This document shows positions 1 to 64,000 of a stretch of 64,000 nucleotides of DNA, in pieces. Source of the stretch: an uncultured Spartobacteria bacterium (GTDB lineage: Bacteria; Verrucomicrobiota; Verrucomicrobiia; Chthoniobacterales; Chthoniobacteraceae); the NCBI GenBank assembly GCA_903901425.1, contig CAIURC010000207.1, forward strand, positions 1 through 64,000, written 5' to 3'. The position numbers and the translations under genes are program-made. How positions within the stretch are numbered: position 1 is the stretch's first letter; every line of letters begins with the position of its first letter. The notes below the pieces were generated by a model that saw only the letters and a program-made list of their open reading frames with translations, did no database searches and was not told the DNA's origin.

Positions 1-100
1 CCAAATCGCCCGGACCCGCCCCGGCCAGATAACAAATCCCCGCTTCGCGCCCCGCCCCTCTGGTCCCTTCAGTTTTCAGTTTCATGTGGTTCAATGTGGT

Positions 101-1024
101 TCAGTCCCGCTGCAGCCCCTCGAAAATTTCCGCCGCCACGCGCTCCGGATCCTGGCCGGATGCCTTTGCGCGGCGCGGCGCCATGCCCTCATCCCCAAAG
201 AGGAGCGCCTCCATCTCGAGGACCGCCCCGCTCAAACGGGTCCTTGCGCCAACCGGGATGGAGCAATCCCCCGACAGCAGCCGTTGCAGGGCGCGTTCGG
301 CCCGGACACAGAGCAGAGTTTCCTGATGGTTCACTCCAGCGAGCACAGCATTCACCGGGGCATTGTCAGCCACGGCCTGCAACGCCACGGCGCCCTGGCC
401 AATGGCCGGCACCAACCAACCCGCCAGCGAACTCAACCGGAACACCCAGTCCGCATGCTTCAACTCGGGTCCACTGCAGTCGAACCCGAGTCGTTCCAAG
501 CCGGCCTCCGCCAGCACAATCGCATCCACCTCCTGGGACTCGCCCAGTTTGCGCAGACGCGTCTGCACGTTGCCGCGCCATTCCACAATCCGGATGTCCG
601 GCCGCAGCCAGCGGATTTGGCGGGCGCGCCGGATGCTGCTGGTGCCGACCACCGCCCCCTGGTGCAGATGTTCAAACGAAGCGGACTGACGGGCGATCAA
701 CATGTCGCCTGTGGGCGCGCGTTGAAGCACCGCAGGTATCGCGAGCCCGGGCGGATTGTGTCCCGGAAGATCCTTGAGGCTGTGCACTGCCACATCGATG
801 CGCCCGTCCAACAGTGCCTCCTCCAGTTCCCGGGTAAACAGCCCTTTACCCCCCCCGTCCCCCTTCTGGAGCAGGTTGAGGTCCAGCTTTCGATCTCCCC
901 GGGTCACAAAGGTTTCCACGGCCACCTCCATTTCCGGAAACGCGGCCAACAGCGCGCGGCGGGTGAGCTCCACCTGAGCCAGAGCAAGGGGCGATGCGCG
1001 GGTTCCGAGAACCAAGCGTTTCAT
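101..1024 (-). CDS. hemC: Porphobilinogen deaminase (hydroxymethylbilane synthase)
   Basis: This 307-residue cytoplasmic enzyme polymerises four porphobilinogen units into hydroxymethylbilane in haem synthesis. The protein opens with the family signature KRLVLGTRASPLALAQ, and the C-terminal third carries GDCSIPVGA, whose Cys is the dipyrromethane cofactor attachment site. Length matches the family (about 310). I start at the ATG at 1024 because it precedes the conserved N-terminus directly; the frame stays open upstream, but only with unrelated residues. The start codon overlaps the hemA stop in an ATGA junction, so the two are probably translationally coupled. The 100 bases downstream show no gene. 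Confidence 0.96.
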   Translation of the reverse strand: MKRLVLGTRASPLALAQVELTRRALLAAFPEMEVAVETFVTRGDRKLDLNLLQKGDGGGKGLFTRELEEALLDGRIDVAVHSLKDLPGHNPPGLAIPAVLQRAPTGDMLIARQSASFEHLHQGAVVGTSSIRRARQIRWLRPDIRIVEWRGNVQTRLRKLGESQEVDAIVLAEAGLERLGFDCSGPELKHADWVFRLSSLAGWLVPAIGQGAVALQAVADNAPVNAVLAGVNHQETLLCVRAERALQRLLSGDCSIPVGARTRLSGAVLEMEALLFGDEGMAPRRAKASGQDPERVAAEIFEGLQRD

Positions 1025-2100
1025 GAGCCCATTCCCTCCGCCACAGGTCCCTTGCCCGCCCCGAGGCCGCCGCTGGCCCAAGCCCGGGATTCGCCGAGCC
1101 ACCGCTGAAATTCGTCCACGTGTTTCTCAATCATCTGTTCACACACTTGCAGATCCTGGCGGCGGATGCTCATGGAATGTTCGGCAATCGCCTGGAGGGA
1201 ATCGATGTCGTACAGGTACACCCCTTCCAACGCATTGACCCCGGGCTCGATGTCGCGCGGCACGGCCAGATCGATGCAAAACAGCGGCCGATCCATGCGG
1301 CTCCTCATGATCGGACGGAGTTGTGCCGCCGTCAGCACCGGGTGCGGCGCCGCGGTTGACCCGATCAGGATGTCCACCCCGTCAAACTCCTCCTGCCAGC
1401 GGTCAAAATGCACGGCCCGACCGCCCATGGATTCCGCCAGAGCCGCAGCGCGCTCATAGGACCGGTTGGCCACAAAAATGGTCCGCACTCCGCGTGCCTT
1501 CAGGGCGCCCGCCGTCAACTCGCTCATCTCGCCGGCCCCCAGAATCATCACCCGGCATTCGGACAACCGGCCGAAGATTTTCTCCGCCAACTCGACCGCC
1601 ACGGACCCCACCGAGACCGAACCGCGGGTGATATTGGTCTTGGTCCGGACCTCTTTGGCGACGTTGAACGCCCGCTGGAAAAGTTTGTTCAGGTGGCGCC
1701 CGGTAGCCTGCGCCGTCTGGGCCGAGGAATACGCTTTTTTGACCTGCCCCAAGATCTCGGTCTCCCCGAGCACCATGGAATCGAGGCCGCTCACCACCCG
1801 AAACAAGTGCCGCAGGGCCTCCCGTGTCGGCAACCGGAAAAACGCCCCGTCAGGCGCAGTCTCCACCCCGAACTCCGCCGCGACAAACGCTTCTGCAGCC
1901 CGGATTCCCCGGGCAGACTCCTCGGCCGCGACATACAACTCCACGCGGTTGCAGGTGGACACAATGACCGCCTCGCCGAGACCCGCGGTTGAAGCCAGAC
2001 GCTGCACGGCTCCGGGGAGCGCGCCCTCCGACACGGCAAACCGCTCCCGGAGTTCCACGGGGGCGGTCCGATGACTGAGTCCTAGGCAGAGGATTTCCAT
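1021..2100 (-). CDS. hemA: Glutamyl-tRNA reductase, C-terminally short
   Basis: NADPH-dependent reduction of glutamyl-tRNA to glutamate-1-semialdehyde, the first committed step of C5 haem synthesis. The start MEILCLGLSHRTAPVELRER is typical, and the catalytic Cys lies in VSTCNRVELY. GLDSMVLGETEILGQVKKAY and the NADP-binding ILGAGEMSELTA region follow. The protein is 359 residues, whereas E. coli HemA is about 418. It stops soon after IEKHVDEFQRWLGES, so most of the helical C-terminal dimerisation domain appears to be absent. There is no sign of a frameshift, because hemC begins at the stop codon. The ATG shares one base with the stop of the upstream CcsA-like gene, which implies a three-gene operon. 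Confidence 0.95.
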   Translation of the reverse strand: MEILCLGLSHRTAPVELRERFAVSEGALPGAVQRLASTAGLGEAVIVSTCNRVELYVAAEESARGIRAAEAFVAAEFGVETAPDGAFFRLPTREALRHLFRVVSGLDSMVLGETEILGQVKKAYSSAQTAQATGRHLNKLFQRAFNVAKEVRTKTNITRGSVSVGSVAVELAEKIFGRLSECRVMILGAGEMSELTAGALKARGVRTIFVANRSYERAAALAESMGGRAVHFDRWQEEFDGVDILIGSTAAPHPVLTAAQLRPIMRSRMDRPLFCIDLAVPRDIEPGVNALEGVYLYDIDSLQAIAEHSMSIRRQDLQVCEQMIEKHVDEFQRWLGESRAWASGGLGAGKGPVAEGMGS

Positions 2101-2894
2101 CACGCAGCCGGGTTGGAAATGAACCTGAGACTCCAGAGCGTCCCCAGCACTGCCACGATGGCCCACAGAGACAACCATGCCACACGGCGCCCCCCCCAGC
2201 GATGACCGCCGACGGCCACCAAGATCCCCCCGTAGAGAAGCCAGACCAGAGCCGACCATGCCACCTTCACCCAATGGGCAGTCCATCCCCCCATGGCAAA
2301 CCCCGCCAGCAGTCCAAGCGTCAACAACCCGAACCCGACCGCCACCAAGCGCCGGTTTGCCACCGCAAGATCCTGAATTGGCGGCAGGCCAAAAAAGAAG
2401 GACCGCAAATGATGCGTCTTCAACTGCCGCTCTTGGGCCAAGTACATCCCTCCGGCGACACCAGCCAGGGCAAACGCGCCATACGCCAGCACCGACAACG
2501 CGGCGTGCATCTCCATCCAGGGGTTGGGGGCCGGCACCCGCTGCGGCAACCGGTCCAGACCGGGAACCAGCAACGCCAATCCCTGAATCCCCAACGCCAT
2601 GGGCGCCGTGAAAAGCCCAAGCAGCGACAACCGGTACGCCGTGCCGATGAGCAGGTAAAAGAGCACCATCGCCCACGCCAGAAACACCAGCACCTCAAAC
2701 CGGTTGGTCAGCGGACACCGACCCAGCGCCTCGCCGCGCACCGAGAGGAAAAATGTCTGGAGGAGGAACCCGGCGAGAACCACCCAGAAACTGGCGCGCG
2801 AGGGCCGGAACGTGCGGGCGCCCATCGAGTAAACGGCGAAAGCCGATCCCGCTAGGAAGCACAACGTTGAACCTGCAAGTGCCAGTCGCTCCAT
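2100..2894 (-). CDS. CcsA/HemX-like cytochrome c assembly membrane protein
   Basis: A 264-residue multi-pass inner-membrane protein with about eight hydrophobic segments. The region NPWMEMHAALSVLAYGAF resembles the haem-handling core of CcsA/CcmC/HemX proteins. Position at the head of a hemA-hemC operon is the classic location of HemX, which is reported in Gram-positives to modulate HemA level; a role in cytochrome c maturation is the alternative. I chose the ATG at 2894 because the hydrophobic N-terminus begins there; a longer reading frame upstream is rich in Gly, Pro and Arg and looks non-coding. Its stop overlaps the hemA ATG by one base. Confidence 0.8.
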   Translation of the reverse strand: MERLALAGSTLCFLAGSAFAVYSMGARTFRPSRASFWVVLAGFLLQTFFLSVRGEALGRCPLTNRFEVLVFLAWAMVLFYLLIGTAYRLSLLGLFTAPMALGIQGLALLVPGLDRLPQRVPAPNPWMEMHAALSVLAYGAFALAGVAGGMYLAQERQLKTHHLRSFFFGLPPIQDLAVANRRLVAVGFGLLTLGLLAGFAMGGWTAHWVKVAWSALVWLLYGGILVAVGGHRWGGRRVAWLSLWAIVAVLGTLWSLRFISNPAA

Positions 2895-2962
2895 GATCCG
2901 TTTTACCGCAACGCCGACCGGGCAAATCCCCCCGGCCACCCGGGCCGGGGGGGCTCCCGGTT

Positions 2963-4789
2963 TTAGATCAGGTCGGTGACAGCCCCCAGACTTGCACTGG
3001 AAACCGACCGGGCGTACTTCGCCAGAACCCCGCGGGTGTAGTTGGGCTTCGGGGCCTTCCACTTTGCCAGGCGCTTCTGAATGTCCTCCGTAGGCAGGTC
3101 CAGAGTCAGTTCGCGGCGGCTCGCATCGATGGTGATCGGGTCCCCGTTTTTCACCACAGCCAGAGGCCCGCCCAGAGCGGCTTCGGGAGTGATGTGCCCA
3201 ACCACGAATCCGTGTGACCCGCCGCTGAACCGGCCGTCGGTGATGAGCGCCACGTCTTTGCCGAGTCCCTTGCCCATGACCGCGCTCGTGGGGGACAGCA
3301 TTTCGCGCATGCCGGGCCCGCCGACCGGCCCCTCATGCCGGATCACGATCACGTGCCCCTTCTTCACCCGCCCGTCGAGGATGGCGGCCAGCGCGTCCTG
3401 CTCGTTCTCGAACACGATGGCTTTTCCGCTGAACCGGAGCCCTTCCTTGCCGCTGATCTTGGCCACGGCGCCCTCAGGGGCGAGGTTACCGCGCAACACC
3501 ACAAGATGGCTGTCGGGTTTGATCGGGTTGCTGAAAGGCCGAATGATCTCCTGGCCTTTGGGATAGGGCCGGACCTTTTTCAGGTTCTCGGCCATGGTCT
3601 TGCCGGTGACCGTCATGCAACCGCCATGCAGCAACCCTTCTTCGAGCAGCATCTTCATGAGCGGCGTCTGGCCACCGATGGCCACCAGTTCGCTCATCAA
3701 AAACCGGCCACTGGGCTTGAGGTCCCCCAATACCGGCACGCGTTTCCCGATCTGAGTAAAGTCGTCCAGCTTGAGTTTAACCCCAGCCGCATGCGCCATC
3801 CCCAGGAGGTGCAGCACGGCGTTGGTGGAGCCCCCGAGCGCAATCACCACCGTGATCGCATTTTCAAAGGCTTCCCGGGTGAGGATGTCCGAAGGCCGGA
3901 TGCCGCGCCGCAGGAGTTCCACGACCGCCGCGCCGGCAGCCCGGGCATCCCCCGCTTTGGCGGGGGACACCGCATTCTGAGCCGAGCTGTTGGGCAGACT
4001 CATCCCCAGCGCCTCGATCGCACTGGCCATGGTGTTGGCGGTGTACATCCCCCCGCAGGATCCCGCCCCAGGGATCGCCTGTTCCTCGATCAACCCCAGC
4101 TCCTTCTGGTCGATCTGATCGTTGGCATACTGGCCGACCGCTTCAAAACAGGAAACCACGTCCAGTTTGCGGCCCTCAAATTTCTCGCGCCGCTCTTTTT
4201 TAAGCCGTTTTTCAGCCAGAATTCCGCTGATGCAGCCGGGCAGGATTGTCCCGCCGTAGACGAACACAGAGGGGCGGTTCAACCGGGCCATGCCGATCAG
4301 GCAGCCTGGCATGTTCTTGTCGCAGCCCCCGATCGCCACGAGTCCGTCAAAGCCCTCACAGCCCACCACCGTTTCAATCGAATCCGCAATCACCTCCCGG
4401 GACACCAGCGAATATTTCATCCCCTCGGTTCCCATCGAAATCCCGTCTGAAATGGTGGGAGCGGTGAACAGAAGCGCCTTGCCGCCGCTCGCGTTTACCC
4501 CGGCCTCGGCCTGGCGCGCCAACTGGTCGAGGTGCATGTTGCAGGGCGTCACCATGCTCCACAGGGAGGCAATGCCCACCTGCGACTTCCGGAAATCTTC
4601 CCGGCTAAATCCCACCGCGTGCAGCATCGCCCGGCTCGCGGCACGTTCGTAACCGTCCACCACCTGGGAGGAGAACCGGCGCATCTCCGCGGCTCCGCGC
4701 CCCCCTGCCTTTCCGGACGCCGTGCCGGCCTTCGCGGTTTTCTGACCGTTGCGCTTCTGGGAGGATTCAGGTTTGGACGAGGAACTCAT
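2963..4789 (-). CDS. ilvD: Dihydroxy-acid dehydratase
   Basis: Fe-S dehydratase of branched-chain amino-acid synthesis, converting 2,3-dihydroxy-isovalerate or -methylvalerate to the 2-oxo acids. The three cysteine motifs are all present: VTPCNMHL, GGCDKNMPG and GSCGGMYTANTM. The C-terminal half holds the IlvD/Edd signature (KGHVIVIRHEGPVGGPGMREM, read in parts, and ITDGRFSGG). At 608 residues it is slightly long because of a Lys/Ser/Gly-rich N-terminal extension of about 35 residues before the conserved domain, so a later start is possible. A plausible promoter lies just upstream. It is separated from the haem operon by 68 bases. Confidence 0.96.
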   Translation of the reverse strand: MSSSSKPESSQKRNGQKTAKAGTASGKAGGRGAAEMRRFSSQVVDGYERAASRAMLHAVGFSREDFRKSQVGIASLWSMVTPCNMHLDQLARQAEAGVNASGGKALLFTAPTISDGISMGTEGMKYSLVSREVIADSIETVVGCEGFDGLVAIGGCDKNMPGCLIGMARLNRPSVFVYGGTILPGCISGILAEKRLKKERREKFEGRKLDVVSCFEAVGQYANDQIDQKELGLIEEQAIPGAGSCGGMYTANTMASAIEALGMSLPNSSAQNAVSPAKAGDARAAGAAVVELLRRGIRPSDILTREAFENAITVVIALGGSTNAVLHLLGMAHAAGVKLKLDDFTQIGKRVPVLGDLKPSGRFLMSELVAIGGQTPLMKMLLEEGLLHGGCMTVTGKTMAENLKKVRPYPKGQEIIRPFSNPIKPDSHLVVLRGNLAPEGAVAKISGKEGLRFSGKAIVFENEQDALAAILDGRVKKGHVIVIRHEGPVGGPGMREMLSPTSAVMGKGLGKDVALITDGRFSGGSHGFVVGHITPEAALGGPLAVVKNGDPITIDASRRELTLDLPTEDIQKRLAKWKAPKPNYTRGVLAKYARSVSSASLGAVTDLI

Positions 4790-4831
4790 ATTGGGTGGGG
4801 CTGGATGAGAGGGGTTTCAGGAAAAGCCCTG

Positions 4832-4861
4832 AAAATAGGCCGTTTTCGCGCCCCTAGGCAA
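4832..4861 (-). promoter_or_regulatory. Candidate sigma-70-type promoter for ilvD
   Basis: Reading the minus strand, TTGCCT (4861-4856) and TATTTT (4837-4832) are separated by 18 bases. Each matches four of six consensus positions, and the pair lies 43 bases before the ilvD start, in the only non-coding gap upstream. Located by eye. Confidence 0.35.
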
Positions 4862-4880
4862 GAACCGGAAACTGCCCGGG

Positions 4881-6578
4881 TCAACGGGCCGTCTCACCCA
4901 CCCCCAGCAACTCGCCCCAAACCGGTTCCTCCGCCACCAACCCGCCATCGGTCAATTCGCTGCGGTTCACCTTCTCATACCGGCCCGAAACCGATTCCCA
5001 TGCCTGCAAACGCAGACGCACTCGGTCTCCGGTCCGCAACCGCGCCGCCGGCGTCCATTTCTGGCCCTGCATGCTCCAGAGATAAACCAGTGCATCCTCC
5101 GTGCCCGCCCCAGTTCCATCCCCAGATCCGGCACTCGCCCGCCTCAAATCCCTCACATGCACGCTCACCACGTGCTCCGAGTACGGGACCGTCCCGGGAC
5201 GCGGCACCGCAGACACCGCGCCGACCGTCCCCTCCACCGTGCATTCCTCCCCGGCTTTCAACGCCAGAAAACGGCTCTGCACCGGGGCACCCACCCGCAT
5301 CTCCAAAACCTTCCAATCCCCCAAGGCCAGCTCACGGCTGGCAAACTCCCAGACCACCACTTTTTTTCCAGCCAACCGGTCCCGGCCCGCCGCAAGTTCC
5401 CGCTGCAGGATCTCCCGGGAGCCAAACGCGCCATCGCTGTTGCGGACCACGGCATCCACCCGGACGCCCAGCGCCGCCCCAAGATGCTCCACAAACCCGG
5501 CACCCTCGCCCCAGCCCATCCCCTCCAACGAATAAATATTGGAAAAACTATCCCCCAGCACCAGCACCTCCGCACCCGGATCAGGCCGCAAAAGACCGTT
5601 TCCCAGCGTGACCTGCCGGATCCGGACCTTCTGACGTCCATACAGCGTCTGGTTCTCGCCCAAGCCCAGCAAACCCACAATGTCTCCCATCCCCTCCACC
5701 TCACCTTCGGCAAAGCCGGGTTGGATTCCGCCGGACCTCAATCCGGGCACCTGCTTCAACACGTCAGCCAACCGGGCTGCCACGCGCTCCATGGTCTCCG
5801 GCCGCCAGTGCGTGTCCGTCTCCAAATAGGCGACCCCCAACTCCCGGGCATCCTGTTCCAGACCGGGTGCAGGATCAAACACCCGGACTCCAACTGCCTC
5901 CAGACGCGCCACAAACTCGCCGTGAGACGCATTCTGAAGCAGCGTGCCTCCGGGTTTCCCGGTGAGATGCCGGGCTTCAATGCAGGGTTTGACCGGCACA
6001 GGCACCACCACCAATTCAATTCCACGCCGCTTCAACTGCTCCCGAAAATCCACGATCCCCCGCACCGGATCCGGTTGGACTCCGCTCTTTTTCCGGTGCG
6101 CAATTTGGCCCGGGGACAGAAACGGTGCACCCCAAACCGATTCGACATCCGGCCGGTAAAACAACCACCCGTTTTTTCCCAGATACGCCTGTTCCCCCCC
6201 CCATCGCAGGAGCTTGGTGAACCCTGTCTGAACCTGAGGCCGCATTCCGCCGGAGAACCATGAGCGTCTCTCAAGTTCGCGCTCTGCCTCCTTCAGGTCC
6301 CGGGCCTCGGGCAGGAGCCCCCAGACCCTGGCCAGGGAGCGCACGGACTTCAACCGGTCCCAACCGGGCATCACCCGGGCCAGACCACGAATCGAAAACT
6401 CCCCAGTCTTCCATTCGCGGGCCCACTGGATCCCGGGAACCAGCAAAAGACCGGCCAGAAATCCCCCAATCAGAACCGCACGCGCTCCCGCGCTGAACTC
6501 GGTGCGCCCAAGCACGCGTTCGGCTTCCTCCTCGCGGCCCTCCAGTTTTCCAGTTGGCTTCAAGTCCGAGGCGCGCAT
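4881..6578 (-). CDS. AlgJ/AlgX-like polysaccharide O-acetylation protein (SGNH-like)
   Basis: A 565-residue membrane-anchored periplasmic protein expected to pass acetyl groups to an exported polysaccharide. One transmembrane segment lies at about residues 30-50. Family landmarks follow: GKNGWLFYRPD, VVVPVPVKPCIEA, ETDTHWRPETM (the Asp/His of the SGNH-like site) and VLVLGDSFSNIYS (nucleophile Ser in GDS). After about residue 440 comes an extra beta-rich domain (TVEGTVG..., PYSEHVV..., RTGDRVRLRLQAW) that reappears in the FHA gene of this locus. The start is the ATG at 6578, which overlaps the stop of the MBOAT gene; upstream in-frame sequence belongs to the MBOAT gene in another frame. Substrate polymer unknown. 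Confidence 0.85.
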   Translation of the reverse strand: MRASDLKPTGKLEGREEEAERVLGRTEFSAGARAVLIGGFLAGLLLVPGIQWAREWKTGEFSIRGLARVMPGWDRLKSVRSLARVWGLLPEARDLKEAERELERRSWFSGGMRPQVQTGFTKLLRWGGEQAYLGKNGWLFYRPDVESVWGAPFLSPGQIAHRKKSGVQPDPVRGIVDFREQLKRRGIELVVVPVPVKPCIEARHLTGKPGGTLLQNASHGEFVARLEAVGVRVFDPAPGLEQDARELGVAYLETDTHWRPETMERVAARLADVLKQVPGLRSGGIQPGFAEGEVEGMGDIVGLLGLGENQTLYGRQKVRIRQVTLGNGLLRPDPGAEVLVLGDSFSNIYSLEGMGWGEGAGFVEHLGAALGVRVDAVVRNSDGAFGSREILQRELAAGRDRLAGKKVVVWEFASRELALGDWKVLEMRVGAPVQSRFLALKAGEECTVEGTVGAVSAVPRPGTVPYSEHVVSVHVRDLRRASAGSGDGTGAGTEDALVYLWSMQGQKWTPAARLRTGDRVRLRLQAWESVSGRYEKVNRSELTDGGLVAEEPVWGELLGVGETAR

Positions 6579-8044
6579 CAGAAAATGAAGTAGATGAAGG
6601 GGTTGTACTCCTGGGTGGCAAGGACCACGCAGGCGAGGGCGCCCAGAGCCAGACACGCCAGCACTTTGCCCAGAGTCAGACGCCGGGTCCAATCCCAGGT
6701 CTGGGGACAGCCCCAGACCACGGCGGCCGCCACTCCGAGCGCCAGAAACATCCAGGGCTGGAAAATCGCTCCACCGACCAGTGCCGCGCCCGGTCCCAGA
6801 GAGCGGGCACCGAGCATGTCCGCCAAGTAACCCCATGCGGCATCCAGATCCCGGGCCCGGAAAAACACCCAGCCCACTAGGACAACCCCGAAGGTGAAAC
6901 CGACCCTGAGCGCCCCGGGCAACTTCCCATAAACCGCGCCCCAACGCCTTTCGAGCGCGAGCATGCCTCCGTGCAACGCCCCCCAGAGAATAAAGTTCCA
7001 CGATGCACCGTGCCAGAACCCCCCAAGCACCATGGTCGCCATCAGGTTGAAATAGGTCCGGCCCGCCCCCAACCGGTTGCCCCCCAGAGGAATGTAAAGA
7101 TACTCCCGCAGCCAACTGGAGAGCGAGATGTGCCAGCGCCGCCAAAAATCGGTCACTGAATCCGCCCGGTAGGGAGAATCAAAATTTTTGGCGAAAAGGA
7201 ACCCGAACATGAGCCCCAGCCCGATGGCCATGTCGGAGTACCCGCTGAAATCGAAATAAATCTGAAAGGCGTAGCCGACTGCACCCGCCCATGCCTCGGC
7301 AAATCCGCGCGCACCCGCCTCAAATGCCGTGTCCGCAAGTTTGCCGCAGGGATTGGCCAGCAGGATTTTCTTGCCCAACCCCACCAGAAAAAATGCGGAT
7401 CCCCGGGCAAACTTGTCCAGAGTCAGGGTCCGCTCCCGGAGCTGCTCTGCCAGGAATGAGAACTTGAGAATCGGCCCCGCCACCAAATGGGGCAGCATCG
7501 AGACGAAACAGGAGAAATCCACGAAGTTTTCCATGGCCCGCGCATCGCCCCGGTAAACGTCCAGAATGTAACTGAGGGCTTGGAAAGTGTAAAAACTGAT
7601 GCCCAGCGGAAGGACCAGCCGCCAGGCCGGCTCCCATTGCGCCGACTCCATGCCAAACACCCGCATCAACCCATTCAATGTCTCCCGCCCAAAGTCAAAA
7701 TACTTGAACACCCCGAGGACCGTCAGATTGCTCACAACAGACCCCCGCAAGGCCCATTTTTGAAGCCGACTCCTGTCCCCGCCCGGCTCCAAAAGTTTTG
7801 CCTCCCCTTTCCAGCGCCAGAACCGCCAGTCGTTCCTGGCCAGCACGAGGCTCAAAAACCAGTCCAGGGAAGTCGTGGCAAACATCAATCCCACAAACCG
7901 CGGTTCCGCCCACCCATAAAAAGCGTACCCGGTGATGACCAACCACAGGTTCCGCATCCGCTGCGTGCTCCACCCCAGCAAATAATAGCCTAACAGGGTC
8001 AGCGGCAGAAAGTAGTAGAGAAAGATATGCGAGCTGAAAACCAT
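6578..8044 (-). CDS. MBOAT family membrane O-acyltransferase, AlgI-like
   Basis: A 488-residue multi-pass protein that would carry acetyl groups across the inner membrane for cell-surface glycan modification. It begins MVFSSHIFLYYFLPLTLLGY, as AlgI-type proteins do. The central motif YFDFSGYSDMAIGLGLMFGF and the catalytic-His segment GGFWHGASWNFILWGALHGG are intact, as is FWRRWHISLSSWLREYLYIPLGGN. It is first in a two-gene minus-strand operon with the AlgJ/AlgX-like gene (ATGA overlap), and its start faces the second AlgJ-like gene across a 90-base gap. This MBOAT-AlgJ pairing is the usual arrangement for alginate or related polymer acetylation. Confidence 0.93.
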   Translation of the reverse strand: MVFSSHIFLYYFLPLTLLGYYLLGWSTQRMRNLWLVITGYAFYGWAEPRFVGLMFATTSLDWFLSLVLARNDWRFWRWKGEAKLLEPGGDRSRLQKWALRGSVVSNLTVLGVFKYFDFGRETLNGLMRVFGMESAQWEPAWRLVLPLGISFYTFQALSYILDVYRGDARAMENFVDFSCFVSMLPHLVAGPILKFSFLAEQLRERTLTLDKFARGSAFFLVGLGKKILLANPCGKLADTAFEAGARGFAEAWAGAVGYAFQIYFDFSGYSDMAIGLGLMFGFLFAKNFDSPYRADSVTDFWRRWHISLSSWLREYLYIPLGGNRLGAGRTYFNLMATMVLGGFWHGASWNFILWGALHGGMLALERRWGAVYGKLPGALRVGFTFGVVLVGWVFFRARDLDAAWGYLADMLGARSLGPGAALVGGAIFQPWMFLALGVAAAVVWGCPQTWDWTRRLTLGKVLACLALGALACVVLATQEYNPFIYFIF

Positions 8045-8065
8045 TGTTCCCGGGAGAAACGAGGG

Positions 8066-8081
8066 CGGACCCTAGGGTCCG
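8066..8081. promoter_or_regulatory. Perfect 16-bp palindrome in the divergent acetylation-locus promoter region
   Basis: CGGACCCT/AGGGTCCG is a perfect 8+8 inverted repeat, in the centre of the 90-base gap between the divergent MBOAT and AlgJ-like genes. A plus-strand TAAAAT (8087-8092, five of six to TATAAT) lies six bases downstream, so the palindrome would cover the minus-35 region. Its symmetry and location suggest an operator shared by both arms; the binding protein is unknown. Confidence 0.4.
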
Positions 8082-8134
8082 GCGCCTAAAATTGAAAGTT
8101 GAATCCCCTACGCACGCCGATACTCTCCCCGCCC

Positions 8135-9208
8135 ATGCTGTCCCCGGCTCAACAACCGCCCCAAAAAAGCGCCCGCCGACGTCTCTCCGCGCGGCTGGCC
8201 CCGGTTCTTGGCGTACTTCTAGGCCTGTCGGCCCTTCAAAAAGCCGACGCCCAGGCCCCCACCCCCTTCCGCCCCTACTCGGAAACCGCCAAGTCCGCCG
8301 TGCTCCCAGGCAGGGAAGGCTGGTTGTTCCTCAGCTCAGAACTCCATTTCCTTTCCGCTCCGGAATTCTGGGGAGCAGCAGCCAGTGCCGTGTCCAAGGC
8401 CAGCAACCCCGACTGGGCGGATCCCCTTCCCGCGATCCTCGATTTCCACGCCCAGCTCAAGGCCCACGGGATCCAACTGCTCGTGGTTCCCGTTCCCCCA
8501 AAAGCCGCCCTCTATCCCGAGCAACTCCCGGCGCTCGAAGATTCCACCCCGGCCCCTACCCCGGGTCAGGTGCCTTCCCTGGCCGGATTTTACAAGGTCC
8601 TCGAGAAGGAAGGCGTGCAGGTGCTCGACCTGGTTCCTGTTCTCCTTGAAAACCGCAAATCCGAGCACGGCCCGGCGTTCTGCACCACCGATTCCCACTG
8701 GTCTGGAAATGCCTGCGTCCTCGCGGCCCAGGCCATTTCACAGAGAATTACGGCGCTTCTCCCGGCCAGCCTCCGGAACCCGTTCTCTGCGGAATGGAAA
8801 TCGGCCTCGTTCCGGGGCGACCTTCCAGATCTTCCCGGCGCGCCCGCCAGTGGATCCCCTCAGGAAACACTCCCGGTCCGCAGAATCCTCCATGAATCCT
8901 CCGGGGCAGTGTCTCCGGACCCCGACAGTCCGCTGTTGCTGATCGGAGACAGCCACACCCTCGTTTTCCACGATTTCCTCGCAGAAAACGCCGGGCTTCT
9001 CGACCAACTCGCATTTGAAACGGCCCTTGCCCCGGACCTCATCGGCACCCGCGGTTCGGGTGCCACTCCCGTCCGCATCAGCTTGCTCCGAAGGAGCGTC
9101 AAAGACCCGGGGTTTCTCTCCAAGAAAAAGGTGGTCGTCTGGTGCTTTTCCGCCCGGGAATTCACCGAATCCGAATCGGGCTGGCAGAAAGTGGCTGTCT
9201 CCCGATAG
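8135..9208 (+). CDS. Second AlgJ/AlgX-like SGNH-type O-acetylation protein
   Basis: A 357-residue predicted exported protein. A basic stretch and hydrophobic segment (RRRLSARLAPVLGVLLGLSA) end at ADAQA, a likely signal-peptidase site near residue 40. Family landmarks match the first copy: GREGWLFLSSE, LLVVPVPPKAALYP, CTTDSHWSG and LLLIGDSHTLVFHD (GDS nucleophile). It lacks the extra C-terminal beta domain of the minus-strand copy. A TTG at 8099 would extend it by 12 residues; I prefer the ATG at 8135 because it gives a cleaner signal peptide. It ends 11 bases before the FHA-SGNH gene, so the three plus-strand genes form one unit. Confidence 0.82.
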   Translation: MLSPAQQPPQKSARRRLSARLAPVLGVLLGLSALQKADAQAPTPFRPYSETAKSAVLPGREGWLFLSSELHFLSAPEFWGAAASAVSKASNPDWADPLPAILDFHAQLKAHGIQLLVVPVPPKAALYPEQLPALEDSTPAPTPGQVPSLAGFYKVLEKEGVQVLDLVPVLLENRKSEHGPAFCTTDSHWSGNACVLAAQAISQRITALLPASLRNPFSAEWKSASFRGDLPDLPGAPASGSPQETLPVRRILHESSGAVSPDPDSPLLLIGDSHTLVFHDFLAENAGLLDQLAFETALAPDLIGTRGSGATPVRISLLRRSVKDPGFLSKKKVVVWCFSAREFTESESGWQKVAVSR

Positions 9209-9219
9209 CTCAGAACCCG

Positions 9220-11292
9220 ATGGACTCCGTGGCTCCAGAATCGTTCCAACTCCGCTGCACCCTTCCGGATGGCCGCGAGCTCAAATTTACCATCGATTCT
9301 CCCGTGTTCACCATCGGCCGGGATTCCTCCAACCTCGCCCATGTCCCGGATTCGACCATCTCAAAAACCCATGCCGAAGCGCGGCAGATCGCCCCGGGCA
9401 GGGTCCGCATCAAAGACACGGACTCCCTGAACGGCGTGCGGGTAGACGGCAAACTCGTTCAGGAATGCGAACTGGACGCTCCCTGTTCCTTTCAACTGGC
9501 CACCATCCCATTCCACCTCTCCCTGGCAGCGCCCGCTGCCCCCGTGCGCCCACGCAGAAATCCTTTCACCCTCCTGCTACTTCTCCTCGTTCTTGCCGGT
9601 GTCGGCCTCGCAGGGTTCCAGCCGCGTCCCCCCGCCCCCCAGCCAAAAATCGGGTTCCATACCCCCGAGCTGGCCAAAATCCCGTCGGAACCCCTCCCGC
9701 TTCCCAGTTTCCGCGGCGTCGAACCGCTTCTGGTCGCCTCCGCGGCCGCTCTCTCTCCGGCACCCGCACCGGAGGCAACCAGCGAAATCCCGCCCACCGA
9801 GCCCACTCCCGCACCGGATCTCCCCGTATCCGCGGCTGAATCGGTGGCCCCGCCCCCTGCAACTCCCCCGAAAATTCTCCTTTCTGCTCAGCCCCCGCCT
9901 CCCCTTCCAGAACCCGAAACCCAGTCTGCATCCAGCGAAACTCCCGCGCCTGCACCCGCCCCCAGCGCTTCTGATGCGGCGTCCGCTCCGGAACCGTCCC
10001 CCGCAGTACCCACGCCTGCTGCTGCTGCTCCCGCTCTGGTTCCGTTTTTTCCTGCGTCTGAACCCAAACCGGTCACCGAGCCCCCCCCACCGGCGGCAAC
10101 GGAACCCGCCCCGAAAAAGAAAGGCGTAAAACCCCCGAAACCCGCACCAGCCAAAAATCTGACCGTTCTCATCCTTGGGGATTCCCTGAGCCTTTGCGGA
10201 TTTGGAAAACGTCTGGACTCGCGGTTCAGGCAGTCCAGTCAGGTCAAATCCACCTACACCTACATGGCCTGCGGGACCGTGCCGCTGAGCTGGATCAAAA
10301 CCCCTGGATACGCCCAAGCCAAGACATGCTGCGGTTTTTGGAGCATCGAACAGAACGGCTCCAAGACCAAGCAGACCCAGGACACCTACGGGATGACCAA
10401 AGGGTACAAACCCGGTTCCCACCCGATCCCCAAAATCGAGGAACTTCTGACTAAGCTGCGCCCAGACATCCTTGTGATCCAGACCGGCACCAATCTTTTC
10501 GGCCTTTTTCCCGACACCAAAACCATTCACGCGGACCGCCACGACAACCTGCTGCGCTCCCATATCGAACCCTTCCTCGCCCGGTTGCTCACCCCGGCCT
10601 CGCCCCTCCGCAAGATCTACTGGGTTGCGCCCCCCACCTCTGGCCGGGTCGCCGAACCCGTTCAGGAGTTCGTCTTCGACCGGTACGAAAAATATGCCAC
10701 GCCGGTGGTCACTCTGATCGATAGCCGCCCACTGATCTCGTTCCCGTACTCGGGAATGCAGCCGGACCGCGAACATTTCATGGGCGCGGATATGGACCGC
10801 TGGGCCGACCAAGTCTACGACCGGATTGCGGCTGATTTTGCGCAGTCCACCCCGCCGCTGCTCTCCAAGATCCCCGTAACCAAGGCAGTCCCGGTTTCGC
10901 TCGCGGCCCCCAAAGAAGCACCCGCCCCGGCCCCTCCGCAGAACACCCCAGTCACCCTCAAGGGCCGACTCCTTTTCAAATCGCCCCCACTTCAGACTGA
11001 GCAGTTGCTTCCGTACCAGGAGTCCCTTGCCGCATTTGTGTACGAGGTGGTTGGGGTCTCCTCAGGCCAGTACTCCGAAAAGGAGATCCTTGTCATGCAT
11101 CCCGCGCACATCCGGCTCGAGCCACAGTCCTTGGACTCCTTTCAGGTTGGCCAAACCTACGAACTCACGGTCCGGGACTTGGACAGTTCTCCCTGGGCTG
11201 CGATCAAGTCCAGCGATCAGACCGGAAAACCTGAACTCCTTCCCTTCATCCAGAGCATCGACGACAACCGCTTCCCCTCTCGCGGCAAGTAA
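9220..11292 (+). CDS. FHA-domain / SGNH hydrolase fusion with transmembrane and Pro-rich linker
   Basis: A 690-residue protein of unusual architecture. Residues about 10-100 form an FHA domain: TIGRD with Gly33-Arg34, SKTH at 48-51 and NG at 71-72 are the phosphopeptide-binding landmarks. One membrane span follows (about 114-133), then about 190 residues rich in Pro, Ala and Glu. An SGNH hydrolase domain comes next: LGDSLSLCGFG (block I), IQTGTNLFG (block III) and DREHF near the expected catalytic Asp/His. The last 110 residues resemble the extra C-terminal domain of the minus-strand AlgJ-like protein. The topology puts FHA in the cytoplasm and the esterase/transferase outside. The ATG at 9220 is the first in frame directly before the FHA domain. 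Function in polysaccharide acetylation is inferred from context. Confidence 0.85.
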   Translation: MDSVAPESFQLRCTLPDGRELKFTIDSPVFTIGRDSSNLAHVPDSTISKTHAEARQIAPGRVRIKDTDSLNGVRVDGKLVQECELDAPCSFQLATIPFHLSLAAPAAPVRPRRNPFTLLLLLLVLAGVGLAGFQPRPPAPQPKIGFHTPELAKIPSEPLPLPSFRGVEPLLVASAAALSPAPAPEATSEIPPTEPTPAPDLPVSAAESVAPPPATPPKILLSAQPPPPLPEPETQSASSETPAPAPAPSASDAASAPEPSPAVPTPAAAAPALVPFFPASEPKPVTEPPPPAATEPAPKKKGVKPPKPAPAKNLTVLILGDSLSLCGFGKRLDSRFRQSSQVKSTYTYMACGTVPLSWIKTPGYAQAKTCCGFWSIEQNGSKTKQTQDTYGMTKGYKPGSHPIPKIEELLTKLRPDILVIQTGTNLFGLFPDTKTIHADRHDNLLRSHIEPFLARLLTPASPLRKIYWVAPPTSGRVAEPVQEFVFDRYEKYATPVVTLIDSRPLISFPYSGMQPDREHFMGADMDRWADQVYDRIAADFAQSTPPLLSKIPVTKAVPVSLAAPKEAPAPAPPQNTPVTLKGRLLFKSPPLQTEQLLPYQESLAAFVYEVVGVSSGQYSEKEILVMHPAHIRLEPQSLDSFQVGQTYELTVRDLDSSPWAAIKSSDQTGKPELLPFIQSIDDNRFPSRGK

Positions 11293-11302
11293 CTTTCTCC
11301 CG

Positions 11303-12277
11303 ATGCGCCACGCACTCCTCGTTGCAGCCGTCTTTCTCTCCGCCCCCTTCGCGCTCCACGCTGCAAAACCGGCAAAAGCCCCCAGCCCAACTCCCGCTGG
11401 CAGCAACGTCATCCGACCCAACACTGCACCCGGGACACCCACGCCGCCGTCCCTTCAAAAACCCAAGACCGGGCAATCCCCGGCAGCAAAGCCGGTCGCA
11501 ACCCCTGCCCCGAGCTCAAAACCCGCATTGGCGCCGGGCAGCAAATCCGCAGCCACCCCTGGAAAACCTGTCCCCCCCCCTGCAACGCGCTCCTCCAAGC
11601 CGACCCCGGCGCCGCCCGGTTCGGCCAACTCCTCCCTGGTGCTGCTTATTGGAGACTCCCTCAGCGTCGGTCCGTTTGGGACCACCCTCCAGGATCTCCT
11701 CATCGCTCGACTCGGCTCCAAAGAAGTGGCCCTGTACGCATCCTGCGGCTCCTCACCCGAACACTGGCTCGCCTCCGAACCCGTCTACGAAACCCGGTGC
11801 GGTTACCGGGAAAAAACGCCGCGCAGCCAGAAGCTCATCGACTTCGTCAATGGCCGCCGCCCTCCCCCAGTCGCGACCCCGAAACTGGAGCGACTCCTCA
11901 AAATGCACGAACCCCGGTACGTGCTGATTCAGCTCGGGACCAACTGGATGGACGAATTCCAAAAACGAGTTTCAACCGAGAAAAAGGTCCAGAAATCGGC
12001 GATCCTTGACCGGTTTGCCGCAGCGCTGCGCGGCCGGATTGTGGTTTGGATCCTGCCCCCGGACTCGGCCCACTACTCTTCCTCGGCTCAGAACACCGTC
12101 CGCGAATTGATCCACCGCTGCGTGGTTCAGAATGGGTTCGCGGAAATTGACTCCAAAAAGTTGACCCGTTACCGGCGGGGCAAAACGGGCAGCGACGGCA
12201 TCCACTACAACGGCGAGGACGCCCGGGTCTGGGCCCAGGGCGTGATGGGCCAGCTCACCGGCAAATCCAGCCGTTAA
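11303..12277 (+). CDS. Exported SGNH/GDSL hydrolase with Ala/Pro/Lys-rich linker
   Basis: A 324-residue protein with a signal peptide (RHALLVAAVFLSAPFALHAA), a low-complexity Pro/Ala/Ser/Lys linker to about residue 110 and a compact SGNH domain. Visible blocks are LLIGDSLSVGPFG, LIQLGTNWMD and SDGIHYN, the last carrying the catalytic Asp and His. CGSSPEHW resembles CGTVPLSW in the preceding FHA-SGNH protein, which suggests the two are paralogues. The start at the ATG at 11303 lies 10 bases after the previous stop. It is probably a periplasmic deacetylase or acetyltransferase accessory of the same locus. Confidence 0.8.
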   Translation: MRHALLVAAVFLSAPFALHAAKPAKAPSPTPAGSNVIRPNTAPGTPTPPSLQKPKTGQSPAAKPVATPAPSSKPALAPGSKSAATPGKPVPPPATRSSKPTPAPPGSANSSLVLLIGDSLSVGPFGTTLQDLLIARLGSKEVALYASCGSSPEHWLASEPVYETRCGYREKTPRSQKLIDFVNGRRPPPVATPKLERLLKMHEPRYVLIQLGTNWMDEFQKRVSTEKKVQKSAILDRFAAALRGRIVVWILPPDSAHYSSSAQNTVRELIHRCVVQNGFAEIDSKKLTRYRRGKTGSDGIHYNGEDARVWAQGVMGQLTGKSSR

Positions 12278-12367
12278 ATCCGCCGCTCAAATGGCTTCCC
12301 CCCAAGAGCGCTGCCAGTTCATATTGTTTCCGGTTGCACTGTCCCCGTTTTGGGGGCTGTACCTCTT

Positions 12368-12441
12368 GCGCTCGTAGCTCAGCTGGATAGAGCAACGGAT
12401 TTCTAATCCGTTGGTCGTGGGTTCGAATCCCGCCGGGCGCA
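12368..12441 (+). tRNA. tRNA-Arg (anticodon TCT)
   Basis: A full cloverleaf folds by eye: acceptor GCGCTCG/CGGGCGC with one G-T pair, D-arm GCTC/GAGC, anticodon stem ACGGA/TCCGT with loop TTTCTAA, and T-arm GTGGG/CCCGC with TTCGAAT. The anticodon TCT reads AGA/AGG. The discriminator base is A, and CCA is not encoded. Confidence 0.96.
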
Positions 12442-12492
12442 CTTCCATCCCGCCGCTCCCCACCTTCCACCAGCCCCTCCTGAGCGGCCTCC

Positions 12493-14421
12493 TCAGGCCT
12501 TGCGCCCAAACTTTTTTTCCAACTCCAGATACCCAATCTGGATCATCGTGGGCCGGCCATGTGGACAGCAGTACGGCAACTCACATGCCAGCAGATCCCT
12601 GAGCAACCGGACCAATTCGGGCTGCCGCAGATCGTCATTGGCCTTCACCGCGTGACGGCACACCGTCTTGGCAATCATGTCCTCCCCCAGACGCAGCCGG
12701 GCGTTCTCCTGCGAAGCCTCCTGCAACTCATCCACAATGCCCCGGACCAACTGCAGGGGGTCGCCCCCCTTCAAAAAGGTCGGCAGCGTGTCGATTTTGA
12801 ACGTACCGCCCCCGAAGGGTTCCAGGACAATCCCCGCGCGCTCCAGCAGCTCCAAGTTCCGCATCAGCCAGTCGCTATCGCGCGGACTGACCTGCAGGTT
12901 CAGAGGCAACAACAACCGCTGGGCGGGCACTCCCTGGACCTCCATCTGGCGCTTCATCCGCTCGTACAAAATCCGTTCATGGGCCGCGTGTTGGTCCACC
13001 AACACCAAGCCATCCCGGTTTTCCATGAGCACATACAACCGGCCCAGCACCCCCAAAATTTTGAACTCCAGACTCGGATCCCGGCCCGCTTCCGGCACCT
13101 GCTCACGCCCCGGGTCGGCTGCCGATCCCGCTCCTTCCACCCGCGTTTGAACCGTTGCCGCCGGCTCCGGCTCGGGTACCGCCAACTGCCCTGAATCCTC
13201 GTCCGCCGGTTGGCCCGGATCCCGCGTCTCTGGATTCGACGCGGCAGCCTCCGCTTCCACGGGCCTGAGCGGCAACTCGGCCCAATCCCTCCTTAGAGCC
13301 AGTTGCTCTTCCGGGGGGATCAGTGCGGGCTGGAACTCAGCCGGCTGCACGGTCTCTGGCACACCCGGCGGCACCGTGGGACGAAACCCGCTGAAGCCCT
13401 CCGGCCTCAGCGCCGCACTCCAGGTGGCCCGGTCGGTCTCAAGGGCAGCCCGCACCGCCTGCACGACGGCCTCCCGCACAAAGTTCCCATCCCTAAACCG
13501 GACCTCGCGCTTTGCCGGATGCACATTCACGTCCACCTCGGCGGGATCCATTTCGATGAACAGGTAGGTCACCGGATGCTGCCCCTTCATGAGGGCCGTG
13601 TGGTACCCCTCCCGCAAACCCACGTTCAAAACTGGATTCTCCACCGGTCGCCCGTTGAGAAAAACCAGTTGCTGCTGCCGCCCCGACCGGCTCACCCCCG
13701 CCTTCCCCACATACCCCCAGACCCGGAATCCTTCCCGCTCAAAAAGCGGCACCTCCAGAAGTTCGGCTGCCGCCGGGGCTCCGCGCAGATCCCGGATCCG
13801 CTCCAGAAGCGTGGCCGCCGCCGGCAGTTGAAAAACCACGCGGTCCTCCGAGACCAGGGTGAACCCGACTCCGGAATGCCCCAGCGCCTGGAGCTCCATC
13901 TGGTGCTCCACATGGCTGAACTCTGTGGACTCGGTGCGCAAAAACTTCCGTCGGGCGGGCAGGTTGAAAAACAGGGAGCGGACCTCCACCTGCGTTCCCG
14001 GAGGTTCCCCGCAGTCCCGGACAGTTTCGAGGCGGCCACCGGCCACCAGCACCTCGGTGCCTGCCAACGCACCATGTTCGCGGGTGGCGAGCCGGAACTT
14101 TGAAACACTCGCAATGCTCGGAATTGCCTCGCCGCGGAAACCCAGGGTCGCAATGGCTGCAAGATCGGCCCCGGACCGGATTTTGCTGGTCGCATGGCGC
14201 TCCAGGCAAAGAAGGGCGTCATCCCGGTCCATGCCGCAGCCGTTGTCCGTCACCCGGAGATAGGAGATGCCGCCGCGGCGCACCACGACCTCGACGCGGG
14301 AAGCGTTGGCATCCAAGGCGTTCTCTACGAGTTCCTTGACCACCGATGCAGGACGCTCCACGACCTCCCCGGCTGCAACCTGGGACGCCACCTCCTCTGA
14401 GAGCAATGCGATGCGCGACAC
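12493..14421 (-). CDS. mutL: DNA mismatch repair protein MutL (endonuclease type)
   Basis: A 642-residue GHKL ATPase that links mismatch recognition to strand removal. The N-terminal ATP site shows ELVENALDA, DNGCGMDRDD, RHATSKI and GFRGEAIPSIAS. A variable Pro/Glu-rich linker (about 350-450) leads to the C-terminal dimerisation domain. That domain keeps DQHAAHERILYE, which fits the DQHA-x2-E-x4-E metal-binding motif, plus CRHAVKANDD and CCPHGRPT. It should therefore nick DNA itself, as MutL does in bacteria lacking MutH. It is convergent with tRNA-Arg and divergent from the Fe-S carrier gene, 72 bases away. Confidence 0.97.
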   Translation of the reverse strand: MSRIALLSEEVASQVAAGEVVERPASVVKELVENALDANASRVEVVVRRGGISYLRVTDNGCGMDRDDALLCLERHATSKIRSGADLAAIATLGFRGEAIPSIASVSKFRLATREHGALAGTEVLVAGGRLETVRDCGEPPGTQVEVRSLFFNLPARRKFLRTESTEFSHVEHQMELQALGHSGVGFTLVSEDRVVFQLPAAATLLERIRDLRGAPAAAELLEVPLFEREGFRVWGYVGKAGVSRSGRQQQLVFLNGRPVENPVLNVGLREGYHTALMKGQHPVTYLFIEMDPAEVDVNVHPAKREVRFRDGNFVREAVVQAVRAALETDRATWSAALRPEGFSGFRPTVPPGVPETVQPAEFQPALIPPEEQLALRRDWAELPLRPVEAEAAASNPETRDPGQPADEDSGQLAVPEPEPAATVQTRVEGAGSAADPGREQVPEAGRDPSLEFKILGVLGRLYVLMENRDGLVLVDQHAAHERILYERMKRQMEVQGVPAQRLLLPLNLQVSPRDSDWLMRNLELLERAGIVLEPFGGGTFKIDTLPTFLKGGDPLQLVRGIVDELQEASQENARLRLGEDMIAKTVCRHAVKANDDLRQPELVRLLRDLLACELPYCCPHGRPTMIQIGYLELEKKFGRKA

Positions 14422-14493
14422 GTTTCCACCTCAACACGCCTTGCTCGAGTTGTCACTTTCCACTTTGTTTTCCCGCTGCTAGTTTGTCCCGCT

Positions 14494-14829
14494 ATGATCC
14501 AGCTGACTGAAGCCGCCGTCCAAAGGCTCAAATCCTTGCTCGAGGGGCAGCCTGCCGTCTTCCTCAGAATCACCGTGGAATCGGGCGGGTGCGCCGGTCG
14601 CCAGTACGCGATGCGGCTGGACCAACCCTCGCCCGAGGACCATGTCTTTCCCCATGAAAACGTCGGGGTCGTGGTGGATCCTGCCTCGCTCCCTCTGCTC
14701 TCCGGTTCCAGCATCGATTACTGTGACGACCTTGCCGGAGCCGGCTTCCGGATCCACAACCCCAACGCCGTGCGCAGTTGCGGCTGCGGCACCTCCTTTG
14801 AAAGCCGACCGGAGACCGCCGCCCCCTGA
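14494..14829 (+). CDS. A-type iron-sulfur cluster carrier (IscA/ErpA/HesB family)
   Basis: A 111-residue protein of normal family length that would carry or insert Fe-S clusters. The three conserved cysteines are visible in VESGGCAGRQY and, near the C-terminus, SCGCGTSF. The LTEAAVQRLKSLL start and IDYCDDLAGAGFRIHNPNA core also fit. Upstream, TTTCCA (14457-14462) and TAGTTT (14480-14485) are 17 bases apart; the latter ends eight bases before the ATG, so the message may be leaderless (weak call). IscA, ErpA and SufA cannot be told apart by sequence alone. The next gene begins 18 bases downstream. Confidence 0.9.
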   Translation: MIQLTEAAVQRLKSLLEGQPAVFLRITVESGGCAGRQYAMRLDQPSPEDHVFPHENVGVVVDPASLPLLSGSSIDYCDDLAGAGFRIHNPNAVRSCGCGTSFESRPETAAP

Positions 14830-14847
14830 CCTGCGCAACCGCTGAAG

Positions 14848-16659
14848 ATGCCCGCCTACCGCCCCTTCCAGTCTTCCAACCAGAAACAGGAACCCGACAG
14901 CCTGTTCCTCTGGTCGGTCTTCATCCTCCTCCTGATCGGGGCGGCATTCGCCTGCTGGATCGGCAGCTTCTATATCTTCGGACACCCGGAAAAACCCAAG
15001 CCGTACCGGATCCTGCTCCGGCTCAAAAAACTGGAGCCTCCCCGGCGTTTCGAGGTCACCGCGGCGCCGCAGGGCGAGTTTCTATCCGCCAAAGCCCTGT
15101 ACGAAAAGTTTGGGAAATCCACCCCCGTGGACCTGCACCAGACCAACAGCAGCCTTCTCCGGGACTACATCTGCAATTACAAGGAAACCAAAAATCGCGT
15201 CCCCTACGTCCGCGGCAAATTTACGGTGATCGACTGCCGTGAACTGGCTGGCTCGGATTTTTTTGGGTCCGGCGTGGTGGCGCTTGCGGAATCTCCGGAC
15301 ACCCCGCAGGTGCTGATTGAACACGTCTACACATCCTCCCCGGAAACGGTCCCTCTTCTGAAACGGATGCTTCAGACCGGGCTGGAACTGAGCATTGAAC
15401 GGACTCTGGACCTTTCCGCCGTGGTGCATGCGGCCCGGCAACCCGATGGACGGATGCTTTTCACCGTGGTTCCTCTCCTGTACGGCACCTACTCCATCCG
15501 GCAGGGGTCTGGCACCTTTGGCCTGGTGCCGCCCCCGAGCGTCAACCCCGAATTCCTGCCGCCGCTCTTCAAGCCCGATCTGATTGAGACCGCGACAAAA
15601 CGGTTTGCCGCCCTCAAACAGGGGCCGCTCACCGATCCGCCCAACGCCGCGCCCTCGACTGCCGCCGCTGCCCCTCCCAAGGGCCCCGAACTGGTTCGAA
15701 TCGACCTGCCTGAAAACGCGCAGACACCGCCCCCGCAGCCCGCCGAGCCTGTTCCCCCCGCTCCTCCCACCACCCCTCCGACCGCGGCCTTGGCATCCGC
15801 AACCCCGGATTCCACCGCAAAACCTGCCCCGACGCCGGAACCCGCTCCCAAGCCTGATTCAGCGCCACCTCAGGTGGCCGCGGTTTCGGAAACCAAGGGC
15901 GCAAAATCGAAGAAGCCCTCCCGTTTTTCGGCTTCGACTTCCGCCACACCCACTCCCGCCCCGCCGGCCAAGGTCGCTTCCACAAGCCCTTCCAAACCGG
16001 CCACGACCGAACCCCGCCCGACTCCCCTCCAGATGGCCATGTCGGCACAGGACAAACCGGTTCCGGGCCGCGCTGCGCCAAAACCGACGCCTTCCATCAA
16101 CCCCATCGTGGTTTTCCCGGCCCCTTCGGGTGTTTCAAAAACAGCGGCCAACCCGCCTCCGGCCCCCGAACCCGCCCAGTCTTCGCCCCCTGCATCCAAC
16201 GCTCCCCCTCCGCCCGTCGCTGCGGCGCCGGGTGCACCGCTCAAACCCTTCAACCCCCAGGGTGCCGTTCTTGCATCCAAACCCGCCCCGGCGCTCTCGG
16301 GCTCAGGAAACTGGCAGGTCTACGCGCCAGGCAAGCTCCCCTCCGGCAGAAGCATCACCGTTTCGGAGGCGCAAAAACTCGCCGAACAAGGCGAACTCCG
16401 GGACCGGACCTTTTTGAGAGGCAACTTTGTCGTCACGGCAGCCGGAGACAACAAGGCCGTGCTTCGTCCGGAAGGCTCACCGCTTGCGGCTCAAACCCGG
16501 ATCATCGTGGAGTTTCCGCCGGGCGCGGTTCCTCCGCGCGAACGCACGACCCTGCAAAGGGACGACTCCGAGGGGTTTGAGGTGCGCGACATCCGACGCG
16601 GAACCGACGGACAATTGAACGTCTATGTCCGGGAGATCCTCTCCCCATCAGCCCGTTAA
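14848..16659 (+). CDS. Single-span membrane protein, Pro-rich, with two related end modules
   Basis: I do not recognise a named family. The 603-residue protein has one transmembrane segment at about residues 20-45 (LWSVFILLLIGAAFACWIGS), a globular region to about 250, roughly 240 residues rich in Pro, Ala, Thr and Lys, and a second globular region in the last 110. The end modules look related: LRDYICNYK...YVRGKFTVIDC near 105-135 and LRDRTFLRGNFVVTAAGD near 515-535 share spacing and beta character, reminiscent of OB-like folds. It probably sits in the inner membrane with its bulk in the periplasm. It follows the Fe-S carrier by 18 bases; no function can be inferred from that. Confidence 0.75.
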   Translation: MPAYRPFQSSNQKQEPDSLFLWSVFILLLIGAAFACWIGSFYIFGHPEKPKPYRILLRLKKLEPPRRFEVTAAPQGEFLSAKALYEKFGKSTPVDLHQTNSSLLRDYICNYKETKNRVPYVRGKFTVIDCRELAGSDFFGSGVVALAESPDTPQVLIEHVYTSSPETVPLLKRMLQTGLELSIERTLDLSAVVHAARQPDGRMLFTVVPLLYGTYSIRQGSGTFGLVPPPSVNPEFLPPLFKPDLIETATKRFAALKQGPLTDPPNAAPSTAAAAPPKGPELVRIDLPENAQTPPPQPAEPVPPAPPTTPPTAALASATPDSTAKPAPTPEPAPKPDSAPPQVAAVSETKGAKSKKPSRFSASTSATPTPAPPAKVASTSPSKPATTEPRPTPLQMAMSAQDKPVPGRAAPKPTPSINPIVVFPAPSGVSKTAANPPPAPEPAQSSPPASNAPPPPVAAAPGAPLKPFNPQGAVLASKPAPALSGSGNWQVYAPGKLPSGRSITVSEAQKLAEQGELRDRTFLRGNFVVTAAGDNKAVLRPEGSPLAAQTRIIVEFPPGAVPPRERTTLQRDDSEGFEVRDIRRGTDGQLNVYVREILSPSAR

Positions 16660-16670
16660 ACAGGCGGCCC

Positions 16671-16723
16671 ATCGAGTCCATCGAGTCCATCGAGTCCATC
16701 GAGTCCATCGAGTCCATCGAGTC
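16671..16723. repeat. Tandem array of the 9-mer ATCGAGTCC (5 full copies plus one imperfect)
   Basis: Five exact copies of ATCGAGTCC begin at 16671, 16680, 16689, 16698 and 16707, followed by an eight-base partial copy. The array starts 11 bases after the stop of the Pro-rich membrane protein. The period is a multiple of three, and the minus strand would read a Met-Asp-Ser repeat, but there is no supporting gene. It is a typical simple-sequence repeat that may vary in length between strains. Confidence 0.9.
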
Positions 16724-16745
16724 TCGCCCCCCTCACCCCCTGCAA

Positions 16746-16774
16746 GTGACATTTCCGTGACATTAAAGTCACGG
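16746..16774 (+). promoter_or_regulatory. 11-bp-phased direct repeats with embedded inverted repeat upstream of porin gene
   Basis: GTGACAT occurs at 16746-16752 and again at 16757-16763, with a third degenerate copy GTCACGG at 16768-16774, all with an exact 11-base period. This is the geometry of PhoB-type Pho boxes (7-base repeats, 4-base spacers). The same bases also contain a perfect inverted repeat, CCGTGAC (16755-16761) and GTCACGG (16768-16774), around ATTAAA. The element lies 84 bases before the ATG of a phosphate-selective-type porin. Confidence 0.5.
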
Positions 16775-16857
16775 CAGTGAAACTTCTGATTCCCCCGAGG
16801 TTTTTGCGCGTCTTTTGTGTTTTTCGCGCGTCTTTTTCGTGGCGTCCTCTCGGCGCC

Positions 16858-18333
16858 ATGCGCACCTCAACCTTGATTCTACCCGCAGCCCTGACCGCCC
16901 TCCTCGCCTCGCCCTTCCCACTCGCAGCCGAAGAGGACGCCATGCAGGCCCTCTTCAAGATCCTTCTTGATCGGGGTTCCATCTCCCAACAGGAATTCGA
17001 CAAACTTTCCGTCTTGGCTGAGAAGGACAAAAAGCCCGTGCAGGCTGCTGCCCCCGTCCGGCCGCTCTCCACTCCCATTTCCGAGGAACCTTCCACTCTC
17101 GGCCAGATCAGCGAACTCGAGGCCCGGATTGCCAAAGTCGAGTCGGAGACCAAAGCGATTGAGAAAAAGGCGGCAGCACTTCCCGCAGCGAAATCGGGGG
17201 ACAAATGGTTCGATCGCCTCAAGCTCGATGGCTACACCCAGTTCCGGGTCACCTCGCTCCTGAATGAAGGTGCCGATGACATCCACGTGCCTGCCGATCG
17301 TTCCGTGAACGACCAGGAAAGCCTCCACATCCGCCGGGGCCGCTTCAAAATCTACGGCGACGTCAGCGACCACCTCCACCTCTACTCCCAGTTGGACTTC
17401 GCAGGCTCGGTTTTTGGCAGCGGGGGCAGCCTCGGCCTTCAAGCCCGTGACCTCTACGGGGATATCTCTCTGGACGACGACAAGGAGTACCGGTTCCGCC
17501 TCGGTCTCTCAAAAGTGCCCTTCGGCTTTGTCAACATGCAGTCCTCCCAAAACCGGATCACCTTGGAACGCGCGGACGCACTCAACTCCGCCGCAGAGGG
17601 AGAGCGCGATTATGGCGCCTATTTCATGTACGCTCCCAAGGAGGTCCGGGAACGCTTCAAAGAACTGGTCAAATCGGGCCTCAAAGGCTCCGGTGACTAC
17701 GGGATGTTCACCGTGGGCGCTTACAATGGCCAGGGCCTGAACCGCGCCGATTTCGACGGCCAACCCCACTGGCTCGCACGCGTCACCTATCCGTGGAAGT
17801 TCCCAAATGGCCAGTTCTTTGAAACCTCGCTTCAAGCCTACACCGGCCATTTCAACTCGGAAACCAAGTCCATCACCACCCCCACTGGAAAAATCACGCC
17901 GATCATTGATTCCAACGGCGTTGAAGACCAGCGCGTCGGCATCACCGCAATCCTTTACCCGCAGCCTTTCGGGATCGAAGCCGAGTGGAACTGGGGCTCT
18001 GGCCCGGAACTCAACGCGGACTATTCCGCAATTACGCGCGGTTCCCTCAACGGCGGTTACATTCTTGCCAATTACCGCCTGAAAACTGACCACGGCGAAT
18101 TCTTCCCGTTCGCGCGCTGGAACTACTTCGACGGCGCCCGCAAGTTCGCCGCCAATGCGCCAGTGACGGAAGTCAACGAGATCGACTTCGGGGTCGAATG
18201 GAGTCCGTGGCCCCAGGTTGAGCTCAGCGTCATGTACACCCACACGCTCCAGCGCACCAACACGTCTGCCGCACCCTACAACCTCGTTCAGGATGCCGAC
18301 CGGGTGGGGTTCCAGGTCCAGTGGAACTACTGA
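16858..18333 (+). CDS. Phosphate-selective porin O/P family outer-membrane protein
   Basis: A 491-residue precursor. The signal peptide (RTSTLILPAALTALLASPFPLAA) ends near residue 24. A helical, charged segment to about 110 (ILLDRGSISQQEFDKLSVL, then EARIAKVESETKAIEKKA) would form a coiled coil. A beta-barrel of alternating short strands follows, ending in the aromatic tail VGFQVQWNY, as expected of an outer-membrane barrel. KLDGYTQFRV, RRGRFKIYGDVSDHLHLYSQ and RLGLSKVPFGFVN are typical of OprO/OprP-like porins. A longer frame from 16777 is possible, but the ATG at 16858 immediately precedes the signal peptide. The phased repeat upstream suggests phosphate-dependent control, though the substrate is not established. 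Confidence 0.85.
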   Translation: MRTSTLILPAALTALLASPFPLAAEEDAMQALFKILLDRGSISQQEFDKLSVLAEKDKKPVQAAAPVRPLSTPISEEPSTLGQISELEARIAKVESETKAIEKKAAALPAAKSGDKWFDRLKLDGYTQFRVTSLLNEGADDIHVPADRSVNDQESLHIRRGRFKIYGDVSDHLHLYSQLDFAGSVFGSGGSLGLQARDLYGDISLDDDKEYRFRLGLSKVPFGFVNMQSSQNRITLERADALNSAAEGERDYGAYFMYAPKEVRERFKELVKSGLKGSGDYGMFTVGAYNGQGLNRADFDGQPHWLARVTYPWKFPNGQFFETSLQAYTGHFNSETKSITTPTGKITPIIDSNGVEDQRVGITAILYPQPFGIEAEWNWGSGPELNADYSAITRGSLNGGYILANYRLKTDHGEFFPFARWNYFDGARKFAANAPVTEVNEIDFGVEWSPWPQVELSVMYTHTLQRTNTSAAPYNLVQDADRVGFQVQWNY

Positions 18334-18406
18334 CCGCGCCCGCACAGGCCGTGTGATTTGTCTCCCCAGAGGCAAATTCCAGCCTAACGCAATGCCTCCC
18401 ATCGAC

Positions 18407-18442
18407 CTCCGGGACCCGACCTCTTTAGGCGGCGTCCCGGAG
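18407..18442 (+). terminator. Hairpin downstream of the porin gene
   Basis: CTCCGGGAC (18407-18415) pairs perfectly with GTCCCGGAG (18434-18442), with a small inner CCT/AGG stem in the loop. It lies in the 213-base gap between the porin and the Agl23-like gene. There is no T-run, so intrinsic termination is uncertain; a processing or 3'-protective role is equally possible. Confidence 0.3.
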
Positions 18443-18546
18443 CCGTGGCACGCATCTCCCTCCTCCGTGCCGCTGCGCACTGCGGCATTCGCCCCCCCCA
18501 CCTCCGGAGTTGAGCCGGACCCAGCCTCCTGATAGCTCCCCGTGCT

Positions 18547-20310
18547 GTGGTTCCCGCTGATTCCGTCCCTCCCTCCTCTGCCTCACCGGTGGATCCCCCC
18601 CCCCGTGCCCCAGCCCCCGGTGTCCGCTTGGAAAAAATCCTCGCCGCAGCGGTTCTCCTGACCGCCCTCCTTTTCCGGCTCTGGGCTCTGGACGAAAAAC
18701 CCCTGCACTTCGATGAAGGGGTGAACGGGAACTTCGTCGACCGCATGGTCGCCGAGGGCTTTTACCATTACGACCCCACCAACTACCACGGGCCACTTCA
18801 TTTCTACGTCCTGTTCGTCTTCCAAACGCTGCTCGGGCGCGAACCGTGGGTCCTCCGGCTCCCCATCGCCCTCCTCAGCACCGCCTCCGTTGGACTCGTG
18901 CTCGCTTTCCGGTCGACGATTGGAAGGCAAGCGGCGCTCATTTCCGCATTTGCCATGGCGGTATCCCCGGGGCTCGTTTTTTATGGCAGATACGCCATTC
19001 ACGAGTCCTGGCTGGTTTTTTTCCTGCTCCTCACGTTCTGGGGGTTGGCAGGGCTCCGCCATGCCAACTCCCGGGGCCGTCTTTGGGCGTTCGGGCTGGG
19101 AATCTGCGGGATGCTGCTCACCAAGGAAACTCACCTCCTGCATCTGGCTGCCATGGGCCTTGCCGTGCCCACGCTCCGGCTTCTGGAACGGTTCTCCCCT
19201 TCCGCACCCAGCTCGCCTCCCGAACCCGAGACCCGCGGCAAACACAAGGACCTGATTCCCCTCCTGGCCACCTGCGGCGGCCTCCTCCTTTTTTTCTATT
19301 CCGGCGCCCTCCTTGACAGTTCGGGCCTGACCGGCTTTTTCCAGTCGTTCCTCGCATGGGCACAGACCGGCACCGGAGGCGAAAGCGGCCATGAAAAACC
19401 ATGGCCGTACTGGCTCGAACTCCTGCTCCGGTACGAATGGCCCGCATTGCTGGGGCTGGCCGCCTCAGGGTTCGTTGTACTCCCCGGAATCCAACGCCCG
19501 CTCCGGTATCTGGCCATCTACGCGGGAGGAACGCTGGTGGCTTATTCCATTGTGCCGTACAAGACCCCGTGGTGCGTGATTTCCATGCTCTGGCCATGGC
19601 TGCTCCTGTTTGGAGTCGCCATCGCCCATCTGGCAGCGCGCTGGGACCGGTGGTGCGTCCATACCGCAGCCGGCCTACTCCTCGCCTACTCCACAGGCAT
19701 GTCCGGCCTCCTCAACTTCAAGAGCGCCACCGACGAGGAGGAACCCTACGTCTACGTGCAGACCCTGCCCGAAATCCGGGACCTGCTCGATCCGCTCCGA
19801 AACGCCACCCGCCAGAACCCCCAACTCCTCCACGCCACAGGCTATGTCCTTCTCCCAGAACTCTTCCCATGGACCTGGTTGCTGGGGCGCCATTCCAGAG
19901 TCGCGTACCTGAATCCCCCAGATTTCCCCGAAGAACTCGCCCCCCCAGAGTTCGCCCTTGTCGACCCAAGCCTCCTCGAAACCTTCGAAGCCCGATTAGA
20001 CCAACCCTACTTCAAATTCGCCCTCCGGGTCCGGGGCAGTTCCCCAGACGAGTGCTTTGTGTTTCTGCGTGCCGCCACATTTGCCTCCCAGTTTCCAGGC
20101 CGGGACCCGGAATTTCTCCCTGAACCCGAGCCTCCCAGCCCAGAAGAACCCCCGGCCAAACCCAAGGACTCGTCTGACTTGGGAGACGCCCCCCCGTCCG
20201 AAACGCCACCCGCCGCCGATCCCCCCCCGGAAAAGCTTCCGGGCCCAAGACCCATTCCGCCGCTCCCGATTCTGGACCGGAAAACCGGAGAACTCGTGCC
20301 TGAACCGTGA
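18547..20310 (+). CDS. Agl23-like (TIGR03663-type) polytopic membrane protein, PMT/GT-C fold
   Basis: A 587-residue protein with about ten hydrophobic segments, the first near residue 30. LHFDEGVNGNFVDRM, GFYHYDPTNYHGPLHFYV and FYGRYAIHESWLVFFLLL are signatures I associate with the flippase-activity-associated Agl23 / TIGR03663 family, related to dolichyl-phosphate-mannose glycosyltransferases. The acidic DEG near the N-terminus corresponds to the GT-C catalytic Asp. The last 100 residues are Pro/Glu-rich and extra-membranous. The start is a GTG; no in-frame ATG precedes the first span. Its stop overlaps the next GTG start, so the pair is probably co-translated. Role: glycan assembly or export, inferred. 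Confidence 0.75.
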   Translation: MVPADSVPPSSASPVDPPPRAPAPGVRLEKILAAAVLLTALLFRLWALDEKPLHFDEGVNGNFVDRMVAEGFYHYDPTNYHGPLHFYVLFVFQTLLGREPWVLRLPIALLSTASVGLVLAFRSTIGRQAALISAFAMAVSPGLVFYGRYAIHESWLVFFLLLTFWGLAGLRHANSRGRLWAFGLGICGMLLTKETHLLHLAAMGLAVPTLRLLERFSPSAPSSPPEPETRGKHKDLIPLLATCGGLLLFFYSGALLDSSGLTGFFQSFLAWAQTGTGGESGHEKPWPYWLELLLRYEWPALLGLAASGFVVLPGIQRPLRYLAIYAGGTLVAYSIVPYKTPWCVISMLWPWLLLFGVAIAHLAARWDRWCVHTAAGLLLAYSTGMSGLLNFKSATDEEEPYVYVQTLPEIRDLLDPLRNATRQNPQLLHATGYVLLPELFPWTWLLGRHSRVAYLNPPDFPEELAPPEFALVDPSLLETFEARLDQPYFKFALRVRGSSPDECFVFLRAATFASQFPGRDPEFLPEPEPPSPEEPPAKPKDSSDLGDAPPSETPPAADPPPEKLPGPRPIPPLPILDRKTGELVPEP

Positions 20311-22028
20311 CTCTTTTCCTCCTCTACTTCTGCAGTGCGTCCACGCTGGCCGGCCTTGCTTTCGGATACGGACGCCCCCTCTCCCCGGGGACCGCCGCCT
20401 TGGCCTTGGTTATCGGCGGCATCGCGGCTGCCCTGGGCGCAGGGTTCAGCCGGCCACGCCTCCCCCTGCAACGCCCCGGAGTCTGGGGCTGGGCCAGCCT
20501 CGCTCTGTTCGCATTTTTTGCCCTGCGCTCCTTTCTCTGGCTGGTGTTCGAGTCGGGCGACCAGCTCTCGGTGCTCTCCCCAAACAACCTCGGGGACATG
20601 TCGCTCCATCTCTGCCTGATCCGTCAAATCGCCAACGGCACCCCGCTCTGGCCTCAAAACCCCATTTTTTCCGGAACCCAGCTCTCGTACCCCCTCGGAA
20701 TCGACCTCTTCAACGCGCTTGGGGTGATCGCTGGAGCGGACCTGATCCGGAGTCTGATCTGGACCGGGCTCCTCGGTTCCTGGCTGACCGCAATGGCACT
20801 CTGGCGCTGGGGAGGCGCATTCTGTCTCACCGGATTCCTCTGCAACGGCGGACTTTTGGGATTCGCACTCCTGAGCGGGAGCCCTCTGGCGGATTTTCAA
20901 GCCGAAGCGGCATGGAAAAGCTTTCCGCTGGCGCTTCTGGTAACCCAGCGCGGCCTGCTCTTTGCGCTCCCCGCCGGGCTTCTCCTGCTCTCAAGTTGGC
21001 GTTCCCGGTGGCTTGCGGAGAACGCCCCTCCACCCGGCCCCTCCTCCCCCGAACCTTCCCCAAGCCGGCTCCCGTTCTGGGGCGAACTCTGGCTGTACTC
21101 CACGCTGCCCCTGTTTCACCCCCACTCCTTCCTGTTCCTCTCGTTTCTTTTGGGTTGCTGGTTCCTTTTCATCCCGCACGCCCGGCGTCCCATCCTGCTT
21201 CTGGTCGGTGCCGCTTTCATTCCCGCAACCGTTCTCATGGCCTGTGTGACCAACGGTTTTCACGGCCCAAAAATGCTCGGCTGGCAGCCCGGTTGGATTC
21301 GGGAAAACCAAGGCTTCATTGCCTTCTGGCTGTCCAACCTCGGTTTCCTTCCCCTCTTTGTTCTCCTGCTCCTGAACCGACTCCGCGACCGGACCGCGCT
21401 CCCTGACCGCCTCGCTGTTCTCCCGGCCCTCGCACTTTTTCTGACCTGCTGCATGGTGCGGTTTGCGCCGTGGGCGTGGGACAACACCAAGCTCATGCTC
21501 TGGTGTTATCTGCTCCTTCTCCCCTCGCTACACTCCCGGTTGCTCTCTTCATGGACACCCACTGCCCGGATACTCGCCTGCATCCTCCTCTTTTTCTCCG
21601 GCGGCGTCTCCCTTCTCGGCGGGCTCCTGACCAAACCCGACGGTCATCCCATCGGGAATCGAAGCACACTGGACGGCGTTCAGTCCGCCGTGAAAGACCT
21701 CCCCGCCACCGCCGTTTTTGCGGGCGCACCTACCTACAATCATCCGCTTCTCCTTCTGGGCCGCCCCATGGCCATGGGGTACGAAGGCCATGTCTGGAGC
21801 CACGGGTACGAGTGGGCGCCCCGCAAAAAACAGGTCGAACAAATTCTGCTCGGTGAACCCGGCTGGAAACAGACCGCAGAGAGCCTCGGCGTCCGGTACC
21901 TTTTCTGGGGCGACATGGAAAAGGAACTTTACCCGGACTCAGAAGAACCGTGGCTCCAAGAAAACCTGCGGCTCAGTTCCGGCCCATGGGGTGCCCTCTA
22001 CGACCTCCAACACCCCCGCCAGCCCTGA
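20307..22028 (+). CDS. Large polytopic membrane protein, GT-C-like, function unknown
   Basis: A 573-residue integral membrane protein with roughly 12 hydrophobic segments from residue 3 onward. I cannot assign a family. SPNNLGDMSLHLCLIRQIANG and LSYPLGIDLFNALG, with HFH-like LFHPHSFLFLS later, resemble polytopic glycosyltransferases that use polyprenyl-phosphate sugars. The C-terminal part (KDLPATAVFAGAPTYNHPLLLLG, quoted in part, and WGDMEKELYPDSEEPW) is soluble-like, as in YfhO-type proteins. It starts at GTG within the stop of the Agl23-like gene (GTGA), so both probably act in the same glycan pathway. Confidence 0.6.
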   Translation: MTLFLLYFCSASTLAGLAFGYGRPLSPGTAALALVIGGIAAALGAGFSRPRLPLQRPGVWGWASLALFAFFALRSFLWLVFESGDQLSVLSPNNLGDMSLHLCLIRQIANGTPLWPQNPIFSGTQLSYPLGIDLFNALGVIAGADLIRSLIWTGLLGSWLTAMALWRWGGAFCLTGFLCNGGLLGFALLSGSPLADFQAEAAWKSFPLALLVTQRGLLFALPAGLLLLSSWRSRWLAENAPPPGPSSPEPSPSRLPFWGELWLYSTLPLFHPHSFLFLSFLLGCWFLFIPHARRPILLLVGAAFIPATVLMACVTNGFHGPKMLGWQPGWIRENQGFIAFWLSNLGFLPLFVLLLLNRLRDRTALPDRLAVLPALALFLTCCMVRFAPWAWDNTKLMLWCYLLLLPSLHSRLLSSWTPTARILACILLFFSGGVSLLGGLLTKPDGHPIGNRSTLDGVQSAVKDLPATAVFAGAPTYNHPLLLLGRPMAMGYEGHVWSHGYEWAPRKKQVEQILLGEPGWKQTAESLGVRYLFWGDMEKELYPDSEEPWLQENLRLSSGPWGALYDLQHPRQP

Positions 22029-22040
22029 CCCACGCAAGCA

Positions 22041-22073
22041 CGGTTCCGGGAGCAGCCACCGCTCCCGGAACCG
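22041..22073. terminator. Strong hairpin between convergent genes
   Basis: A perfect 13-bp stem (CGGTTCCGGGAGC, 22041-22053, with GCTCCCGGAACCG, 22061-22073) encloses a seven-base loop. It occupies most of the 60-base gap between two convergent genes, so it could stop transcription from both sides. There is no T-run on either flank. Confidence 0.55.
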
Positions 22074-22088
22074 GCGCCCACCCGCAGG

Positions 22089-22892
22089 CTATCTCTTGTT
22101 GACTGCGCCCGCCCCGCGGACCGTCGATTTCACCTGGGTCTTCTCCCCCCGGTAGGAAATGTTTCCAGCCCCTTTGATCTCCGCGTCCAGCTCCTTCTCA
22201 ACCCACACATCCGCATTGCCCGCCCCGAGAATCCGGACAACGGCGTTTTCGCTCTCAAGATCCAGTGCGTGAATATTGCCAGAACCAGAAAGCGTGGCCG
22301 AAAGACGCCCGACTTTGCCATGGGCATGGATATCCCCTGATCCAGACACATCCAAGGCAAGGGAATCCCCGGACACCTCCCGCAACGTGATCGACCCGCT
22401 CCCCGCAAGACGCGTCTTGCCAACCACCGGCGTCTCGATCGTGATTTTTACCGGTTGTGAGCTGGAATAACTTTCCTTGGGCGAAATCCGGAGCGTTTCG
22501 CCCGCAATCTCCGTCCCAATCAGCGGCAACAGGTTCTCCTGAGCCGTGACGGTACACCGGTGTTTTTCGCCCGCCTTAATCTCCACATCTGCAATGATCC
22601 GGAGCTCAACCGCAGTGAACGCCGGAAGCTCCCGGGTCTCGGCCTTGGATGGCCCGTTCCCCTGAACCCCAGCCCCGGTGACCGTCTTGCCGTTCAACGT
22701 CACTGTGTTGCCATTGATCTGGAGTTTGCCCCCGGAACTGTACACGGTTTTGCCGTCGATCGTGATAGATCTGCTCTGGCTGGTGTGCTGAAACTCATGC
22801 GGCCCACCATCGCATGCGGACAATAGCAGGAGAGCAAGGAGGGCGGGAAACAGCAGAACTGGGTGAATTTCGTTCAAAATACGTTTTTTCAT
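22089..22892 (-). CDS. DUF2807-type lipoprotein (adhesin-like beta solenoid)
   Basis: A 267-residue lipoprotein: KKRILNE... then a hydrophobic stretch ending LLLLSAC, a lipobox with Cys near residue 27. The second half is the repetitive Gly/Asn/Ser-rich module typical of DUF2807 (putative auto-transporter adhesin head GIN): LAGSGSITLREVSGDSLALD, SGSGDIHAHGKVG, SGSGNIHALDLES and GAGNADVWVEKELD. The preceding region (ELPAFTAVELRIIADVEIKA) is also family-like. I start at the ATG at 22892 because it gives a standard lipoprotein signal. Role unknown. The small lipoprotein gene upstream ends or begins 51 bases away on the same strand. Confidence 0.82.
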   Translation of the reverse strand: MKKRILNEIHPVLLFPALLALLLLSACDGGPHEFQHTSQSRSITIDGKTVYSSGGKLQINGNTVTLNGKTVTGAGVQGNGPSKAETRELPAFTAVELRIIADVEIKAGEKHRCTVTAQENLLPLIGTEIAGETLRISPKESYSSSQPVKITIETPVVGKTRLAGSGSITLREVSGDSLALDVSGSGDIHAHGKVGRLSATLSGSGNIHALDLESENAVVRILGAGNADVWVEKELDAEIKGAGNISYRGEKTQVKSTVRGAGAVNKR

Positions 22893-22943
22893 CAGAAATG
22901 ATTTGGCGCGCTCAATCGGGAGTCCAATCACGGCTCAGGAGGC

Positions 22944-23159
22944 TCAGTCCCGCTTCAGAAGCGCTGCACGTTGGCTCTCATATTCCGCCCCGGTGATTGC
23001 CCCCGATTTCTTGGCCTTTTGCAGATCCATCAACTCCATCCCGACGGTGGGTCGCTTGGCCGTTTCGTGGACCGCCACCACGCAGCCGCCACTCGCAAAA
23101 CCAGCGGCCAAAAGACCGGCCACTCCAAACACACTCCAAATCGCTGAAAGGTTTTTCAT
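22944..23159 (-). CDS. Small SHOCT-type lipoprotein
   Basis: A 71-residue protein with a signal sequence and lipobox-like FASGGC near residue 26. The C-terminal 30 residues (MELMDLQKAKKSGAITGAEYESQRAALLKRD, in part) form the short amphipathic SHOCT motif, where LxxLxxxGxITxxEYExxK recurs. SHOCT is often attached to membrane or lipoprotein sequences; its precise role is not known. The start ATG at 23159 is chosen because an 18-residue extension upstream has no signal character. It lies upstream of the DUF2807 lipoprotein gene in the same direction and may share its transcript. Confidence 0.7.
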   Translation of the reverse strand: MKNLSAIWSVFGVAGLLAAGFASGGCVVAVHETAKRPTVGMELMDLQKAKKSGAITGAEYESQRAALLKRD

Positions 23160-23707
23160 AACTACACCCCTATTCGCGGAAGACTCGTGTCTGGTTACAC
23201 CCAAAACCAAAAAACAGAAGGATCGCCGAAACGCTGCTGAGAAACCCGCCAGGATTCAGGAAAGGCCGACAGAAAGGCGCATCCGCCCCGGCAGAACGAA
23301 TCAGCTCCTTGGAGTTGACCCCGTTTCAGCGACTCGAGTTGGCCGATTCTCGAGCGAACCTTCCCATAAACGCACAATGGTTCCGTGGGCGCTCTCCGGG
23401 GAGCTTCCTCGCACCGAGCGATCAGGCCGCGTTTCAATGGTGCGACGACCTCATGACCATCTATGTGGAACAACACCTTCCCCAATTGGGGATTGGGGCT
23501 CAGGGTTCCACAAAGCCCCGTTCGGATCCATTCAGGCCCTCAACACTGCGGCCCGAGGCTTCCTCTCGTTCAACAACGCACGGATTCGGATCCCGTTTTT
23601 CCGCGAGCGCCCAATCTTCACCCAGGATTCTCCGTGAAGAGCACAAAATTCGAGTACGCCCAATGCATGGATTGATCCGCCCGTTGGGTTTAACATAATC
23701 AAAACCT
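23160..23707. other. 548-base stretch with no convincing gene
   Basis: Several frames stay open here on both strands, but none has a recognisable domain, a start context or a conserved-looking composition. It contains the self-similar AATTGGGGATTGGGG (around 23486). It forms the left flank of the atypical three-gene cassette. It may be a decayed copy of a dispersed element. Confidence 0.5.
23672..23699 (+). promoter_or_regulatory. Promoter of the ADP-ribosylglycohydrolase cassette, probably leaderless
   Basis: TTGATC (23672-23677) and CATAAT (23694-23699) are 16 bases apart, matching four and five of six consensus bases. The minus-10 element ends only eight bases before the ATG at 23708, so transcription would begin at or within a base or two of the start codon. 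Confidence 0.45.
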
Positions 23708-24730
23708 ATGAATTTCTCGTGCATCCTCGGTTCCCTGCTCGGGACAGCCGTGGGTGACGCCCTCGGGCTTCCATATGAAGGCTTGTCTCGCAAGCGAGTG
23801 GCCGCGTTAGGAAAAATCCGGCATCGGTTTCTCTTCGGCAGAGGCATGTTCAGTGACGACACTGAGCACACCCTGATGCTCGCTGCGGCGATGCACGGGC
23901 ACCGTGACGATGTGAACGCTTTTCAGCGGAGTTTTGCATGGAAGCTCCGCTGGTGGCTGCTTGGCCTGCCCGCGGGCGTGGGCCTGAGCACGGCAAAAGC
24001 GATTTTTCGCCTCTGGCTCGGTTTTCCACCACAAAAAGCGGGCGTTTCCTCCGCCGGAAACGGCGCGGCGATGCGCAGTGCGATTGTGGGCGTGTTTTGG
24101 GCGGATGACATTGCCAAGCGTCACGCGTTTGCTCTTGCGGCCTGCCGTGTCACGCACACCGATCCTCGCGCTGAAGAATCGGCCCTCCTTGTTGCAGAGG
24201 CAGCTGCGCTGGCAGTAAATCGGGTTCCAACAGCCGAGTCCTTGGATCGCCTCCGCCCCCTTGTGAAGTCGGTGATCATGAAAGAGCAATTCCAGATCCT
24301 CGAGCAGGCTTTGACGGAGGGAAATAGCGTCCACGAGTTCGCGACCCGAGTCGGATGTGAATGCGGTGTCAGTGGATTTGCGCCTCGCACCGTCGCAGTT
24401 GCCCTTTACTCGTGGTTGCGGCACCGGGGCGATTTTGCAACTGCTGTTCGCTCCGTGATCGAATGTGGAGGCGACACGGACACCGTTGCAGCGATCACCG
24501 GAGGCATCTCAGGCGCCGAGGTCGGGAAGGCTGGAATCCCACGCGAATGGATGGACCGCATCTGCGATTGGCCAGTCTCGGTCGGACACATTTGCGAGGT
24601 CGCGACAGCACTCGCGGACAACTCTCCGCAGACACCGTGCGTCTCCTGGCTGTTTGTACGGATCCGAAATTTCTTTTTCCTCGCCGTTGTGCTTTTGCAT
24701 GGTTTCCGCCGTTTGCTGCCACCTTATTAG
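23708..24730 (+). CDS. ADP-ribosylglycohydrolase (ARH/DraG family)
   Basis: A 340-residue member of the family that removes ADP-ribose from proteins or small molecules using two Mg ions. It begins with GSLLGTAVGDALGLPYEG, the family N-terminus. The metal ligands are visible in MFSDDTEHTLM (Ser49-Asp50-Asp51-Thr52) and ECGGDTDTVAAITGGISGA (Asp256, Asp258, Thr259); AGNGAAMR also fits. The last 30 residues end in a hydrophobic stretch (RNFFFLAVVLLHGFRR), so the enzyme may be peripheral to a membrane. It leads a cassette with an SPFH protein (36 bases on) and an NAD-kinase-like protein, which points to NAD or ADP-ribose metabolism. Confidence 0.9.
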   Translation: MNFSCILGSLLGTAVGDALGLPYEGLSRKRVAALGKIRHRFLFGRGMFSDDTEHTLMLAAAMHGHRDDVNAFQRSFAWKLRWWLLGLPAGVGLSTAKAIFRLWLGFPPQKAGVSSAGNGAAMRSAIVGVFWADDIAKRHAFALAACRVTHTDPRAEESALLVAEAAALAVNRVPTAESLDRLRPLVKSVIMKEQFQILEQALTEGNSVHEFATRVGCECGVSGFAPRTVAVALYSWLRHRGDFATAVRSVIECGGDTDTVAAITGGISGAEVGKAGIPREWMDRICDWPVSVGHICEVATALADNSPQTPCVSWLFVRIRNFFFLAVVLLHGFRRLLPPY

Positions 24731-24766
24731 CTCCCGCACCTGATCCAACCTCTACTCAAGAAAACC

Positions 24767-25792
24767 ATGCTTGGCCTTCGGTTCATCAAAATACCGCCTA
24801 CGACCCACGTCATTCAATACAGCGGCGGCAAAGTCGTCCGCGAAGGCGCGGGCATCTCGTTCTTCTACTACTCACCGACCACCTCGCTTGTGGCGGTGCC
24901 GGTTGGCAGCACGGACATGCCTTTTATTTTTGAGGAACAGACGGCGGATTATCAGAGCGTGAGCCTCCAAGGGCAGATCACTTACCGCATCGCCGAACCG
25001 AAGAAACTGGCGGCGCTGATGGACTTCACGCTTGATCCGAGCGGCCGCGGTTATGCCTCCGAAGATCCAGAGAAACTACCACAGCGCGTCATCAATCTCG
25101 TGCATGTGCTTGCGCGTGCGGAGATCGAAAAACTACCGCTCCGCCAGGCATTGAGAGCCTCGGAGCCGCTTGTTTCCGCGATCCGCAGCCAGCTCTGCAC
25201 CTCGGCAGAACTGGCAGCCCTTGGACTTGAGGTGCTTGGCCTCTCGCTGCTGGCCATCAAACCAACCCCGGAGACCGCGCGTGCGCTGGAAGCGGAAACG
25301 CGTGAACAACTGCTCAAAGGTGCAGACGAGGCCATTTTCATGCGTCGCAACGCCGCAGTCGAACAGGAGCGTGCAATCAAAGAGAATGAACTGAACACCG
25401 AGATCGCCGTGGAAAACAAGAAGCGGCAGATCCGCGAGACCCAGATGGACGCGGAAAAGGCCGTCCAAGAAAAAGAGGCCCAACTCGAGCATGCAAAGCT
25501 CGAAACGAACATTGGACTGGAAGAGGAGCGCAAGAAACTCGTCGCCCTCGCCGCGGAAAATGCCAAAGCCGAGTCCGACACCCGCGCCTACGGCATCTTG
25601 AAGACCATGCAGGCGCTTTCGAGTGCAGATGCGAGCGTTCTACAAGCACTTGCCACAACCGGCATGAAGCCGCAGCAACTCATCGCCTTTGCCTTCCAGG
25701 AACTCGCCGCCAAAGCCGAAAAGATCGGCAATCTGAACATCTCACCGGAACTCCTGAGCGAACTGCTTGCGAATCCGGGTGGCAAAAAGTGA
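24767..25792 (+). CDS. SPFH/Band 7 domain protein
   Basis: A 341-residue scaffold protein. Residues about 10-180 form the SPFH domain (KIPPTTHVIQYSGGKVVREG, SVSLQGQITYRIAEPKKL and ALGLEVLGLSLLAIKPTPET). Residues about 200-270 are a long charged coiled coil (ETREQLLKGADEAIFMRRNA, then Glu/Lys-rich repeats), and the end is helical. There is no N-terminal membrane segment, unlike HflK or flotillin. Such proteins form ring or cage oligomers. It lies between the ADP-ribosylglycohydrolase and the NAD-kinase-like gene, 36 and 16 bases away, so it is probably the organising subunit of the cassette. Base use differs from the C-rich neighbours. Confidence 0.88.
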   Translation: MLGLRFIKIPPTTHVIQYSGGKVVREGAGISFFYYSPTTSLVAVPVGSTDMPFIFEEQTADYQSVSLQGQITYRIAEPKKLAALMDFTLDPSGRGYASEDPEKLPQRVINLVHVLARAEIEKLPLRQALRASEPLVSAIRSQLCTSAELAALGLEVLGLSLLAIKPTPETARALEAETREQLLKGADEAIFMRRNAAVEQERAIKENELNTEIAVENKKRQIRETQMDAEKAVQEKEAQLEHAKLETNIGLEEERKKLVALAAENAKAESDTRAYGILKTMQALSSADASVLQALATTGMKPQQLIAFAFQELAAKAEKIGNLNISPELLSELLANPGGKK

Positions 25793-25808
25793 TGACCGAA
25801 GTCATCTC

Positions 25809-26747
25809 ATGCACCGACTCACAGAAACCAAGATCATCCTCGTGGTTCGGGCAACGAGGCTGGCGGATTTGAAGGCAAAGTTTGCGACGAAATCGCAAGC
25901 CCGCTTTTACGTCAGCCGGTTGGGGGGTGATTTTGGCGACTACGAGCGCGAGGATGCGAAGTATCAAAATGCCATCCAGCAGACCCAGCACACTCTGAGC
26001 GAATTGGGACGCGTGCAACTGGTTCAACGATCCTTTCTCCCAAACTTTGTGTTCGGCTCCAAGGACATCGTGGTTGCACTCGGACAGGATGGTCTGGTGG
26101 CGAACATTTTGAAGTATCTCGACGGCCAGCCGCTCGTCGGTGTGAATCCTGATCCAGAGCGCTATGATGGCCAGCTTCTGCCCTTCCATCTGAAGAATCT
26201 TGACCCGGTCATGCGCGAGGTCCTGCGTGGCAGCCGTCCCAAACGCGAAGTGACTATGGCCGAGGCAAGCCTAAACACCGGCCTGAGCCTACGCGCTGTC
26301 AACGATCTCTTTATCGGCATGAAGTCCCATGGATCAGCGCGTTACAGGATCACTCTGGGCAAGGCGGCAGAGAATCATTCATCGAGCGGAGTGATTGTCT
26401 CGACCGGGCTCGGCTCGACAGGCTGGTTCAAGAGTCTCATGGCAGGAGCATCGGCCGTTGCCATGGCTGCCGGACGCGCCGCAAGCCTGCCGCAGAAAGA
26501 GACAAGCTTTCCCTGGGAGGCCGGACACCTCTACTTCACCGTGCGCGAGCCGTTTCCAAGCAACACCACGGGGGCCGGGCTGGTCTTTGGAAAAGTGACT
26601 CCGCAGCAGCCGCTCGTCATCGAATCGCAGATGAGTGAGAATGGGGTCATCTTTAGCGACGGCATCGAACAGGACTTCATCGAGTTCAATTCGGGCACCA
26701 AGGCCACCATCACCCTCGCGAAACGCAAGGGAAGGGTGGTTGTGTGA
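25809..26747 (+). CDS. Divergent NAD-kinase-like protein
   Basis: A 312-residue protein with the NAD/diacylglycerol-kinase fold signatures in altered form. FGSKDIVVALGQDGLVANIL (Gly92-Gln93-Asp94-Gly95) replaces the usual GGDGT loop but keeps the catalytic Asp. VIVSTGLGSTGWFKSL (199-205) replaces TPTGSTAY. FPWEAGHLYFTVREPFPS and SDGIEQDFIEF complete the C-terminal beta domain. The start at the ATG at 25809 is 16 bases after the SPFH stop; upstream in-frame codons would overlap SPFH. Its substrate could be NAD, a derivative or a sugar; the changed glycine loop makes ordinary housekeeping NADK activity less certain. It is the third gene of the cassette. Confidence 0.78.
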   Translation: MHRLTETKIILVVRATRLADLKAKFATKSQARFYVSRLGGDFGDYEREDAKYQNAIQQTQHTLSELGRVQLVQRSFLPNFVFGSKDIVVALGQDGLVANILKYLDGQPLVGVNPDPERYDGQLLPFHLKNLDPVMREVLRGSRPKREVTMAEASLNTGLSLRAVNDLFIGMKSHGSARYRITLGKAAENHSSSGVIVSTGLGSTGWFKSLMAGASAVAMAAGRAASLPQKETSFPWEAGHLYFTVREPFPSNTTGAGLVFGKVTPQQPLVIESQMSENGVIFSDGIEQDFIEFNSGTKATITLAKRKGRVVV

Positions 26748-27048
26748 TTGCCGCAGCACTGATATCCCGTTCCACAAAGGTGCGCAGTCTCTCACTGCTC
26801 ATGGCGGCGACCATTTTCTCCGGAATAGCGCCATCAAGCACCAACTCCAGAACGAGAAACCGCTTTTCTTCGCAGAAAGCGCACGAAGCACGAAGCGTAC
26901 CCCCGCCCCTCTCTGTCCTGACCCAAATCCGCTCTCCAACCGTTTCCCGTGACCTGATCAAAAAAGTAAACCCCCAGCAGACAGACTGGCCCCGCTTTTT
27001 TCTGAAAAAACCGCGTTAGTTGAACCGGCGAGTGGCAGTATCACGGTG
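26748..27048. other. 301-base gap with a possible decayed coding fragment
   Basis: No complete gene is visible. On the minus strand, roughly 26877-26755, KRFLVLELVLDGAIPEKM and SSERLRTFVERDI read like genuine protein sequence, but the frame runs on into the NAD-kinase-like gene and has no credible upstream domain. It may be the remnant of a fourth cassette gene. The right part, around 26990, has T-run/A-run symmetry before the sigma-factor gene. Confidence 0.4.
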
Positions 27049-27582
27049 ATGGCTTCCCAACCACCCCAACCGGATCCGTACGAGGACTTCGTCAAAAACC
27101 TCACCACCCACGAACCTGCCCTCCGGCGATTTATCCGCACTCTCCTCCCCTCTTGGGGCGATACCGACGAGGTCGTCCAACGCACCGCCCTCGTCGCATG
27201 GCGCAAATTTCCCCAGTTTGAACCCGGCTCGGATTTTTTCCGCTGGCTCCTGGTCATCGCACGCTATGAGGCCCTCGCCTTTCGCCGAGCCATGGGCCGC
27301 GACAGACTCTGCTTCGGTGAAAACCTCCTCGCACTCCTTGAAGAGGAGGCCACCGAGGAACTCGAACTCGCAACCCGCGAACAAACTGCCCTCGAATCCT
27401 GCCTCCAAAAACTCCCCGTGAACCGACGGGAACTCGTCCTCCGCGCCTACGCCGCCGGAGTCGATCAACGCGACATCGCTGCTTCCCTCGGAAAATCCAG
27501 CGCTGCCCTATACACCCTCCTCGCCCGGATCCGGCGGGACCTTGCCCGCTGCATCGAAACCCAAATCCGCACCGCCCAATGA
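27049..27582 (+). CDS. ECF-type RNA polymerase sigma factor (PVC lineage)
   Basis: A 177-residue sigma-70 family protein. Region 2 is visible as FIRTLLPSWGDTDEVVQRTALVAWRKF (in part) with DTDEVVQ and FFRWLLVIARYEALAFRRA. Region 4 is LESCLQKLPVNRRELVLRAY followed by the helix-turn-helix VDQRDIAASLGKSSAALYTLL. It resembles the Rhodopirellula/Verrucomicrobium ECF group. GTG at 27046 and ATG at 27049 are adjacent; I use the ATG. Its stop overlaps the next ATG (ATGA), so the membrane anti-sigma-like protein is co-translated, a typical sigma/anti-sigma arrangement. Confidence 0.9.
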   Translation: MASQPPQPDPYEDFVKNLTTHEPALRRFIRTLLPSWGDTDEVVQRTALVAWRKFPQFEPGSDFFRWLLVIARYEALAFRRAMGRDRLCFGENLLALLEEEATEELELATREQTALESCLQKLPVNRRELVLRAYAAGVDQRDIAASLGKSSAALYTLLARIRRDLARCIETQIRTAQ

Positions 27583-28661
27583 CTCCAGACCCGCACACCC
27601 AGCACCCATCCGCCCCCCCAGAGCTGGACCGGTTTGATTCACAACTCGAAGCCTACATTCAGGGTTCGCTCTCCGCTTCGGAACTCGAACACCTCGAACA
27701 ACGGCTCCTGACAGATTCCGATGCCCGGGCACAGTTCCGCCGCTTTTTGAGATTGGACGCCAACCTGACCCAAATGGCAACCACCGCCGGCGAGGACTCC
27801 GCCACCGCGCCGTGGAAGACTGCCTTTCAGCTCCCTGCACCCCGCGAGACGGATTCCGAGCCGGCTCCGATCTCCCGGCTTTCTTCCATCCGCCCCATGC
27901 GCCCGCTCTGGGCGGCTGCAGCCGGGATTGTGGCAGGCATGCTCGGTGCATCCGCCCTCTGGGCCTATGCCGCCCCCACGGTCCTTCTGGCCATGGAAAA
28001 CACGGCCATCCTCTTCGCCGACAGCTTTGAATCGGCTGCCACTCGTCTGGAACCGGGATTTCCCAAACACCCCGGCATTTGGAGCGGCGACACCTCCAAG
28101 GTGGTGGAATCCCCGGCTGCCTCTGCCCCCTCGGCGGGTCAGCCCAAGGCCCGCACCGGCCAGAGAATGCTTCAACTGCTCCGGACGGATTATCCCGGGG
28201 AAAACTCTCCCCGGAGCCGCTCAGCCAATCAAATGCTGGTGCTCGACGTCAGCCAGTACCAGGACTGGATTGGTTCCGGCCTTGCCCGGGTGGATGCGCA
28301 GGCGGCATTCCAGATTCTCAAGTTGGAACCCGGCGACACCTTTTCCGCAGGAATCGATGTGTTTTGTTATGCGGAAGACCCCCGGGAACGGGGCCAGACT
28401 TCATGGCAGGCGCTCCGCGAAGAGCACCTGGGTCTCGCGGCCAACCGGCGTCCCATAAAACCCGGGGCGGACCGCTGGGAGCTTTCCAAGGCCAGCCTCG
28501 CCCTTCCCCCGGAAACCCGGTTTGTCCTCATCCACCTCGTAGTCAGCAACAACCGACCCGGCCATGCCTCCGGCGGGGACTCCTTCAAGGCCGCGTTTAT
28601 GGATGACGTTTCCGTCCATATCCGCCGCACCCGCAAACCGGTTTTCACCCCCAACCTCTGA
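27579..28661 (+). CDS. Membrane anti-sigma-like protein with secreted jelly-roll-like domain
   Basis: A 360-residue protein. The cytoplasmic N-terminus (FDSQLEAYIQGSLSASELEH, LLTDSDARAQFRRFLRLDAN) resembles the ZAS/FecR-type anti-sigma start found after ECF sigma genes in this phylum. One transmembrane segment lies at about 110-135 (LWAAAAGIVAGMLGASALWAY). The remaining 220 residues should be periplasmic, with a beta-sandwich-like pattern (FADSFES...DVSQYQDWIGSG...FKAAFMDDVSVHIRR) as in LamG/jelly-roll proteins. It overlaps the sigma gene by four bases and sits four bases before the DUF1552 gene. It probably senses an envelope signal and holds the sigma factor. Confidence 0.72.
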   Translation: MTPDPHTQHPSAPPELDRFDSQLEAYIQGSLSASELEHLEQRLLTDSDARAQFRRFLRLDANLTQMATTAGEDSATAPWKTAFQLPAPRETDSEPAPISRLSSIRPMRPLWAAAAGIVAGMLGASALWAYAAPTVLLAMENTAILFADSFESAATRLEPGFPKHPGIWSGDTSKVVESPAASAPSAGQPKARTGQRMLQLLRTDYPGENSPRSRSANQMLVLDVSQYQDWIGSGLARVDAQAAFQILKLEPGDTFSAGIDVFCYAEDPRERGQTSWQALREEHLGLAANRRPIKPGADRWELSKASLALPPETRFVLIHLVVSNNRPGHASGGDSFKAAFMDDVSVHIRRTRKPVFTPNL

Positions 28662-28665
28662 TTCC

Positions 28666-29985
28666 ATGCCCCTGAACACTCCGCTTCCCATGACACATCC
28701 CAAAACGATGGCACCCGTTTCACGCCGCAATTTTCTGCGCGCCACCGGGATTGGTCTGAGCCTTCCCTGGATTGAAAGCCTGCTCCCAAAAACGCTCCAC
28801 GCCGCTTCCAACCCGGAAGCGCCGCGCCGCATGGTCTGCATCATGACCAACATGGGCGTGGTCCCCCAAAATTTTTTCCCAAAAACTGCCGGTGCAAATT
28901 ACGAAACCACGCGCTACCTGCAGGTCCTCCATGAACACCGCTCCCGGTTCACCGTCTTCAGCGGCCTCTCCCATCCCGGCGTCTCCGGGGCGCATCTGAC
29001 TGAAAAGTGTTTTCTCAGCGCGGCGCCCGGGCCCGGCGACAGCCATTTCCGAAACACCATCTCGGTGGATCAGTTTGCCGCTGAAAAAATCGGCCGACAA
29101 ACCCGGGTTCCTTCCCTCGTCCTCATGGTCGGAAAACGGGACCTGGGTCTCCCTTCGGTAACCCGGGACGGTGTGAGCATTCCGCCCGAATCGGATCCGG
29201 CAGCCCTCTACCGCAGACTCTTTCTCCAAGGTTCTCAAGCTGAAGTGGCTCAGAAGATCTCCGAACTCCAACGCGGACGCAGCCTTCTGGATTTTGTCCG
29301 GGCCGAAGCCGGAACACTCCGGACCAAGATCGGCGCGCGGGACAAGGAACGCATCGACCAGTATTTCACTTCTATCCGGGACATGGAACAGTCGCTTCAG
29401 GCCGCTGAGGCATGGGAAAACCGGCCGAAACCGAAGGTCGCATTTCCAGAGCCGAAATCGGTACCCGACGATGTGCAGATTGAGGAGCAGACCAACCTGA
29501 TGTACGACCTGCTGGCGCTTGCGCTCCAGACGGACAGCACCCGGATTGCAAGCGTGTACCTTGGCCCCCTGCTGATCACCCCCAAGATCCAGGGTGTAAC
29601 CAACCAGACCCACGGACTCACGCATCACGGGGGCAATCCCGACAAGATCGAGCAGCTCAGCAAGATTGAGGAAACCCAGTTCCGCTGCCTCAACCGATTG
29701 CTCACCGGCCTCCATTCTGTCCGGGAACCGGGCGGCACCTTGCTCGACCACACCCAACTCCTCTACGGATCCAATCTCGGGAACGCCAATTCCCATGAAA
29801 CCTCCAACCTCCCCATTCTGTTTGCCGGGGGCGGCTTCCGGCACGGTCAACACCTGGCTTTTGACCGCAAAAACAACACGCCACTCGCCAACCTGTTTGT
29901 CACCATGCTCCAGCGTCTGAACCTCGAGGCGGACCGGTTTGCCTCCAGCACCGGCACCCTGACCGGATTGGAGGTGCAGGCATGA
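28666..29985 (+). CDS. DUF1552 family secreted protein (Tat signal)
   Basis: A 439-residue protein. SRRNFLRATGIGLSLPWIES is a twin-arginine signal, followed by PRRMVCIMTNMGVVPQNFFP, YLQVLHEHRSRFTVFSGLSHP and TQLLYGSNLGNANSHETSNL, all landmarks of DUF1552. The family usually accompanies DUF1592/1588-type cytochromes; its biochemical role is not established. The first ATG (28666) gives a short leader before the Arg pair; an ATG at 28690 is an alternative. Its stop overlaps the start of the cytochrome gene. It is co-oriented and close-packed with the sigma and anti-sigma-like genes. Confidence 0.88.
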   Translation: MPLNTPLPMTHPKTMAPVSRRNFLRATGIGLSLPWIESLLPKTLHAASNPEAPRRMVCIMTNMGVVPQNFFPKTAGANYETTRYLQVLHEHRSRFTVFSGLSHPGVSGAHLTEKCFLSAAPGPGDSHFRNTISVDQFAAEKIGRQTRVPSLVLMVGKRDLGLPSVTRDGVSIPPESDPAALYRRLFLQGSQAEVAQKISELQRGRSLLDFVRAEAGTLRTKIGARDKERIDQYFTSIRDMEQSLQAAEAWENRPKPKVAFPEPKSVPDDVQIEEQTNLMYDLLALALQTDSTRIASVYLGPLLITPKIQGVTNQTHGLTHHGGNPDKIEQLSKIEETQFRCLNRLLTGLHSVREPGGTLLDHTQLLYGSNLGNANSHETSNLPILFAGGGFRHGQHLAFDRKNNTPLANLFVTMLQRLNLEADRFASSTGTLTGLEVQA

Positions 29986-32504
29986 AAACCCGTTTCCTCT
30001 GGCTGACACAGACGTTCCTCCTGCTCTCTCTTCCCGCAGACGCCTCCGATTATCTCGAAAAATACTGCCTCGACTGTCACGACAGCGATTCGCGCAAAGG
30101 CGGCCTCGATCTCTCCAAGACTCAGTCTGACATCCACGCCGCGTTTGACACCTGGCTCAAGGTTCACGACCGGATTGCCTCCGGAGAAATGCCGCCCAAA
30201 AAAAAGTCCCGCCCCCCGGCCAACGAAACCAGCCAGATCTTGGACTCCCTCGGAAAACGCCTTCTCGCCGAGGACCTTCAACGCCGCGAATCCGAAGGCC
30301 GCGCCACTTTCCGCCGCCTCACCCGGACCGAATACCAGAACACACTCCGCGACCTGCTCGAACTCCCCCACCTCGACATCGCCGAACTCCTGCCTCCGGA
30401 CGGACAACGGGCCGGGTTCGACAAACTGGGCGAGGCTCTTGACCTGTCCGAGATCCAACTCCAGCAGTATTTGGCTGCCGCGCAACGGGCACTCTCCGCC
30501 GCCGCCTGCACCCAGGCCGATCCTCCACCCGTTCTAAAACAGCGCCTTTACCCAAACTGGATCAAGTTTGCCCAGGCCCTTCAGGGCGGTGACGCGCTCC
30601 TCCTCAAAGGACTCCAACCCGACCCGCAATTTGCCCTCGTCCCTACCGAGAAGAATCACAAAAAAAACCGGTTCGACGACAACGGCATCTCCCGCGAGGA
30701 ATTTGTAAAATCCAACACCCAACCCGTTGGCATCATCCGCGCCAGCGATCCGAGCAAATACCGAAGTTTCAGCTTTGCCGCGCCGGCCGATGGACTCTAC
30801 CGGCTCCGCGCCTCCTCATGGAGCTTCCTCCTGGATCAACAGAAAATCCGCCCCAACGATCGCACCGAGGTCGCTGCGCTCTGGAGCGGGAACCGCCTTC
30901 TCGGCTATTTCGACGCCCCGTCGCTCAAGCCCACCGTCCACGAATGGACCGCCCCACTTGAGAAAGGAGATGGCGTCCGGTTCGAAACCGAAACTGTCCG
31001 GCACGCCCAGAAAGACATCGCCCTCTACACCGGCCCGGGTATTGCCATTGAATGGGTGGAAGTCGAAGGCCCCCTCCACTCCCAGTGGCCACCTGCCAGC
31101 CACAGGGTCCTGTTTGGCGACCTGCCCCTCCATTCCACCTCGCTTCAGGATAAAACCCACAAAGCAGGTTCCGGGAAAAAAACCGGCGTCACCAACCAGG
31201 AAACCGCAACGGTGGTTTCCAAGAACCCGTCCGGGGATGCCACCGCTCTTCTCGCGCGGTTCCTCCCAAAAGCGTTCCGCCGGCCCGCTACGCCCGGGGA
31301 AGTCGACCGGTACAAAACCATCGTGGAGACAGAACTCAAGACCGGCGCCTCCTTTGAAAGCGCCATGCTTGAAGCGTACAAAACCGCTCTCTGCTCCCAC
31401 CATTTCCTGTTCCGGGTGGAGCAGAAAGGTGCCTTGGAGGGGCCTGCCCTGGCCGCGCGCCTTGCATTCTGGCTCTGGAACTCGGCGCCGGATGCCGAGT
31501 TGCTCAAGGCGGGCGCTACCGGGGAACTTGCCCAACCCAAGGCCCTTGCACTGCAGGTTGAACGTCTCCTGAAAGATCCCCGGGCAGAACGCTTCCAACG
31601 GGACTTTCTAGACCAGTGGCTCAACCTTCAAAAACTGAACGACACCACCCCCGACCGTGAACTTTACCCGGAATTCAACCATCACCTCCAAGACAGCATG
31701 GCGGCCGAATCAAGGGCGTACTTTCAGGAATTGATCCAGCGCAACCTTGGGGTGGACCACGTGGTGTCCGGCGATTTTGCCATGCTCAACGGCGCGTTGG
31801 CCGCCCTCTACCAAATCCCCAACGTGGACGGCCATGCCATCCGCAGGGTGCCGCTTCCCAAGGACAGCGTCCGGGGCGGCTTCATTGCACAGGCCGCGCC
31901 GCTCAAGGTCACGGCGAACGGCACCACCACCTCGCCCGTGGTCCGCGGAGCATGGTTCAATGAACGCATCCTCGGATTGCCTCTGCCACCGCCTCCCCCC
32001 AATGTTGGGGCGGTCGAACCTGACACCCGGGGCGCCACCACCATCCGCGAACAACTCGAAAAACATCGGCGGGATGTTTCCTGCGCCGCATGCCATGAAC
32101 GCATCGATCCCCCAGGATTCGCCCTCGAATCCTTTGATGTCATCGGCGGGTTCCGCTCCCATTACAGATCCCTCGGAACCGGCACCCCGGTCTCACTCTT
32201 TGTCCGGGACGGAAACCATCCCCCGAAATACAAAACCGGTCCCGCTGTCGACAGCGCAGGGACACTGCCCAACGGACAAGCTTTCAAGGATGTCACCGGA
32301 CTCCGCAACCGGCTTCTGGCCAACCGCGATCTCCTCGCAAAAAACCTGCTCACCCATCTGCTCATCTACGCCACCGGATCCGAGATCCATTTTGCAGACC
32401 GGCCCGCACTCCAAAAGCTCGTCGACCAATCCCGGGGGCAAAACCACGGCATCCGTTCCATGATCCATCTCATTGCCCAAAGCGATCTGTTCAAAAACAA
32501 GTAG
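29982..32504 (+). CDS. DUF1592/DUF1588-type planctomycetal cytochrome C protein
   Basis: An 840-residue secreted protein with a signal peptide (KTRFLWLTQTFLLLSLPADA). The first haem-binding-like motif is YCLDCHDSDSRKGGLDL near residue 27-40. FRRLTRTEYQNTLRDLLEL marks the DUF1587 region, and FLPKAFRRPATPGEVDRY marks DUF1595. HHFLFRVEQKG...ARLAFWLWNSAPD marks DUF1592. SVRGGFIAQAAPLKVTANGT and PVVRGAWFNERILG mark DUF1588, with CAACHERIDPPGFALESFD as a second CxxCH, and DUF1585 at the end. It is probably periplasmic and part of a polymer-degradation or redox apparatus typical of the PVC group. The start overlaps the DUF1552 stop (ATGA). Confidence 0.92.
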   Translation: MKTRFLWLTQTFLLLSLPADASDYLEKYCLDCHDSDSRKGGLDLSKTQSDIHAAFDTWLKVHDRIASGEMPPKKKSRPPANETSQILDSLGKRLLAEDLQRRESEGRATFRRLTRTEYQNTLRDLLELPHLDIAELLPPDGQRAGFDKLGEALDLSEIQLQQYLAAAQRALSAAACTQADPPPVLKQRLYPNWIKFAQALQGGDALLLKGLQPDPQFALVPTEKNHKKNRFDDNGISREEFVKSNTQPVGIIRASDPSKYRSFSFAAPADGLYRLRASSWSFLLDQQKIRPNDRTEVAALWSGNRLLGYFDAPSLKPTVHEWTAPLEKGDGVRFETETVRHAQKDIALYTGPGIAIEWVEVEGPLHSQWPPASHRVLFGDLPLHSTSLQDKTHKAGSGKKTGVTNQETATVVSKNPSGDATALLARFLPKAFRRPATPGEVDRYKTIVETELKTGASFESAMLEAYKTALCSHHFLFRVEQKGALEGPALAARLAFWLWNSAPDAELLKAGATGELAQPKALALQVERLLKDPRAERFQRDFLDQWLNLQKLNDTTPDRELYPEFNHHLQDSMAAESRAYFQELIQRNLGVDHVVSGDFAMLNGALAALYQIPNVDGHAIRRVPLPKDSVRGGFIAQAAPLKVTANGTTTSPVVRGAWFNERILGLPLPPPPPNVGAVEPDTRGATTIREQLEKHRRDVSCAACHERIDPPGFALESFDVIGGFRSHYRSLGTGTPVSLFVRDGNHPPKYKTGPAVDSAGTLPNGQAFKDVTGLRNRLLANRDLLAKNLLTHLLIYATGSEIHFADRPALQKLVDQSRGQNHGIRSMIHLIAQSDLFKNK

Positions 32505-32582
32505 GCCTCAGGAACACTGCCGGCGGAATGGCACGCCTCGAGAACGGCACCCCCTCATGGAACCCTCCCGCACGTTGAGGGA

Positions 32583-34994
32583 TCACCGGTCCGGCTTTCC
32601 CGGCCCAGCAGCCCCAGCCACAACCGGCAGCGGCATCCCGTTGACCGTATACCCCAGTTTTTCCGTGAGGACGCCGACTGCCCGCCTGTCCACCACCTTT
32701 CCGCCGCACACCAACGTCACGCTCGTGGCTTGGCTGGCTGCAGGCACGTTGACATGGAACTTGTTCATGTAACGCCCCCCCAACCGCCGGTTCTCAAGAC
32801 GAAACTTCAAAACGCCCATCCGCGTCTCCACGCACAATTGGCAGTCCGTTGGCTTCAAACGACTTCCATCGTCCGGATAACAAAAACCATAGGCTCCATG
32901 CATCGCGGGATAAATGTAGCTCCGCAGTTGTTGGTCCGGATCGTAGTACCCCACCAGCGTCACCACCGGCACACCAAACGCCAAAGGCCTGCGCTCCGTC
33001 TCCCCCGTTCCGCCCGCCGATTCGCGCCACTTTTTGCCATCGGACACATAACTCTTTTCGAACCCCCGCGCCACCTTCACCTCGGTGCCGTTCACCAAAA
33101 GCACACTGTCGTATCCGGCCTGATGCCGGATAACCACCGTCCGGCCTTCATTCGCCGGCCCCGCTTTGGGCAGCGGAATTTCACGGACCCAGTTTCCATC
33201 CGCCATCGATACCGTGACCCGGTCATGCGCCGCTAAAAGCGCGGTCAGGCTTGCCTCGCTCAGCCCCTTGATCGGTGCGGCCTCCTCGCTTCCCAAGCGG
33301 ATCCGGTGACTCATTGGCTCCATCCGAAGCGTCTTTTCGTTCCACTGGCTGAATCCTGTGGACGACTGCGGATCGAACACCGCTTTGCCCTCAAGAAACC
33401 GCTGGATGATCGCGGCGGAATTGGGCGTGTACAACGTGAACCGGTTGAACCCGGAAAACGGCTCCCCACCCGCCATCGCATCCAGTCCGTAGGAGCGGCC
33501 ATCAAACGGCGACTGTGACTGCCCCTCCAACTCGGTGTTCTTTCCGGTCCGGACCGGCGCAAAATTGGGGATAAACCGGTTTTTGTCTGCATCCCAACCC
33601 CAGGCGGAGTTGAGCTGGCCTGCCTCCCGGTGGACCGACCCTTTGAATCCGCCCACAAAATGGCCGAGCCCGTAATTGTGCCCGACCTCATGGCTGAACT
33701 CGTTCCCAATCGAGTGGTCCAAGGTCACAATGCCACCTCCACCTGAACCGCCGTGCACTTGAATCCCATTCAGATAACGGCCTTGGTTGTTGTGCGCCGC
33801 CAACTGCGCCACCAGGTAGGGGTGGCTCTGCTCCCCCTGGCCCGACGTGCTGTGAATCCCATAGTTCGCATTGTCGATCCCGTGGGAAATCAGCTCCTTG
33901 CCGATGCTCTGCCGCATCATTCCCGTGTGCCATCCCCCGTCCCCCTGCTCGGCGTCCTTCAACAAGGTTCCGGTCGGCATCATCACCTCCGAAAGCGAAA
34001 GCGGCGCGTACTGCGCCACAATCAGACGGCTCACCGGAACCGTCTGGAAATACTCGCGGTGCGCTTGCGGATCCTTCGCGAAATCAAACGCCCCCCGCGG
34101 AGGCGTCAACATCCCCACATCAATCGTGTGAATCAACAACTGCGTCGGCGCCCCAACTCGCACCCCAGCCAGATCCCCAGAAACCGTCCCCTGCCGGATC
34201 TGCAGACTGATCCCAGGCACCACCCATTCCGCCGGCAACACTCCGCTCCATGCGTCGCTGGCATACACAATCCCGTTGTTTTCAAGTTCCCCCTCGCGGA
34301 ACCACTGCCCGTTCGCACACTTCAACACCACCACCTGCCCCCGCGACACCTGCACACTCCTCCCACTATAATACACCGTAGACCCATATCCCGCCTCCGA
34401 ACGAACACGGACCATCTTTCCATCCAGCCCTTTCCCCGGCGGCACATGGATGTCACGCACCCACTGCCCGTTGGCCGTCTCAATCTGAACCACTGCATTC
34501 CGCCTCAACTCAGATAGCAGACCCGCCCCACTCGGGTCCGAAAGTTTCTCCAATTCCGACTTTCCACGAATCGTCGCCACCGCACTGCCGCGGGGTTTGA
34601 AATCCAATTCCTCCGGCGCGCCATCCACAAAATACGCGGTCTTTGGCAAAAGCCGCGGCGGGTTCAGGTTCAGACTCCCCAACACCTGCCCGGAGGAACT
34701 GCGCACCACCAGCACCATGGGTGTCACCGGGTCGGGCCGGAGCGGACGCACCAGCACCAAACTCTTCCGCATCCCCACCAGATGCGGCTGGTTGTCACCC
34801 TCCACTGGCCGGGCCCGGATCACGTGGCTCTGCGCAAAAAGCACCTCCGCCGCAAGACTGCCCTTCAGATCGTTGGCAGGCCCTGTGGCGTTGAAAACTT
34901 GCTGAGATGCCGCACACGCAGGCCTCAAAACCGGAGCAACCAGCAGCGCTCCGGCCAGAATCAGGGACACAGGGAATGGGCGGAGATTGAGCAT
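32583..34994 (-). CDS. Secreted M66 (StcE/dictomallein-type) zinc metalloprotease
   Basis: An 803-residue exported protein with a signal peptide ending near residue 28 (LRPACAAS). The zinc site HEVGHNYGLGH lies at residues 435-445, and FSHEVGHNYGLGHF matches peptidase family M66, whose known members cut mucin-type glycoproteins. The surrounding region (HTGMMRQSIGKELI, GGSGGGGIVTLDHSIGNEF, FSGFNRFTLYTPNSAAIIQR) also fits. A roughly 65-residue module is duplicated on either side of the protease (168-233 and 592-659). The ATG at 34994 precedes the signal peptide directly. It is convergent with the DUF1592 cytochrome gene. The substrate in this organism is unknown. Confidence 0.88.
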   Translation of the reverse strand: MLNLRPFPVSLILAGALLVAPVLRPACAASQQVFNATGPANDLKGSLAAEVLFAQSHVIRARPVEGDNQPHLVGMRKSLVLVRPLRPDPVTPMVLVVRSSSGQVLGSLNLNPPRLLPKTAYFVDGAPEELDFKPRGSAVATIRGKSELEKLSDPSGAGLLSELRRNAVVQIETANGQWVRDIHVPPGKGLDGKMVRVRSEAGYGSTVYYSGRSVQVSRGQVVVLKCANGQWFREGELENNGIVYASDAWSGVLPAEWVVPGISLQIRQGTVSGDLAGVRVGAPTQLLIHTIDVGMLTPPRGAFDFAKDPQAHREYFQTVPVSRLIVAQYAPLSLSEVMMPTGTLLKDAEQGDGGWHTGMMRQSIGKELISHGIDNANYGIHSTSGQGEQSHPYLVAQLAAHNNQGRYLNGIQVHGGSGGGGIVTLDHSIGNEFSHEVGHNYGLGHFVGGFKGSVHREAGQLNSAWGWDADKNRFIPNFAPVRTGKNTELEGQSQSPFDGRSYGLDAMAGGEPFSGFNRFTLYTPNSAAIIQRFLEGKAVFDPQSSTGFSQWNEKTLRMEPMSHRIRLGSEEAAPIKGLSEASLTALLAAHDRVTVSMADGNWVREIPLPKAGPANEGRTVVIRHQAGYDSVLLVNGTEVKVARGFEKSYVSDGKKWRESAGGTGETERRPLAFGVPVVTLVGYYDPDQQLRSYIYPAMHGAYGFCYPDDGSRLKPTDCQLCVETRMGVLKFRLENRRLGGRYMNKFHVNVPAASQATSVTLVCGGKVVDRRAVGVLTEKLGYTVNGMPLPVVAGAAGPGKPDR

Positions 34995-35298
34995 GGGGAG
35001 AAACAGGGAGCGTGGACCCGCAGAAGGACCGGCCCTCATGCAATCACAAAAATCGTAAATGTCATCTTATTAATCCGGATTGCCTTTTACGCCAACCCAA
35101 GCCCACCGATCCTCGCGGAAAAATCATCCCCCACCACCACCCGCCGCAAATCCCCACATCCTCAGGACTCTGCGCTCAAACCACAGACTTGCCAGTCCTC
35201 AAAAAAAACAGGGCCCGCAGTGAATCCACTGCGGGCCCGACACTCTCGGTGGCTGTTCCCCGCCTGTCATGACGGGACAACTGCATCGATATTCTGCC
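34995..35298. other. 304-base intergenic region with one terminator
   Basis: Between the M66 gene and the beta-helix gene, both on the minus strand. The only structure seen is the terminator at 35201-35238. The remainder, which must carry the promoter for the protease gene, shows no gene. Confidence 0.6.
35201..35238 (-). terminator. Rho-independent terminator of the beta-helix gene
   Basis: GGGCCCGCAGTG (35211-35222) pairs perfectly with CACTGCGGGCCC (35227-35238) around a four-base loop. On the minus strand the hairpin is followed by TGTTTTTTTT. It lies 60 bases beyond the stop at 35299, in the correct orientation. It is the clearest intrinsic terminator in the window. Confidence 0.93.
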
Positions 35299-37878
35299 TC
35301 ACGGTGCTTGGAGCGCAGCCTTCTGCCAACCTGCAGCACGGGGCACCCACAAACTGGCCGAACCGCTCCAGCGGTCGGCTCCAGTGGCCTGAATGACGCC
35401 GGTGAGCGTACCGCCTCCAGCCATTGGCGAATAGACCAGCACCTCACCTTCGGGCCCTGCCCCCTGACTGAGTTGACGGAACCCCATGCCCCAGGGCAGA
35501 GCGCCCCGCAATGTTCCGCCCCCCGCATTCGCAGCCTCCAGTTCCCACGAGTAAACCGCACCCTCCCCGTCCTTGACTTGAAACCGGCCAGCTCCACAGG
35601 CCTTGGTGCAAAGCCATCCCCGGACCGGCACCGGACTCTGTCCCTGTGCCACCACCTCACCTGAGAAATAGCCGTCCTTTGCAAGTTCAAGACGGATGAC
35701 GCCGGGGAGGCCGTTGAAGTCTCCCCCCAATCTGCCCAACTCGGACTCCAGGACAGTGTTCCCCGAATTCGCCGCGCTCAGACGTCCTGAGTTTGAAGCG
35801 GAGAGACGGGTTCCCATCCGCATCTGCAGGGAGTAAGCCCCAGAAGCCATCACGCGGAACACCACCCGCTGGCCGAGGGAATCGTTGCCCGCCCCTCGTT
35901 CGCTCAGGCCCACATAGAAACCGGGAGTGGCCGGTGCAAACACCTGCAGACGTCCAGGCCGGTAGCTAATCTGGTAGTTGCCGGCAGTCTGGGGTCCATC
36001 GACCCGGATTGCATATACCCCCGTCGCGCTGCTCTCGGCAGCTTCGGTCCAAATCCGCGGCGTCACCTGAATCTGAGCCGCGGTTTCACCGGCGCGAAGC
36101 CCGGTCCAGACTCCCTCGAACACCGGATTGGGATCCCCGGGGAACCTGCCCGCGTCTTTCACGGAAAACTGCGCAGAGGCTCTTGAAACTTCGACTTGTC
36201 CCTCACTCACAGTGACCCGGTAGTTGGACAACTGATCCGCCTGTGCGCGGCGCACCGGCTGCAGGGGATGCACCCCGGCCGCGAGGCGTCCTTGCGCTGC
36301 GTATACGGCCTTTTCGGCCACAACCTCCCACCCATAGGCCGCCGCCAATGCCGTGCGGTCGGCCTCGAGCACACCGTCCATCTCACAGTCTGCAACCGGC
36401 ACCGGATCGCCGTACACCATCCTGAGGCGCGGCGCCTTCACCGTGACTGGCCGCGGCACAATCGCCAGCGGCAGATCGCGGGTCATGGTTTGATACCGCG
36501 AATCTGCCGGGACAAACCGGCATTTGAGCACGGGCTTTCCAGCATTCTCAACCCGCTCAAACTCCCAGCGGCCCTGGATCGGCGCGGCGCGCCCCACGAC
36601 CTGCGCAGAGTCTACACCCGCTCCGTACTGGAGCCGCGCCTTCTCCAGCCAGTCCAGAACCAGCGGCTCCTTGGGCACCTCAAACGCCGGCACGCCAGGC
36701 CACGCCGAATAGGAGGAGTCCCCCGCCACCGTCTGCACCACAAGCTTCCAGAGGCCGCTCCCGACCTGCAATGGCTCCATCGGCTCCAAACCAGGAGCGC
36801 TGACCGCCCGGAACTGAAGGACAATCTCCCCGCTGCCCGAACCGCTGAGCGCCTCGGCCACAACCGGCCCGAGATTCGAACACTGCTGGCCATCGATCCA
36901 GCTGTTCTTTGGCATCCATCCAAAACAGCTCGCCGTCCAGCTTCCGTCTGCCTTCCGACCACGGACTTCGTACCAGCACTCGCGCCGATTCACCGCTGTC
37001 ACAGAAAGCGTGGGCAGATTCAGCACCACGTTCCAAACCCGGTTTCCAGAGTTAAAATCCGCCCGCACACTCGCCGGGACCGAAAACGCCACCACAGCGG
37101 CCGAATCTGGATGGTTCGGGATCTGCAAAGGCCCGGGCTGAGCTGTCAGCTCGTGTCTCGACGCAATTTGAGGGGCTTTCGCGGGAACCCCACCGGCTGC
37201 CGGGGCAGAAACTACCAACCCAAGCCTGCCCAGATACGCCCGCACGTTTTCGTACGGCGTCCCCGTCCGGAGAAGGCCACGGTCCAGCGCGGCATCCACT
37301 TCCGACATCCGGATTTGGGCGACCGCCGGAAGGTTCAGGAGGGCGTTGCGCCCCGCTTGGTTGGCTTCGCGCACCCAGACCGATGAATCCAGCGCTCTCT
37401 GGTTGCGATCCTTTTGCTCTGCGGAAATCAACTCCGCGCGTTGGGTTCCCACGGCGGTCAGGTTGTTCTTCAACAAGTCGCGCTCAGTGAGCCGGGGCTC
37501 CAAAAGCCCCACACAGCGCCCCCAGACGCCTCCGCCCCCCGCCGGCAGGTCGTAGCCCCGGTTGTTCTCAACCACCAAACCCTCGTTGGATCCAAACCCA
37601 GGCCCGCCAGCCTCCATCCGCGCATCAATGCTCACCGGCAGGTTCCACGCCCGGGTGTCTCCCAGAGTCCGAATCGCGGTGTTGTCACGAAACTCAACCT
37701 CCCTGCACGGCAGAACACCGGCTTTGCGTTTGCTGTAATCCGAAAGGGCAAACTGCGCCCCCTTCACCCCAAGGACAAGGTTGGACCGGACTTCGATCCG
37801 GTCCAAAAGATTGAGGAACTCCCCGCTCACCACAATCCCCGACAAACAGGAATGCACGACGTTGTTGAAAACACGCAC
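35299..37878 (-). pseudogene. 3' part of a frameshifted beta-helix/MBG-domain surface protein
   Basis: An 859-residue frame that continues the parallel beta-helix of the piece upstream: RVFNNVVHSCLSGIVVSGE picks up where that piece leaves off. After about 200 residues come beta-sandwich regions, then two MBG-type repeats (APRLRMVYGDPVPVADCEMD and FSVKDAGRFPGDPNPVFEGV), and a C-terminal region with FYVGLSERGAGNDSLGQRVV. The GTG at 37878 is only the first possible start in this frame and is unlikely to be used. The intact protein would be about 1,120 residues, secreted, and perhaps an adhesin or polysaccharide-active protein. The break could be real or a sequencing error. Confidence 0.7.
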
Positions 37879-38669
37879 CTGTGGTTTGTGCCATCGTACG
37901 AGTCGATATAAATCCCGGGCCGGCGCGGATTGCCACGCACCACGTTGTCGTGCACCTCCACAAACCGTGACCCCTTCACATCGATTCCTTCCCCGCCAAT
38001 GTTGCTGGAAATGTTTTCCCGGTCGCTCACCAGGTTGAAGGCAATCTCCACCGATTCACAGCCACTCAGCGTGATGCACTCCCCTGATCCGCTGCTTACC
38101 GCATGGCGCACCACATTCCCAAGAACTCTCGCCCCAACACACCGCGTAAGCCGGATCCCGTTGCCGGACGGCCCCTCAGAAGGAGTCCCAATCCGGTTCC
38201 CTTCCACCAACAGGCTCGATACGCGCTCCGCCACCAACGCCCCCTTGCCCCCACGAAACACATTGCCGGAAATCGTCACTTCCTGCCCTCCCACCACATT
38301 CATCCGCACCCCCTCAAGCCTCATCCCAGAGATCCGCACCCGGCTCACTCCATTCAGCTCGCAAACAGAAAGCACGGGCTCAACGCCCGGGGCGGCTGCG
38401 ATGTTTAAAAAACTGCCTACCGGCGCACCGTGCTCCGCACTGAGTTTAAGCGAAAACGGTCCCGCCCCAGTCAGCTGGATGTCCCGGATCTGGGCAGTGT
38501 TTTTCAAAGCGGCGTCCAACTCCTTCTGGGTTCGCACCTGAGCCCGCTGGGCCGCTGGCGCCAACTGCAAAGGCGCCGCGGCCGCATGGGAAAAGGGGGC
38601 AACACTCAGCGCAACCCCAAACAGCGCCGACAAGACAAGGATGGACGGATGATTCGTTCTGAATTTCAT
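37827..38669 (-). pseudogene. 5' part of the same gene: signal peptide and right-handed beta-helix
   Basis: A 280-residue frame. A signal peptide (LVLSALFGVALSVAPFSHAAA) precedes rungs of a right-handed parallel beta-helix: VRISGMRLEGVRMNVVGGQE, VTISGNVFRGGKGALVAERV, LLVEGNRIGTPSEGPSGNGI and HDNVVRGNPRRPGIYIDSYD. The helix ends abruptly after SYDGTNH in a short unrelated tail, while the expected next rung lies in another frame. One missing base near 37879-37885 (restoring a Gln codon between NH and VRVFNN) would join the two pieces. The start is the ATG at 38669. It is divergent from the two-component sensor gene. Confidence 0.75.
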
Positions 38670-38889
38670 GGTTCTGGGAGGAATGCCAGCGGCACCGTCC
38701 CCGAAACCCGTGCCCAGCCGCACACCCGTGCAGCTCGTCTGGGAGATCAGGGGGAAAGAATGTTCCGCTCGGCAGTGCCAAGACTAGGCCACTCCCACGG
38801 AGTTTCATTCCCCCTTTCGGGTGAACAACGCGCGTCCGCAGCCGCTGCCGCTTGCATTGCCTTCTCCACAGCGGTATCCGGATGCGCTC

Positions 38890-40971
38890 ATGCGTCTTGT
38901 CCTCTGCCTCCTCTTGCCGGCTGCAGCTGCCTTCTCCGCCTCCGGCGAAGTGCCGGCTCTCCGTTCTGCGGCTGAGATCCGCGCACTGCCGGAATCCGTC
39001 ACCGCTGAACAACCGGCCGCAATTCTCGAAGGCGTTGTTACTCTGGAATCCAGCGACGAGGAATCGCCCATATTCTTCCTCACAGACGCATCCGCCACCA
39101 TGCTCGTCACGGGAAACCGCCAGGTGCTCGGATTCCAGCCCCGCGGAGCTAGAATCCGTGTCGAGGGTGAAGTGCGGGCCGGACATTTTGCGCCCTTTGT
39201 TTTCGCGAACCGGATCCTGAACCTTGGCACCGCGGCGATTCCGTCCGCGCTCCCGGTCAGCATTGACGAACTTCAAACCGGCAGCCATGCCCAGCAGTGG
39301 GTCGCTCTCCGTGGGGTGGTCCGCCGAACCGATCCGATGCCGCCGAATTCAGCGGAGCCATGGAGGTTCGACCTTTCCACGGGAGGCAGCCGGATCACCG
39401 TGCTGCTCCGCGGCCAGAACGCGCTCCCGCCCCCCGTGGATGCGGAGGTCCTCGTCGAGGGCGTCTGCTTCACCCAGTTCACCAGCAACCGCCAGATCCT
39501 GAACCCACGGATTGTCATCCCGGAAGGCTGCGGACCCAGAATCCTGAGCCCTGCCCCCCCGCACCCCCCGGAACGGTCTCTCGACCAGGTCATGGCATTC
39601 CGACCAGACTCTTCCAACGCACACCGGGCTCGCGTACGGGGCACCGTTACCCACTCGGCCAACAACGGCATCTGGATCCAGTCCGCTTCAGGAGCGCTGC
39701 GGGTTCTGCCGCTTTCCCCGCTGTCTGCGCCCCCTGGAACGGCTCTGGAGGCCGTCGGATTTGCACGTCGAGAGGGAACCTCCTTTGTCCTCGAGGACGC
39801 CGTCTGCTCGGCAGGCGCCCCCGGACAACCTCCGGAACCCACGCCCGTTGACACCCCCGCCGATGCCCTGTCCATGGACGGCCGTCTCCTCCGCATGGAA
39901 GGCTGGTTTACCCACTCCGGACCCGCCCCCCAAGGTGGCCAACTCCTGTTCCTTGAAACCCAGTCTGGTCCCGTCCATGTCCATCTCCCGGCCACCGAAA
40001 AGATGGCGCCGGGATGCTCTCCGGGCGCATGGATCGCAGCCACGGGGATCTGCATGGTTCTGGACTCCGAGAACAAAGCCCGCGAATCCCGCCTCCTGTC
40101 CGCTGCCCCCACTTTGTCGCGCCGCGAACTGATCGGCCCCATGGTCGCTGCTGATTTCCAATTGCTGGCCCGGACAGGAGCCGACATCCGGGTTCTTCAG
40201 CCCCCTCCCTTCTGGTCCTCCAAACGACTCACGGGGCTCCTTCTCGGAATTGCGGTGCTGACGACGGGACTGCTCCTAGCCACACTCGCCGCCTCCCGGC
40301 GCAGGGTCCGGGCCGCCGCAGCCGCCGCACGCCTGGCGGAAGCCGAATCCGCAGCCGTCTGGAGCGAACGCACGCGGATCGCCCGCGAACTCCACGACAC
40401 GCTGGCCCAGGATTTCGCCTCCCTCGCCCTGCAACTCGAACTGTTGCGCAGCCACGTTCCCCCCGACGGCAAACCCGGCGAACACCTCGCCCAGGCGGGA
40501 AGCATCGTCCGCCAAAGCCTCTCGGAAACTCGGGACGCCATCTGGATGCTCCGCGGAGACGCACTCCGAGAAAGCGGCCTGCCCGCCGCACTGGAAGGCC
40601 TTCTCCAGCGCCTCCTTTCGCGATCCAATGTCTCCTTTGAGTTCCTCCTCGAAGGACGCCCAGTCCAACTCCCGCACGTCACCGAGCATCACCTGCTCCG
40701 GATCACCAAGGAATGCGTTCAAAACGCACTGCGCCATGCTTCCCCGCACAAGATCCACGTCCAGCTCCGATACGGATCCAAATCCGTCGGCCTACAGATC
40801 CAAGACGACGGGTGTGGCTTCGATTCCAGCAGCGCGGACAGCGCCGGCCACGCCGCCGGGTTCGGTCTCCGCGGTCTCAAGGAGCGGGTGGACGAAATCC
40901 AAGGCACGCTCCAAATCCAGTCCGGGAAAGGCCAAGGCACGCGCATCCAGATTGATTTCCCCACCCCATGA
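38890..40971 (+). CDS. Sensor histidine kinase (NarL-type) with repeated periplasmic beta modules
   Basis: A 693-residue membrane kinase. The signal peptide (MRLVLCLLLPAAAAFSASG) is followed by a roughly 420-residue periplasmic region built of four similar beta modules. One transmembrane segment lies at about 447-467. ERTRIARELHDTLAQDF is the HisKA_3 box, with phospho-acceptor His502. KECVQNALRHASPHKI, DDGCGFD and GFGLRGLKERVDEI are the N and G boxes of the ATPase. The ATG at 38890 directly precedes the signal peptide; an upstream GTG would add 23 residues without signal character. It overlaps the response-regulator gene by four bases (ATGA). Signal sensed is unknown. Confidence 0.92.
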   Translation: MRLVLCLLLPAAAAFSASGEVPALRSAAEIRALPESVTAEQPAAILEGVVTLESSDEESPIFFLTDASATMLVTGNRQVLGFQPRGARIRVEGEVRAGHFAPFVFANRILNLGTAAIPSALPVSIDELQTGSHAQQWVALRGVVRRTDPMPPNSAEPWRFDLSTGGSRITVLLRGQNALPPPVDAEVLVEGVCFTQFTSNRQILNPRIVIPEGCGPRILSPAPPHPPERSLDQVMAFRPDSSNAHRARVRGTVTHSANNGIWIQSASGALRVLPLSPLSAPPGTALEAVGFARREGTSFVLEDAVCSAGAPGQPPEPTPVDTPADALSMDGRLLRMEGWFTHSGPAPQGGQLLFLETQSGPVHVHLPATEKMAPGCSPGAWIAATGICMVLDSENKARESRLLSAAPTLSRRELIGPMVAADFQLLARTGADIRVLQPPPFWSSKRLTGLLLGIAVLTTGLLLATLAASRRRVRAAAAAARLAEAESAAVWSERTRIARELHDTLAQDFASLALQLELLRSHVPPDGKPGEHLAQAGSIVRQSLSETRDAIWMLRGDALRESGLPAALEGLLQRLLSRSNVSFEFLLEGRPVQLPHVTEHHLLRITKECVQNALRHASPHKIHVQLRYGSKSVGLQIQDDGCGFDSSSADSAGHAAGFGLRGLKERVDEIQGTLQIQSGKGQGTRIQIDFPTP

Positions 40972-41621
40972 AACAAGACCCCAGCCCCGTGAAAAAAGAC
41001 CCGGCCAGTGTGCTGATTGTCGATGATCACCCAGCCATCCGGGCCGGGCTCCGCGCGTTGCTGGAGAGCGAACCGGATTTTCGCGTTGCTGCAGAATGCG
41101 GGGACGGCAACTCCGCCATCGAGGCATTTGCCTCCCTGGCTCCCGATCTGGTCCTTCTGGACCTCCGAATGCCGGGCCTCCAAGGCCTTGAGGTCCTGGC
41201 AGCACTGCTTGCCCGAAACCCCGACGCCAAGATTGTGGTGAACACCACGTTCGACACCGATGAAGACATCTTTCGGGCCATCCATGCCGGCGCCAGTTCC
41301 TTCCTGACCAAGGACCTGCCCAAGGAGGAAATCTTCGCCGTGCTCCGCGCCGTTCTTTCCGGCCGAAGCCAACTCCCCGCCCATGTTGAAAACCGTCTCA
41401 AGGCCCGCGCGGCACGCCCCCACCTCACCGAACGCGAACTGGAGGTCCTCCAACTCCTGGGCCGGGGCCGCAGCAACAAAGAAATGGCCTCCGAACTCCA
41501 CCTCAGCGAAGAGGCGGTGAAATCGCGCCTCAAAATCGTGTTTCAAAAGCTTGGCGTGGAAGACCGCACCGGGGCAGTGCTGCACGGACTCAAAATCGGC
41601 CTGCTCAAGCTCGAGACCTGA
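40968..41621 (+). CDS. NarL/FixJ-family response regulator
   Basis: A 217-residue regulator. The receiver shows SVLIVDDHPAIRAGLRALLE with the acidic pair, LVLLDLRMPGLQGLEVL with the phospho-accepting Asp and FLTKDLPKEEI with the conserved Lys. The C-terminal LuxR-type helix-turn-helix is LTERELEVLQLLGRGRSNKE followed by MASELHLSEEAVKSRLKIVF (both in part). It is co-translated with the preceding kinase and is its evident partner. Targets are not visible here; the divergent beta-helix gene is a natural candidate. Confidence 0.95.
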   Translation: MKQDPSPVKKDPASVLIVDDHPAIRAGLRALLESEPDFRVAAECGDGNSAIEAFASLAPDLVLLDLRMPGLQGLEVLAALLARNPDAKIVVNTTFDTDEDIFRAIHAGASSFLTKDLPKEEIFAVLRAVLSGRSQLPAHVENRLKARAARPHLTERELEVLQLLGRGRSNKEMASELHLSEEAVKSRLKIVFQKLGVEDRTGAVLHGLKIGLLKLET

Positions 41622-41757
41622 GCGACCACGGCGGTTCCCGCCGAAATTCCTGCACGCCACGTCCCGGCAATCGGCGGATTGCCCCCCGGTTCCGTCCTCA
41701 TCAAGGGAGAGACAGGTTCGCGCCAAAAACGGGCCGCCACATTTTTTCCGGGTTTGC

Positions 41758-41787
41758 TTGACCACCCAAAGCCGCTGCCAGTACTGT
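41758..41787 (+). promoter_or_regulatory. Candidate promoter of tRNA-Pro and downstream genes
   Basis: TTGACC (41758-41763, five of six) and TACTGT (41782-41787) are 18 bases apart, 21 bases before the 5' end of tRNA-Pro. The tRNA lies 21 bases before an ABC-ATPase-like gene with no promoter of its own visible, so readthrough is likely. Confidence 0.4.
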
Positions 41788-41808
41788 GCCACCCCTTTCT
41801 CTCAAGGA

Positions 41809-41882
41809 CGGGCCGTAGCACAGCTTGGTAGTGCGCTTGAATGGGGTTCAAGAGGTCGCTGGTTCGAATCCAGTCGGCCCGA
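41809..41882 (+). tRNA. tRNA-Pro (anticodon GGG)
   Basis: The cloverleaf folds by eye: acceptor CGGGCCG/CGGCCCG (seven perfect pairs), D-arm GCAC/GTGC, anticodon stem CTTGA/TCAAG with loop ATGGGGT, and T-arm GCTGG/CCAGT with TTCGAAT. GGG reads CCC/CCT proline codons. The discriminator is A, and CCA is not encoded. Confidence 0.96.
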
Positions 41883-41903
41883 TTTTTGAGAGCTTTCAAG
41901 GGT

Positions 41904-42572
41904 ATGTCCTGCCCAGTCCTCCTCCATTCTGTCTCCTGCCAAAGACCGGCACTGGGCAGCGTTTCCTTTTCCCATCTTCAACTCGCTCGGGGCTCGTTCA
42001 GTGCGCTCGTGGGCGCCCCGTCCGATGGCGGCCTGCTTCTGTGGAAAATCCTTGGCCTCCTCGAACAACCCGATGCCGGACAGGTCTCGATCTGCGGGGA
42101 ACCGGTCACCGGCCTCCCGGCTTCGAGGATGGAGCAGATCCGCAACCGCCACTGCGGGTACGTCTTTGAGTCGCCTTTCCTCCTTCCCTCCCTGAGCCTG
42201 ATTGAGAACCTCGCCATGCCACTTTTCAAACTCGGGCATCTGGCACCGCAGGATGCACGGACACGGACCGAAGAACTCCTCGACTTTGTCGAACTCCGCC
42301 CTCTGGCCCAGTCTGCGATCCACTGCCTCACCCCCGCTCAGCAATGGACCGCATCTCTGGCTCGGGCGCTCGCCCTCCACCCCTCGCTGCTCTTGGTCGA
42401 ATACCCGGAAAAACAATTGCCCTCCGATTTCCTGCCCGCCGCTGCCCGGCTTCTCGCCAGGGCTTGCCAACGCTGGGATCTGGCCACCGTGGTCACTGCC
42501 TCCGAACCGCTCCCGGGTGCCAATTCCATCCATTTCCCGCCCCGGGAATCCAACCCCTGCCCAGCCTCCTGA
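41904..42572 (+). CDS. Degenerate ABC-transporter ATPase-like protein (LolD/MacB-type fold, ATP motifs lost)
   Basis: A 222-residue protein that aligns along its length with LolD/MacB-type ABC ATPases but lacks every catalytic motif. The Walker A position reads GAPSDGGLL (37-45) with no Lys and no Ser/Thr. The Q-loop reads CGYVFES (Glu89 for Gln). The signature reads LTPAQQ (142-147) instead of LSGGQ. Walker B reads SLLLVEYPEK (161-170), without the DE pair. The switch His is Ser200. The frame is intact and hydrophobic residues are conserved, so the fold seems preserved. Its stop shares a base with the ATG of a squalene/phytoene synthase gene. A pseudo-ATPase regulator is one reading; early decay is another. 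Confidence 0.7.
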   Translation: MSCPVLLHSVSCQRPALGSVSFSHLQLARGSFSALVGAPSDGGLLLWKILGLLEQPDAGQVSICGEPVTGLPASRMEQIRNRHCGYVFESPFLLPSLSLIENLAMPLFKLGHLAPQDARTRTEELLDFVELRPLAQSAIHCLTPAQQWTASLARALALHPSLLLVEYPEKQLPSDFLPAAARLLARACQRWDLATVVTASEPLPGANSIHFPPRESNPCPAS

Positions 42573-43393
42573 TGCAGACCGGTTCCTCCAATCTCGCCCT
42601 GACGTTTTTCTCGCTCCCCCAGGAACAGCGGGAATCCATCTCGATATTTTACAAGTTCTGCAGGGAGATCGACGACATCACCGATGGCGACTTGGTTCCA
42701 GAAGATCAACGCGGCCCGGCTCTCGAGCGTTGGAAACACGCTCTGAAGGCGCCGCTGGAGGACGAGCCTGAACTCGCTCCGCTGGTCCGCACCCTGCTCG
42801 CGCGTCATCCCATTCCACAATCGCTCCTGCTCGAAATCATTGCGGGCTGCGAAATGGATCTTCAGCCCGTCCGCTACGCAACCTGGGAGGAACTCGCCGG
42901 GTACTGCCACCGGGTCGCCAGCGTCGTGGGACTCGTCAGCATCGAGATCTTTGGATACACCCACCACGGCTGCCGGGAGTACGCCCTTCAACTCGGGCTG
43001 GCACTCCAACTCACCAATATCCTCCGCGATGTCGGCGAGGATTACGCCAACGGAAAACGCATCTACCTCCCCACCGAGGAACTCTCCCGGTTTGGCTGCT
43101 CCGAGTCCGACATCGCTCAACACCGCCATACCCCGGCATTCCTCGCACTCATGGAGTTCCAGGCCAGACGCGCCGACACGCTTTTTGCAAACGCACGCGC
43201 CGCACTCCCCAGCTGCGACCGCAGATCCATGGTCGCGGCAGAAATGATGCGCCGCATCTACCAAGCGCTCCTCTCCAAAATCCGGCGCCGCAACTTCCGC
43301 GTTCTGGATGGCCGGGTCCGGCTCAACCGGATTCAGAAAGCTTCCTGCATCGCACGCACCTTTCTCGCTCACGCGCTCGCCCCTGCCCACTGA
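42572..43393 (+). CDS. Squalene/phytoene synthase family protein (HpnD-like)
   Basis: A 273-residue prenyl-condensing enzyme. The two Asp-rich sites are YKFCREIDDITDGD (near residues 25-38) and LTNILRDVGEDYANGKRIYLP (in part), which bind the diphosphates through Mg. YCHRVASVVGLVSIEIFGY is also typical. HpnD (presqualene-diphosphate synthase of hopanoid synthesis) is the closest assignment by motif, but phytoene synthase is not excluded. The ATG at 42572 overlaps the stop of the ABC-like gene; upstream in-frame codons lie inside that gene. serS follows 53 bases later. Confidence 0.86.
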   Translation: MQTGSSNLALTFFSLPQEQRESISIFYKFCREIDDITDGDLVPEDQRGPALERWKHALKAPLEDEPELAPLVRTLLARHPIPQSLLLEIIAGCEMDLQPVRYATWEELAGYCHRVASVVGLVSIEIFGYTHHGCREYALQLGLALQLTNILRDVGEDYANGKRIYLPTEELSRFGCSESDIAQHRHTPAFLALMEFQARRADTLFANARAALPSCDRRSMVAAEMMRRIYQALLSKIRRRNFRVLDGRVRLNRIQKASCIARTFLAHALAPAH

Positions 43394-43446
43394 GGACCGC
43401 CCCGCCGCGCTTGCCCTCCAAAGATTTCACCTTCAATCTCCCACCC

Positions 43447-44721
43447 ATGCTCGACATCCGCCTCCTCCGCGAACAACCAGACACGGTCAGAACCCGCCTC
43501 CAGTCCAGGGGCGGCGACTCCCATGCCCGGGTCGATGCCGTCCTCGAGTGCGACAAACAACGCCGCGCCACAGAAACCCAGCTCCAACAACTCCAGGCCG
43601 ACCGGAAACGTCTGAGCAAAGAAATCGGGTTCCAGAAAAGTCAGGGTAAAGACACCGCGGAAGCCGAGGCTGCTGTCCGCGGAATCGGCGACACTGTCTC
43701 GCGCCTCCACGAAGCCGCAGCTGAGCTTGACCAGAAACAGCGCGAACTGCTCCTTGAACTCCCCAACCTGCCCCACCCGGAGGCCCCCGTCGGATCCGAT
43801 GCCTCCCAAAACCCGGTCGTCCGTACCTGGGGCACGCCGCCGGAATTCAGTTTCACCCCAAAAAGCCATGTCGACATCGCCGCACACCTCCGGCTTCTCG
43901 ACTTTGAGCGCGCCTCGAAAATCAGTGGGAGCGCGTTTGTGGCGTTCACAGGGGCGGGCGCGCGGCTCGAACGGGCGCTCATCAATTTCCTGCTCGACCT
44001 TCAAACCCTGGAGCACGGTTACACCGAAGTCGCACCGCCACTCCTCCTCAGGCCCGAAGCGCTGGTGGGCACCTCGCAACTTCCCAAGTTCGAGGAACAA
44101 CTCTACCGCTGCGACCGGGACAACCTCTACCTCGCACCCACCGCCGAGGTCCCGGTCACCAACCTCCACGCCGACGAAATCCTCCCCCACGCCAGCCTGC
44201 CTCTGAAGTACGCCGCCTACACCCCCTGCTTCCGACGCGAAGCGGGCTCGGCAGGGCTCGGTACCCGCGGCCTCATCCGGATGCACCAGTTCGACAAGGT
44301 CGAAATCGTCAAAATCGTCCACCCCGACCACGCCTTCCAAGAACTCGAATCCCTCACTGCCGATGCCGAGCGCGTCCTGCAAATCCTCGGACTCCACTAC
44401 CGCACCATCGAACTCTGCACCGGCGACCTCGGATTCGGTTCCACAAAAACCTACGACATCGAGGTCTGGGCGCCAGGCCAGAACGCCTACCTGGAAGTCT
44501 CAAGCTGCTCCAACTTCGGCGATTTCCAAGCCCGCCGCATGAACCTCCGGTTCAAGGGCGACGACGGCAAAAACCACTTCTGCCACACCCTCAACGGTTC
44601 CGGCACCGCCCTCCCCCGCCTCTTTGTCGCCCTCCTGGAAACCTACCAGCAACCCGACGGCTCCGTGCTGCTCCCAGCCCCTCTTCACCGCTACTTCGGC
44701 GCGGACAAGATCGCCCCCTAA
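43447..44721 (+). CDS. serS: Seryl-tRNA synthetase
   Basis: A 424-residue class II enzyme charging tRNA-Ser and tRNA-Sec. The N-terminal helical arm (about 25-100) begins MLDIRLLREQPDTVRTRLQS. Motif 2 is FRREAGSAGLGTRGLIRMHQ, with FDKVEIVK following; motif 3 is NGSGTALPRLFVALLETYQQ. EVSSCSNFGDFQARRM is a seryl-specific signature. Length is normal. The ATG at 43447 precedes the conserved start; a 12-residue upstream extension is unrelated. tilS starts 17 bases downstream. Confidence 0.97.
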   Translation: MLDIRLLREQPDTVRTRLQSRGGDSHARVDAVLECDKQRRATETQLQQLQADRKRLSKEIGFQKSQGKDTAEAEAAVRGIGDTVSRLHEAAAELDQKQRELLLELPNLPHPEAPVGSDASQNPVVRTWGTPPEFSFTPKSHVDIAAHLRLLDFERASKISGSAFVAFTGAGARLERALINFLLDLQTLEHGYTEVAPPLLLRPEALVGTSQLPKFEEQLYRCDRDNLYLAPTAEVPVTNLHADEILPHASLPLKYAAYTPCFRREAGSAGLGTRGLIRMHQFDKVEIVKIVHPDHAFQELESLTADAERVLQILGLHYRTIELCTGDLGFGSTKTYDIEVWAPGQNAYLEVSSCSNFGDFQARRMNLRFKGDDGKNHFCHTLNGSGTALPRLFVALLETYQQPDGSVLLPAPLHRYFGADKIAP

Positions 44722-44737
44722 ATCCGCCCCGCGCGCG

Positions 44738-45760
44738 ATGCCCAAAGCCGTCAGGTTTCGCGACACCCTCTTGGAACGCTTTGAGCCGGATCTGCTCGCC
44801 CTGCCTCGGTCCACCCCGGCCGTGGTAGCCCTCTCCGGCGGCTTGGATTCCTGCTGCCTGGTCACACTCCTCCTGCACGCGGGTTTTTCACAGCTCACCG
44901 CCTGTCATCTGGACCACGCCCTCAGGCCCTGCAGCGCCTCAGACGCAGAATTCGTCCGCGCATTCTGCTCAAAGCTCGCCGTGCCGCTCTTCTCCAAACG
45001 CGTCGCCGTCGCCGACCTCGCGCGTTCCCGACATGTCTCCTTGGAAACCGCCGGCCGCACCGCCAGACAGGCCCTCTACGCCGAGTCCGCCGCGCGCACC
45101 GGTGCGGCCCACGTCTTTCTCGCCCACCATGCCGATGACCAGGCCGAGACCCTGCTCGCCCGACTCCTGCGCGGCTCCGGCACCCGCGGCCTGGCCGGAA
45201 TGCGCGCCATTCAACCCCTGCGCGCCCCAAAAACGCAAAACCCCACCCAGCATCCCCCCGCTCCGCTCCTTCTCTGCAGACCCATGCTCCAAATCTGGCG
45301 CCGCGAACTCGAGTCCTTCGCGGAACAGGAGCACCTCGCGTTTTGCCAGGACCCCTCCAACACAGACCCCACTCCCACCCGGAACCGGATCCGGCTCCAG
45401 TTGATCCCCGAACTCGAACGCCTGTTTGGACCATCCGTGCGGAGGAATTTGCTGACCACCACCCAAATCCTCCGAGCCGAAGACGACTGGCTCGAAGCCG
45501 CCACCCCGGAAACAGGGCCTGAACTTTCCGTGCGGATGCTGCGCCCACTTCCCCTGGCGCTCCAGCGCCGGACACTCCACCGCTGGCTTACCGGAAACGT
45601 CCCGGGCGAGATCGGGTTTGAAACCGTGGAATCCGTCCGGTCCCTACTCCATTCTCCGCGCGCCAAGGCAAACCTGCCCGGCGGGCACCACGCCCGCCGA
45701 ACCGCCGGAAAACTCTGGATCCAGAAACCAGCAGACGCTCCTCCCCTGGGCCCCGTCTAA
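44738..45760 (+). CDS. tilS: tRNA(Ile)-lysidine synthase
   Basis: A 340-residue PP-loop ATPase that converts C34 of tRNA-Ile(CAU) to lysidine. VVALSGGLDSCCLVTLLL is the PP-loop. HLDHALRP, FLAHHADDQAETLLARLLRG and DPSNTDPTPTRNRIRLQLIP are TilS landmarks. It is shorter than the E. coli enzyme (about 430), consistent with a reduced C-terminal region (ANLPGGHHARRTAGKLWI remains). The ATG at 44738 lies 17 bases after serS; in-frame codons before it lie inside serS. Confidence 0.93.
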   Translation: MPKAVRFRDTLLERFEPDLLALPRSTPAVVALSGGLDSCCLVTLLLHAGFSQLTACHLDHALRPCSASDAEFVRAFCSKLAVPLFSKRVAVADLARSRHVSLETAGRTARQALYAESAARTGAAHVFLAHHADDQAETLLARLLRGSGTRGLAGMRAIQPLRAPKTQNPTQHPPAPLLLCRPMLQIWRRELESFAEQEHLAFCQDPSNTDPTPTRNRIRLQLIPELERLFGPSVRRNLLTTTQILRAEDDWLEAATPETGPELSVRMLRPLPLALQRRTLHRWLTGNVPGEIGFETVESVRSLLHSPRAKANLPGGHHARRTAGKLWIQKPADAPPLGPV

Positions 45761-45805
45761 ACCTCCCGCTTGCACCTGCGGCGCTGCCGGGCCAACCTGA
45801 CTTTC

Positions 45806-47455
45806 ATGGTTGCGGCATTCCAGATCACCTCGCTCCAAATCATCGCCGCGGCGCTGGTTCCGCTGAGCTTTTTCACGCTGCTTCCGCTGGGCCGCTGGCT
45901 TCGGCGCGGCCAGCGGGTGCAAATCGGGTTTGCCTACCAGCTCTTTGCTCTGGCGTTCTCGCTCTACCTCCCGGTGGCGCTCTTCGGGCCGAAACTCCTT
46001 CCCAAAAGCTCGCCTGCGGCTCCATCCGCACCCGTTGCGTCCTCTGAAATCCGGGCATTGGAGGAACAGATCCTTGCACTCCAGAAATCGGTTAAGTCGC
46101 TTTCGGCGAATCCGGTCCAAGCGGCTCCGGATCGGAGCCTCTCGCTCGAGGAACTTTCGCGCCATCTTCTTTCTGCCACCGCGCTTCTGGGGACGCTGGT
46201 CCTGCTGGCGCTGTTCAGGCGATTCTTCTGGGAGCCTTGGTTCCAGCGGAGGCACCAGACCGCCCCCCCCAAGTTTTTGAGCCAGCTTTTCGGGATCACC
46301 GTCTTTATTGGCGCCCTGTTGGTTATCCTCTCCTCGGTCTATGGGCGAGACCTGACCGGCGTGCTGTTTGGTTCCACGGTGGTGGTGGGCATCATCGGCT
46401 TTGCGATGCAGGACCTCTTGGGAAACATCATTGCCGGCATTGCCCTTGAATTGGGCAAACCGTTTAAAACTGGCGACTGGCTTCAGGTGGACAAAATCAA
46501 CGCCGAAGTCATTGAGGTGAACTGGCGCTCCACCCGCCTGCGCACGACGGACGACGTGTACCTCGACATTCCCAACAAAACCATTGTGGGAGCGACCATC
46601 ACGAACTTCACCCATCCCAACCGGCAGCACGCCATCCGGATCCGCGTCGGGTTCGAGTACCAGACGGCGCCGAACACCGTCCGCCAGGCGCTCGTCCGCG
46701 CCACAGCAGCTGCCCGCGGTGTCCTGAGCACCCCGCCGCCGAAAGTCTTTCTCGTCGACTTTTCCGATTCCGCCATCCTTTACGAAATCAAGGCCTGGAT
46801 TGAAGACCAAGCCGCGTTCAACGACATCTGCGATGCGATTCGGACAAACATCTGGTACGAGTCCCAGAGACGCGGCCTCCGGATCCCGTTCCCGATCCGA
46901 ACGCTTCAGATCGAACGTCCGCACCGCAGTCCCCGCGAAAACCGGGAAGTGCTCCGGGCCACGCTCTCCAAACACCCCCTGCTCCAACTTCTGAACCCCG
47001 AGCAAGCGGAGTCCCTCCTCGCCACCGCCTCCTCTGTTCATTTTGGCACCGGCGAGACCATCATCGAACAGGGGTCCGAAGGAGACTCGATGTTCATCAT
47101 TCTCCATGGAGAGTGCTCGGTATCCATCCGCTCGAATGGCCTCTCCAGAACCGTCGCCACGCTGCGGGACGGCGATTACTTTGGGGAAATGTCCCTGCTG
47201 ACTGGCGAGCCCCGGACCGCAACCATTACTGCGGCAGCCGACTGTTCCATGTGGCGAATCGCCAAATCCGACTTCGCTCCCATTCTCCACGAGAACAAGG
47301 AACTGGCCGCGCGCCTCAGCGATTGTCTGGCCGCGCGCCGACTTGAAACCGAGGGGATCTTCGCCAGCTCGGCCCCCACCCTTGAGGTGAGCGCAAAACG
47401 TTCCCAGTACGCCCAAGGCATCCTGTTCAAACTCTACTCGTTCTTCGAACTGTAG
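45806..47455 (+). CDS. MscS-family channel with C-terminal cyclic-nucleotide-binding domain
   Basis: A 549-residue inner-membrane channel. It has about five membrane segments before the pore: two near the N-terminus, a charged helical stretch (about 80-100), then LLGTLVLLALFRRFFWEPWF and ITVFIGALLVILSSVYG. The MscS pore and beta domain read VVVGIIGFAMQDLLGNIIAG and WRSTRLRTTDDVYLDIPNKT. Residues about 420-530 form a cyclic-nucleotide-binding fold: GTGETIIEQGSEGDSMFIIL and GDYFGEMSLLTGEPRTATI, including the Glu and Arg of the phosphate-binding cassette. This matches bacterial cyclic-nucleotide-gated MscS relatives. A TTG at 45770 would add 12 residues; the ATG is preferred. Confidence 0.93.
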   Translation: MVAAFQITSLQIIAAALVPLSFFTLLPLGRWLRRGQRVQIGFAYQLFALAFSLYLPVALFGPKLLPKSSPAAPSAPVASSEIRALEEQILALQKSVKSLSANPVQAAPDRSLSLEELSRHLLSATALLGTLVLLALFRRFFWEPWFQRRHQTAPPKFLSQLFGITVFIGALLVILSSVYGRDLTGVLFGSTVVVGIIGFAMQDLLGNIIAGIALELGKPFKTGDWLQVDKINAEVIEVNWRSTRLRTTDDVYLDIPNKTIVGATITNFTHPNRQHAIRIRVGFEYQTAPNTVRQALVRATAAARGVLSTPPPKVFLVDFSDSAILYEIKAWIEDQAAFNDICDAIRTNIWYESQRRGLRIPFPIRTLQIERPHRSPRENREVLRATLSKHPLLQLLNPEQAESLLATASSVHFGTGETIIEQGSEGDSMFIILHGECSVSIRSNGLSRTVATLRDGDYFGEMSLLTGEPRTATITAAADCSMWRIAKSDFAPILHENKELAARLSDCLAARRLETEGIFASSAPTLEVSAKRSQYAQGILFKLYSFFEL

Positions 47456-47465
47456 GCTCCGGCCG

Positions 47466-48575
47466 TCACACGAACTCCGCCGCGAGCGCATCCGCCACCA
47501 TCCGGCCCCTCCGCGTCAGCCAGATCCGCTCCGGATCACCCTCGAAAAAACCGTCCGCCTCGAACCGGTCAGCCAGGTCGCGCCACGGCTCCAGGTCTCC
47601 CCGCACCACACCGCGTCGGGTCCTCAAACCAAACATCACCCGCTCCCGGTGCAGCGTTTCACCACTCAACTCCTCCACCGTCCCCTCGCCAAAGCCTCCA
47701 GACTCCACGCGATCACAGTACCCGACTGTGTCCGGTACATTCTCCCACCGCCGACCGCCCACCCTTGAAAACGCGCTCGGCCCAAGGCCCAGGTACTCCG
47801 CCCCCTGCCAGTACCCCAAATTATGCAGGCTCTCGAATCCGGGCCGCGCATAGTTGGAAATCTCGTACTGCGCGTACCCGCCCGCCCCAAGACGGTCCAT
47901 GGTCACCTCAAACATCTCGGCATCGCGTTCTTCTTCCTGCCGGAACTCCCCGGACCGGAACCGATCAAAAAACGCCGTGTCCTCCTCGTAGGTCAAACAA
48001 TAGGCGGAGATGTGCTCAGGCCCAAGTTCCAGAGTCGTTGCAATGCTCTGCTCCCACTGGACACGCGTCTGGCCGGGCACGGAAAAAATCAGGTCCAGAT
48101 TGAGGTTTTGAAACCCTGCCTCGCGGAGAATTTCAAAACTGCGCCGGGCCTGTGCGCCGCTGTGGACCCGGCCCAGCACCTTCAAGAGTTCCTCGTCCCA
48201 GGACTGAACTCCCATGCTGATCCGGTTCACTCCCAGATCCTTTAAAACAGAGGCTTTCTCCAGCGAAACCGTGGCCGGATTCATCTCCAGCGTCCACTCC
48301 TCCAAACGCCCCAGATCCAGCCGTTCCCGGAGTCCGCCCAGCAGATACTCCAACTGGGAAGTGCTGAGTGCACTGGGCGTTCCTCCGCCGAAAAAGATGG
48401 TCTGAGGAGCAATCTTGGCGTCCACCGTCCGCGCGTCGAGTTCCCGGAGCACCGAGTCCAGAAACCGGCGGGTCTTGTTCCGGTCACTGGCCTCCTTGTA
48501 GAAGCTGCAATACGGGCACACCTTCGGACAGAAGGGAATGTGCACGTAGAGATGCCGGATCTCAGGCTGGATCAC
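47466..48575 (-). CDS. hemW: HemW-type radical SAM protein
   Basis: A 369-residue radical SAM protein. HIPFCPKVCPYCSFYK holds the CxxxCxxC cluster ligands, with a following Phe as in HemN/HemW. FFGGGTPSAL, EMNPATVSLEKA, VNRISMGVQSWDE and LNLDLIFSVPGQT are family blocks. YAQYEISNYARPGFESLHN with HNLGYWQGAEYLGLGPSA carries the HemW His-Asn-x-x-Tyr-Trp signature. HemW is regarded as a haem chaperone rather than coproporphyrinogen oxidase. The start is GTG at 48575, overlapping the PQQ-propeller stop (GTGA); it is second in that operon. Confidence 0.92.
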   Translation of the reverse strand: MIQPEIRHLYVHIPFCPKVCPYCSFYKEASDRNKTRRFLDSVLRELDARTVDAKIAPQTIFFGGGTPSALSTSQLEYLLGGLRERLDLGRLEEWTLEMNPATVSLEKASVLKDLGVNRISMGVQSWDEELLKVLGRVHSGAQARRSFEILREAGFQNLNLDLIFSVPGQTRVQWEQSIATTLELGPEHISAYCLTYEEDTAFFDRFRSGEFRQEEERDAEMFEVTMDRLGAGGYAQYEISNYARPGFESLHNLGYWQGAEYLGLGPSAFSRVGGRRWENVPDTVGYCDRVESGGFGEGTVEELSGETLHRERVMFGLRTRRGVVRGDLEPWRDLADRFEADGFFEGDPERIWLTRRGRMVADALAAEFV

Positions 48576-49846
48576 GGTGCCCCGATTTCAAGGCACACGG
48601 CCTGCCGGGTGCTGCGGGCATACACGCGGCCGTTGGACAGCACCGGCGTCGTCCAGCACTTGCCCTCCAGAACATTCGCACGAGCCAGTTCCCGGTACCC
48701 GCTTGGCGACGGAGCAACCACCACCAAATCTCCCGCATCCGAGAGGACCAGGAGTTTGTCTCCTGCCAGAATCACGTGCCCCGGACCGAACCCGGCCTGC
48801 TCCCACTTCACCTCGCCGGTTCCCAACTGCACACACTTGAACGGGCCCTGACCGTACTCCTTGAACTGGAACAACCCGTACAAATGACCGTCCTTCACCA
48901 CAGGCGTGCTCCAATGGTTGGCCAGCGGCTTGTTGCCCCGAAGCCGATAAATCTCCGTGGCCACAAACTTGTCTCCCTCCTTGCTGATCTTCACGGCCCC
49001 AGCTCCAACACCGTACCCGGCAGAGCAGTACACCACATCCCCCTCCACCACCGGGGAAGCCGCCGTCGAAACCTTGTACTCAAACCCATACCGCCACAGC
49101 TCGCGACCCGTTGCCGGTTCCACCGCCAGCAGACCGGATTGCAGGAAGAATATCACCTGCCGCTGCCCCGCCACCGTTGCCGCCACCGGCGTTGCGTGGG
49201 TCATCTTCTCGTCAAACGCCTTCCATACGGGCGCGCCCGTCTTCGCATCCAAGGCGAGGAGCGACTCTCCGGGTCCGCCGCCCGCCACGAACAACATCCC
49301 CCCCTCCAGAAGCGGCGAGGCCGCATTCTGCCACTGGATGTTCCGGCCGGAATGCTCCTTGAGCAGATCCCGGCTCCACACCAACTTGCCCGTGGCCGCC
49401 TCGTAACAGTTCAGAACGAGTTGGGAGGAAAACGCGTACACCAAATCGCCATTCAGCGTGGGCGTGGACCGCGGACCGTCTCCGCCCTTGTTGGAATCCG
49501 TGCCCGCATCCCCGCCTGAATCGTACTTCGGGAAATTCAGGGCTGAAAACCACAACTCGCGGCCGGTGGCGGCATCGAGGGCCACCAAGCTCTCCTGACG
49601 TGCCCCGTCGGATTCCTTGAGCGCAAGCGTGAAGGCGCGTCCACCGCCCACCGCAAACGAGCTAAAACCGCCTTCGCTTTCCACCTTCCAGACCTGCTTT
49701 GGGCCTGCTCCAGACCAAACTTTTGCGATCCCCTCCTGAGTGGTCCCATCCCCCTGCGGCCCGCGGTACTGCGGCCAATCCGCCCCCCACGCCATGCCGG
49801 ATGCCATCCCCAAAATCAGCGTGGACAAAATTTGAACGGTTTTCAT
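48572..49846 (-). CDS. Secreted PQQ-like beta-propeller protein (BamB-like)
   Basis: A 424-residue exported protein with a signal peptide (VQILSTLILGMASGMAWGA) followed by DWPQYRGPQGDGTTQEG, the common start of planctomycetal/verrucomicrobial propellers. Blade signatures recur: LVALDAATGRELWF, LNCYEAATGKLVWSRDL, LALDAKTGAPVWKAFD and LAVEPATGRELWRYG. A good Shine-Dalgarno AGGAG lies eight bases before the ATG at 49846; a TTG two codons earlier is less likely. It might act as a scaffold or enzyme in the periplasm; true BamB function is not implied. It overlaps hemW. Confidence 0.88.
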   Translation of the reverse strand: MKTVQILSTLILGMASGMAWGADWPQYRGPQGDGTTQEGIAKVWSGAGPKQVWKVESEGGFSSFAVGGGRAFTLALKESDGARQESLVALDAATGRELWFSALNFPKYDSGGDAGTDSNKGGDGPRSTPTLNGDLVYAFSSQLVLNCYEAATGKLVWSRDLLKEHSGRNIQWQNAASPLLEGGMLFVAGGGPGESLLALDAKTGAPVWKAFDEKMTHATPVAATVAGQRQVIFFLQSGLLAVEPATGRELWRYGFEYKVSTAASPVVEGDVVYCSAGYGVGAGAVKISKEGDKFVATEIYRLRGNKPLANHWSTPVVKDGHLYGLFQFKEYGQGPFKCVQLGTGEVKWEQAGFGPGHVILAGDKLLVLSDAGDLVVVAPSPSGYRELARANVLEGKCWTTPVLSNGRVYARSTRQAVCLEIGAP

Positions 49847-49857
49847 GGTCAAATCTC

Positions 49858-50493
49858 CTAGGGTTTGAGGGTCGAAAGCACAAGATCGTCAAAACGGATT
49901 TCCGTCCCGCTATAGGGCGCCCCCCAGATCCCCGCCCGGCCGGATGGCAATGCCTCTTTGGCCTCCAAACGCACGGTTGCGGCCACGCCGCCCCCTTCCC
50001 CCTTCACTCTGCCCTCCACCATAAAACCGCCTCCAGCCCCCTCCGCCACCGACAACTCCAGAACCACCCACTTGCCTGACTCCCAGTCGTAGGGGACCTG
50101 CGCCCGCGACTCGTCCCCCTTGAAAATCTCGAGCATTTTCTTGGCCGGACTGACCTGCAACCGGTAGCCGCCCACCCCGTTCAAACTAATCCCGAAGGTC
50201 GGGTACTTCCGGCCCTGCTTGGTCCCAAAAAAACGCGCGGAAGCCTGAACCCCGGCTTGCTGGCTTCCCCCGAACAAAAAAGCGAAAGTGTCCAGCGGCG
50301 CCCCGGGTAACTCGAGAAACTTGTTCCCGCCCTCCGAACGCACGGCAAATCCGCCCGCCATCACCATGAACTCCTTGGGAAGTTTTGCCTCCTCCGCCGA
50401 CTCAAAATCGTTCCGGTACAATTCCCCGGCGAAACTTGTTCCGGCAGAACACACCAAAAAACCAAGAAGCGCCTTTTTCAGTCTGAATCGCAT
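49858..50493 (-). CDS. Secreted beta-sandwich protein of unknown function
   Basis: A 211-residue protein with a signal peptide (LLGFLVCSAGTSFAG). The mature part begins ELYRNDFESAEEAKLPKEFM and ends GAPYSGTEIRFDDLVLSTLK, the pattern of LamG/jelly-roll or DUF1080-like domains, in which the first and last strands pack together. No catalytic residues are identifiable. It lies 11 bases upstream of the PQQ-propeller gene in the same direction, so both are likely to be exported together. Confidence 0.7.
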   Translation of the reverse strand: MRFRLKKALLGFLVCSAGTSFAGELYRNDFESAEEAKLPKEFMVMAGGFAVRSEGGNKFLELPGAPLDTFAFLFGGSQQAGVQASARFFGTKQGRKYPTFGISLNGVGGYRLQVSPAKKMLEIFKGDESRAQVPYDWESGKWVVLELSVAEGAGGGFMVEGRVKGEGGGVAATVRLEAKEALPSGRAGIWGAPYSGTEIRFDDLVLSTLKP

Positions 50494-50533
50494 ATCTGGA
50501 AGGGTAGGTTACCACGGGTTAATCCACACTGGG

Positions 50534-51256
50534 TCAGCTTCTTAGGGGCGCATCGCCCTCCGAAAGCTCTCTGGAAGGCCGCACCCGGATCTTCAACTGC
50601 CTGGAAAGCATCCAGCGCACCGCAAACATGTCGAGGGTGGCCTTCAACGCCCGGTTGCCAAACCCGTACTTGCTCACCCCGGCGACACGCGGCCGATGGT
50701 TCACCGGAATCTCCACCACCCGGTACCCCATCCCCTTCACGAGCGCGGGAATGAAGCGGTGCATCCCGTAAAACGGCACCAGCGCCTCGCGGCATTCCCG
50801 CCGCATCGCCTTCAACGTGCACCCCGTGTCCCGCACCCCGTCACGTGTGAAACGGCTCCGGACAAAATTTGCGACCCGGCTGGTGATCCGCTTGGAAAGG
50901 GTATCCTTGCGGTTCGCCCGGTAGCCGCACACCAGATCGGCGCCGCGCTCCAGTTCAGCCAGGAGCTTTGGAATATCGCCGGGATCATTCTGGAGGTCGC
51001 CGTCCAGCAGAACCACCACGTCGCCTTCCGCGGCGTGGATTCCGGCATACATCGCGGCGCTCTGGCCTGTATTGCGCTCAAACTCCAACACCCGGACCCC
51101 GGGTCCGCGCTGGATTCTGGAAAGGGTCTGGTCCGTGGAACAGTCATCCACGAGGATCAGTTCGTACTCCCGCCCGGCCATGGCCGCCGAAACCTCCTGT
51201 TGGAGTGTTTTCACGTTGCCCTCCTCATTGAAGAGGGGAATGACAATCGAAATCAT
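50534..51256 (-). CDS. Family 2 glycosyltransferase, polyprenyl-phosphate sugar type
   Basis: A 240-residue GT2 enzyme of the DPM1/ArnC type. It begins MISIVIPLFNEEGNVKTLQQ; ELILVDDCSTDQTL and VVLLDGDLQNDPGDIPKLL carry the nucleotide-sugar and metal-binding Asp residues. YGMHRFIPALVKGMGYRVVE with NHRPRVAGVSKYG is typical of enzymes that transfer sugar to undecaprenyl or dolichyl phosphate. The C-terminal membrane helices of ArnC are missing. The ATG at 51256 starts the family core. It lies downstream of a GT39 gene on the same strand, which would use the lipid-linked product. Confidence 0.9.
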   Translation of the reverse strand: MISIVIPLFNEEGNVKTLQQEVSAAMAGREYELILVDDCSTDQTLSRIQRGPGVRVLEFERNTGQSAAMYAGIHAAEGDVVVLLDGDLQNDPGDIPKLLAELERGADLVCGYRANRKDTLSKRITSRVANFVRSRFTRDGVRDTGCTLKAMRRECREALVPFYGMHRFIPALVKGMGYRVVEIPVNHRPRVAGVSKYGFGNRALKATLDMFAVRWMLSRQLKIRVRPSRELSEGDAPLRS

Positions 51257-51330
51257 GACTCGATAGGTTGGGACGGGTTCAAAATGGGCCTCTATCACCC
51301 CTCTTCTTTCCCCGAGTCCTTCGCAAGCTT

Positions 51331-52914
51331 TTAGAGTTCCGCACTCCGATAGTTCCGGCACAGGTACACCCGCCACTGCCGCAACGGAAGGTCCCGCCGC
51401 GTCTGCTCTGCCACAGCCACCAGTTCCACTTTCTCAAACGCGTTCCGGACCGTGGAGGGCAACCGCTTGACCTCCCGATCCACAATAAAGAGCGCTGACC
51501 GCCCATGGAACGGGTTGTATCCCTGTTCCTCCGAAAACAACGGGTCCCGGCTTTCCACGTCCTTGGTCGGCTCCAAAAACTCGTCGTACCGCGGCCAGAA
51601 CGAAAACTGGTTTTCCACATGCTGCGACTCGGGAATGTAGACCGGAGGATGCCATGCTCCCTCCAGCCGTTTTTCCTTCAGGTAAAAGCCCAAGGTCGCC
51701 GCAATTCCCCGCTCGTTTCCAATCAGAAACACTGGCTCCCCCAGTTCCCGCTCCGTCCGGGCACGGATCTCCTCCACCTTCTGGGCCGCGGCTTTCCACC
51801 CCCGCAAACGCGCACTGGGATCCTTCCGGTACGAGTACGGGATCCCGACCGAACGGAGCAGGTCCGTGTTGAGGACCAGCAGGCTCATCACGGCCCCCAA
51901 AACCAATCCGACAAAAGCCACCCTCCGCAACCCAGCCGACTCCCGGGCCCGGCCCTCCCAGAGCCCGGCCGCCAGGATCATCCAACCCACCATCGCCGGC
52001 GCGGTCCAGTTCGCCTCCCCAGCCTCGCCCTTGGTGAACGAAAGCCACGAATACATTCCCCACAGCGGCAACCCCGACAGCAACAGGAACCGAGCCCGGT
52101 CCTCCCGCCAGTTCGAACGCAAAGCCCACCAGACCGCAGCAATCACTCCCCCAAAAATCACCGGGGAATAGACCCCGAGATGCTGGCCCCAAAATTTCCC
52201 CAACTCCAAAGGACTGAGCTGGAACGCCTTTTTCAACCCGCCACGCTCGCTCAAATGCGTCCAGGTCACCCAGTCGTGTTGCGCGTTCCAAACCAGTGGC
52301 GGCAACAGGAACGGCAGAAAACACAGGAGCCCCACGTACAACCCGGGTCGCCGGAACTCCGCACGCCCTTCCCGGCTCGAAAGCAGGACCAATAACACCG
52401 TCACCCATTCCATCGCGTTGGTCCATTTGCAAAGCCAGCCCGCTCCAATCAACAGCCCGGTCCCGGCCCACCACCCCATCCCGCCACGGTTCTCCAACGC
52501 ACGCCAGAACGTCAACAGGGCGGCTGCCCAGAAAAAAAGCGAGAGCGGATCAATCGTCATCAACAGGCTGCCCGCATTGAAGATCGGCACCAGGTTCATC
52601 GCCAGCACCGTCCACATCGCCGCTGTCTCCCCGTACATCCGACGCGCCAGCACCCACATCCACCACGAGGTGCCAAAACCCAGGAGCGGACTGAAAAATC
52701 GCACCCCCAGCTCCGTTGGACCGAAAATCTTTTCGCTCAGCCAGATTGTCCATGCCACGCCCGGCCCCTTGCTAAAATAGCAGTAGTCCAGGCGCTCGCT
52801 CCACATGTGGTAGTACGCCTCGTCCGCGCTCAATTCCACGAGCCCCACATACAGCACCCGCAGCACCGTCAGGGCGCCCAGAAACCAAAGGATCCATCGC
52901 TGGGATTTCATCAT
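51331..52914 (-). CDS. ArnT/PMT-type (GT39) membrane glycosyltransferase
   Basis: A 527-residue polytopic enzyme with about 12 hydrophobic segments. LSADEAYYHMWSERLDYCYF holds the catalytic Asp-Glu pair of the first periplasmic loop, and FSKGPGVAWTIWLSEKIFG the region usually reading PP-type. FVGLVLGAVMSLLVLN and similar stretches form later spans. The last 150 residues are soluble and periplasmic. It should transfer a sugar from a polyprenyl phosphate to a surface lipid or protein. It overlaps the PAP2 gene (ATGA) and lies 74 bases upstream of the GT2 gene, consistent with one glycosylation pathway. Confidence 0.88.
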   Translation of the reverse strand: MMKSQRWILWFLGALTVLRVLYVGLVELSADEAYYHMWSERLDYCYFSKGPGVAWTIWLSEKIFGPTELGVRFFSPLLGFGTSWWMWVLARRMYGETAAMWTVLAMNLVPIFNAGSLLMTIDPLSLFFWAAALLTFWRALENRGGMGWWAGTGLLIGAGWLCKWTNAMEWVTVLLVLLSSREGRAEFRRPGLYVGLLCFLPFLLPPLVWNAQHDWVTWTHLSERGGLKKAFQLSPLELGKFWGQHLGVYSPVIFGGVIAAVWWALRSNWREDRARFLLLSGLPLWGMYSWLSFTKGEAGEANWTAPAMVGWMILAAGLWEGRARESAGLRRVAFVGLVLGAVMSLLVLNTDLLRSVGIPYSYRKDPSARLRGWKAAAQKVEEIRARTERELGEPVFLIGNERGIAATLGFYLKEKRLEGAWHPPVYIPESQHVENQFSFWPRYDEFLEPTKDVESRDPLFSEEQGYNPFHGRSALFIVDREVKRLPSTVRNAFEKVELVAVAEQTRRDLPLRQWRVYLCRNYRSAEL

Positions 52915-53552
52915 GCGTTTGTTCCAGAAAAGCGTTCAGCCCAACCGGGTGCCCACCTCGCCGTTCCCCACTCCCATACCCGGAAAACCGCAGCCACCCA
53001 AACGAAACTGGCGCCCACCCCAAGAAAAACCGAGGCCAGCACGTCACTCGGCCAATGAGCCCCGGTATAGATCCGCGAGTACCCCACCACTCCCGCAGGC
53101 ACCAGCGCCCACCACCCGCGCCCCCCCCAGAACACGCCGCTTACCACTGCGACCGAAAACAGGTTCACCGTGTGCGAGGACGGGAAAGAGCGCCCTTCGC
53201 TCCCCCATTGCGCGCGGGAGTAACGCACACGGACCGGCTTGGAGAACGCTCTCCACGGTTTCCCCCCGCCTTCCAACTCCACCATCCGCACGCCATCTGC
53301 ACTCTGCCCCGGGCGCAACCGGCCCACCGCGTGCTTCAAAGTCCTGGAAACCACTCCGTCATTGAGAGCCACCACAATCACCAACGCCACCAGATAAAGC
53401 CGGGCTCGGACACCCCCTCGGACCGCAAGCCAGAGCGCCGCCACGGCCAGAAAACCCATCCAGAGGTTCAAGCTCGAAGCCCCGGCCATCACCCAGTCCA
53501 GCCATGCGGCAGTCCACTCCCGGTTGATCAGCAAAAGAAGCTTTTGGTCCAT
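52911..53552 (-). CDS. PAP2-family membrane phosphatase
   Basis: A 213-residue protein with about five membrane segments. The three PAP2 motifs are intact: LKHAVGRLRP (Lys-x6-Arg-Pro), RSFPSSHTVN (Pro-Ser-Ser-His) and GYSRIYTGAHWPSDV (Ser-Arg-x5-His-x3-Asp). It would dephosphorylate a lipid phosphate such as undecaprenyl diphosphate at the periplasmic face. It is first of three minus-strand genes with GT39 and GT2, so recycling of the carrier lipid from those steps is a reasonable inference. The PAP2 stop overlaps the GT39 ATG. Confidence 0.92.
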   Translation of the reverse strand: MDQKLLLLINREWTAAWLDWVMAGASSLNLWMGFLAVAALWLAVRGGVRARLYLVALVIVVALNDGVVSRTLKHAVGRLRPGQSADGVRMVELEGGGKPWRAFSKPVRVRYSRAQWGSEGRSFPSSHTVNLFSVAVVSGVFWGGRGWWALVPAGVVGYSRIYTGAHWPSDVLASVFLGVGASFVWVAAVFRVWEWGTARWAPGWAERFSGTNA

Positions 53553-53573
53553 GCATTCCTCGTCGAGATTGGG

Positions 53574-54305
53574 ATGCTTATGAACAAGTCCCGAGGTGTA
53601 AAGGCACGATTTGCCCCCCTGCTCTGCGCGCTATTCCTTCTGCCGCCAGTGGCACCGGCCGCATCCCCGCGCCCAGACGCCCTCGAGGTCCTTCGCACCG
53701 TCCGCGCCGCCCAGGCCGCCCAGCACCAAACCCTCCGAGGCCAACTCAGCTGCGCAGACCACATTGTCCCGTTCACCTTCACCATGGAGGGCGCCTCCAT
53801 CCGCTACCAGTTTGGTAACCCGCCAGAAACCCTGCTCCTCCGCCTCGACGAAACCCGCTCCCAACTGGACTCGGTCTCGGACAAGGGCAAGCGCAAGTCT
53901 GCCGTGGCCCGGTTCGACCAACCCGTCGCCGATACCGACCTGCGCTACGAAGACTTGGCGCTGAGCTTCCTCTACTGGCCCAACGCCAAAATCGTCGATG
54001 AACAAACCCGGCTCTTCCGAAGCTGCTGGGTGATCCAGACTCAACCCGCCTCCCCAAAGGACTCCAGCTATTCCAAGGCCGAGCTCTGGATTGAAAAGGA
54101 GAGCGGTGCCCTGCTCCAGGCCGAGGCCTATGCCCATGACGGATCCCTCGCCAAACGGTTCAAGGTGACTGAAGGCCAGAAAATCAATGGCACATGGTTC
54201 CTCAAGCTGATGCGAATCGAGTCCACCTCTCTAGACTCTAAAAAGGACCGGACCCCCACTTACTTGGAGGTGCTGGGCGTCGATCCGGACAATTCAAAGC
54301 CCTGA
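53574..54305 (+). CDS. LolA-like outer-membrane lipoprotein-sorting protein
   Basis: A 243-residue periplasmic protein with a signal peptide (KARFAPLLCALFLLPPVAPA). FTFTMEGASIRYQFGNPPET, YEDLALSFLYWPNAKIVDEQ and SYSKAELWIEKESGALLQAE, followed by a basic VTEGQKINGTWFLKLMRIES, match the LolA-like outer-membrane lipoprotein-sorting family (PF17131-type). A second ATG at 53580 would shorten it by two codons; both have weak ribosome sites. It is divergent from the PAP2 gene, with only 21 bases between. Lipoprotein carriage is assumed from the family, not shown. Confidence 0.82.
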   Translation: MLMNKSRGVKARFAPLLCALFLLPPVAPAASPRPDALEVLRTVRAAQAAQHQTLRGQLSCADHIVPFTFTMEGASIRYQFGNPPETLLLRLDETRSQLDSVSDKGKRKSAVARFDQPVADTDLRYEDLALSFLYWPNAKIVDEQTRLFRSCWVIQTQPASPKDSSYSKAELWIEKESGALLQAEAYAHDGSLAKRFKVTEGQKINGTWFLKLMRIESTSLDSKKDRTPTYLEVLGVDPDNSKP

Positions 54306-54373
54306 GGCACCGACATTTCCCCGCATTTTCCCAGTTGCCCCACCCGGGTTCTCCAAACAAAGTCTGCGCACCC

Positions 54374-55420
54374 ATGATCACGCCCGAACGCGTCCGCGAA
54401 GCCCTCTCCACAGTCAAGTACCCCGGATTCAGCCGGGACATCGTGTCTTTCGGCCTCATCAAAGACATCCGAATCACTGGGGCAAGCATCCTGGTCCAAC
54501 TCACCCTCACCACCAACGACCCGAAGGTGCCCCAGTCCATCAAGGACCAATCGGAATCCGCGCTGCGCGCCATTCCGGGGGCAGGCGAAGTCACCGTCCG
54601 GATCGACATCCAATCCCCGCCGCAGGCCGCAGCCGCCCCGGCCCAAAACGCTGCCACCCAGATCGAGGGGGTGCGCCATGTGATTGCGGTAGCCAGCGGC
54701 AAGGGAGGCGTCGGCAAATCCACCGCAGCCGCAAACCTCGCGGTTGCACTGCGCCAAAACGGCGCCTCCGTTGGCCTCTGCGACTGCGACCTCTATGGCC
54801 CCAGCATGGCCCTGATGTTTGGCACCCGCGACCGACCCAGCGCCGACCCGGAAACCAACCGGATCGCCCCCGTGGAAAGCTGTGGCATCCGTCTGATGTC
54901 CATGGGGTTCCTCATTGACGACACCTCTCCAGCCATCCTGCGCGGACCGATGGTCACCAAGTATACCCAGCAGTTCCTGCGCTGGGTGGACTGGGGCAAT
55001 TTGGATTACCTGCTGCTGGATCTGCCGCCTGGCACCGGCGACATCCAGCTGACCATCGTCCAGACCGTTGCCCTCTCCGGGGCCGTTCTCGTCACGACCC
55101 CACAGGAAGTTGCCCTCATCGACGCTCGGAAAGCCGCTTCCATGTTCCAAAAGGTCAATGTCCCCGTTCTCGGCCTGGTCGAAAACATGAGCTACTTCCT
55201 CTGCCCGAGCGACGGCAAACGCTATGACATCTTCGGCGAGGGCGGTGGCCAGCGCGAAGCCGCGCGGCTCAAGGTCCCGCTCCTGGGCCAGATCCCCATC
55301 GACATCCCCACCCGCGAAGCCGGTGACCGCGGCATTCCCGTCACCGAAGCCGACCCGTCCAGCCCGGTTTCCGCCGCGTTCCGCCAGATTGCCGGCCAAC
55401 TCCAGTCCACACTCCACTGA
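54374..55420 (+). CDS. Mrp/ApbC-family Fe-S cluster carrier ATPase
   Basis: A 348-residue P-loop protein. The N-terminal MIP18/DUF59 domain (about 1-90) reads TPERVREALSTVKYPGFSRD. The deviant Walker A is ASGKGGVGKSTAAANLAVAL, and LLDLPPGTGDIQLTIVQTV is the switch region. The Mrp cysteine motif reads YFLCPSDGKRYDIFGEGGG, with one Cys and Asp where ApbC has the second Cys; this variant is common in Mrp proteins. It would insert or carry Fe-S clusters. The ATG at 54374 begins the family core. It stands 68 bases after the LolA-like gene. Confidence 0.92.
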   Translation: MITPERVREALSTVKYPGFSRDIVSFGLIKDIRITGASILVQLTLTTNDPKVPQSIKDQSESALRAIPGAGEVTVRIDIQSPPQAAAAPAQNAATQIEGVRHVIAVASGKGGVGKSTAAANLAVALRQNGASVGLCDCDLYGPSMALMFGTRDRPSADPETNRIAPVESCGIRLMSMGFLIDDTSPAILRGPMVTKYTQQFLRWVDWGNLDYLLLDLPPGTGDIQLTIVQTVALSGAVLVTTPQEVALIDARKAASMFQKVNVPVLGLVENMSYFLCPSDGKRYDIFGEGGGQREAARLKVPLLGQIPIDIPTREAGDRGIPVTEADPSSPVSAAFRQIAGQLQSTLH

Positions 55421-55471
55421 GCCCCATCAGCAGGATTGACCTTGCCCGCCCAAAATCAGACTCTCTGACCC

Positions 55472-55687
55472 ATGGAAGATTCCGCAAAGAACGGTGGCGA
55501 GCTCCTCAAGGAATCCCTGCTGTACAAGGAGTTCCTGGCCGAACGGGAGGAAATCCTGCGCCACAAATGGATTGAAAGCGAAAAGGCCGGGCACGACATC
55601 GGCTTCGAAAAGGCGTTGCTGGATTGGATTGTGAAACACCGCTCCTCCTGGCGTGCCCAGCGCCAGAAACAGCCGGCCACCACCTGA
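55472..55687 (+). CDS. Conserved-looking 71-residue helical protein
   Basis: I do not recognise a named family with certainty. The core LLYKEFLAEREEILRHKWIE, then SEKAGHDIGFEKALLDWI, is charged and fully helical, with no cysteines or membrane segment. It resembles a short motif I recall in DUF4032 proteins (E-H-x-W-x-x-S-E-x-A-G-x-D-x-G), but here it stands alone. It starts 51 bases after the Mrp gene and precedes the pyr operon leader. It probably has a real function, because the motif is crisp and the frame is clean. Confidence 0.65.
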   Translation: MEDSAKNGGELLKESLLYKEFLAEREEILRHKWIESEKAGHDIGFEKALLDWIVKHRSSWRAQRQKQPATT

Positions 55688-55771
55688 AACCCGGCAATAC
55701 CTGGCAACACCCGTCTCTCCCTCCTGCACGCCCCTTTCCCGACCTCAAATCCAACCCAGAGTCCTTTAACT

Positions 55772-55789
55772 GCGATCCTGCGAGGTCGC
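55772..55789 (+). promoter_or_regulatory. PyrR-binding-type RNA hairpin at the pyrR ribosome-binding region
   Basis: GCGA (55772-55775) pairs with TCGC (55786-55789), enclosing TCCTGCGAGG. The segment GATCCTGCGAGGTC (55774-55787) matches 12 of 14 positions of the PyrR-binding consensus ARUCCNGNGAGGYU known from pyr leaders. It ends eight bases before the pyrR ATG and abuts the AAGGA ribosome site. PyrR bound here would block translation rather than act by a terminator, as none is seen. Confidence 0.65.
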
Positions 55790-55796
55790 CAAGGAA

Positions 55797-56369
55797 ATGC
55801 CCGCCTTCTCCTCCCTCCCTCCTCCTCCTGATGCCGTGCTGGTCCTCGACGCACAGGCCATCGACCGCGCCCTGCGCCGGATCGCCCACGAAATCATCGA
55901 GGCCAACCCGCATCTCGCCAACCTTGCGCTGATTGGCATCCCCTCCCGCGGCGTTGAACTGGCCAACCGCCTCGCCCGGCTCGTCTCGGAATTCGGCGGC
56001 ACCCCTGTCTCCGCTGGAACCATCGATGTCTCCATGCACCGCGATGACACGCACGCACGCCGCGCGTTTCATCCTGTGCAACCCTCCAAACTTCCGCCCG
56101 AGCTTTCCGGAAAGACTCTCGTGCTCGTTGACGATGTCCTTTTTTCAGGACGCACCTGCCGCGCCGCACTCGACGCCATCTCCAGCTTCGGCCGGCCCGC
56201 CAGGATCCAGTACGCCGCTCTCATCGACCGCGGCCACCGCGAACTTCCCATCCGTGCAGATTTCGTTGGCAAAAACCTGCCCACCCATCCCCGGGAACGC
56301 GTCTATGTCCGCCTCGCAGGCCCGGACACGCTTCCCGATTCCGTCTGGATCGACCGCTCCTCGCCATGA
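55797..56369 (+). CDS. pyrR: PyrR: pyr-operon regulator / uracil phosphoribosyltransferase
   Basis: A 190-residue phosphoribosyltransferase of normal family length. TLVLVDDVLFSGRTCRAALD is the PRPP-binding loop, and LIGIPSRGVELANRLA and YAALIDRGHRELPIRADFVG are PyrR blocks. PyrR senses UMP/UTP and PRPP and binds pyr mRNA; it also has weak UPRT activity. The ATG at 55797 is preceded by AAGGA. A matching RNA hairpin lies immediately upstream. Its stop overlaps the pyrB ATG by four bases. The arrangement pyrR-pyrB-pyrC is the usual start of a pyrimidine operon. Confidence 0.95.
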   Translation: MPAFSSLPPPPDAVLVLDAQAIDRALRRIAHEIIEANPHLANLALIGIPSRGVELANRLARLVSEFGGTPVSAGTIDVSMHRDDTHARRAFHPVQPSKLPPELSGKTLVLVDDVLFSGRTCRAALDAISSFGRPARIQYAALIDRGHRELPIRADFVGKNLPTHPRERVYVRLAGPDTLPDSVWIDRSSP

Positions 56370-57346
56370 CTGCGCCCACTGATCCCCCTCCCGAAACCCT
56401 CTGGACACGCAAGGACCTCGTTGGGATTGAGAATCTCTCCCGGCAGGAAATCGAGACCGTCCTCGACACGGCTGCTGCCTTCAAACAGGTCGGCACCCGC
56501 GAGATCAAAAAAGTGCCTGCGCTCCGCGGACGCACTCTGGTGAACTTCTTTGTCGAAGCCAGTACGCGGACCCGGACCTCTTTCGAACTGGCTGCGCACC
56601 GCCTCAGCGCGGATGTGATCAACATCTCGGCCTCCGCCTCCAGCCTGATCAAGGGCGAAACGCTCAAGGACACCGCGCTGAACCTCCAGGCGCTCCATGC
56701 CGATTTCATTGTGCTCCGGCACAGCTCTGCCGGGGCCGCGCAGTTCCTCGCCGAACGGCTGCAGTCCAGCGTGATCAACGCCGGGGACGGTGCGCACGAG
56801 CACCCCACTCAGGCACTGCTCGACACGTTTACCATCCGTGAAAAACTCGGCCGCCTGGAGGGCCTCCATGTGGCCATCATCGGCGACATCCTCTTCAGCC
56901 GCGTGGCACGCTCCAACATTCACGCCCTGCTCAAACTCGGCGCAAAGGTCACCCTGGTCGGCCCCAGCACACTCGTACCCAAAACATTCGAACCGCTCGG
57001 CGTCCAGATCACCCACCGGATCGACGATGTTCTCGAGCAGGCCGATGTCTTTAACCTTCTCCGCATCCAGCACGAGCGGCAGCGCAAAGAGTATTTCCCT
57101 GGACTGGGCGAGTACACCGCCCTGTTCGGACTCACCCAGCAGCGCGCCCAGCGCCTCAAACCCGGTGCTCTGATCATGCATCCCGGGCCCATCAACCGCG
57201 GCGTCGAGATCGATAGCGAAATCGCCGACAGCGGCCGCAGCGTCATCCTCGACCAGGTCACCAACGGTCTCGCCGTCCGCATGGCCGTCCTCTACCTCTG
57301 CTCCGGCGCTTCGCATCCCGTGCCGCAATCCGCACCCGCCGCATAG
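56366..57346 (+). CDS. pyrB: Aspartate carbamoyltransferase catalytic chain
   Basis: A 326-residue enzyme forming N-carbamoyl-aspartate, the first committed pyrimidine step. FFVEASTRTRTSFELAAHRL is the carbamoyl-phosphate site, with SASSLIKGETLKDT next. GDGAHEHPTQALLDTFTI and MHPGPINRGVEI are family blocks. No regulatory chain gene (pyrI) is next to it; pyrC follows 10 bases later, as in class B/C enzymes that work with dihydroorotase. ATGA overlap with pyrR indicates co-translation. Confidence 0.97.
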   Translation: MTAPTDPPPETLWTRKDLVGIENLSRQEIETVLDTAAAFKQVGTREIKKVPALRGRTLVNFFVEASTRTRTSFELAAHRLSADVINISASASSLIKGETLKDTALNLQALHADFIVLRHSSAGAAQFLAERLQSSVINAGDGAHEHPTQALLDTFTIREKLGRLEGLHVAIIGDILFSRVARSNIHALLKLGAKVTLVGPSTLVPKTFEPLGVQITHRIDDVLEQADVFNLLRIQHERQRKEYFPGLGEYTALFGLTQQRAQRLKPGALIMHPGPINRGVEIDSEIADSGRSVILDQVTNGLAVRMAVLYLCSGASHPVPQSAPAA

Positions 57347-57356
57347 AAGTTTTCCC

Positions 57357-58661
57357 ATGAGCTGCACCCTGATCCGCAACGGACGCATTCTGGATCCCGC
57401 CAACCACGTTGACCAGAAAGGCGACCTGCTCCTGATCGACGGAAAAATCGCCCCGCTTTCGGCCCTGCCCGCCGGCGGTCCGACCGAGACCATCGACGCC
57501 ACCGGGCTTGTGGTTGCCCCGGGCCTGATTGATCTGCACGTTCACCTGCGTGAACCCGGCCAGTCGGCCAAGGAAACCATCGCCTCGGGCACCCGGGCCG
57601 CCGCCGCAGGCGGGTTCACCAGCGTGGTCTGCATGCCCAACACCTCGCCCGCCGTGGACAACCCCAGCGTGGTGACATGGATCGCTGAAAAGGCCAGGGC
57701 CGAAGCCTGCGTGAACGTGTTCCCCACCGGCGCAATCACCAAGGGACTCGCAGGCGAGGAACTCGCCCCCATCGGTTCCATGCATAAAGCCGGCATCGTC
57801 GCCCTCACCGACGACGGGCGTTGCGTCCAAAACCACGAACTCATGCGGCGCGCCCTCGAGTACGCCCGCATGTTCGGCCTGCCCGTCATGGACCATTGCC
57901 AAGACTACAACCTCGTCGGCAAGGGAGTCATGCACGAGGGCCACGTCAGCACGGTGCTGGGACTCCCTGGCTGGCCCGCCATCGGTGAGGAAATCATTGT
58001 CCAACGCAACGCGCTTCTGGCTGAGACCTGCGGCACCCCCATCCATTGCCAGCACCTCAGCAGCGGAGGCAGCGTCCGGATCCTGCGCGAGGCCCGTGCC
58101 CGCGGCATCCCGCTCAGTGGCGAAATCTGCCCGCACCACATCGCGCTCACCGACGAATCCATCCGCTCGTTTGACTCGAACTTCAAGATGAACCCGCCCC
58201 TGCGCACCCAGCGGGACATCGACACACTCATTGAAGGCGTCGCCGATGGCACCATCACGGTCCTTGCGAGCGACCACGCCCCCCATTGCTCCTACGAAAA
58301 AGAGGTCGAGTTTGATCTCGCCCCATTCGGCATCCTCGGACTTGAAACCGAACTGGGGTTGTTCCTCAAAATTCTTGTCCACGAACGCAAAGCGGTCTCG
58401 CTCGCACGCGTGATCGCAATGCTCACCGTCGAACCGGCCCGACTGCTCAACCTGGACCGCGGCACGCTCTCCGTCGGCGCGCCCGCAGACGTCACCCTCA
58501 TCGACCCCGACGCGGAATGGGTCCACGACAAAAACGCCAGCGCGTCCCGGAGCAGAAACACGCCGTTCCACGGCTGGGAACTCAAGGGCCGCGCCGTGCG
58601 GACGATCGTCTCTGGCCGGACGGTTTGGGAACTGAACGGTGGATTCCCAGGACAAAGTTGA
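57357..58661 (+). CDS. pyrC: Dihydroorotase
   Basis: A 434-residue amidohydrolase that cyclises carbamoyl-aspartate. GLIDLHVHLREPGQSAKETI has the HxH metal motif. MDHCQDYNL and IHCQHLSSGGS carry further metal His residues, and LASDHAPHCSYEK holds the catalytic Asp. EPARLLNLDRGTLSVGAPAD is the typical C-terminal signature. It is class I by length. It is third in the pyrR-pyrB-pyrC operon and is convergent with the DUF1501 gene 80 bases away. Confidence 0.96.
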   Translation: MSCTLIRNGRILDPANHVDQKGDLLLIDGKIAPLSALPAGGPTETIDATGLVVAPGLIDLHVHLREPGQSAKETIASGTRAAAAGGFTSVVCMPNTSPAVDNPSVVTWIAEKARAEACVNVFPTGAITKGLAGEELAPIGSMHKAGIVALTDDGRCVQNHELMRRALEYARMFGLPVMDHCQDYNLVGKGVMHEGHVSTVLGLPGWPAIGEEIIVQRNALLAETCGTPIHCQHLSSGGSVRILREARARGIPLSGEICPHHIALTDESIRSFDSNFKMNPPLRTQRDIDTLIEGVADGTITVLASDHAPHCSYEKEVEFDLAPFGILGLETELGLFLKILVHERKAVSLARVIAMLTVEPARLLNLDRGTLSVGAPADVTLIDPDAEWVHDKNASASRSRNTPFHGWELKGRAVRTIVSGRTVWELNGGFPGQS

Positions 58662-58741
58662 CCCAGTATCCCCGTTAAAGCGTCTTCCACGCTGACCAGG
58701 CGCAGCGTCCCGCCGGAGGACATTCCACCTACGCCAGCCAT

Positions 58742-60202
58742 CTACGCCAGGAGCGAATTCACCACTTGCGCGGGTTCCACACCCGTCAACCGCACATCCA
58801 GTCCCCGCACCCGGTAGCTCAGGCGCTCATGGTCGATCCCCATGCAGTGCAGGATCGTTGCGTTCAAGTCGTTCAATGGCACCGGCGCAGAAACCACATT
58901 GTACGAAAAATCATCCGTCTCGCCGTACTCGATCCCGCCCCGGATTCCGCCGCCGGCCATCCACATGCAAAAGTTTCGCGGGTGATGATCGCGCCCGTAG
59001 TTGGTTTCGGTCAGGGCCCCTTGAGAATAGACGGTGCGGCCGAACTCACCGCCCCAGACCACCAGGGTCTGGTCCAACAACCCCCGCTGTTTGAGGTCCG
59101 CAATCAGGGCTCCCGTGCCGCGGTCCGTGTCCAGACACTGGTTCCTCAACTGAGCGGGAAGCGCCCCGTGCTGGTCCCAGCCCCTATGCATGATCTGCAC
59201 CACACGGACCCCGCGCTCCACCAAACGGCGCGCCATCAGAGCGCTGTACGCGAAACTTCCCGGTTTGCTGGCATCGGGCCCGTACAGGTTCAAGACGCTC
59301 TGCGGTTCGTTGCTGAAATCAACCAGTTCAGGAACGCTGGCCTGCATTCGAAACGCCATCTCGTACTGGGCAATCCGCGTCTGGATCTCAGGATCGCCCA
59401 CCCGTTCAAAACCACGTTGGTTGAGGGCAGACAACGCATCCAGCATTGCCCGGCGTTCGCTGGCGCGCACACCGTCGGGATTGGGCAGGTACAACACCGG
59501 ATCCCCGCTTCCGCGCAACGCCACCCCGTTGTGGCCGGTGGGCAGGAAACCGCTGGACCACATTCTTGAAAAAAGAGCCTGCCCGTTGCTGCCCGTGGGA
59601 AACTGCGGCGTCAGAACCACAAAGGCCGGCAGATCGTTGTTCTCACTGCCCAGACCATAGGAAAGCCATGACCCGATGCTCGCCCGCCCGGGGATCTCGG
59701 AACCGGTCATCACATAGGTGCAGGCAGGATCATGGTTGATCGCCGTGGTGGTGACCGTCTTGATCAAAGCCAACTCGTCCACCACCTTTGCGGTGTACGG
59801 CAGCAGTTCGCTCACCCAACGCCCGCATTTGCCGTGCCGCGCGAACTTGAACATCGAAGGGGCCACGGGGAACCGGGCCTGGCCCGAGGTCATCCCCGTA
59901 ATTCGCTGGTCGCCACGCACGCTGGGCGGCAGATCCTTGTTGAACAGCGAGGCCAGCCCAGGCTTGTGGTCCCAGAGATCAATCTGGGACGGCCCGCCGT
60001 TCATGTGCAGGTAGATCAACGCCTTCGCCTTCGGCGCAAAATGCGGCACCCCGCCCAACCCGGGATGCACCCGAGCGCCTGATGCCACCGCGCTTTTTCC
60101 CGCCAGAAGTTCGGCCAACGCAATCCCACCAAGCTTCAAACCGGCCCCGCGGAAAAACTGGCGGCGGTTGAGGAACTGAGCGGCGTTGGCTTGGAAATCC
60201 AT
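58742..60202 (-). CDS. DUF1501 family secreted protein
   Basis: A 486-residue protein with an N-terminal [20 protein letters not shown] twin-arginine-like signal. [30 protein letters not shown]-like [40 protein letters not shown] and [15 protein letters not shown] with [18 protein letters not shown] are DUF1501 landmarks, a phosphatase/sulfatase-like superfamily that partners with PSCyt1 proteins. The ATG at 60202 lies two bases after the stop of the PSCyt1 gene. Its specific role is unknown; the pair is characteristic of Planctomycetes and Verrucomicrobia. Confidence 0.92.
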
Positions 60203-60204
60203 GT

Positions 60205-63200
60205 TCAAGGCAGGTTGAGGGTCTCGTCCAAGTTCAGCAACAAATTGCCCACCAGAGTCCATGCCGCAACCTCCGACTCGACGAATCCGGGCTTTGGCGG
60301 GGTTTGTCCCACGCGCACCAGCGCCTGGGCGGCCTCCGCGCGTTCCTGGAACGAGACACGGTGCTGTTTGAGCGCCGCTTTCACAACCGCCACCTCGGCC
60401 GGTTCCGGGCGCCGGGCCAGCACCAGCCTGAATCCGTGCTCGATTCGATGGTCGTCCGTCGTACCGCCCTCCACCAGCATACGGACTCCCAGCGCCCGAC
60501 CTGCCTCCACAAACTGCACATCGTTCATAAGCTGCAATGCCTGGAGCGGCGTATCGCTCCGTTCGCGCCTCACGCAACTCTCCTCACGCGAGGGCGCATC
60601 GAAATTCACCATGAACGGGGGCGGCGCCGTCCGCTTCAGGAAGGTGTAGATGCTGCGCCGGTACAACCCGGGACCGCTGTCCTGCTTATAGAACCGGGTG
60701 TTCGAACCCACAAACCCCACCGGTTCCCAGATGTTGGCCGGTTGGTACGGACGCACCCCTTTGCCTCCCATCGCATCGACCAAAAGACCGGCAACTGACA
60801 GCGCTTGGTCCCGGATCTCCTCTGCCGCCAGACGAAACCGGACGCCCCTCCCCAACAGCCGGTTCTCCGGGTCTCTCTGCCAGAGTTCCAAAGGCGCAGC
60901 CGAACCTTGCCGGTACGCTTCCGAGGTCACCAACAGGCGCACCAAGGCCTTCACGTCCCAGCCCGTCTCCTGAAAATGAACGGCCAGCCAGTCCAGAAGA
61001 GCGGGATGGCTGGGCGGCTCCCCTTGGGAACCAAAGTCCCCGGCAGTCTTCACCAAGCCCACGCCGAAAAACTGCTGCCAGACCCGGTTCACCATGACCC
61101 GCGCGGTCAGTGGGTTTTCGCCGTTCACCAGCCAACGCGCCAAATCCAGCCGGGTCGGATTCGCCGGATCCGCCGGTGCCAGCGGCGGCAGGAACCCAGG
61201 CACACCGGGCGCAACCGTCTCCCCGGGCCGATCATAAGCCCCGCGCTCCATCACATGGCTTTCCCTACCCGGTTTGAGTGACCCCATCACCAGAGAAGCC
61301 GGGATTGCCGCATCCAACGCCTCGCGTTCCCTGCGCAGCGCCTGCACGGCTTCCCTCAAAGGTCCAAGCTTCACCCGGGTCTCCGTACACACGTTGGCCA
61401 AGTAATAGTCCCGCAACTCCTGTTTTTCCGCAGGGCTTCTATAGTTTGCGGGCACTTTCAGCAGACGCACAACGGTGTCAGGCGCATTCTGAAGATCTTT
61501 GGCCCGCTGGCTCTTGGACCACACTTCAAAGGACTTCTTGGGGTCATTGGCCGCATCCACCCTTCCCACCAGACTGAGCTGATCAAAGTACGCCGTCCCA
61601 CCACTGTGTGTCAGAGCAAACCCCAAAATTTGGTCCCCGGCTTTCAATCCAATCTTTGCAGCGTCCACCTCGAGTTGCGCCCAGTTCCCAGCCGAAGGCA
61701 ACGTGCCGGCCAGCATCCGCTCCTGAGTGTCGGGAGTTCCGTAGGGGAGGGCCTCCAACTCGCCCCAGACCGCCCGGTGTTTCCAACCGTCGGTGTGTAT
61801 CTGAACCATCACCGCGGAGGGCGGCTCCACCGGATCCAGAAAAACCATCAAACTGATCCGGCCACAGGGCGGCACTTCAAAAGGCGCCGCTCCGGTCCGG
61901 TAATAGTGTTGGACGAGGCGCTGGCCGGCAATTTTCAGAGACCGACTGCCCAAACACACGGGCCCGTTCTCTTTGGTCACCCACACTGGGCTCCGTCCCT
62001 CCGGAGTGGACTTCACCTCGGCGCCAGTGGGGAAATCGTCGTCAATGACAACCACCGCCTCCTCCTTGGCAAGCACCGCCGGTGTGATCCCGGCAGGATC
62101 CTGGTAATCGATCTCCCGCACCCCCGCCTGCAATGCGTCTGCAGCCTCCTGGATTTTGAGGTCCATGGCCGAAATCCGCGCCTTCTGCTGCGGCGTGGAC
62201 AGTTTCACCATGGGCGCTGGAAGTGGCGCGTTCCCGTCGAATGCGGGATCCGCGCTCGAATTGTAGAACGCGTACAACTGGTAAAACTCGCGCTGGGTAA
62301 GCGGGTCAAACTTGTGGTCATGACACGCCGCGCATCCCGCCGTCATCCCCAGCCACGTCTGGGCCAGCGTGGAGGTCCGGTCCACCGCATACCGGAACTG
62401 AAACTCCTCCGCAATCGAACCGCCCTCGTTGGTGGTCACGTTGCACCGGTTGAATCCCGTGGCCACCAACTGCTCCAAAGCGGGAGAGGGAAGCAGGTCT
62501 CCGGCAATCTGTTCCACCGTGAACTGGTCAAAAGACAGGTTCCGGTTGAAGGCGCCGATCACCCAGTCGCGGTAGGGCCAGATGGAACGCTCGTTGTCCA
62601 GATGCAGTCCGTGCGTGTCCCCGTACCTTGCCAGGTCGAGCCAGTGCCGCGCCATCTGTTCCCCGTACCGGGGCGACCCCAAGAACCGGTCCACTACACG
62701 CTCCTCGGCTCCCGGCGCGGTATCCCCCACAAAACTTTCCACCTCGGCAAGGGTCGGCGGCAGCCCGGTGAGCGCGAGCGCGACCCGGCGGATCCAAGCC
62801 TCCCTGGAAGCACCTGATGAGAACCACAATCCCTCGGTTTTCAACCGTTCAAGGAGGAAGGCATCCACGGGGTTGGCGGCCCCAGACGGTACCGCCGGCT
62901 TGACGGGCTTTTCAAAAGCCCAATGGCCCTGGTACTCGGCCCCCTGCTCGATCCAGATCCGCAAAAGCTCTTTCTCCCCGGCATCCAACGATTTGTGGGC
63001 TTTGGAGGGCGGCATCACCTCATCCCGGTCGCTGGAATTGACACGTTTCCAAAGCTCACTCTGGGAGGGGTTTCCCGGGACCACCGCAGGGTTCCCGCTC
63101 TCGCCCTTCCCGAAAGTTCCCTCCTTGGTGTCTAGGCGAAGACCGCCCTTGCGTTTGCGGGCGTCGAACCCATGGCAGGCAAAGCATTTGTCCGAAAGGA

Positions 63201-63342
63201 ACGGACGCACGTCCCTACTAAAGGTCAGCCGGCCCGCGGGTTTCTTCTGAAAAGATTCGACCGCACCCGCCTGCGGCCCGACAAAAAACAGGGCGGCAAC
63301 GAGTGCCCATCCGAATAATCTCCCCAAAGGTCGACCCCTCAT
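60205..63342 (-). CDS. PSCyt1/DUF1549/DUF1553 planctomycete cytochrome C protein
   Basis: A 1045-residue exported protein. The signal peptide ([19 protein letters not shown]) is followed by PSCyt1, with [20 protein letters not shown] as the CxxCH haem site and [22 protein letters not shown]1549 comes next ([35 protein letters not shown]), including [12 protein letters not shown] as a second CxxCH. A non-conserved beta-sandwich (jelly-roll-like) insert lies at about 470-620. DUF1553 is at the end ([40 protein letters not shown]). The ATG at 63342 precedes the signal peptide. It is co-transcribed with the DUF1501 gene. Confidence 0.94.
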
Positions 63343-63442
63343 GTGCACCGATTCATTCCATGACAACTTGGCCCTGCCCACCACCCCCATTTTTGTGCGA
63401 CTGCCATTTGGTTTGCGCTAGTTTCATCCTGAGCACCAGCAC

Positions 63443-64000
63443 GTGCTGAAGTTGAACCCCTCCCCCACACTCCGGATCCTGCTGCTCTTCTGGGTCGCCG
63501 GATGCTTGTTCCCCCCCGCCCCCCTGAAAGCCGCGGAACGGTACGTGATCGACGGATGGGAGACCGACCGCGGCCTGCCTCAGAACATCGTGCGCTGCAT
63601 CGCTCAGACTCCAGACGGCTTCCTGTGGTGCGGAACCCCCAGTGGCATGGTCCGGTTCGACGGCAACCGGTTCCAAATCTTCAATGCCACAAACACCCCC
63701 GCACTCGGGTCCGCACGGATCCGGCAACTGCTCGCATCCCGGTCCGGGGCGTTGTGGATCAGCACCGAAGAAGGGGCGCTCATCCAGTACCACAACGGCA
63801 GCTTTCATCTGGCACACCCCGGTTCCACGGAGGGCAGCCGACAGGGATATGCCGGCATCGCCGAGGACGAACACGGCGGCCTCTGGCTCTCCACGGAAAC
63901 CGGATCTCTCAAACGCTTCAGGGAACAGTCTCTGACAGATTTCGCCGCTGAAAACGCGCGGGCGTCCGATTTTTTAGTCCAACGAGACCATTTAGGCCGG
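63443..64000 (+). CDS. Reg_prop two-component sensor, N-terminal part (cut by window end)
   Basis: The frame is open to the last base (186 codons seen). The hydrophobic leader (TLRILLLFWVAGCLF) ends near PLKAAERY, a likely signal peptide. YVIDGWETDRGLPQNIVRCI, AQTPDGFLWCGTPSGMVRFD, SRSGALWISTEEGALIQYHN and DEHGGLWLSTETGSLKRF are successive blades of the Reg_prop beta-propeller found at the N-terminus of hybrid or NarL-type sensor kinases. The start is uncertain: GTG at 63443 is favoured, as no ATG precedes the leader. It is divergent from the PSCyt1 gene, 100 bases away, and could regulate it. Confidence 0.85.
   Translation, partial: MLKLNPSPTLRILLLFWVAGCLFPPAPLKAAERYVIDGWETDRGLPQNIVRCIAQTPDGFLWCGTPSGMVRFDGNRFQIFNATNTPALGSARIRQLLASRSGALWISTEEGALIQYHNGSFHLAHPGSTEGSRQGYAGIAEDEHGGLWLSTETGSLKRFREQSLTDFAAENARASDFLVQRDHLGR

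Follow-up and report, generated by a model that had tools for sequence, protein, structure and literature searches.

A candidate NAD/ADP-ribose recycling cassette with an SPFH and NADK2-like gene pair in a Spartobacteria bacterium

NAD recycling has been regarded as well mapped, and regulons of NAD metabolism under the control of the repressor NrtR were reportedly described by Rodionov and colleagues in 2008. NrtR senses ADP-ribose (PMC6800001). ARG-centric host systems carry Nudix or WYL regulators and have been proposed to act in conflict (PMC9503650, section 3.8). Here we describe a cassette that shares components with both kinds of locus. We propose, with a probability of about 0.62, that it represents a laterally acquired fragment of a module for NAD/ADP-ribose recycling, the core of which would be an SPFH assembly holding an NADK2-like protein.

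The window, i.e., the whole stretch of DNA analysed (64,000 nucleotides from an uncultured Spartobacteria bacterium), includes genes for an ADP-ribosylglycohydrolase (ARH), an SPFH/Band-7 protein and an NADK2-like protein (NADK-like below), arranged head to tail (Table 1). The three adjacent plus-strand open reading frames reported by a first-pass annotation were all recovered, as were their gaps of 36 bases (ARH/SPFH) and 16 bases (SPFH/NADK-like) and the gene-free flanks, the nearest called genes starting at about 23159 (minus strand) and 27046. Promoter-like hexamers just 5' of the ARH gene give no evidence of function, and a search for repeats bounding the cassette returned weak, chance-like matches and nothing more. 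The low C content noted earlier on the coding strand is real, with values of 0.279-0.302 in the three genes versus 0.337-0.419 in the 21 plus-strand genes of the same window (z of -3.4 to -4.5 against these 21 genes). The GC content of the cassette genes is 57.5-59.6%, compared with 62.6% for the 21 genes, and within the 64 kb the skew is weakest in the 3-kb interval at 23751. Synonymous codon choice is clearly unusual only in the ARH gene (z 2.2), and is not unusual in the SPFH gene.

Table 1. Features of the cassette, in positions of the 64,000-nucleotide window.
Feature	Position	Strand	Basis
Promoter-like hexamers, weak, just 5' of the ARH gene	23672..23699	+	2 found vs 0.7 by chance
ARH gene (ADP-ribosylglycohydrolase, ARH/DraG family)	23708..24730	+	340 aa; Pfam ADP_ribosyl_GH 2e-61
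Hydrophobic C-terminal tail of ARH, ends RRLLPPY	24641..24727	+	kept in six aligned ARHs
SPFH/Band-7 gene	24767..25792	+	341 aa; Pfam Band_7 2e-15
NADK2-like (NADK-like, NADKL) gene	25809..26747	+	312 aa; resembles human NADK2 by profile
GQDGL, altered GGDG donor-site loop (second Gly to Gln, Asp94 kept)	26082..26096	+	alignment of 41 sequences
Asn165-Asp166, NE/D motif of NAD kinases	26301..26306	+	Asn and Asp invariant in the NADK-like alignment
STGLGSTGW, counterpart of TPTGSTAY, nearer to NADK2 CTGTGSKAW	26400..26426	+	motif comparison

There is good sequence evidence that the cassette was acquired laterally, given its low C and GC content, the discordance of its proteins with HisG, the NADK-like tree, patchy carriage and the end of synteny at 22028. 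The closest relative is encoded by a Verrucomicrobiaceae MAG (L030), in which the SPFH and NADK-like proteins are 94% and 84% identical to those of the window, whereas HisG is 66% identical. Members of the same family as the window genome (Chthoniobacter flavus and others) have HisG proteins 80-84% identical to that of the window genome, yet the C. flavus SPFH and NADK-like proteins are 71% and 68% identical, an order opposite to that of HisG. This discordance bears out the earlier suggestion of a laterally moved unit, and the NADK-like tree also groups the window with L030. Carriage was detected in 10 of 97 genomes (window genome included, one of the ten a weak match), with no relatives of the cassette in the three other genomes of the same genus among these 97, and in 7 of 289 genomes of the phylum (again counting that of the window, and with three weak matches among the seven). 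The three same-genus genomes share two genes with the window up to 22028 and nothing recognisable beyond, one of their contigs ending soon after. A clean empty site was sought in these genomes, and no junction is readable.

The SPFH and NADK-like genes are a near-obligate pair. The SPFH gene lies directly 5' of the NADK-like gene in 91 of the 92 loci showing both genes, and in 75 of those loci the two overlap or are at most 40 bp apart; in the exception (L018), about 1.5 kb separates them. One scan of GTDB genomes yielded at least 576 candidate loci with NADK-like relatives, the best 80 of which are from Verrucomicrobiota, Pseudomonadota, Bacillota, Acidobacteriota, Chloroflexota, Planctomycetota, Spirochaetota, Lentisphaerota, Calditrichota and others (phyla taken from record titles). 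The pair spans at least 10 phyla, and plasmids, mostly of Rhizobium, contribute 71 further NADK-like loci. What survives of the originally noted three-gene order is the SPFH-NADK-like unit: ARH belongs to a varying set of partners of the pair and is found directly 5' of it only in a few Verrucomicrobia. The pair is apparently an undescribed, widespread combination of known protein families. In the literature searched, we found no paper joining SPFH with NrtR or nicotinamidase.

Both the Pfam match of the SPFH protein and its Foldseek matches (stomatin, HflK/C, erlin, prohibitin and vault) identify an SPFH domain of the SPFH/Band-7 type. In the single-chain AlphaFold model (pLDDT 80.7) this domain is followed by a long helix (168-285), and the fold and helix are also features of vault and of bacterial SPFH proteins (HflK/C, QmcA and stomatin-like). 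Unlike these, SPFH proteins of the type in the window are nearly always paired with an NADK-like gene, and no obvious membrane helix, at the N-terminus or elsewhere, was detected in the window protein in either its sequence or its model. We expect this soluble SPFH protein to assemble into a ring or cage, and the SPFH and NADK-like proteins would bind each other.

The NADK-like protein has no Pfam match, and its matches to NCBIfam NAD kinases are weak. It is related to human NADK2 by phmmer (2e-8) and by profile (1.8e-15), and its AlphaFold model (pLDDT 90.8) has an NAD kinase fold, with human NADK2 as the best Foldseek match (7.4e-20, TM 0.73), followed by bacterial NADKs. The mitochondrial human enzyme (PDB 7r4j-m, 7n29) is thus the closest solved relative by profile and fold. 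The two proteins share DPxR, NE/D, SSG and TGxGSxxW motifs at about 20% identity, but GGDGT of NADK2 is replaced by GQDGL. We know of no SPFH partner for NADK2.

The altered motifs, GQDGL and STGLGSTGW, read exactly as the first-pass annotation had them. In 41 aligned NADK-like sequences, the second Gly of the GGDG loop is Gln in 38, Arg in three and Gly in none, so the canonical loop is absent, whereas Asp94 is kept in all 41. GQDGL is also present in a 34%-identical branch from Roseomonas and Streptomyces. The final Leu is less odd than it seems because alphaproteobacterial NADKs can read GGDGL (PMC8553519). Residues vital to the Mycobacterium tuberculosis NADK are Asp85 (GGDG), Asn159 and Glu160 (NE/D), Thr200 and Tyr202 (PMC8553519). 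The NADK-like protein has the catalytic Asp94, Asn165 and Asp166 of NE/D and a conserved region II with NADK2-like SSG and Trp; Thr204 occurs in over 90% of NADK-like sequences, and Trp206 is as in NADK2. The donor pocket has probably changed. As the residues essential in M. tuberculosis are kept or NADK2-like and the donor loop is altered, we tentatively suggest that the protein may transfer a phosphoryl group from an altered phosphate donor to the adenosine ribose of NAD(H) or ADP-ribose. It is somewhat unlikely that the pair is an undescribed widespread enzyme assembly acting in bacterial NAD metabolism, in which an SPFH cage holds a kinase of rebuilt donor site, making or consuming a phosphorylated NAD or ADP-ribose derivative that ordinary NADK does not make.

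The window genome also encodes a canonical NADK, in which the motifs read GGDGT and TPTGSTAY, and such an enzyme scores above the Pfam cut-off in 28 of 32 other carriers. We therefore reject the idea that the NADK-like protein is the only NAD kinase of the cell; it is present in addition to the canonical one. This coexistence, the near-obligate SPFH partner and the complete absence of the second Gly would suit an NAD(P)/ADP-ribose sensor or pseudoenzyme, in which dinucleotide binding switches the SPFH assembly, for example by holding or releasing a target. Pseudoenzymes need not keep catalytic residues, but here the catalytic-base Asp and the Asn, Asp, Thr and aromatic positions are kept and mostly invariant, and we consider a sensor unlikely.

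The handling of NAD or ADP-ribose, proposed earlier, is supported by the genes that recur near the pair. These encode NrtR, nicotinamidase (PncA), NAPRTase (PncB), NadD, NadE, NadM, NadV, Nudix, macro, PARG and KptA. A panel of NAD/ADP-ribose families, fixed but partly chosen from families already noticed near the pair, has 88 matches in the 654 kb lying no more than 4 kb from the pair versus 3 in the 463 kb lying 5-9 kb away, i.e., about 20-fold denser, and is represented within 4 kb in 40 of 93 loci versus 2 at 5-9 kb, counts in which the loci are not phylogenetically independent. A Pfam tally made without preselection (150 neighbours, 59 loci) has NUDIX (20), NrtR_WHD (15) and ADP_ribosyl_GH, i.e., ARH (8), among its most frequent families, and also includes isochorismatase (5) and CTP_transf_like (4). 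The gene order in C. flavus (L011) is NadE, isochorismatase (PncA-like), ARH, NrtR, ARH, microbial PARG, ARH, SPFH and NADK-like; that in L012 is DUF4291, macro-like, KptA, ARH, ARH, SPFH and NADK-like; and that in L030 is NrtR, ARH, KptA, macro, SPFH and NADK-like. Other loci add PncB, NadD, NadM, NadV with a PRS-like gene, and a NudE-like gene.

No NAD neighbour is present within 4 kb at about half of the loci, among them all 17 from Paenibacillaceae, as could be the case if the pair consisted of ordinary vertically inherited genes with chance neighbours. Given the contrast between inner and outer intervals, the retention of the pair across phyla and the HisG discordance, the probability of this explanation is almost negligible. 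KptA at L012, L030 and L134 and Hen1-Pnkp beside the pair at L063 could instead indicate RNA end healing, in which the pair would act with KptA/Tpt1 and Hen1-Pnkp on RNA ends that are ADP-ribosylated or carry a 2'-phosphate, and NAD recycling would be secondary. These loci are a handful, however, and NrtR and the salvage genes are seen much more often, so that RNA end healing is highly improbable as the main function; the repair role once suggested for the cassette is reduced to a minor theme.

NrtR with a winged helix is encoded at 33 of 93 pair loci, the winged-helix test separating it from NadM, the profile of which cross-matches that of NrtR via a shared Nudix domain. On plasmids of Rhizobium, Methylomonas, Providencia and Moraxella a divergent NUDIX gene lies upstream, and Pfam NrtR_WHD was identified in this gene in all three cases tested (Rhizobium, Methylomonas and Providencia). 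Of 12 divergent nrtR-SPFH regions, 6 contain the pattern TAGTKN(7-9)MACTA, at 9 sites in all compared with 0.02 expected from flanking DNA, and the pattern is absent from all 56 pair loci without NrtR; as both the pattern and its counts come from one set of sequences, these numbers are support and not an independent test. In three regions two palindromes are exactly 22 bp apart. Carriers of the palindromes are Rhizobium, Bradyrhizobium and Gallionella/Nitrosomonadales, about three clades, and the sites are probably NrtR boxes in Proteobacteria. Across the family, both the regulator gene and its candidate box can be found beside the pair, and we infer NrtR control of the pair. Pair loci share with NrtR regulons of NAD metabolism the proximity of NrtR to PncA, PncB, NadE, NadM and NadV and the palindromic operator-like sites. 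They differ in that SPFH and NADK-like members are unmentioned in the NrtR literature searched, and in that the window genome lacks both NrtR and an NrtR box 5' of the cassette.

In the NAD/ADP-ribose recycling module that we favour, the NADK2-like protein would bind an NAD-type dinucleotide. Turnover of NAD would cause ADP-ribose to build up and NrtR to leave its operators, and this release would allow production of salvage enzymes (PncA, PncB, NadD, NadE or NadV, NadM), of enzymes that release or hydrolyse ADP-ribose (ARH, PARG, macro, Nudix) and of the SPFH-NADK-like pair itself. In the window genome the pair retains ARH as its only linked partner and nrtR is missing, so that its control must differ there. 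The substrate and chemistry of the module are likewise what we infer. If the proposal is true, NAD recycling has an overlooked component that occurs in hundreds of species and is associated with NrtR and with nearly all of the NAD-salvage and ADP-ribose enzymes, and soluble bacterial SPFH proteins gain a concrete metabolic partner.

Pair loci also resemble the ARG-centric systems in combining ARH with an NrtR-like regulator and, sometimes, macro domains. Together with the mobile, patchy nature of the cassette, this recurrence would be consistent with an ARH-centred conflict system that strips off the ADP-ribose that phages or toxins attach to host molecules (cf. PMC9503650, section 3.8). The described systems, however, carry phosphatases and chaperones, and SPFH and NAD kinase are absent from that text. 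Measured against the set of ARH, Nudix or WYL regulator and phosphatase or chaperone, the window has ARH and its genome lacks NrtR, from searches that were partial for WYL, phosphatase and chaperone. Most pairs are without ARH, and many are adjacent to biosynthetic NAD genes. PADLOC gave no match to the three cassette proteins (E<=0.1) and scattered matches among 150 neighbours, with no coherent defence system nearby, and the phage and viral contigs searched contain no relatives. The anti-phage role raised by the first-pass annotation is therefore not upheld; such a function is possible, as PMC9503650 proposes for other ARH-NrtR clusters, but is without support here, and we regard a conflict system as quite improbable.

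The ARH itself has the family profile, fold and metal motifs of DraG/ARH enzymes. Alignment to solved ARHs places the metal-binding Asp residues in GDALG (Asp17), SDDTEH (Asp50/51) and GGDTDT (254-259), which are kept across the subfamily. In contrast to DraG/ARH systems, the cassette has no ADP-ribosyltransferase partner gene, and the protein has a conserved hydrophobic C-terminal tail ending LPPY. The window ARH subfamily also occurs without the pair, as in L133, where it adjoins NrtR; ARH and the pair can thus be viewed as two parts from one pool. Also without the pair is L134, with a NadE-NrtR-PncA-x-KptA-Nudix-ARH cluster in which the end of the ARH tail differs. A hydrophobic tail ending RRxxPPY is a hallmark of the Verrucomicrobial subfamily that includes the window ARH, and it is possibly a segment for docking to the membrane or to SPFH. 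The same type of tail was identified in the ARHs of G008 and G041.

On three resistance plasmids, hosted by Moraxella, the uncultured AST2 and Aeromonas (L024, L027 and L029), the tetR(H)-tet(H) genes are directly adjoined by the NADK-like gene or merely by its 3' end. The state of SPFH at these loci varies, the gene being intact, shortened or absent. Judging by these varying remains, the cassette probably travelled together with tet(H) and eroded on the way.

Locations of the NADK-like gene and of other genes noted
Feature	Locus	Coordinates	Setting
NADK-like gene or its 3' end, with tetR(H)-tet(H)	L024	7001-9862	resistance plasmid
NADK-like gene or its 3' end, with tetR(H)-tet(H)	L027	6144-9607	resistance plasmid
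NADK-like gene or its 3' end, with tetR(H)-tet(H)	L029	3914-6091	resistance plasmid
412-aa protein, no Pfam match	L134	3959-5197	between PncA and KptA, NrtR/NAD cluster
113-121 aa protein (LYRPVGPKELALIE...)	L030	2510-2851	
113-121 aa protein	L012	2923-3288	
Pair with NrtR-like gene, PRK06922-type methyltransferase and Hen1-Pnkp RNA repair cassette	L063	5069-14048	Clostridia genome

Throughout the window (1-64000), C exceeds G on the plus strand, an excess that nearly vanishes at the cassette. The gene at 29982-32504 belongs to a family with 25 matches in the window genome. Five of the six relatives searched gave 10-33 matches to this family.

One ARH subfamily is marked by its hydrophobic C-terminal tail (24641-24727 in the window), which is conserved and finishes with PPY. 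The subfamily is found in the window, in Chthoniobacter flavus (L011) and at L012, L036, L040, L044, L133 and L135. The SPFH pair is present at some of these loci and missing at others.

In the genome of L030, the closest relative of the window pair, no NAD_kinase_C match was obtained above the Pfam cut-off, reflecting either a missing contig or real absence. The 113-121 aa protein directly precedes KptA in L030, where its copy has no Pfam match, and sits further upstream in L012. Judged by eye alone, the N-terminus of the 412-aa protein from L134 looks SPFH-like. The L063 pair is flanked by an NrtR-like gene and a PRK06922-type methyltransferase on one side and Hen1-Pnkp on the other. Upstream of SPFH, the nrtR-SPFH intergenic DNA of three loci (L020, L076 and L097) holds two TAGTK...MACTA palindromes spaced exactly 22 bp apart.
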